A stretch of 21,413 nucleotides of DNA from a virus: the IMG/VR virus record IMGVR_UViG_3300049916_000766, positions 1 through 21,413 of that record, one strand, 5' to 3'. The position numbers and the translations under genes were made by a program. Below are positions 1 through 21,413 of the stretch, piece after piece. The notes beneath the pieces are model-generated. The model ran no database searches. It saw only the letters and a list, made by a program, of their open reading frames with translations, and was not told the DNA's origin. The stretch's first letter is position 1. Each line of letters opens with the position of its first letter.

Positions 1-120
1 TGCTATAAAGTTAGCGTTGATGATTTCTATGGTTTTTACACCTGTTTTGTCTGTGACGTAAACGTCGTTGATGCGTTTTGCTTTGAACAAACTGCGAATA
101 TCTTTTACTGAATTATACAT
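1..120 (-). CDS. Unidentified phage protein, N-terminal 40 codons only (cut by left edge)
   Basis: An open frame starts at the ATG at 120-118 and stays open to the left edge of the window. The visible protein begins MYNSVKDIRSLFKAKRINDV and continues with an alternating charged and beta-strand-like stretch. I do not recognise the family and the C-terminus is missing. The start is supported by a consensus early promoter directly upstream (-35 TTTACA at 156-151, -10 TATAAT at 133-128). Its predicted transcription start is at 121, one base before the ATG, so the mRNA would be leaderless. The gene lies immediately downstream of the 86-residue gene in the same direction. Confidence 0.6.
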   Translation of the reverse strand, partial: MYNSVKDIRSLFKAKRINDVYVTDKTGVKTIEIINANFIA

Positions 121-156
121 ATATTATATTATAACCTAAGTTTGATGATATGTAAA
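121..156 (-). promoter_or_regulatory. Early-type promoter for the left-edge gene
   Basis: Reading the minus strand, TTTACA (156-151) is followed after 17 bases by TATAAT (133-128), with CTTAGG just before the -10. The predicted start is at 121, one base before the ATG at 120. It matches the promoter seen before eight other leftward genes or operons in this window. Confidence 0.7.
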
Positions 157-159
157 CTA

Positions 160-420
160 CTAATGTCCTTTTCGTAAAAGAGTATAGTTATTCAAAAGTG
201 GTGCATTTTCGCCATCAAAAAATTCGTTGGCCCATTCGTTTCTTTCTTCATCTTTAAGACGATCAAAAACTCTATCTGCGACTGGACTAAAAAGTGTTAC
301 TTCAACCGTAACCTCTTTTGTTTCTTTATTGGTGTCTACGTTGATGGAGCGATCACGAGTCGTGTATTCATCGCGGGTTTTACTGAGCATGTCAGTTTTT
401 CTATGGATTACGTTTTGCAT
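160..420 (-). CDS. Unidentified 86-residue phage protein
   Basis: This small hydrophilic protein has no recognisable domain, signal peptide or membrane segment. Its central part (TKEVTVEVTLFSP) looks like a beta strand pair and is followed by a charged helix rich in D, E and R. It starts 20 bases downstream of tRNA-Lys with no promoter or Shine-Dalgarno sequence of its own, so it is probably expressed by read-through from the tRNA-containing operon. Its stop lies only a few bases before the -35 of the promoter for the left-edge gene. That it is a real gene is inferred from reading direction, tight packing and the absence of a better frame. Confidence 0.6.
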   Translation of the reverse strand: MQNVIHRKTDMLSKTRDEYTTRDRSINVDTNKETKEVTVEVTLFSPVADRVFDRLKDEERNEWANEFFDGENAPLLNNYTLLRKGH

Positions 421-440
421 ATATTATTTTATTTGTTAAG

Positions 441-516
441 TGGTACATCCTCGGGGACTTGAACCCCGAACCAATTGATTAAAAGTCAACTGCTCTACCG
501 ATTGAGCTAAGGATGC
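441..516 (-). tRNA. tRNA-Lys (anticodon UUU)
   Basis: The minus strand folds as a complete cloverleaf. The 7-bp acceptor GCATCCT/AGGATGT has one G-U pair. The D arm is GCTC...GAGC, the anticodon loop is CTTTTAA, and the T arm carries GTTCAAG. The 3' CCA is encoded (443-441). The anticodon UUU reads AAA and AAG, which are abundant in this AT-rich genome. Confidence 0.95.
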
Positions 517-521
517 AAAAG

Positions 522-597
522 TGGAGCTTCCTGTCAGATTCGAACTGACGACCTGCTGATTACAAATCAGCTGCTCTACCAACTGAGCTAAGGAAGC
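522..597 (-). tRNA. tRNA-Thr (anticodon UGU)
   Basis: A complete cloverleaf on the minus strand has acceptor GCTTCCT/AGGAAGC, D stem GCTC/GAGC, anticodon stem GCTGA/TCAGC and loop TTTGTAA (anticodon UGU). The T stem is GTCAG/CTGAC with loop TTCGAAT. The CCA end is encoded at 524-522. It lies 5 bases from tRNA-Lys. Confidence 0.95.
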
Positions 598-605
598 GTT
601 AATCA

Positions 606-776
606 TTATCGTTTAATTGTCAAGGTTGTTCCGCTATTTTTTCTAAGCCATATTGTTCTTACAACTAAAGCATTATTTTCAAACATTGGCATCATTCTTT
701 TAAATGTTTCCCAACTTGGCTTTGGATCGCCTAAGTTAGTCCACGCTTCCATTCTTTGTGTTTCTGTTATTTTCAT
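606..776 (-). CDS. Small ORF (56 residues) between tRNA genes
   Basis: An ATG at 776-774 opens a 56-codon frame ending with TAA at 608-606. It fills almost the whole spacer between tRNA-Glu and tRNA-Thr. The product begins MKITETQRMEAW, has a PSWETFKRMMPMF segment and ends in the basic tail TLTIKR. I do not recognise it and see no signal peptide. In its favour are the good fit to the spacer, the shared direction, and a composition (W, M, charged helices) that does not look random. Against it are its small size and the lack of a clear Shine-Dalgarno sequence. Confidence 0.5.
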   Translation of the reverse strand: MKITETQRMEAWTNLGDPKPSWETFKRMMPMFENNALVVRTIWLRKNSGTTLTIKR

Positions 777-783
777 TGTAAAG

Positions 784-858
784 TGGCATCTCCGGGGAGA
801 ATCGAACTCCCATTGCCTGGATGAAAACCAGGTGTCCTAACCGTTAGACGACGGAGAC
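784..858 (-). tRNA. tRNA-Glu (anticodon UUC)
   Basis: A cloverleaf on the minus strand has acceptor GTCTCCG/CGGAGAT (one G-U pair), D stem GTCT/GGAC-like, anticodon stem CCTGG/CCAGG with loop TTTTCAT (anticodon UUC), and T stem GGGAG/CTCCC with loop TTCGATT. The CCA is encoded at 786-784. It reads GAA and GAG codons. Confidence 0.95.
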
Positions 859-865
859 AAGAATT

Positions 866-873
866 TATTTATT
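866..873 (-). promoter_or_regulatory. Possible late promoter before the tRNA cluster
   Basis: The minus strand reads AATAAATA, one mismatch from the T4 late consensus TATAAATA. The predicted start is near 860, two bases before the 5' end of tRNA-Glu. It overlaps the stop region of the acetyltransferase gene. A 7-of-8 match is expected by chance several times in AT-rich DNA, so only its position makes it notable. Confidence 0.3.
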
Positions 874-1294
874 AGACCTTTAGTTTCTTACCTGTGATTG
901 CTTCGTTTTTGGTGAGTCCGTTTGATTTAAAAAACCCGTTTGATGTATTGATGTCGTAAACTTCGACGCGGCCTAATATGCTACACGCCTTTTTCAATAA
1001 TCGAGAACCGATTCCTTTTCTTCGTTGACGAACTGGAACGTAACATTGAAACATATTCATTCCTTCATCTTTGTACGCTAAGGCCCAACCGGTCCATTTA
1101 TCACCATTGTGAGCCATGATTAAATAACCGCGATCTTCTTTTAAGCAGCGCTTGAGTTCACTTAAGATTAAGCCTCCACAGATGTGCCCATCAGCTTCGC
1201 GATAAACACTGAAGTTATTTCTGGAACACCACTGAATTACGTCAGATGGTGGCCACGTTCTTTTAAGATTGTATACTCTTACGAATGTCCGCAT
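872..1294 (-). CDS. GNAT-family N-acetyltransferase
   Basis: The 140-residue product (from the ATG at 1294) resembles GCN5-related acetyltransferases, which move an acetyl group from acetyl-CoA to an amine. The best evidence is the acetyl-CoA-binding motif A: a beta strand (MNMFQCYVPV) followed by RQRRKGIGSRLLKKAC, which holds the R/Q-x-x-G-x-G pyrophosphate loop. GGLILSE and GYLIMAHNGDKWTGWALAY fit the preceding beta strands. The C-terminal VYDINTSNGFFKSNGL fits the usual late strand and helix. An in-frame ATG at 1348 exists, but 1294 is preferred because it gives a TAATATG junction with the preceding gene, as elsewhere in this genome, instead of a long overlap. The substrate cannot be deduced. 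Confidence 0.75.
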   Translation of the reverse strand: MRTFVRVYNLKRTWPPSDVIQWCSRNNFSVYREADGHICGGLILSELKRCLKEDRGYLIMAHNGDKWTGWALAYKDEGMNMFQCYVPVRQRRKGIGSRLLKKACSILGRVEVYDINTSNGFFKSNGLTKNEAITGKKLKV

Positions 1295-1295
1295 A

Positions 1296-1568
1296 TTACA
1301 TACTAAAATAAGTTTCAGATGAAGGAGAGCAATAGTGTGGAGTATCATATCGCTCCCAAAAGGGTTTTTGCGATATTAAGTTTACTCGCTTAACAAACGT
1401 TTTGTGAATTGCAAATCGCTCTTTTTCGTCGAGAGCTTCAGCGATGTGTTGGCCTAAGTTCTTATAGTCTTCAACGTCATCTTTGCTTATGAGCCTTTCG
1501 CCTCCTCTGACGCGCTTGTCCTTACGGTAAATTTCAACCGTTACGAGATTTGGATTAGGGTTCTCCAT
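1296..1568 (-). CDS. Unidentified 90-residue phage protein
   Basis: The N-terminal half looks like a beta strand followed by charged helices (RLISKDDVEDYKNLGQHIAEALDEKERFAIHKTFVKRV). The C-terminus is unusual, rich in aromatic, proline and serine residues (WERYDTPHYCSPSSETYFSM), and looks like a conserved tail. I do not know a function. The ATG overlaps the stop of the preceding gene by one base (TAATG), indicating translational coupling, and the stop sits one base before the acetyltransferase ATG. The reading frame is therefore well supported although the role is unknown. Confidence 0.7.
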   Translation of the reverse strand: MENPNPNLVTVEIYRKDKRVRGGERLISKDDVEDYKNLGQHIAEALDEKERFAIHKTFVKRVNLISQKPFWERYDTPHYCSPSSETYFSM

Positions 1569-1849
1569 TACGCCACCCTTGTTAAAAGTGAAGGCGATAC
1601 ACGCCAGGAAACCGTACTAGTTGAAATGTTAATCGTTTTGCGATTTACCTTTTCAACAATTCCTTCGATGAGGCGTCCTCGAGTTGAGGTGAATTGTACT
1701 GTATCACCTACTACGAATTTCGATGCTTCGCGAGCTACTAAAAAGCGGCTTGCCTGTTTGTGAAGATCTGTGACAAGATTCAAGTCTGCGCGGTCCATGT
1801 CGGTGAAGAGCATGGTGAGTTTTTGTTTTTGAGTTTTTGTTAATGCCAT
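1568..1849 (-). CDS. Small phage protein with a KOW/SH3-like beta segment
   Basis: The 93-residue product has a helical N-terminal half (KTQKQKLTMLFTDMDRADLNLVTDLHKQAS). The C-terminal half resembles a small SH3-like or KOW barrel: VGDTVQFTSTRGRLIEGIVE, then VNRKTINIS and WRVSPSLLTRV. Such barrels often bind nucleic acid or protein, but that role is inference here. It is the first gene of the leftmost operon. It has its own early-type promoter and an AAAGGT Shine-Dalgarno sequence 7 bases before the ATG. Its leader is predicted at 26 bases. Confidence 0.7.
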   Translation of the reverse strand: MALTKTQKQKLTMLFTDMDRADLNLVTDLHKQASRFLVAREASKFVVGDTVQFTSTRGRLIEGIVEKVNRKTINISTSTVSWRVSPSLLTRVA

Positions 1850-1874
1850 AGTTTTACCTTTTGTTTGATTGTGA

Positions 1875-1910
1875 TAATACTATTATACAATAAGAAACAT
1901 GGCATGTGAA
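1875..1910 (-). promoter_or_regulatory. Early-type promoter for the leftmost operon
   Basis: On the minus strand TTCACA (1910-1905), 17 bases, then TATAAT (1887-1882), with CTTA upstream of the -10. The predicted start is at 1875, giving a 26-base leader. It should drive the KOW-like gene, the 90-residue gene, the acetyltransferase and the tRNA cluster. Confidence 0.65.
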
Positions 1911-1940
1911 CTGTTATTTTCAGCCCTCAAACCCTTAAGT

Positions 1941-1988
1941 CACCTAAGTGGTTAATAGTTAACTACTTAAAAGGTGCACTTTTTTTCA
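1941..1988 (+). terminator. Large hairpin with a T-tract on the plus strand
   Basis: CACCT...AGGTG encloses AAGTGGTTAA-TAG-TTAACTACTT, a 10-bp near-perfect stem with a 3-base loop. It is followed on the plus strand by a run of seven T. As a rho-independent terminator it would act on rightward transcription. On the minus strand the T-tract is missing, so for the leftward primase transcript it would be only a stable 3' hairpin. No rightward gene is known here. The 1850-2009 spacer holds this hairpin and the promoter above. Confidence 0.45.
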
Positions 1989-2009
1989 CTTTTCACAAGT
2001 GATTGATTA

Positions 2010-2954
2010 CTAACTATTTACGCTTCGTATGGCGTATTCAATCGCTCGAGATGCCTCAAGCCTCACAGGACGGTTTTTGTACCATCCGCCTGTTTCCATA
2101 TCTACCTCACGAACTAGCCTCTCGACCTCTTCTGCAGTGATTGGATATCCCCTTCGAATGGCATTTGCCGAGATTGACATCATGATCTGATACATCTTAG
2201 AGTACCACCCTGACTCGCCGATCGTCATATATTCGTTGATAAGAGTTTTGTTGATGAATGGGCAATCGCGGTATGACGTCCATTGATAGTTCGTATTCGT
2301 AAGTTGTGTTTGACGATATTCATCAAGTTTCTTTTGTATAGCTTCAGGGAATTTTGATCCGAAACTATTGTTCACATTTTCATTTACAAAGTGGTGTTTA
2401 TCCATCAATTCGTCAGGATCAAGTATAGGACCATTGTGTTTAAAGATAAACTGATAAGAATCAGGATAGTCTGCAGGGACGTAGTACATGCGAGACAAGT
2501 CTTTGGTTTGCGGATCACCAAGAGAATTGAATTCTTGATTTAACGCAAACCAAAGATGTTTGATTTTATTTGCTTCTACGTTTTTCGTTAACGGAAAGAC
2601 TACTCTGAACTTTGGCTTTTCTTTCGTGCTAGATGCTGAACTATAGCAAACGAATCGATTTCTTTCGAATGTTTTGATAGCTTCTTCAAACGTGCCTTCG
2701 TATTCATCGATGTCGAGTGCCACCCAACCACCCCACGAAAGTACATTGCGATTTGCTCGTGTAGTTTCTTTTTCGTAAACTGCTGGTGTAATAAGTGCTG
2801 ATCCATTTTTTCTTTCTCCTTTTTTAGGTTTATATCCTGGCTGTTCGCTTAACGAATACAACAACTCTTCGAACTTTTCCCAAGTAGGAAAAGTCATTTG
2901 ACGGTGTGTCTTATTGTCAAATATTGAGTTGAATATTGTTAAGCTATACTCCAT
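2010..2954 (-). CDS. Archaeo-eukaryotic-type primase (PrimPol-like) with PriCT-like C-terminus
   Basis: The 314-residue product looks like an AEP-superfamily primase or primase-polymerase, which makes primers for DNA synthesis. Motif I is the metal-binding VALDIDEYEG (residues about 74-83). The motif II region is YSSASSTKEKPKFRVVFPL, with the usual spacing before the R-x-V-V stretch. Motif III fits DPQTKDLSRMYYVPADYP. The C-terminal ~90 residues, with repeated helices ending VRLEASRAIEYAIRSV, resemble a PriCT cap. The histidine expected in motif II of many relatives appears to be serine, so activity is uncertain. There is no fused helicase. The gene follows the MazG-like gene by one base (TAATATG), so the two are co-expressed. 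T4 itself uses a DnaG-type primase, so this would be an additional or replacement priming activity. Confidence 0.6.
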   Translation of the reverse strand: MEYSLTIFNSIFDNKTHRQMTFPTWEKFEELLYSLSEQPGYKPKKGERKNGSALITPAVYEKETTRANRNVLSWGGWVALDIDEYEGTFEEAIKTFERNRFVCYSSASSTKEKPKFRVVFPLTKNVEANKIKHLWFALNQEFNSLGDPQTKDLSRMYYVPADYPDSYQFIFKHNGPILDPDELMDKHHFVNENVNNSFGSKFPEAIQKKLDEYRQTQLTNTNYQWTSYRDCPFINKTLINEYMTIGESGWYSKMYQIMMSISANAIRRGYPITAEEVERLVREVDMETGGWYKNRPVRLEASRAIEYAIRSVNS

Positions 2955-2955
2955 A

Positions 2956-3360
2956 TTACATTAGCCCGTGATTGCCTCCGTGATCTGGACCAACCCATCC
3001 TTCGGGTTTAACTAAGTCCGGAAGACCAAGAGGATTTGGCCTACTTGGCTTTACTCCAACTTCTTTTGTCATATTAGCTTTGTGAACTTCATCCCAAGCT
3101 TTATGCGGATCTACGCCAAGAGCATCAAGTGTACCGATAGCTACAACACACAAATCAATCAAACCATCTACAATCTCTTCTTGATCAAGTGGTATTCCTG
3201 ATTGCGCAGCCTTTTCGGTTTCACCTAATTCTTCATGAAGGAAATCTAATCTAAAACGTAAGAATGTTCTTAGCATCGTACTATCGAACTTCTGTACGGC
3301 ATCACGCACACCAAACTTGGTATGCATATCATGTATATCTTTGGGCCAATCTTTACTCAT
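2956..3360 (-). CDS. MazG-like nucleotide pyrophosphohydrolase
   Basis: The 134-residue, mainly helical protein carries the metal-binding pair typical of the all-alpha NTP-pyrophosphatase superfamily: EELGET (about residues 43-48) and, about 20 residues later, EEIVDGLIDLCV (ExxxD pattern). Such enzymes cleave NTPs or dNTPs to the monophosphate and pyrophosphate. Phage copies have been proposed to trim nucleotide pools or lower host (p)ppGpp. The tail (KPSRPNPLGLPDLVKPEGW) matches what I recall of phage members of this group. It is the first gene of a two-gene operon with the AEP-type primase. A consensus promoter starts RNA three bases before the ATG, so the message is almost leaderless. Confidence 0.8.
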   Translation of the reverse strand: MSKDWPKDIHDMHTKFGVRDAVQKFDSTMLRTFLRFRLDFLHEELGETEKAAQSGIPLDQEEIVDGLIDLCVVAIGTLDALGVDPHKAWDEVHKANMTKEVGVKPSRPNPLGLPDLVKPEGWVGPDHGGNHGLM

Positions 3361-3362
3361 TA

Positions 3363-3398
3363 TCTATATATTATAATCTATGTTAGGTGTTTTGTACA
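3363..3398 (-). promoter_or_regulatory. Early-type promoter for mazG-like/primase
   Basis: TGTACA (3398-3393), 17 bases, TATAAT (3375-3370) on the minus strand. The predicted start at 3363 leaves a 3-base leader before the ATG at 3360. No Shine-Dalgarno sequence can fit. Confidence 0.75.
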
Positions 3399-3401
3399 CT
3401 A

Positions 3402-5876
3402 CTAAAGAAAGAACTGTTGTAAGTCTGCTTTAGGTTCTGCGGACCAACCAATAGCACTAAGTATGATATCGATTGGATCAATAAAGGTTTTTTGAAATTG
3501 TAAGTTGTAGTCAATGTATTTATTGAGTTCCAATTCTTCAGGTAAAAAGTCAGGGAACGCTACTACGTTTTCTTGAATTGAGTTTGGAACGAGTAGATAA
3601 ATAAACTTGACTTTGTCACCATTGTGAATAAGCTGATACTTTTTGTCAAGGGCTTTTGCTTTTAAGTGGTGATTGTAGAGAAGTGAACCACGAACATGAA
3701 TAGGTGTACCTTTACGATATATCCCTTGTCGTTCTGAGTAACTCGTAACGTCTGTCACACCACGAGGGAACGCAATTTGATCAGGCGAAAGAGTTTTAAA
3801 GTGTTCTTTGAAAAGTGCGATTGCTTCTTGTGTTTTTTCTTCATCACCAGTTACAATAACCTTGAATAAGTTTCTCATAGCATCACGACATGGCATTGGT
3901 GTAGAAGACTTAATAGCCTCAATCCCCATGATCTTGATTTTAGGTTCAGCGTATTGAACACCTTCGTTGTTATGTACATTGAGAATGTAACGTTTCTTCG
4001 CGGTCCAAATACCACGATCAGCGATGGCTTCACGTTTCATAACCATACGATTGGAATAAGCTTTAGTGCGTTCTGCAAACTGATCAAAGGCTTTTTCCAA
4101 CATAGGTTCAATTGCTTTAGAACCAAATTCGTCAAGGAATGATACAGGATTGTTTGGCTTGAATTTATCAACAACATCTTTTACGCCAATGTAAAGAGAG
4201 TCAGTATCCATCGCAATAACACGATCTTTAGATTCGCCAAGGAAGTCGTCAAGGTAATTGTTGACACTTGTTTCAGCGTATTTGATAACCTCTTGGCCTG
4301 TTAATGTAATTGCAGAAGCGATGCGAAGATCGAAGTAACGGAAGTACTTATTACCCATTGCACCATATAGACTATTAAGAAGAATCTTAATCGCGGTTTG
4401 AAGTGTTTCAAGACGAGCCACTTGGCCTGAGGTTTGAGCATACTCGTTACGTTGACGTTTTGAAATAGTTTCAAGTTTTGTTTTTGCCTGAAGCATGTCA
4501 CCTTTAATCGTAACACGTTTAGCATACAATTCTTCGACGATCTCAGGAATAATGCCTTTCTTATCTTTACGAAAGACTGCACCATTAGACGCAGTTGCAC
4601 CATCGGCGTTAGTAACACCAATCAAAGTTTCAGGTGACATGTTGTATTGAACAATCAGATTAGGATAAAGTGAGTTTAAGTCAAAAGACATTACCCAATC
4701 GTGCATTCCTACGTGTGGATCTTTTACATAGCCACCTGGAAACTGTTCGGTTTCTTTTGGCGTACTTGGAAGAATCGCGATTTTTGAACGAGCTAGTCGA
4801 CGAAAAATAATAGAGTCCCATATCGCAGTTGTACCAAGAGTGTCCTGATAGTTTACGCCACCGAGATAAGCCATAGTCAATACCAATGTGATAAGGCCAA
4901 GTTTTTCTTCCATACGTTCGATGAGTTCAACGTCTTTGATGTTGTAGTCAACAAACATTTGGAAGTCTGCATCATACAAATCGCGAAGTGTACCAACCTC
5001 AGAATAGTCAAGTTTCTTTTCGCCAAGTACTACACTTGAAATATGATTGAGTGAGTATGATTCTTGATTGCCATATGTATATGCAAACTTTTTGAAGAGT
5101 TCCATATAGTCAAGGTGTTGAATACCCATGATGTCAAAGGCAATCTGCTGACGACCTTTGATAAAGATTTCCTTACGTTCGATCTTACGCCAAGGTGAAA
5201 GGTTACGAACCTTTTCTTCACCGAGTAAGAACGCCATTCGAGCTACCATGTAAGGAATATCGAAGAACCGAGTATTCCAACCAGTAATGATATCAGGAGT
5301 ATTGTCTGGTTCTGCCCAATAGTCGATGAATGCGGAAAGCATCGAAGATTCTTCAGTGAACTGACGATACTCGATTTTTAAATGCTTAAGTGAAGTGATT
5401 GCTTCATCATAAGGTTTCATACCCCAAACACGATAAGTGTCATCCTTCGAACTTTTGTACGCAATCGTAAGAATCTGATTGACAGGATTGTCTACCTCAG
5501 GAAAGCCATCACCATAAGATGTTTCAATATCTAAAGAAGCAACGTCAACCATGTCGCGATGGTAAACGATTTCATTAGGAAACTGATTCTGAATAAAGGC
5601 GGGGATGTGACGAGTATTACCATAAAGGCAAAAGTCAGGAACGCCTTTGTAGGACTTTTCAAATTCCTTGACTTCTTTCATTGAGCCAAACTGTAAAGGC
5701 TCGACTGGTGTGCCATCAAGAGCTTTCCAATCTGTAACTGTTTTTTGCGACTTAAGATAAAGCGTAGGTTTGTACGCAATACGATGAGTTATCTTTTTTC
5801 CCTCGTCATCGTAACCTCGATATAGAAGTTTGTTACTTAGTCGCTCGACACTGGTGTAGAATCCTGTTAAAATCAT
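3402..5876 (-). CDS. 43: Family B DNA polymerase (T4 gp43-like)
   Basis: This 824-residue replicative polymerase carries all expected motifs. The 3'-5' exonuclease has Exo I SLDIET (D116, E118), Exo II GWNTRFFDIP (D206) and Exo III YNIKDVELIE (D315). The polymerase has motif A SFDLNSLYP (D399), motif B KILLNSLYGAMGNKY (about 497-511), motif C MDTDSLY (D557, D559) and a KKRY thumb motif. T4 gp43 is about 900 residues, so this copy is slightly short but not truncated. The last residues, LQQFFL, look like a sliding-clamp-binding peptide, as at the C-termini of T4 and RB69 polymerases. The N-terminus aligns with T4 gp43, fixing the start. A promoter places the transcript 5' end on the ATG itself. 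The frame is contiguous, with no intron or intein. Confidence 0.97.
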   Translation of the reverse strand: MILTGFYTSVERLSNKLLYRGYDDEGKKITHRIAYKPTLYLKSQKTVTDWKALDGTPVEPLQFGSMKEVKEFEKSYKGVPDFCLYGNTRHIPAFIQNQFPNEIVYHRDMVDVASLDIETSYGDGFPEVDNPVNQILTIAYKSSKDDTYRVWGMKPYDEAITSLKHLKIEYRQFTEESSMLSAFIDYWAEPDNTPDIITGWNTRFFDIPYMVARMAFLLGEEKVRNLSPWRKIERKEIFIKGRQQIAFDIMGIQHLDYMELFKKFAYTYGNQESYSLNHISSVVLGEKKLDYSEVGTLRDLYDADFQMFVDYNIKDVELIERMEEKLGLITLVLTMAYLGGVNYQDTLGTTAIWDSIIFRRLARSKIAILPSTPKETEQFPGGYVKDPHVGMHDWVMSFDLNSLYPNLIVQYNMSPETLIGVTNADGATASNGAVFRKDKKGIIPEIVEELYAKRVTIKGDMLQAKTKLETISKRQRNEYAQTSGQVARLETLQTAIKILLNSLYGAMGNKYFRYFDLRIASAITLTGQEVIKYAETSVNNYLDDFLGESKDRVIAMDTDSLYIGVKDVVDKFKPNNPVSFLDEFGSKAIEPMLEKAFDQFAERTKAYSNRMVMKREAIADRGIWTAKKRYILNVHNNEGVQYAEPKIKIMGIEAIKSSTPMPCRDAMRNLFKVIVTGDEEKTQEAIALFKEHFKTLSPDQIAFPRGVTDVTSYSERQGIYRKGTPIHVRGSLLYNHHLKAKALDKKYQLIHNGDKVKFIYLLVPNSIQENVVAFPDFLPEELELNKYIDYNLQFQKTFIDPIDIILSAIGWSAEPKADLQQFFL

Positions 5877-5911
5877 AATATAATTATACCATAAGATTTA
5901 CGGCATGTACA
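5876..5911 (-). promoter_or_regulatory. Early-type promoter for gp43 (leaderless)
   Basis: TGTACA (5911-5906), 17 bases, TATAAT (5888-5883) on the minus strand. The predicted start is 5876, the A of the gp43 ATG. The region from the -10 to the ATG is almost identical to that of gp44. In read-through RNA, the AU-rich initiator could also be a RegA-type operator. Confidence 0.7.
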
Positions 5912-6370
5912 CTATATTTTTTCCCAATCTTCTCCCTTTATAGTTTTAATCTTTTTGTTTCCGTCAAAGCCTTCTTTCTTAAAAGAAAACACACAAACTT
6001 CTTCAAGTTTTCCATTCATTGTGCGGTAAGCTCCATCGTAACCTTCTTTTAGCAGACGTAAGGTTTCCTCGTCTCGATATTGGCCAAATGGCAAATCTGT
6101 GTCTTTTGAGAAGATATCGTCTTTATCTAAATTGTATGCGTTCTTTAGCCTAATTTCAAATTTCTGTTTATAACCTTTAGGCACTGCAAACTTAACGTCT
6201 TCTTCATTACCGAAAAAATAAAACCCCTTGCCTGAGAAGCCATCATCGTTTTCACTTCCTTGTAGTGTTTCTTTGAATGGTGGCTTAAACGGTTTACGAG
6301 TACCGTGCCAACCTTCAATAAAAAGCTTTTTGCCTTTTGCTTCAACTAAGTACTCACTGAACGATTGCAT
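5912..6370 (-). CDS. Small H-Y-E ADP-ribosyltransferase with a capsid-targeting N-terminus
   Basis: The 152-residue product looks like an ADP-ribosyltransferase of the diphtheria-toxin/PARP (H-Y-E) class, which moves ADP-ribose from NAD+ to a target. The motifs are in order: WHGT (H22), GKGFYFFGNEEDVKFA (Y51, like the PARP GxGxYF signature) and, after KEGYDGAY (D112-G113), LEEVCVF (E123/E124), as in many phage and toxin relatives. Before the domain sits MQSFSEYLVEA. It matches the T4 capsid-targeting sequence of internal proteins (MKTYQEFIAEA), with a (L/I)-x-E|(A/G) prohead-protease site after E10. I infer that the protein is packed in the head, trimmed and injected with DNA, as T4 Alt is. 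Alt belongs to the R-S-E class, so this is an analogue. A late promoter abuts the ATG. There is no Shine-Dalgarno sequence. Confidence 0.7.
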   Translation of the reverse strand: MQSFSEYLVEAKGKKLFIEGWHGTRKPFKPPFKETLQGSENDDGFSGKGFYFFGNEEDVKFAVPKGYKQKFEIRLKNAYNLDKDDIFSKDTDLPFGQYRDEETLRLLKEGYDGAYRTMNGKLEEVCVFSFKKEGFDGNKKIKTIKGEDWEKI

Positions 6371-6375
6371 GTATC

Positions 6376-6383
6376 TATTTATA
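6376..6383 (-). promoter_or_regulatory. T4-type late promoter for the ADP-ribosyltransferase
   Basis: An exact TATAAATA on the minus strand is followed by GATAC and then the ATG at 6370. With the T4 spacing (element at -13 to -6) the start falls on the A of the ATG, giving a leaderless late mRNA. Confidence 0.7.
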
Positions 6384-6422
6384 AAAAAAGAGCAGTTTAA
6401 ATTCTTACTCAGGAATATTTCT

Positions 6423-7118
6423 TTAGAAGCTGAATGCTACACCAAAATCGGTAGTAGCTTCCCAAACTCCATTTGTACCATTAACGGTATCACTGTTAAG
6501 ATAGTTAACAGTTACGAATACTGATACTGGACCTGTCGTAGAAACACGAGCAAATCCAAGCGTGTAATCATAATCAAATTGTGTTTCAAACGTTTGACCA
6601 TACGCTGCTCCAATGGAAAGCGCAAAGGCCTCATTAGAATAAAGAGCATACTCTGTCGAGAGCTCTGCGCTATATTCACTATCTTCATTTGCTGATGCGG
6701 CAACTACTGCATCCAAACCAAATAGGTTTAGACCATACGCTGCTCCAACTTCAAACAAGCCGTCTCCAGCTTCAACAGTTGAATATTCGCCATAAACACC
6801 AAGCACACCAATAAAGGTGTTAAGTTCAGTGCCAACAGTTGCATAAACCTGATAGTCATCAGTGTTAACGTACTCAAGATCACCCACAAGTGAGAGACCT
6901 CCAATAACGCCTAAGTCTGTGCTTAGTTTTACGTATGCGGCATCATCTCCGGTGTAAGCACCAGTGTCAATACGTTTTTCGTATTGACCCACTTCGCTTT
7001 GAACCTCCCAAGTCTTTGCGACTTCTTGGGCTTCGGCTTTAGCACCGAAGAAGAATGAGTATGCAACGTAAAGTACTACTGCACCTACGATGTATTTAAT
7101 TATTGTTTTTTTATTCAT
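6423..7118 (-). CDS. Phage-encoded outer-membrane beta-barrel protein
   Basis: The 231-residue product begins with a Sec-type signal peptide: MNKK, a hydrophobic core (about 6-24) and an AxA-like cleavage site near AEA-Q (about residue 31). The mature part is about 200 residues of alternating polar and hydrophobic, aromatic- and glycine-rich strands (for example GLSLVGDLEYV, VYATVGTELN, FEVGAAYGLN), and ends in phenylalanine (GVAFSF), as outer-membrane barrel proteins do. By length an 8- to 10-strand barrel is likely. Lambda Lom is a known phage-encoded outer-membrane barrel, though I see no clear homology. Changing the surface of the infected cell, for example to block superinfection, is inference. 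The gene lies between Hsp20 and the ADP-ribosyltransferase in a late-promoter-rich island and lacks a Shine-Dalgarno sequence. Confidence 0.75.
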   Translation of the reverse strand: MNKKTIIKYIVGAVVLYVAYSFFFGAKAEAQEVAKTWEVQSEVGQYEKRIDTGAYTGDDAAYVKLSTDLGVIGGLSLVGDLEYVNTDDYQVYATVGTELNTFIGVLGVYGEYSTVEAGDGLFEVGAAYGLNLFGLDAVVAASANEDSEYSAELSTEYALYSNEAFALSIGAAYGQTFETQFDYDYTLGFARVSTTGPVSVFVTVNYLNSDTVNGTNGVWEATTDFGVAFSF

Positions 7119-7135
7119 ATTTGTTTTTGTTTGTT

Positions 7136-7169
7136 AAAAAGCACGAGAGTATGAATTACTCCCGTGCTT
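7136..7169 (-). terminator. Hairpin after hsp20: terminator or 5' end of the barrel mRNA
   Basis: A 13-bp stem (minus strand AAGCACGGGAGTA / TACTCTCGTGCTT, one G-U pair, loop ATTCA) is followed by a run of T at 7140-7136. This is the form of a rho-independent terminator for hsp20. A late-promoter-like AATAAATA (7181-7174) would also start RNA at about 7168, at the first base of this stem, so it may serve as a 5' hairpin for the barrel mRNA. Confidence 0.7.
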
Positions 7170-7173
7170 AGTC

Positions 7174-7181
7174 TATTTATT
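7174..7181 (-). promoter_or_regulatory. Possible late promoter for the outer-membrane barrel gene
   Basis: AATAAATA on the minus strand is one base off TATAAATA. The predicted start is 7168, giving a 50-base leader that opens directly with the 13-bp hairpin. No other promoter is visible upstream of the barrel gene. Confidence 0.4.
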
Positions 7182-7200
7182 CACCTAATGATTTAGGCTT

Positions 7201-7638
7201 TTATTCAGAAAGGAACTGAGGTTTCTCAGCACCAATCGTGAAACTTTTAGGCTTCTTTTCTTCTGGAATATTTTTTGCCAGATAGACAGAAAGAATACCA
7301 TCAACAAGTGCAACAGATTCAACTTCAACATATTCACTTAGTGTGAATGTTCTTTTGAATTTGCGTGTTGCAATACCTTTGTGAATGTATTCTTTATTGC
7401 CGTTCAGATCTACATCTTTGGATGCGATTGTAAGAACGTTTTCTTCTTGTTCAACGAATAAATCTTTTTCGTTGAAGCCTGCGACAGCAAGAGCAATTTC
7501 GTATTTGTCTTCGCCGTGATTCACAACATTGTGAGGTGGATAACCTTGTTGTTGTGATTGTAGTTTTTCAATTCTATCAAACATAGAATCGAAACCGATT
7601 GTCCAGGATTGGCCTGGCCATGTGTATGTATTTGTCAT
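7201..7638 (-). CDS. hsp20: Small heat-shock protein, Hsp20/IbpA-like
   Basis: The 145-residue product is an alpha-crystallin-type chaperone that holds unfolding proteins. The N-terminus (TIGFDSMFDRIEKL) and the YPPHNVV segment are like IbpA. The alpha-crystallin domain runs through YEIALAVAGFNEKDLFVEQEENVLTI, KGIATRKFKRTFTL and the A-L-V-D-G-I-L-S-V-Y-L strand typical of the family end. The ATG at 7638 is chosen over an upstream in-frame ATG (7692) because GGAGG lies 7 bases before it and because IbpA-like proteins begin there. Hsp20 is common in marine T4-like phages, often near the replication genes, and is thought to help assembly or folding during infection. A late promoter lies upstream. 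Confidence 0.93.
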   Translation of the reverse strand: MTNTYTWPGQSWTIGFDSMFDRIEKLQSQQQGYPPHNVVNHGEDKYEIALAVAGFNEKDLFVEQEENVLTIASKDVDLNGNKEYIHKGIATRKFKRTFTLSEYVEVESVALVDGILSVYLAKNIPEEKKPKSFTIGAEKPQFLSE

Positions 7639-7691
7639 TTGTTTTCCTCCGTTAGGCAGGTTATGTGTTGTGAGACCCCTAAGGCATCTCA

Positions 7692-7718
7692 TTTAAAGTA
7701 ACAGCGTGTTACCTTAAA
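7692..7718 (-). repeat. 5'-terminal hairpin of the predicted hsp20 late mRNA
   Basis: A stem of up to 12 bp (minus strand TTTAAGGTAACA / TGTTACTTTAAA, one G-U pair, loop CGC) begins at the predicted late start 7717. It follows the Ntn hydrolase stop but has no T-run, so I read it as a 5' mRNA stem-loop rather than a terminator. Confidence 0.55.
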
Positions 7719-7722
7719 AGTT

Positions 7723-7730
7723 TATTTATA
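7723..7730 (-). promoter_or_regulatory. T4-type late promoter for hsp20
   Basis: An exact TATAAATA on the minus strand, overlapping the last codons of the Ntn hydrolase gene. The predicted start near 7717 gives a 79-base leader that begins with a hairpin and ends with GGAGG before the ATG at 7638. Confidence 0.65.
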
Positions 7731-8658
7731 CGATTACTCTTACGCTTTTCGAGAATGTGCTATATTCTTTAAACGATAAGAGCTTTCGTGATGAAATTAT
7801 TTCAAAAAAGGTTTTTGCTTCAGGCCCGTTTAACTTATCATATTTAAATGTAACTGAAGAATAGATTGGTCGATAGTGAAGTGTTCTATCCTTTGGTGTC
7901 AAAAGCAATTGACCAGTTGTAACCATTTCAGCTTTCTTAGTATCACCAGTGCGAATAGGATTCATGAAAATATCTTTATCCGGTGTTTGCGCTAAAGCAT
8001 CGATTGCGTCTGTTGCTAATTTAAAGTCCGGCTTCATAAATTCTGTTGCGTACTTATACCGCATTTCAGAACTTTTTCGTGCGTATTTTAATTCTTCATC
8101 TTCAGGATCTTCCATATAACCAAGTTCTGGAATTAAAATGCCATGATTTGTTCTTACTGAAATTTCGTCATCTTTAAGTTTAACTAACTTATGAATAAAT
8201 TTACGTGGGTTTTCTTTAGTAGCATCTTCTTTACGTACTAAAAAACCACCTTCAATTAAGTAACAATCTTTTTCGTTAAATACATATGTACATCCAGAAA
8301 GTTCGTGTGCAATTAAAACTTTTGCCGCAGCTTCAGGTGTTTTTTCTAAAAGTGCTTTACGAATAGCTTTACCGTCAGGAGAATAATAACCATCAGCATT
8401 CCTACGAGCCATTCGTTGGTTAGTAATTTTATCACCTTCTTTTTCATCGCTCTTTACAGATAACGATGCGGATAAAACACACACGCCATATTCGTTTAAT
8501 CCTTCGGTCCAACGGCTTAGTTTATCGTCAATGTATAGACGCTGTAAACCTTCGCGATTGTTTTGCACAATCTCAACATCAGTTTGATAGTTGCGATCAC
8601 GATTCTTAATCCCAATCCAACCGCGATTTTTTAACTTTTTTACAGCTACTACACACAT
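7726..8658 (-). CDS. Ntn-type hydrolase (linear amide hydrolase/acyltransferase-like, Cys2 nucleophile)
   Basis: The 310-residue product starts MCVVAV, so removing Met would expose Cys2 as an N-terminal nucleophile. The segment WIGIKNRDRNYQTD places Asp21 and a nearby Arg where bile-salt hydrolase and penicillin V acylase (choloylglycine hydrolase family) have their conserved active-site residues. Later EGLNEYGVCVLSAS and VRTNHGILIPELGY match the strands and the N-H-G segment seen in such amidases. The family cleaves linear C-N amide bonds, including acyl-homoserine lactones in some members. The substrate here is unknown. The need for Cys at position 2 fixes the start. A late promoter lies so close that the mRNA would have one base before the ATG. 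It sits between regA and hsp20, an accessory position. Confidence 0.65.
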   Translation of the reverse strand: MCVVAVKKLKNRGWIGIKNRDRNYQTDVEIVQNNREGLQRLYIDDKLSRWTEGLNEYGVCVLSASLSVKSDEKEGDKITNQRMARRNADGYYSPDGKAIRKALLEKTPEAAAKVLIAHELSGCTYVFNEKDCYLIEGGFLVRKEDATKENPRKFIHKLVKLKDDEISVRTNHGILIPELGYMEDPEDEELKYARKSSEMRYKYATEFMKPDFKLATDAIDALAQTPDKDIFMNPIRTGDTKKAEMVTTGQLLLTPKDRTLHYRPIYSSVTFKYDKLNGPEAKTFFEIISSRKLLSFKEYSTFSKSVRVIV

Positions 8659-8664
8659 ATAATC

Positions 8665-8672
8665 TATTTATA
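8665..8672 (-). promoter_or_regulatory. T4-type late promoter for the Ntn hydrolase
   Basis: An exact TATAAATA on the minus strand between regA and the hydrolase. The predicted start is 8659, one base before the ATG at 8658. As for the ADP-ribosyltransferase, the element is followed by GAT and there is no Shine-Dalgarno sequence. Confidence 0.7.
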
Positions 8673-8675
8673 TGT

Positions 8676-9098
8676 TTAAACCTTTTTAACGTTACCTATT
8701 GAGTACTTTGATTCTAAATTCCATTCGCTTTTATCACGATGGGAAATAATTTTAATTTGCCGTAAAGATGTTTTTGGCTCTGCTTGATTTTCGTCGACCA
8801 CTGTAAGTAAGCCCCAATCAGATAAAAGTGTTGTAATGGTGTTTCGACGTCCAATATCATCTTCACTGAAATTTGAAGGTTTTCCATCAAGCATAAAAAG
8901 TTCTTTAAAATGGACGATAAAGTATCGCCCTTGTTTATGCAGAATATGACAACTTTGATAAAGCGTGTTATGATCTTTCTTTGAAGCTACTCCTATACGA
9001 GTAAGAGTTTCCTTGATCTTAAGGAAGTCATCGGGTTCATTTAGTGTTACCTCCAACATATCTGAAGGTGTCCATTCAATTGGTGTTTGTATTTGCAT
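8676..9098 (-). CDS. regA: RegA translational repressor
   Basis: The product matches T4 RegA, an RNA-binding protein that blocks initiation on many early phage mRNAs by covering AU-rich start regions, including replication genes and its own. The segment MLEVTLNEPDDFLKIKETLTRIG aligns with the T4 N-terminus. YQSCHILHKQGRYFIVHFKELFMLDG is nearly the same as in T4, and EWNLESKYSIGN matches the T4 C-terminus. Compared with T4 there are 13 extra N-terminal residues (MQIQTPIEWTPSD). Either they are a real extension or translation begins at the internal ATG at 9059. Neither start has a strong Shine-Dalgarno sequence. The gene keeps the T4 order 44-62-regA but is separated from gp43 by the accessory island. 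A late promoter precedes it. Confidence 0.95.
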   Translation of the reverse strand: MQIQTPIEWTPSDMLEVTLNEPDDFLKIKETLTRIGVASKKDHNTLYQSCHILHKQGRYFIVHFKELFMLDGKPSNFSEDDIGRRNTITTLLSDWGLLTVVDENQAEPKTSLRQIKIISHRDKSEWNLESKYSIGNVKKV

Positions 9099-9120
9099 AA
9101 TTTATTTCATTGTAAAAAAG

Positions 9121-9128
9121 TATTTATA
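9121..9128 (-). promoter_or_regulatory. T4-type late promoter before regA
   Basis: An exact TATAAATA on the minus strand in the 48-base gap between gp62 and regA. The predicted start near 9115 leaves a 17-base leader. That leader contains a minimal upstream frame, ATG-AAA-TAA (9110-9102), three bases before the regA ATG. Confidence 0.6.
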
Positions 9129-9146
9129 CAAATCGCAACTTACGCA

Positions 9147-9581
9147 TCATCTTCCTCCTTTGTTAAGTGTGTTATGTAATTGCTTTATACTTACCTTTGT
9201 AAAAAGAGGGTAAACAGATTCAGCCTTTTCTTGTGAATAATTATAATACTCTTGAATCGCCTTTATGTCTTCAGACGACTTTGCTTTTTTACCCCACTTA
9301 GAAAACCTCTTTTTTGGTGTTACGATATTGCGATAAAAGTCGTATTGCATTCTTGCTGGAAGATTGTTTTTTATGTTCATTTCATTAGCAAACAATGCTG
9401 TGTCTTTGAAGTAAGACAACCCTCGATTAATAACAAATGCAACGTATTGTTTATCAGCTGCATCAGGATTAGATGTTTCAAGTGAATCATCAGCAGTACA
9501 ATCTTCTAAAAGGTGTTTACCTTTTCTTCCTTCATTAATAGACTTTATGAAGTCAAATGGCGATAGCTTTTTTACTTCCAT
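9147..9581 (-). CDS. 62: Clamp-loader small subunit (gp62-like)
   Basis: The 144-residue protein sits between gp44 and regA, as gp62 does in T4, and has the features of the shorter marine gp62 type: PFDFIKSINEG near the start, then FVINRGLSYFKDTALFANEMN, LPARMQYDFYRNIV, KKRFSKWGKK and EYYNYSQEKAESVYPLF. One copy joins four gp44 subunits to load the gp45 clamp at primer ends. T4 gp62 is 187 residues, so this form lacks part of the T4 protein. Its ATG overlaps the end of gp44 by 10 bases, consistent with the coupled 44-62 translation known in T4. Identification rests as much on position as on sequence. Confidence 0.88.
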   Translation of the reverse strand: MEVKKLSPFDFIKSINEGRKGKHLLEDCTADDSLETSNPDAADKQYVAFVINRGLSYFKDTALFANEMNIKNNLPARMQYDFYRNIVTPKKRFSKWGKKAKSSEDIKAIQEYYNYSQEKAESVYPLFTKVSIKQLHNTLNKGGR

Positions 9582-10516
9582 TCTGATGATGCCATGATTT
9601 CAGTTAGACATGCAACAGTGTTGAGTTCCTTATCTGCTACGAATGCTGCCTTGTATTGGTAATCGGCAAGGACAAGAATAATTGCAGGAATAGAATGAGG
9701 ACTTGCGAAGTCGTAAAGTGTATCATAGATTCTACGGAAAATGACAGACGAATCAATATCGCTATTGTTAGTTACCCAACTGCGCATGTTTTTAAAGTCT
9801 TTGTCTTTTAAGTTCTTTACTAGCGCTGAGATGTTTTGGTCCGATAGACCAATCAATATGTCTGAAGTGATTTGACCTGATGACGAATAGCGTTGACACT
9901 CGTTGATTACACGACGCCAATCAGGAGCATAGCGCATAATCAATTCAGCGAGTATTTTATTGTTATAGTCAACCTCTTCAGTTTCAAGAATGGTTTGCAT
10001 TCTTTTCATGAATTGCGCTGCAAGTTCAGCAAGTTGTTTTTTAGTCGTGTTGAATTCAATTACTGAACACCTTGAGTGAAGAGGTTCAATAATACGATTC
10101 TTAAAGTTACACGTAAGAATGAATCTGCAATTCGAACTGAACTCTTCAATGAAACCACGTAACGCTGGTTGAGTTGACTGAGCATTCAAATAATCAGCCT
10201 CATCTAAAATGACAACTTTATAGTTACCACCATTTAATGAAACGGTAGATGCAAATTGCTTGATAGTCGAACGCAGTGTATCAATGTTGCCTGATTCAGA
10301 AGCGTTAATAAGTAGGTAATCTAAGTCAAGTTCATTACACAGTGCACGGGCAACTGTAGTTTTACCTAGACCTGCAGAACCAGTGAGCAGCATGTTGTGC
10401 ATTTCACCGGTGTCTACGATTTGTTGAAAAGTCTTTTTCAGACTTGTCGGAAGAATACAATCTTCGATAGTTTGTGGGCGATACTTTTCAACCCATAAGA
10501 ATTCTGTTTTTGTCAT
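9572..10516 (-). CDS. 44: Clamp-loader ATPase (gp44-like, AAA+)
   Basis: The 314-residue product is the AAA+ motor of the clamp loader. It shows EKYRPQTIEDCILP at the N-terminus, Walker A LLTGSAGLGKTTVARAL, Walker B VVILDEADYLN, and the arginine-finger SRC motif LHSRCSVIEF, all aligning with T4 gp44. The C-terminus (TEIMASSEWK) resembles the T4 end. The start is set at 10516 rather than an in-frame ATG at 10555. The protein then begins MTKTEFLWVEKYRP, as expected from the family, and a consensus promoter puts the RNA 5' end exactly on that ATG. The gene heads the 44-62-regA transcription unit. Confidence 0.96.
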   Translation of the reverse strand: MTKTEFLWVEKYRPQTIEDCILPTSLKKTFQQIVDTGEMHNMLLTGSAGLGKTTVARALCNELDLDYLLINASESGNIDTLRSTIKQFASTVSLNGGNYKVVILDEADYLNAQSTQPALRGFIEEFSSNCRFILTCNFKNRIIEPLHSRCSVIEFNTTKKQLAELAAQFMKRMQTILETEEVDYNNKILAELIMRYAPDWRRVINECQRYSSSGQITSDILIGLSDQNISALVKNLKDKDFKNMRSWVTNNSDIDSSVIFRRIYDTLYDFASPHSIPAIILVLADYQYKAAFVADKELNTVACLTEIMASSEWK

Positions 10517-10551
10517 AATATAATTATACTCTAAGATAGAGTATTTGTAAA
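10516..10551 (-). promoter_or_regulatory. Early-type promoter for gp44 (leaderless)
   Basis: TTTACA (10551-10546), 17 bases, CTTAGAG and TATAAT (10528-10523) on the minus strand. The predicted start is 10516, the A of the ATG. The stretch from the -10 to the ATG is nearly the same as at gp43, so a shared RegA-type operator in read-through RNA is possible. Confidence 0.7.
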
Positions 10552-10607
10552 TCAAAAGGGTTGAGCAGTTTTTTTCAAAACCGACATACTCAGGTCGTGG
10601 CTTTCAA

Positions 10608-10907
10608 CTACTCAGAGGTTTCCTCAGTCACCTCTGCGCCATCAGTAGCTGCTTCATCACCGGCGGCTTCTTCGCCGTCTTTTTCTTCTTCTTTAGGCGT
10701 GTAGAATTCGACGAAGGCTGCAACACGATCTCGGATGGCGCCAACGGAACTGAGTTCAGCTCCTTTAAACGCGCCGCGTGTGGATGCAACGTCGATGATT
10801 TGCAAAATTGCACCAAAGTCTCCAATGTTTACTTCAGGCGCTTGTGCTTCTTGTACTTCTTGTGTTTCTTCACTCATGTTTTTACTTTTTTTAGGTCTAT
10901 TTGGCAT
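10608..10907 (-). CDS. Conserved-looking acidic phage protein downstream of gp45
   Basis: The 99-residue protein has a compact core (IGDFGAILQIIDVASTRGAFKGAELSSVGAIRDRVAAFVEFY) between a short basic N-terminus and an acidic, low-complexity tail of E, D, G and A. The core pattern (I-D-V-A-S-x-R-G-A-F-x-x-x-E-L-S-x-V-G) is one I associate with small hypothetical proteins of marine T4-like phages. No function is known to me. The ATG at 10907 lies four bases after the gp45 stop, and GGAAA near the end of gp45 may act as a weak Shine-Dalgarno sequence. A second in-frame ATG (10877) would remove the basic ten residues. An internal late promoter in gp45 may add late expression. Confidence 0.75.
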   Translation of the reverse strand: MPNRPKKSKNMSEETQEVQEAQAPEVNIGDFGAILQIIDVASTRGAFKGAELSSVGAIRDRVAAFVEFYTPKEEEKDGEEAAGDEAATDGAEVTEETSE

Positions 10908-10910
10908 AAT

Positions 10911-11591
10911 TTATTCATTTCCAAATGTAGAATTCTTTTCTAAAGCGATCCAATATTCTACAGGATTATTATTTATACGTTCCCAATGCGATATAAGCTT
11001 AGAACTTACTGCAACATTGTAATCACCAGGAATAAGCTTAAGATTAGCGATTAAGAATTGAAAGTCAAAAACAGCGTTACCAATATAATCATTTGTTTTA
11101 ATTCGAAAAGTATTAGCAGATGAATTGTTGGGATCTCTTACTTCAAAACAAAGATTATCATCACCTTCAGTTGCTGTGATTGAAACAACAGGATGACCAA
11201 GTGCTCCACCGGCTTTACGTATTTGACTAATTAGATCATCAGTAATAGTAATATTAACTTCAGCATCAGGCATATTGACGCCTTTTTCAGGTGCTGTTAA
11301 TATAGACTTATCAGCATATCGATAAGTGATGGAAGAAGTCGGCGACTCCATAACAACTGAATCATCACCAAATACTAAATCTGCATCTTCAATCAACGAA
11401 TGCGCTGAAAGAAATTCATTTAAATCATAGATGCCAAATTCTTTTGGAAATGTTTCAGTGACAGTTGTAGACGCCATGATGTTTTTAGCTTCTGCAATTG
11501 TTGACAACTTATTACCTTCGTTAACAACGAGGTTTGGATTAATGGCTGAAAAGTTTTTCAGCACTTCTAACGTTTCTTTACTAATTTTCAT
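10911..11591 (-). CDS. 45: DNA polymerase sliding clamp (gp45-like)
   Basis: The 226-residue product aligns along its length with T4 gp45 (228 residues), the trimeric clamp that tethers gp43 and, in T4, activates late transcription with gp55 and gp33. Matching segments include MKISKETLEVLKNFSAIN at the start, FGIYDLNEFL, an ITITDDLISQIRKA helix, FDFQFLIANLKLIPGDYNVAVSSK and YWIALEKNS near the end. The start is fixed by the alignment and by a promoter whose predicted start (11592) leaves a one-base leader. The presence of TATAAATA promoters and gp55 in this window suggests that the clamp has the same late-transcription role here. Confidence 0.95.
   Translation of the reverse strand: MKISKETLEVLKNFSAINPNLVVNEGNKLSTIAEAKNIMASTTVTETFPKEFGIYDLNEFLSAHSLIEDADLVFGDDSVVMESPTSSITYRYADKSILTAPEKGVNMPDAEVNITITDDLISQIRKAGGALGHPVVSITATEGDDNLCFEVRDPNNSSANTFRIKTNDYIGNAVFDFQFLIANLKLIPGDYNVAVSSKLISHWERINNNPVEYWIALEKNSTFGNE
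10970..10977 (-). promoter_or_regulatory. Possible internal late promoter in gp45
   Basis: An exact TATAAATA on the minus strand inside the gp45 C-terminal coding region. The predicted start near 10964 lies 57 bases before the 99-residue gene. The 5' end of this RNA could form an 8-bp stem (TGTAGAAT/ATTCTACA) with a 21-base loop. Being inside coding sequence, it may be chance. Confidence 0.4.
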
Positions 11592-11627
11592 AATATCTAT
11601 TATACCTCAGGTTTTGTGTTTTGTACA
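11592..11627 (-). promoter_or_regulatory. Early-type promoter for gp45
   Basis: TGTACA (11627-11622), 17 bases, TATAAT (11604-11599) on the minus strand, followed by AGAT. The predicted start 11592 leaves one base before the ATG. The element overlaps the 3' end of the DUF5664-type gene. Confidence 0.75.
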
Positions 11628-11962
11628 TAATAAAATTCAACTAAAAACATCATACAACATATTGCGTGAGCTCCATGATGAATGCCGGTTTCGTCGTCGA
11701 AAGTTTCGCCTTTTTGTAAGGCCCAAAGGTGACGTTGCGCTGCAGCAAAATAACGATCGTTAATATTGTCAAGCTTTTTCCAATTGTGTCTATCATACTT
11801 TTTTGCACCAATGGTTAATACCTTAACAGCGTCTTCTAAAGCGTTAGGAGGAATTAGGCTATAGTCAGGCTTGTCTTCGTCAAACTTAATACCTCCATTC
11901 GAAGATTTTTTCTTCGCGAACTTTGCCTTCATTTTCCACTCCTTTAGTTTATCTTCTGTCAT
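11600..11962 (-). CDS. DUF5664-type protein (putative dATP/dGTP diphosphohydrolase-related)
   Basis: The 120-residue product carries the pattern I associate with Pfam DUF5664, annotated in databases as an N-terminal dATP/dGTP diphosphohydrolase domain: KFDEDKPDYSLIPPNALEDAVKVLTIGAKKYDRHNWKKL, then AAQRHLWALQKGETFDDETGIHHGAHAICCMMFLVEFY. The conserved R-H, G-E, D-E-x-G and H-x-x-H residues are all present, consistent with a helical, metal-binding nucleotide hydrolase. A dNTP-pool role is inference. The ATG overlaps the stop of the preceding 55-codon ORF by one base (TAATG), so translation is coupled. Another in-frame ATG lies ten codons downstream. Confidence 0.75.
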   Translation of the reverse strand: MTEDKLKEWKMKAKFAKKKSSNGGIKFDEDKPDYSLIPPNALEDAVKVLTIGAKKYDRHNWKKLDNINDRYFAAAQRHLWALQKGETFDDETGIHHGAHAICCMMFLVEFYYVQNTKPEV

Positions 11963-12129
11963 TACTTTCTTTTTTCTTTATTGTTCTTAATGGCTTTATC
12001 AATTTTAGGAGTTACCATCCTTTGAACTGTTTCATTAAAAACCATTGGTCCAGATGAACGACCTAATAGTTTTCTTTTACTTGGATTTGGCGCTCTTAGA
12101 TCTGCACCTGGTTTTAATGTTTTACTCAT
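11962..12129 (-). CDS. Small basic protein (55 residues)
   Basis: An ATG at 12129 opens a frame of 55 codons ending in TAA at 11964-11962. The product (start MSKTLKPGADLRAPNPSKRK, end KNNKEKRK) is strongly basic with no membrane segment. The stop and the next ATG share a base (TAATG), as at gp47/gp46 and other certain genes here, which is good evidence that it is translated. Family and function are not recognised. Its basic ends suggest nucleic-acid contact, but that is only inference. No promoter is visible between it and the terminator upstream. Confidence 0.6.
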   Translation of the reverse strand: MSKTLKPGADLRAPNPSKRKLLGRSSGPMVFNETVQRMVTPKIDKAIKNNKEKRK

Positions 12130-12145
12130 AATATGTTTAGTGTTA

Positions 12146-12190
12146 TATAAAAAAGTTGCCTACCGTTAAGTTATGACGCTTAACGGTAGG
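12146..12190 (-). terminator. Rho-independent terminator after cobS-like
   Basis: A perfect 12-bp stem (minus strand CCTACCGTTAAG / CTTAACGGTAGG, 8-base loop) is followed after CAAC by a run of six T. It is the strongest terminator in the window and ends the CobS-like transcript. A second, weaker TTGCG/CGCAA hairpin lies between it and the stop codon. Confidence 0.85.
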
Positions 12191-12232
12191 ACTTTAGGTT
12201 AGGTTATGACTTGCGATCTCCACCGCAAAGTG

Positions 12233-13408
12233 TTAAAAGGGAGCTTCTTCTTTTTCTTCATTGTATGCGTTGTAATCAGCGACCACATCATCTACACTCG
12301 TTTGTTCGACAATTTCTCCATTTTCGTTGAGTTGGCTTTCATCAATCTTAGTGTAAAGATCTAGGAACGCTGTACGAGTTTCCTCATCGAATCGGCTGAT
12401 ACACATGTTGATTGCTTTCATACGATCACTGAAGATTGAGAAGCTTTTGACAATGTGGCAAAGGCGGCGAGTGGAAACCACTTCTTCTACGCCTTCGGCC
12501 TCAAAGGTTTTGCGAATTACGTTTGACCATGCAATAAGCTTTTCTGCGAATTCGCTATCCTCAACACCGAACTTAGCCATATGCTTTTCGACGATCTTCT
12601 TTTCAATCGTTGGCTGAGGAAAAGCTTGATCAATTACACATACAAACCGTTCGAGGAAAGCATCGTCGATAATTGATGCTGCGGTAAATCTACCGTCGTC
12701 AGAACCACGGCCTTTAGTATTGGCTGTAGCGATTACGTTGAATCCTTCAGCAGGTGTTACCACCTCACCAGTCTTTTTCAAGAGAATAGGGTTGCCTTCA
12801 AGCACGCCTTGGAGACACATAATCTTATTAGTAGCACGATCGATTTCGTCAATCAAGAGTATGCAACCACGTTCCATAGCTTTGACGACTGGTCCTTTCT
12901 GAAAAACTGTTTCACCATTAACCAAGCGGAAACCACCAATCAAATCATCTTCATCAGTTTCAGGAGAGATTTGAACTCGTACGTATTCACGCTTTGTTTT
13001 AGCGCAAGCCTGTTCTACCATCATTGTCTTACCGTTGCCTGAAAGACCAGAAATGTACGTTGGGAAAAACATATTTGACTTTATGATTTTCATGATGGTG
13101 GTATACTCACCCCACTTAATGTAAGTAGGATCGACAGACGGTACGTAGACTTCATCATTAGAGACTGAAGCTACACCTCTGAAGGCAATATTTGCCATTG
13201 CTGTTTGAGGCACCTGAGGTGCTACAGGAGCACTTACAGCAGGAGTCTCAAGGGAGTACACACCACGCTTTACACGGTGTAAATTATTAATCGTTTGGTA
13301 AGCAACCTTTACGTCGATACCGTTAGATTCTGCAACTGCCAAAACTTCTTGGCGAGTGAAAGATGCTTTTCCTGCATCCTGGAGGAGTTCTTTGAGTGAT
13401 TTTGTCAT
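12233..13408 (-). CDS. cobS: CobS-like (MoxR-type) AAA+ ATPase
   Basis: The 391-residue AAA+ ATPase shows Walker A GLSGNGKT (121-128), Walker B CILLIDEIDRA (about 182-192), a sensor-like VIATANTKGRG and a downstream arginine motif (STRRL). The arrangement is that of CobS/MoxR proteins, which work with a VWA-domain partner. Residues 1-55 form an extra domain (FTRQEVLAVAESNGIDVKVAYQTINNL) resembling a winged helix, joined by a Pro/Ala-rich linker. Phage CobS homologues are widespread in marine T4-like phages, and a role in cobalt insertion for vitamin B12 has been proposed but not shown. The VWA partner is the gene directly upstream, supporting a joint complex. It has its own promoter and ends at a strong terminator. 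Confidence 0.88.
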   Translation of the reverse strand: MTKSLKELLQDAGKASFTRQEVLAVAESNGIDVKVAYQTINNLHRVKRGVYSLETPAVSAPVAPQVPQTAMANIAFRGVASVSNDEVYVPSVDPTYIKWGEYTTIMKIIKSNMFFPTYISGLSGNGKTMMVEQACAKTKREYVRVQISPETDEDDLIGGFRLVNGETVFQKGPVVKAMERGCILLIDEIDRATNKIMCLQGVLEGNPILLKKTGEVVTPAEGFNVIATANTKGRGSDDGRFTAASIIDDAFLERFVCVIDQAFPQPTIEKKIVEKHMAKFGVEDSEFAEKLIAWSNVIRKTFEAEGVEEVVSTRRLCHIVKSFSIFSDRMKAINMCISRFDEETRTAFLDLYTKIDESQLNENGEIVEQTSVDDVVADYNAYNEEKEEAPF

Positions 13409-13433
13409 ATTTGTTTACCGTTATTAATTATTA

Positions 13434-13469
13434 TAGATCTATTATACCGTAAGTTTAATAGTTTGTACA
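13434..13469 (-). promoter_or_regulatory. Early-type promoter for the cobS-like gene
   Basis: TGTACA (13469-13464), 17 bases, CTTACGG and TATAAT (13446-13441) on the minus strand, followed by AGATCT. The predicted start 13434 gives a 26-base leader without a strong Shine-Dalgarno sequence. Confidence 0.75.
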
Positions 13470-13475
13470 CCGTTA

Positions 13476-15740
13476 TTATGCAATTATTTCAGCAAATTTA
13501 GTCATAATGATGCGGTTTGTACGGTTTGCCACATTATGTTTAGCGAATTGGCGAGCTAGTTTGCTTTGTTCTCCGCGGTTTTCTGAAATGCTTTTTCCTT
13601 CAGTTTTTGAGAAGTCGAAGTCTTCATCTTCAATTTCAACATTACTTGAGAGTAGAAAGTACGAATCGTAGCCGAAGCAATCGGACATATGAAAGTGGTT
13701 GTCTTTACGATACTTTTTCATATAGTCACCTGTTTTTCCATAAGCTTTACCTTGACCATACATATGACCAGCCATTTTATTAAGATGTTGATTGCCAGCG
13801 CGCTTGTTATTTGGAAGGAAAAAACCAATAGTATTGACGCCTTTAACTTCATTCAACAATTTGACATATTGATGAGTAGATTTATGCTGTTTGATAGTTC
13901 TTTGCTTTCCTCCTAAGTTGGTGAAAAATGTACCAGCAGACCAAACTTCACTTGGTCTACAGCAATGCGATTCACCATCAGTTAACACAATAACGTTAAG
14001 CTTTTGCACGGGGTTCTTTTTTCTGAAATCATCTACGATTTGGTGAGCTGCAATCAAAGTGTGATCAAGTGGAGTACCACCTAAGTGCTCGAATTTTGAA
14101 ATTCCTTGTTGACTAAATCTGTAATCATTTGAATTAAGGATTTGACAAGACACCATTTGAAAAGCTTCGTTATATTCCCTTGATGACATTTCGCTTGAAA
14201 ACAATTCTGCTAAAACCAAGTCTGACAAATCAAACTCCATGTCTGATTGAGAAACGTCTTCTTTATCCAAAGAATAGTTTGATGTAAAAGAATAGACTCT
14301 GTATGGAATTCCAACCTTTTTGCAGAAGTGAACCAAATTCAGTGTGTGTTCTAATACATCTTTAAGAACGCTTGACATTGATCCTGAGTAGTCAATAAAG
14401 AATATCATACCGTGGCTTTTTGCATCTGCGAGGTGCATGACTGACTGAAAAATTTGGTCGTCATATTTGTACTTATGCAGTTTGTTTACGTCCAATGTAC
14501 CACGACGAGACTCTTGAGCTCGCGAGTATTGATAAGCTGCTTTTCTGCGTTCGAATTCACGTGCAAGTACACCAACCTTTTTGTTAGTCTTCTTCTTAAA
14601 TTCAATTGCCTGTTCTAGAAGATTAGAAGTATGGCGTGCACGATCTTCAGGCTCGACGTAATAATCTTTTGGGAAAAAGTCTTCAATCTTACCGCGGTCT
14701 TCCATTACTTTTTTATAACCTACAATGTGTTTATCAATAGTGGTTTTTGTAGGCCACAGCGCTATTGCTTCGTACTGTCTGTTCATACCTTCCACAGATT
14801 CTTCGTCAACCAAGTTTTCTTCAAGCGATTTAGTAGTTGTAGGCTCAATGATAACATCTTCACCACCTGAATCGCCTTTACCACCTGCACCATCTTGGCC
14901 AAGTTCGTCGTCTTCATCGGTTTCGTCAAATTGCTTTTTTCTTTGGTCTAAATAATCACCTAAAGCCTCTTCTATTTCTTCGTCACTAACAGCAGATGGA
15001 ACACTGTGAGATTCTGTGCCATCGTCTGCTTCGTCGGAAAAATCTTCAGGTAAAGAAGAATTGCCGAAATTATCGCCATCATCTTGAGAGTCACTTTCCT
15101 GTGGTTCAAGTTGTTCACCTTCGCCATCTTCTTGATCTTCGTTGTCGTCAGCCTCTTCCTTTTTAGCTTCAGCTTCTTCTTCAGCGAACTTTTTTACTTT
15201 ATGGTAAAGTTCAACTACATCTTCAAATGTTTCAGCCGCATAGCATTCTTGGTAAAGCCCTTCTTCCTCTTCGTTGAGTGGAATATCAACAACAGTGCCA
15301 ATTTTGCCACGTAGGTTTAAACGATCAAGAAAGCACATGTCTTCAACATTCTTATCTTTAATTCCAAAGAAGTCACCTTCAACAAGTTCCTTATAGGCAC
15401 CATTGAAAATTCTTGGCATACCAGCGTATTTGTTTTTAATAAGACGCTCGATACGAATATCTTCAATAATGTTTATAATGTCAAAGTATTTGCGATCTTC
15501 TTTTTCAAGAAAAGATTCTAAAGCATCGGCAGGAGTATAAAGAGCGTGTGATACTTCGTGGCCAACAAGCATATCATAGACTACCTTGCCTTTGTCTTTC
15601 CAAACTGGAAGACCAAGTACACGGTGCTTCACATCAAAGTATGCAGTCTTGATACCTTTTTTGTGAGTGACCGTAATGTTTTCAGTGGCGAGTAGTCGGG
15701 CCACCGATGATTGATTTTGTAAATCGAGTATTTTTTCCAT
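13476..15740 (-). CDS. cobT: CobT-like protein: HExxH metallopeptidase-like domain plus VWA domain
   Basis: The 754-residue protein has three parts. Residues 1-185 carry VGHEVSHALYTP (HExxH at 61-65), followed by a helix IIEDIRIERLIK with Glu93 and Glu98 as possible third zinc ligands. Residues 186-300 are a very acidic, low-complexity linker. The C-terminal part is a VWA domain with a complete MIDAS signature: FFIDYSGSMSS (D449, S451, S453), the GGTPLD threonine and VLTDGES. This is the CobT layout, in which the VWA subunit pairs with a CobS-type ATPase, here the next gene downstream. An added protease-like site suggests that the pair may remodel or cleave a protein rather than only load metal. 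AAGGAG lies 9 bases before the ATG, behind a consensus promoter. Confidence 0.85.
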   Translation of the reverse strand: MEKILDLQNQSSVARLLATENITVTHKKGIKTAYFDVKHRVLGLPVWKDKGKVVYDMLVGHEVSHALYTPADALESFLEKEDRKYFDIINIIEDIRIERLIKNKYAGMPRIFNGAYKELVEGDFFGIKDKNVEDMCFLDRLNLRGKIGTVVDIPLNEEEEGLYQECYAAETFEDVVELYHKVKKFAEEEAEAKKEEADDNEDQEDGEGEQLEPQESDSQDDGDNFGNSSLPEDFSDEADDGTESHSVPSAVSDEEIEEALGDYLDQRKKQFDETDEDDELGQDGAGGKGDSGGEDVIIEPTTTKSLEENLVDEESVEGMNRQYEAIALWPTKTTIDKHIVGYKKVMEDRGKIEDFFPKDYYVEPEDRARHTSNLLEQAIEFKKKTNKKVGVLAREFERRKAAYQYSRAQESRRGTLDVNKLHKYKYDDQIFQSVMHLADAKSHGMIFFIDYSGSMSSVLKDVLEHTLNLVHFCKKVGIPYRVYSFTSNYSLDKEDVSQSDMEFDLSDLVLAELFSSEMSSREYNEAFQMVSCQILNSNDYRFSQQGISKFEHLGGTPLDHTLIAAHQIVDDFRKKNPVQKLNVIVLTDGESHCCRPSEVWSAGTFFTNLGGKQRTIKQHKSTHQYVKLLNEVKGVNTIGFFLPNNKRAGNQHLNKMAGHMYGQGKAYGKTGDYMKKYRKDNHFHMSDCFGYDSYFLLSSNVEIEDEDFDFSKTEGKSISENRGEQSKLARQFAKHNVANRTNRIIMTKFAEIIA

Positions 15741-15749
15741 AAACCTTAA

Positions 15750-15802
15750 CTCCTTGTGAGTGTTATAGATCTATTATACCCTAAGAAACTGTGATTTGTA
15801 CA
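15750..15802 (-). promoter_or_regulatory. Early-type promoter and Shine-Dalgarno for the cobT-like gene
   Basis: TGTACA (15802-15797), 18 bases, CTTAGGG and TATAAT (15778-15773) on the minus strand, then AGATCT. The predicted start 15766 gives a 26-base leader containing AAGGAG (15755-15750), the best ribosome-binding site in the window besides that of hsp20. Confidence 0.75.
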
Positions 15803-15844
15803 CAGTTATTTTACTTTTTTGCTAAGGTGTTATCTATCAACAAC

Positions 15845-16054
15845 TTATGAAAGAACCTTTTTAGCCTGAGCCACTATATCGTCGTATTTTCCGTAGTTTA
15901 TAGCAACTCCATACTGCTTTTTAAAGGCTGGAGCAAGATTGTTCTCAAAATAAGAGCGGAAAAGGTTGTCGTCAGATTGATGTGGATCGTGTCGCGCGCG
16001 CATGCTCGCGAGCGCGATTATATTATTAGCAGTGTCGTACTTATAGTGCTCCAT
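15845..16054 (-). CDS. Unidentified 69-residue phage protein downstream of gp46
   Basis: This short protein begins MEHYKYDTANNIIALASMRARHD and continues as a helical, charged segment (FRSYFENNLAPAFKKQYG) ending AQAKKVLS. No family is recognised. Its ATG lies 14 bases inside the 3' end of gp46 in another frame, a coupling style common in this phage, and it is the last gene of the gp55-47-46 unit. Codons 13-21 are encoded by an unusually GC-rich, palindrome-rich stretch (15992-16017), odd in such AT-rich DNA. A later ATG (16003) is possible but would discard the overlap. Confidence 0.6.
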   Translation of the reverse strand: MEHYKYDTANNIIALASMRARHDPHQSDDNLFRSYFENNLAPAFKKQYGVAINYGKYDDIVAQAKKVLS

Positions 16055-17756
16055 CTTTTTTCAATCGACTAAAGTTATTTGTCTTTTCAAATTCTAGTTT
16101 CTTTGGAAATTTTCCTTCGAGCAAATCTTGTTTGTGCGATATGATAAACACATTCGTTTCTTTACCAAGCGTATATAGTATCTTTAATAGATTGTCTACA
16201 CCATCAGCATCCATACTCGAATCAAACGTTTCATCAAGAATAAGTAGATTCGTATTAGCCGAGTTTTTCATTCGAGCAATTTGACGCCATGCAAACAACA
16301 AACTCAAATCGATACGTTGTTTTTCACCTTCGGAAAAAGAAGCATATGTAAATTCATCGCGATGGCGTGATTTGATTGTTTCATTAAAGGAATCGTCGAG
16401 GTGAAACAACACGAAGAAATCTAATATTTGTAAATACTGATTAATGAGCTTATTCATTACTGGCAAATATTGACGAATCACTTTTGTTTTGATTCCAGTA
16501 TCGCGTAACAACTCGCTAATAGCATCAAGATAAGAGCTTACCTTTGATTGTTCTGAACGCTTAATATTGAGTTCTTCACGAGTAGTACGATCGTTTTCGA
16601 GTTTTTCTTCAGCAGCAGTAGTATCCTGAACTTCAACAACCTTTTCCAATGACTTGATTTTATCTTTTAGCCCGCTGACCTTTACGTTATTCGTATTAAT
16701 AGACGATTGTACTTCATTGAGGTGGACCCATTGTTCACGGTATTCTTCATGTAAAACTTCTACACTTTTGCGGTCATTTATTGATTTGTTTATCTTTGCC
16801 TGTATACTTTTAGCGTTTTCTTGTGCTTCAGCAATTTTTTCGTTCTTTAAATCTAATGATATATCCTGAGAACACGTAGGACACACGTTATTTACTTCGT
16901 AAAACTTTGCTTCTTTTACAATTTTTCTTACATCGGTATCAAGTGATTGTTCTGCGAATGTATGATTCTGTATTTCGTTATGAGCATTATCCATTTTAGA
17001 TTTGACACCTAAATACGTGCTATCATACTCTTCTTGCAATGTGGTATTACTATTACTTATTTCAAGAATTTCTTCTTCAATCCTTTTTATTTCTTTTTTA
17101 CGTTTCGATTCTTGTGATGTATCAATCCTTTTTAAATCTGCGATATGATTATTTTGTAGTCTTATAGTTTCCTTTAACAATTCTAACTGATGATCAGTGT
17201 CTGTCATTTGACTTCTTAATAGACTTACTTTATCTTTAAGAACGCCATTCATCTTTGTGAATATGCCGATATCTAAAAGATCCTCAATCACATTCCTACG
17301 TTGATGAGAAGGTAGTTGCATGAAAGGAATAAAGTTAGATGATCCTAGAACAACTACTTGGTGAAAAGACTTATGGTTCAGTTTAAGAATATTTTGTTCA
17401 ATAATTTTCTGGTAATCACGGCTGTGTGATTCTTGATCTAATAGCTTACCACTTCTATAGACTTCAAATATGTTTGGCTTCATACCACGAATAATCTTAT
17501 ATTCGATGTTACCAACAGAAAATTCAACTGTGACTAAACAGTTTTTGTTATTAATAGAATTTACGAGTTGAGGTTTATTAATACTACGGTGAGGTTTACC
17601 AAACAAGGCGTAGGATAAAGCATCAAGCATTGTAGATTTACCTGCACCATTTGCACCTACTACTAATGTAGAAGAGTCTTGGTCAAGATAAATCGTTGTT
17701 TCAGTATTTCCTGTTGAAAGAAAGTTTTTCCAAGTAAGTTTTTTAAACGTAATCAT
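16041..17756 (-). CDS. 46: Recombination nuclease ATPase subunit (gp46-like, Rad50/SbcC family)
   Basis: The 571-residue SMC-like ATPase pairs with gp47 to resect DNA ends for recombination-dependent replication and, in T4, host DNA breakdown. It shows Walker A GANGAGKST (34-42), a Q-loop region (VVLGSSNFIPFMQL), two coiled-coil arms (about 175-285 and 300-420) flanking a zinc-hook CPTC (C292, C295), the ABC signature FSEGEKQRIDLS (474-485), Walker B LLILDET (504-510) and a C-terminal H-loop (VFIISHK). Length is close to T4 gp46 (560). Start and upstream stop share a base (TAATG) with gp47, so the two subunits are translationally coupled. Confidence 0.96.
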   Translation of the reverse strand: MITFKKLTWKNFLSTGNTETTIYLDQDSSTLVVGANGAGKSTMLDALSYALFGKPHRSINKPQLVNSINNKNCLVTVEFSVGNIEYKIIRGMKPNIFEVYRSGKLLDQESHSRDYQKIIEQNILKLNHKSFHQVVVLGSSNFIPFMQLPSHQRRNVIEDLLDIGIFTKMNGVLKDKVSLLRSQMTDTDHQLELLKETIRLQNNHIADLKRIDTSQESKRKKEIKRIEEEILEISNSNTTLQEEYDSTYLGVKSKMDNAHNEIQNHTFAEQSLDTDVRKIVKEAKFYEVNNVCPTCSQDISLDLKNEKIAEAQENAKSIQAKINKSINDRKSVEVLHEEYREQWVHLNEVQSSINTNNVKVSGLKDKIKSLEKVVEVQDTTAAEEKLENDRTTREELNIKRSEQSKVSSYLDAISELLRDTGIKTKVIRQYLPVMNKLINQYLQILDFFVLFHLDDSFNETIKSRHRDEFTYASFSEGEKQRIDLSLLFAWRQIARMKNSANTNLLILDETFDSSMDADGVDNLLKILYTLGKETNVFIISHKQDLLEGKFPKKLEFEKTNNFSRLKKDGAL

Positions 17757-18814
17757 TATATAGTATCTAGTGCCTGAGCTTCAACCAAAAGCTCTTGCAT
17801 CATCTTTTTTAGTATGTCAGAATTTAAATTTGTTTCAGTAGCATCGATATAACTATTAAGTAAAGTTGGTGTATCATCTACTTTAACGTCATCATCTTCA
17901 ACGTTATCACCACTATACTCATCAAAGTTTTCTATGATCCTTACTTCGTGTGGATTGTAATCGTAAACCTTTTCCATAAACTTATCAAAAGCGTATAGAT
18001 CTTTTTTGTTTGTTACAATTACTTTAATATACGTGTTTTCAATTTGTTCTTTAGTGATAGATGGTTCATCATCGCCATCGTAAAAAATCTTTTGAAATAG
18101 AACATTAGTATTACGAACTGGTATAACATCACGAGTTTCTGTATCTAAAACGTGAAAGTGTTTAGGATCTCCGGCATCAGACCATGTCAATTCGTATTGT
18201 GTACCTAGATACGTAATGTTTTCTTGAGTGCTCTTAGTGTGATAGTGACCCGTATAAACAGCTTCGTATCTGTTAAACATTTTCTTATCCATACCATGCG
18301 ATTTAATATTAGCGCCTGCCATATACTGAAAACCACCAAGTTCTAAGTGACCCATAAGAATAGGTGCAGCTGCTGTATTAATAAACTGAATACACTTGTC
18401 TTCGTTTTCTTTACACATCCACGGTAACAGTGCTACATCCAAACCATCGTAATTTACAATTGTTGGATCCATGTGTATATGAATACGATCAGAATATTGT
18501 GCTAATATCGTTTGGATCGAATTTAACTCATTCGTATTCTTATAATATACATCGTGATTGCCAGGAATAATATCCATCTGCATATCGTGCTCATACAACT
18601 TAGATACAAAATGCTTATAGTTATGTTCTAAAACTTTGTAGTTGACGTACTTACGGTGTTCGAAATAATCACCTAAGTGTAGAATACGTTTAATTCCATT
18701 CTCTAAAAGATAGGGAAAAAATATTTCATCATAAAACTTGGCTGAGTAATCTAAAAAGATGTCTGAGCCATTTTTGACACCGGCATGGGTGTCATTCAAT
18801 ATCGCTATTTGCAT
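17756..18814 (-). CDS. 47: Recombination nuclease subunit (gp47-like, Mre11/SbcD family)
   Basis: The 352-residue metallophosphoesterase shows the Mre11 motifs in order: NDTHAG (D8, H10), LHLGDYFEHR, IIPGNHDVYY, MGHLELGGF and YTGHYHTKS. These supply the two-metal nuclease centre. With gp46 it forms the end-resecting complex. T4 gp47 is 339 residues, so the length is normal. The C-terminal 80 residues contain an acidic segment (DEYSGDNVEDDDVKVDD) before the last helix, probably the region that contacts gp46. The ATG lies six bases after the gp55 stop, placing late sigma factor and recombination nuclease in one unit. Confidence 0.96.
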   Translation of the reverse strand: MQIAILNDTHAGVKNGSDIFLDYSAKFYDEIFFPYLLENGIKRILHLGDYFEHRKYVNYKVLEHNYKHFVSKLYEHDMQMDIIPGNHDVYYKNTNELNSIQTILAQYSDRIHIHMDPTIVNYDGLDVALLPWMCKENEDKCIQFINTAAAPILMGHLELGGFQYMAGANIKSHGMDKKMFNRYEAVYTGHYHTKSTQENITYLGTQYELTWSDAGDPKHFHVLDTETRDVIPVRNTNVLFQKIFYDGDDEPSITKEQIENTYIKVIVTNKKDLYAFDKFMEKVYDYNPHEVRIIENFDEYSGDNVEDDDVKVDDTPTLLNSYIDATETNLNSDILKKMMQELLVEAQALDTI

Positions 18815-18820
18815 AATGTA

Positions 18821-19408
18821 TTATAGAAACTTTTCTAAGCCACCAATGATTTTCTTTTTGGCGCGTTTCTTTTTAAGTTCTTTGCCGTATTCTTTTATCT
18901 TATTATCTCTTTCACGGATTTGTTGAGATTTGTATCTTACTCTATCTACAATACCATTCGGATCTGGATGGTCACCAATATCCATAAAGGCACTTGCACC
19001 CGCATGGTCTATGTATTTTTCTTTAATGTCTTGTTGCTTCTTTTCTTTTGCAATTCGACGTAAAAAAGCGTAGTAAGTTATTTGAGTGAAGTATGCAAAG
19101 GCATTAGGTAATCCGGTACGTGTTGCCTTTTTAACATCATAGTTCATAATCGCTTTAATGCAATTCTCAACTGCGTCCATTACCATTTCTTCTCTATATG
19201 TATAACCAACAAAGTTTGGTTTATGCGATAATCCTTCTGCTATTTTTAAAAAACAACTTCCAATATATTCAGTTATAATAGGTTCATCTTCTGATTTATC
19301 TCTAGCTTCATTTGCCGATGTTACGTAATCAACCACTGATTGCGAAAACAATTTGTTATTTACATAATGAGGTTTATCTCTTGGTTTTTTCTTAACTTCT
19401 TTTTTCAT
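18821..19408 (-). CDS. 55: Late-transcription sigma factor (gp55-like)
   Basis: The 195-residue product aligns with T4 gp55, the small sigma factor that directs host RNA polymerase to TATAAATA late promoters. Matching segments are HYVNNKLFSQSVVDYV near the start, IAEGLSHKPNFVGYTYREEMVMDAVENCIKAI (the region 2-like core) and NAFAYFTQITYYAFLRRIAKEKKQ. The start is set at 19408 rather than at an in-frame ATG at 19438, because the latter would lie upstream of the promoter -10 (19426-19421) and T4 gp55 begins near the same point. The leader is then only about six bases. Exact TATAAATA elements upstream of five genes here are its expected targets. Confidence 0.93.
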   Translation of the reverse strand: MKKEVKKKPRDKPHYVNNKLFSQSVVDYVTSANEARDKSEDEPIITEYIGSCFLKIAEGLSHKPNFVGYTYREEMVMDAVENCIKAIMNYDVKKATRTGLPNAFAYFTQITYYAFLRRIAKEKKQQDIKEKYIDHAGASAFMDIGDHPDPNGIVDRVRYKSQQIRERDNKIKEYGKELKKKRAKKKIIGGLEKFL

Positions 19409-19413
19409 TTTAT

Positions 19414-19449
19414 AGTATCCATTATATATTAAGTTCACTCACTTGTACA
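19414..19449 (-). promoter_or_regulatory. Early-type promoter for gp55
   Basis: TGTACA (19449-19444), 17 bases, CTTAATA and TATAAT (19426-19421) on the minus strand. The predicted start near 19414 is about six bases before the chosen ATG at 19408. It stands back to back with the rightward promoter at 19493. Confidence 0.75.
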
Positions 19450-19492
19450 CTAATAAAAGTGCAACTTAATATCATTATTATTCATTTTTCGG

Positions 19493-19528
19493 TGTACAAC
19501 TAGTCAATCTTTTGGTATAATAATTAAG
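19493..19528 (+). promoter_or_regulatory. Rightward copy of the early promoter (antisense)
   Basis: TGTACA (19493-19498), 17 bases, CTTTTGG and TATAAT (19516-19521) on the plus strand: the same element as the leftward promoters, in the opposite direction. The predicted start near 19528 would yield RNA antisense to the Sm-like gene and then uvsW. AAGGGAG follows at 19541-19547, but no ATG, GTG or TTG lies at a suitable distance. Confidence 0.6.
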
Positions 19529-19552
19529 TACAAACAAAGAAAAGGGAGTTAC

Positions 19553-20065
19553 TCACTTATTACCTTTATGTTTCTTTCTCCACTCCATGTGGATATCTGT
19601 AACAGGACTAAAGTCTTCGGAATGATTCATCCCGTTATCAACCTTCCAACTTTCTTCTTCCTCTTCTTCATCTGTAAAATCATGATTATCAACTGGAGGA
19701 TTAAACATTTGATCTATTACATCTTTCATATCGCTAGGTGATAATACATCATTTAATTTCTGCATAATAAAATAGCGGTGGTAATGTAACTTAAGGGCGA
19801 AATTAGTTGGCGTAAGACCTATGACCTTATCTCCACAAACTTGAATTAGCTCATCATCGTCAGAGTCGAGCCACTCGCGCAAATAGCTTTTTTGTGTGTT
19901 ATCATCGAACTCCAATTGTAAAGCTCCTGCTAAATATAGAATATTGTTTTCTACATCCCTATCGCACTCTTCTGCTATTAAGTATGTTCCGTCAACTAAA
20001 CGATAACTTATAATGTCAACTTCGCTTAGGTATTTCTTTAAATCTTCTGATGGTTTATAACTCAT
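19553..20065 (-). CDS. Sm-like-fold phage protein
   Basis: The first ~100 residues of this 170-residue protein have the pattern of an Sm/LSm-type barrel: VDIISYRLVDGTYLIAEECDRD, then NNILYLAGALQLEF, LREWL, and KVIGLTPTNFALKLHYHRYF. A structurally solved Sm-like protein attributed to a cyanophage has this kind of layout as I recall it, so RNA binding or a ring assembly is conceivable but unproven. The C-terminal third is acidic (DFTDEEEEEESW) and probably unstructured. The ATG overlaps the uvsW stop by four bases (ATGA), so the two genes are coupled. A rightward promoter downstream would generate antisense RNA through this gene. Confidence 0.55.
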   Translation of the reverse strand: MSYKPSEDLKKYLSEVDIISYRLVDGTYLIAEECDRDVENNILYLAGALQLEFDDNTQKSYLREWLDSDDDELIQVCGDKVIGLTPTNFALKLHYHRYFIMQKLNDVLSPSDMKDVIDQMFNPPVDNHDFTDEEEEEESWKVDNGMNHSEDFSPVTDIHMEWRKKHKGNK

Positions 20066-21413
20066 AATGGCACCTCGCTTATTTTGTAGTTAAATTTTTC
20101 TTTAGCGTATATTTTAACCCGTGTAATCGCGTGATTCAAAGTGTAATTCTTACGTTTTTTCCATGACAAATCATCTGCTAAATCGTAAATAGTTGTTCCT
20201 TGTCCATCTTCTGTTTTTCTTAATCCTCTTCCGATAGATTGTAGAACTCTTATTTGTGATTTTGTAGGTGAAGCAAACATTATATTGTGCAGGTTAATTA
20301 TATTTATACCTGTCGAAAAGGTTCCAACGCTCGCAACGATAATTGCGTTCTTTTCTTTTTCAGTGATCTCGCGGATCCTTTCTCGTTCTTCAGCGTTAAC
20401 AGCGCCTGACACAAAGAACACTTTACGATCTGTACCTTTACATTTTTCTACAAACATCTCGTATAAAGGTTTACCATGTTTCTGAACAAGATTATACAGC
20501 ACAAGCGAGTTCCCTTGCTGATCGCACGTAAGGTTGACTATAAACCTATTCCTTTTTTCATGACTTACTATATGATCTATTTCGTCTTGGTACTTTAATC
20601 CCTTACATAGCTTTCTTTCTTCGTCAGAATATTTTAACACTAAGCATTGTACTGTTAGCTGCGCCAGTGTGTTAGAATCGATTAACTCCTTAGTGCTAGT
20701 AACTTTATACACCGGACCAAAATTGCCTTCTAATGTCATTTGGTTTGACACTGCATCATCAATAGTCCCGGTGGTTCCTATACGCATATAAGCTTCGCTC
20801 AATCGATTCATAATCGTGGTCAATGACTTTGCTTTAAACGTATGAGCTTCATCCCCTATCACAAATCCGTATTGCTTAAACCAACTTTGCGGTAGTCGTA
20901 TTGCGCTTTGCCATGTAGTTATAACAACCGATTGTTCGAAATCTAATTTTTCTTTACCAGAATAAATTCTATGAACATCTTCTTCTACGTCAAAAGTATC
21001 ATCACCATCTGAGTAATCCGCAAAATCTTTGTACATTTGCTCAACCAACGATGTAGTAGGAACAACAACCAACGCTCTAAAGTCTACGTCGTTTTCAAGA
21101 AAGTAGCGCAATAGCATGTAAATAATTAAAGATTTGCCAGAGCCAGTAGGAGAAATTAAAATGCATCTACTATTCTGCGCTGCATGTATAAATGCATCTA
21201 ACTGGTAATCTCTTGGATCAATCTTTTTTCCGTTAATGTTAATAGACAAACTATTAATAAACGTTTCTAAATCTTCTTTTTCATCAACTGGATTTTTGAG
21301 TGTGTCATCTATCTTTAATTCGTATCCACGCTCATAACAAAATTCAGCAACACGTTTTAGTAAACCATAAGGTAAAGTTTGAGATCTTGAATCGAATAAG
21401 CGTATCTTACCAT
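20062..21413 (-). CDS. uvsW: UvsW helicase (5' part cut by right edge)
   Basis: The frame is open from the right edge. A TTG at 21249 is internal, because upstream residues GKIRLFDSRSQTLPYGLLKR and FCYERGYELKI align with the N-terminal domain of T4 UvsW. The superfamily 2 helicase motifs follow: motif I SPTGSGKSLI, Ia VVVPTTSLVEQM, II GDEAHTF, III TGTIDD, V-like ASVGTFSTGINI and VI QSIGRGLRK. In T4, UvsW unwinds R-loops and branched recombination intermediates, moving replication from origin to recombination initiation. About 50 N-terminal residues are missing compared with T4. It lies upstream of the Sm-like gene and gp55 in the same direction. Confidence 0.95.
   Translation of the reverse strand, partial: GKIRLFDSRSQTLPYGLLKRVAEFCYERGYELKIDDTLKNPVDEKEDLETFINSLSININGKKIDPRDYQLDAFIHAAQNSRCILISPTGSGKSLIIYMLLRYFLENDVDFRALVVVPTTSLVEQMYKDFADYSDGDDTFDVEEDVHRIYSGKEKLDFEQSVVITTWQSAIRLPQSWFKQYGFVIGDEAHTFKAKSLTTIMNRLSEAYMRIGTTGTIDDAVSNQMTLEGNFGPVYKVTSTKELIDSNTLAQLTVQCLVLKYSDEERKLCKGLKYQDEIDHIVSHEKRNRFIVNLTCDQQGNSLVLYNLVQKHGKPLYEMFVEKCKGTDRKVFFVSGAVNAEERERIREITEKEKNAIIVASVGTFSTGINIINLHNIMFASPTKSQIRVLQSIGRGLRKTEDGQGTTIYDLADDLSWKKRKNYTLNHAITRVKIYAKEKFNYKISEVPL

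Follow-up and report, generated by a model that had tools for sequence, protein, structure and literature searches.

Downstream of the uvsW-X gene pair lies a sequence with the features of an early-type (sigma-70) promoter, which points back into both genes and is conserved across the Kyanoviridae examined. It is anchored to the end of gene X and leads into no conserved coding or structured product. Our preferred reading, to which we give a probability of about 0.5, is that early antisense transcription from this promoter represses uvsW-X in cis until late transcription; we infer the transcription, its timing and the repression of uvsW-X from the sequence.

The promoter was found in a window of 21,413 nucleotides, which is the whole stretch of DNA analysed (IMG/VR record IMGVR_UViG_3300049916_000766); the features around it are listed in Table 1. 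On the plus strand it reads TGTACA-ACTAGTCAATCTTTTGG-TATAAT, with a TGn extension preceding the -10 box, and both hexamers as well as the 17-bp spacing are those of the phage's own sense promoters. The first-pass annotation had described it as the only full early promoter match on the plus strand, and indeed no second perfect TGTACA-N17-TATAAT was found on this strand in the whole window; the other five perfect copies all precede leftward genes, on the minus strand. Its location just past the Sm-like stop and back to back with the gp55 promoter was also described correctly: the stop codon of X (19553-19555) lies 31 nt beyond the end of the -10 box. The two -35 boxes are separated by 43 bases (19450-19492) and not by 45 as given there. 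The promoter is located opposite X and the predicted transcript overlaps X, as expected for a cis-antisense RNA, and the discriminator and transcript start (19522-19552) show no start codon near the predicted start site. Promoter matches with up to two mismatches are more frequent in the window than expected (12 versus 4.2), and none of 100 shuffles reached 12. For the antisense promoter itself, the decisive evidence that it is more than a chance match is its conservation.

Table 1. Features at the uvsW-X/gp55 junction of the window
Feature	Coordinates	Strand	Remarks
Antisense promoter	19493..19521	+	-35 TGTACA 19493-19498, 17-bp spacer, -10 TATAAT 19516-19521; conserved in relatives
Inferred transcription start	19526..19528	+	about 7 nt after the -10 box; from sigma-70 promoter geometry
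Discriminator and predicted antisense transcript start (AATTAAGTACAAACAAAGAAAAGGGAGTTAC)	19522..19552	+	conserved in close relatives only
Gene X, Sm-like protein, 170 aa	19553..20065	-	target of the predicted antisense transcript; overlaps the uvsW stop
uvsW-like helicase, cut off by the window edge	20062..21411	-	second gene beneath the predicted antisense transcript
gp55 early-type promoter	19421..19449	-	back to back with the antisense promoter
Late sigma factor gp55, 195 aa counted from ATG at 19408	18821..19408	-	

To the left of X the window carries gp55, followed by gp47 and gp46. We place the start of gp55 at the ATG; the mechanically assigned GTG start at 19438 falls inside the gp55 promoter. 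Six leftward early promoters, including those of gp55, DNA polymerase and the sliding clamp (-35 starts at 156, 3398, 5911, 10551, 11627 and 19449, minus strand), are followed by an ATG just 6-12 nt beyond the -10 box; the mRNAs made from them should thus be almost leaderless. The window also contains three consecutive tRNA genes on the minus strand (444-516, 525-597 and 787-858).

The label Sm-like for gene X, proposed in the first-pass annotation, is confirmed by its homologues and by the modelled fold. Cyanophage homologues of X match the Pfam family Sm_like PF16243 (Syn9 1e-42, S-PM2 1e-10, P-SSM2 3e-8), and the predicted structure of the window's X (mean pLDDT 77, core above 90) matches the Sm/LSm-like protein 3BY7 with a TM score of 0.85 by target length. 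The Pfam search with the window's X alone gave no match, nor did a single-sequence search against the PDB; profile and fold searches were required. The homologues in S-PM2, P-SSM2, Syn9 and P-HM2 carry the annotation "methylamine utilization", which looks wrong since the sequence is an Sm-like domain of the PF16243 family.

Conservation was determined for 122 non-redundant loci, comprising IMG/VR contigs, gathered using X, gp55, and X from cyanophages and a pelagiphage, and the phages S-PM2, P-SSM2 and Syn9 (cultured cyanophages), HTVC008M (a pelagiphage) and C48C1. As controls we used 179 other gene 3' ends in the same loci and shuffled stretches. The first-pass annotation had held that loss of the element in close relatives that keep the leftward promoter would refute it; instead, a promoter with at least 11 of 12 hexamer matches and a 17-bp spacer, located 10-65 nt past the X stop, is kept in 108 of the 122 loci compared to 1 of the 179 controls, figures to be read as effect sizes, because the loci are mutually related and the numbers overstate the statistical weight when taken as independent trials. 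With at least 10 of 12 matches at the same distance, the numbers are 116 of 122 loci and 4 of 179 control ends. If placement is handled more loosely (11-12 of 12 matches, 17-bp spacer), the promoter is present in 88.5% of the loci, in 2.0% of the shuffles and in 1.7% of the 179 control ends; by the same scoring, a sense promoter is found less often on the gp55 side (76%). A total of 57 perfect antisense promoters occur in the 819 kb covered by these loci, and 53 of them are located at the 3' end of X. The promoter reads TTGACA-17-TACAAT in S-PM2 and P-SSM2, TTGACA-17-TAGAAT in Syn9, TTGACA-17-TATAAT in HTVC008M and TTGACG-17-TATAAT in C48C1, and P-HM2 has a weaker form (TTGACA-17-TACACT). In close relatives the element is intact, and the spacer and flanks vary. 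That the promoter is a lone one, as first described, is true for the window and for most contigs, and in the whole genome of Syn9 there is no other antisense site of this class. Far from being peculiar to this phage, the promoter is a feature of the family.

One small clade (L021, L031, L037 and L038) has no recognisable promoter at the usual place and has kept both X and uvsW. Thus, as far as the sequence allows it to be recognised, the promoter is not absolutely required. These four loci represent a natural deletion experiment. In another locus (L150), the antisense promoter and its leader are present in two tandem copies downstream of X. Further antisense early-type promoters were observed in HTVC008M (NC_020484, at 19462 and 23571), in C48C1 (OQ984149, at 12459) and near the 3' end of uvsY in one contig (L054). 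All of them sit within or at the ends of late genes, and in some of these phages the late regions may carry antisense early promoters more generally.

The pattern of variation is that of a promoter. Within groups of related loci, identity is 0.88-1.0 in the -10 box and 0.79-1.0 in the -35 box, and drops to 0.41-0.64 in the spacer; the predicted transcript start drifts in most groups while the hexamers are nearly invariant. In 88 of 90 loci, the -35 box is of the same type (TGTACA/TTTACA or TTGACA) as in the sense promoter found there, which is expected if one polymerase reads both. The distance of the -10 box to the X stop varies with a standard deviation of only 5.4 nt, compared to 20.6 nt for the distance to gp55. 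Ten loci have an additional gene between X and gp55, and in these the promoter has not stayed with the gp55 promoter, as a bidirectional gp55 promoter would, but remains 24-44 nt from X. Both observations show that the promoter belongs to X; it goes with the downstream end of uvsW-X and did not arise as a side product of the gp55 promoter.

Downstream of the promoter, no conserved coding or structured product was identified. No conserved antisense ORF was found in the loci of the relatives, where the longest ORF has a median length of 23 amino acids and stops occur in all frames. Downstream of the promoter in the window, the only sizeable plus-strand ORF (19568-19741, 57 amino acids) is not conserved, in line with the earlier statement that no convincing rightward gene starts here. 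A conserved antisense intrinsic terminator was not found either (13 of 106 loci, scattered). With RNAalifold, four groups yielded no consensus structure; z scores for the folding of single sequences were only -0.15 to -1.0, an Rfam search returned tRNAs only and no match for the antisense RNA, and synonymous constraint is not raised in the overlapped 3' end of X. The leader is wholly different between groups, with group-specific 5' sequences kept among close relatives. Because ORF, terminator, structure, Rfam match and synonymous constraint are all lacking, selection appears to act on transcription against X and uvsW and not on the sequence of the RNA, which points to an effect in cis. In several cyanophage loci (L097, L096, L098, L022 and others), short group-specific dyads surround the antisense start site (AACTCT-GTA-AGGGTT, ACCCTT-TGT-AAGGGT, AGGCA-TG-TGCCT and ATTCT-T-AGAAT); these are possible operators.

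The genomic context suggests what such an effect might be for. In Syn9, P-SSM2, S-PM2 and P-HM2, uvsW-X end a late block of gp23, gp3, uvsY, uvsW and X, and in C48C1 they close the corresponding block; gp55 opens the next block with an early-type promoter. In P-SSM2, late-type ATAAATA motifs are located 22-31 nt before gp3 and before small genes that precede uvsW; in C48C1, such motifs precede the tail-tube gene. On the basis of these motifs and of T4, uvsW-X are presumably late genes in these phages as well. In T4, UvsW is the product of a late promoter and unwinds the R-loops at replication origins that start early replication (PMC3016281), and its presence early in infection can thus be expected to do harm. 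Since cyanophages have neither motA nor asiA (PMC2984593), timing must come from elsewhere. We propose that the early sigma-70 promoter, placed about 30 nt beyond the X stop, drives transcription against the coding strand and yields a non-coding RNA that is complementary first to X and further on to uvsW. Convergent early transcription together with the antisense RNA would hold down uvsW-X in cis, and the pair, read from late promoters upstream, would be released once gp55-dependent late transcription takes over. This would keep UvsW out of early infection and spare the R-loops that start early replication; blocking of late read-through into gp55 might be an added effect. Action in cis is most likely since the RNA's own sequence is under no visible selection. 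Of the roles suggested in the first-pass annotation for a promoter facing the Sm-like gene and uvsW, a promoter that here proves conserved and apparently non-coding, control of the Sm-like/uvsW RNA is therefore the most likely one.

The best surviving alternative, although an unlikely one, is that the promoter serves as an insulator. A convergent promoter would stop transcription of the late head genes and of uvsW-X from running on into gp55 and other early genes, either because polymerases collide or through the antisense RNA, and would thereby substitute for a terminator. Such a function is consistent with the location of the promoter at the boundary between late and early genes, where it closes the late block even if a gene is inserted, and with the finding of a sense-strand intrinsic terminator after X in only 3 of 122 loci (shuffles 1.0). 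However, insulation alone needs no fixed spacing of 23-50 nt to the X stop. In addition, gp55 is located downstream on the same strand and late read-through would seem harmless, and P-HM2 apparently has, as judged by eye, a terminator-like hairpin on the sense strand in addition to the promoter. Interference with read-through into gp55, as suggested earlier, is thus weakened as the main role, since the promoter stays at X when a gene intervenes, and is kept here as this insulator function.

It seems improbable that the product is a small regulatory RNA bound by the neighbouring Sm-like protein, acting in trans or on its own mRNA. The promoter always adjoins the Sm-like gene, and the group-specific 5' sequences shared by close relatives would fit such an RNA. 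A trans-acting Hfq/Sm-dependent sRNA should have a conserved sequence or structure and a terminator, but the scattered terminators, the missing consensus structure, the unconstrained end of X and a leader that changes completely between groups do not support this proposal of the first-pass annotation. A broader version, which we consider a long shot, is that the Sm-like gene and the antisense promoter work together as a single regulatory unit: the Sm-like ring would bind the transcript and/or the duplex it forms with the uvsW-X mRNA, and the unit would be a family-wide RNA-based timer setting when UvsW ends origin-dependent replication.

We regard it as quite improbable that the transcript primes early replication at an R-loop origin that UvsW later unwinds. 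The model is oriF (uvsY) of T4, where a non-late promoter near uvsW likewise directs a transcript towards the uvsW 3' end. Most early T4 synthesis begins within late regions (PMC3016281). Many leaders, although not all, are G-rich 10-25 nt after the -10 box; several groups lack this stretch. The T4 transcript codes for uvsY and primes an origin, whereas the transcript predicted here carries no gene, and no sign of an origin emerged: four complete genomes showed no consistent GC-skew extremum at the site, which is a weak test in genomes as one-stranded as these. A promoter for a small rightward protein is very improbable, since SD-like purine stretches in several leaders are outweighed by the short antisense ORFs with stops in all frames, several loci reading ATG-stop; a rightward gene was rejected for want of a conserved ORF. 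Chance or a side effect of a bidirectional gp55 promoter has next to no probability, for while promoter-like matches are common in AT-rich DNA and the promoters are back to back in most loci, the controls and the ten loci with separated promoters refute it as an explanation of the conservation.

Antisense RNAs are already known in phages. The OOP RNA of lambda, which is short and ends at a terminator, lies antisense to the 3' end of cII and acts in the lysis/lysogeny switch. As with OOP, a phage-encoded promoter is aimed here at the 3' end of a regulated gene; in contrast to OOP, we see neither a terminator nor a discrete RNA, and the genes targeted are a late pair for recombination and RNA binding. 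A second case is CfrI, a measured antisense RNA of about 225 nt at the psbA 3' end of cyanophage S-PM2 (PMC2984593), which, as predicted for the RNA at uvsW-X, covers the 3' end of a gene in a T4-like phage, here a cyanophage. CfrI belongs to another locus and is linked to psbA and a homing endonuclease, whereas the uvsW-X element is family-wide and known from its promoter alone. In the open-access papers searched, we found no account of an antisense RNA at uvsW/gp55; the Syn9 transcriptome (doi 10.1038/ismej.2015.210) lies outside that scope. What sets the uvsW-X case apart is the depth of its conservation.

The presence of the promoter in nearly every family member examined suggests that these phages deliberately make antisense RNA at the uvsW-X end. 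A non-coding element that is kept in nearly all examined members while the surrounding sequence diverged is unlikely to be idle. It places a phage Sm-like protein beside a predicted antisense transcript and, in a family of abundant marine T4-like phages, is a concrete candidate for timing the switch to late expression and recombination-dependent replication.
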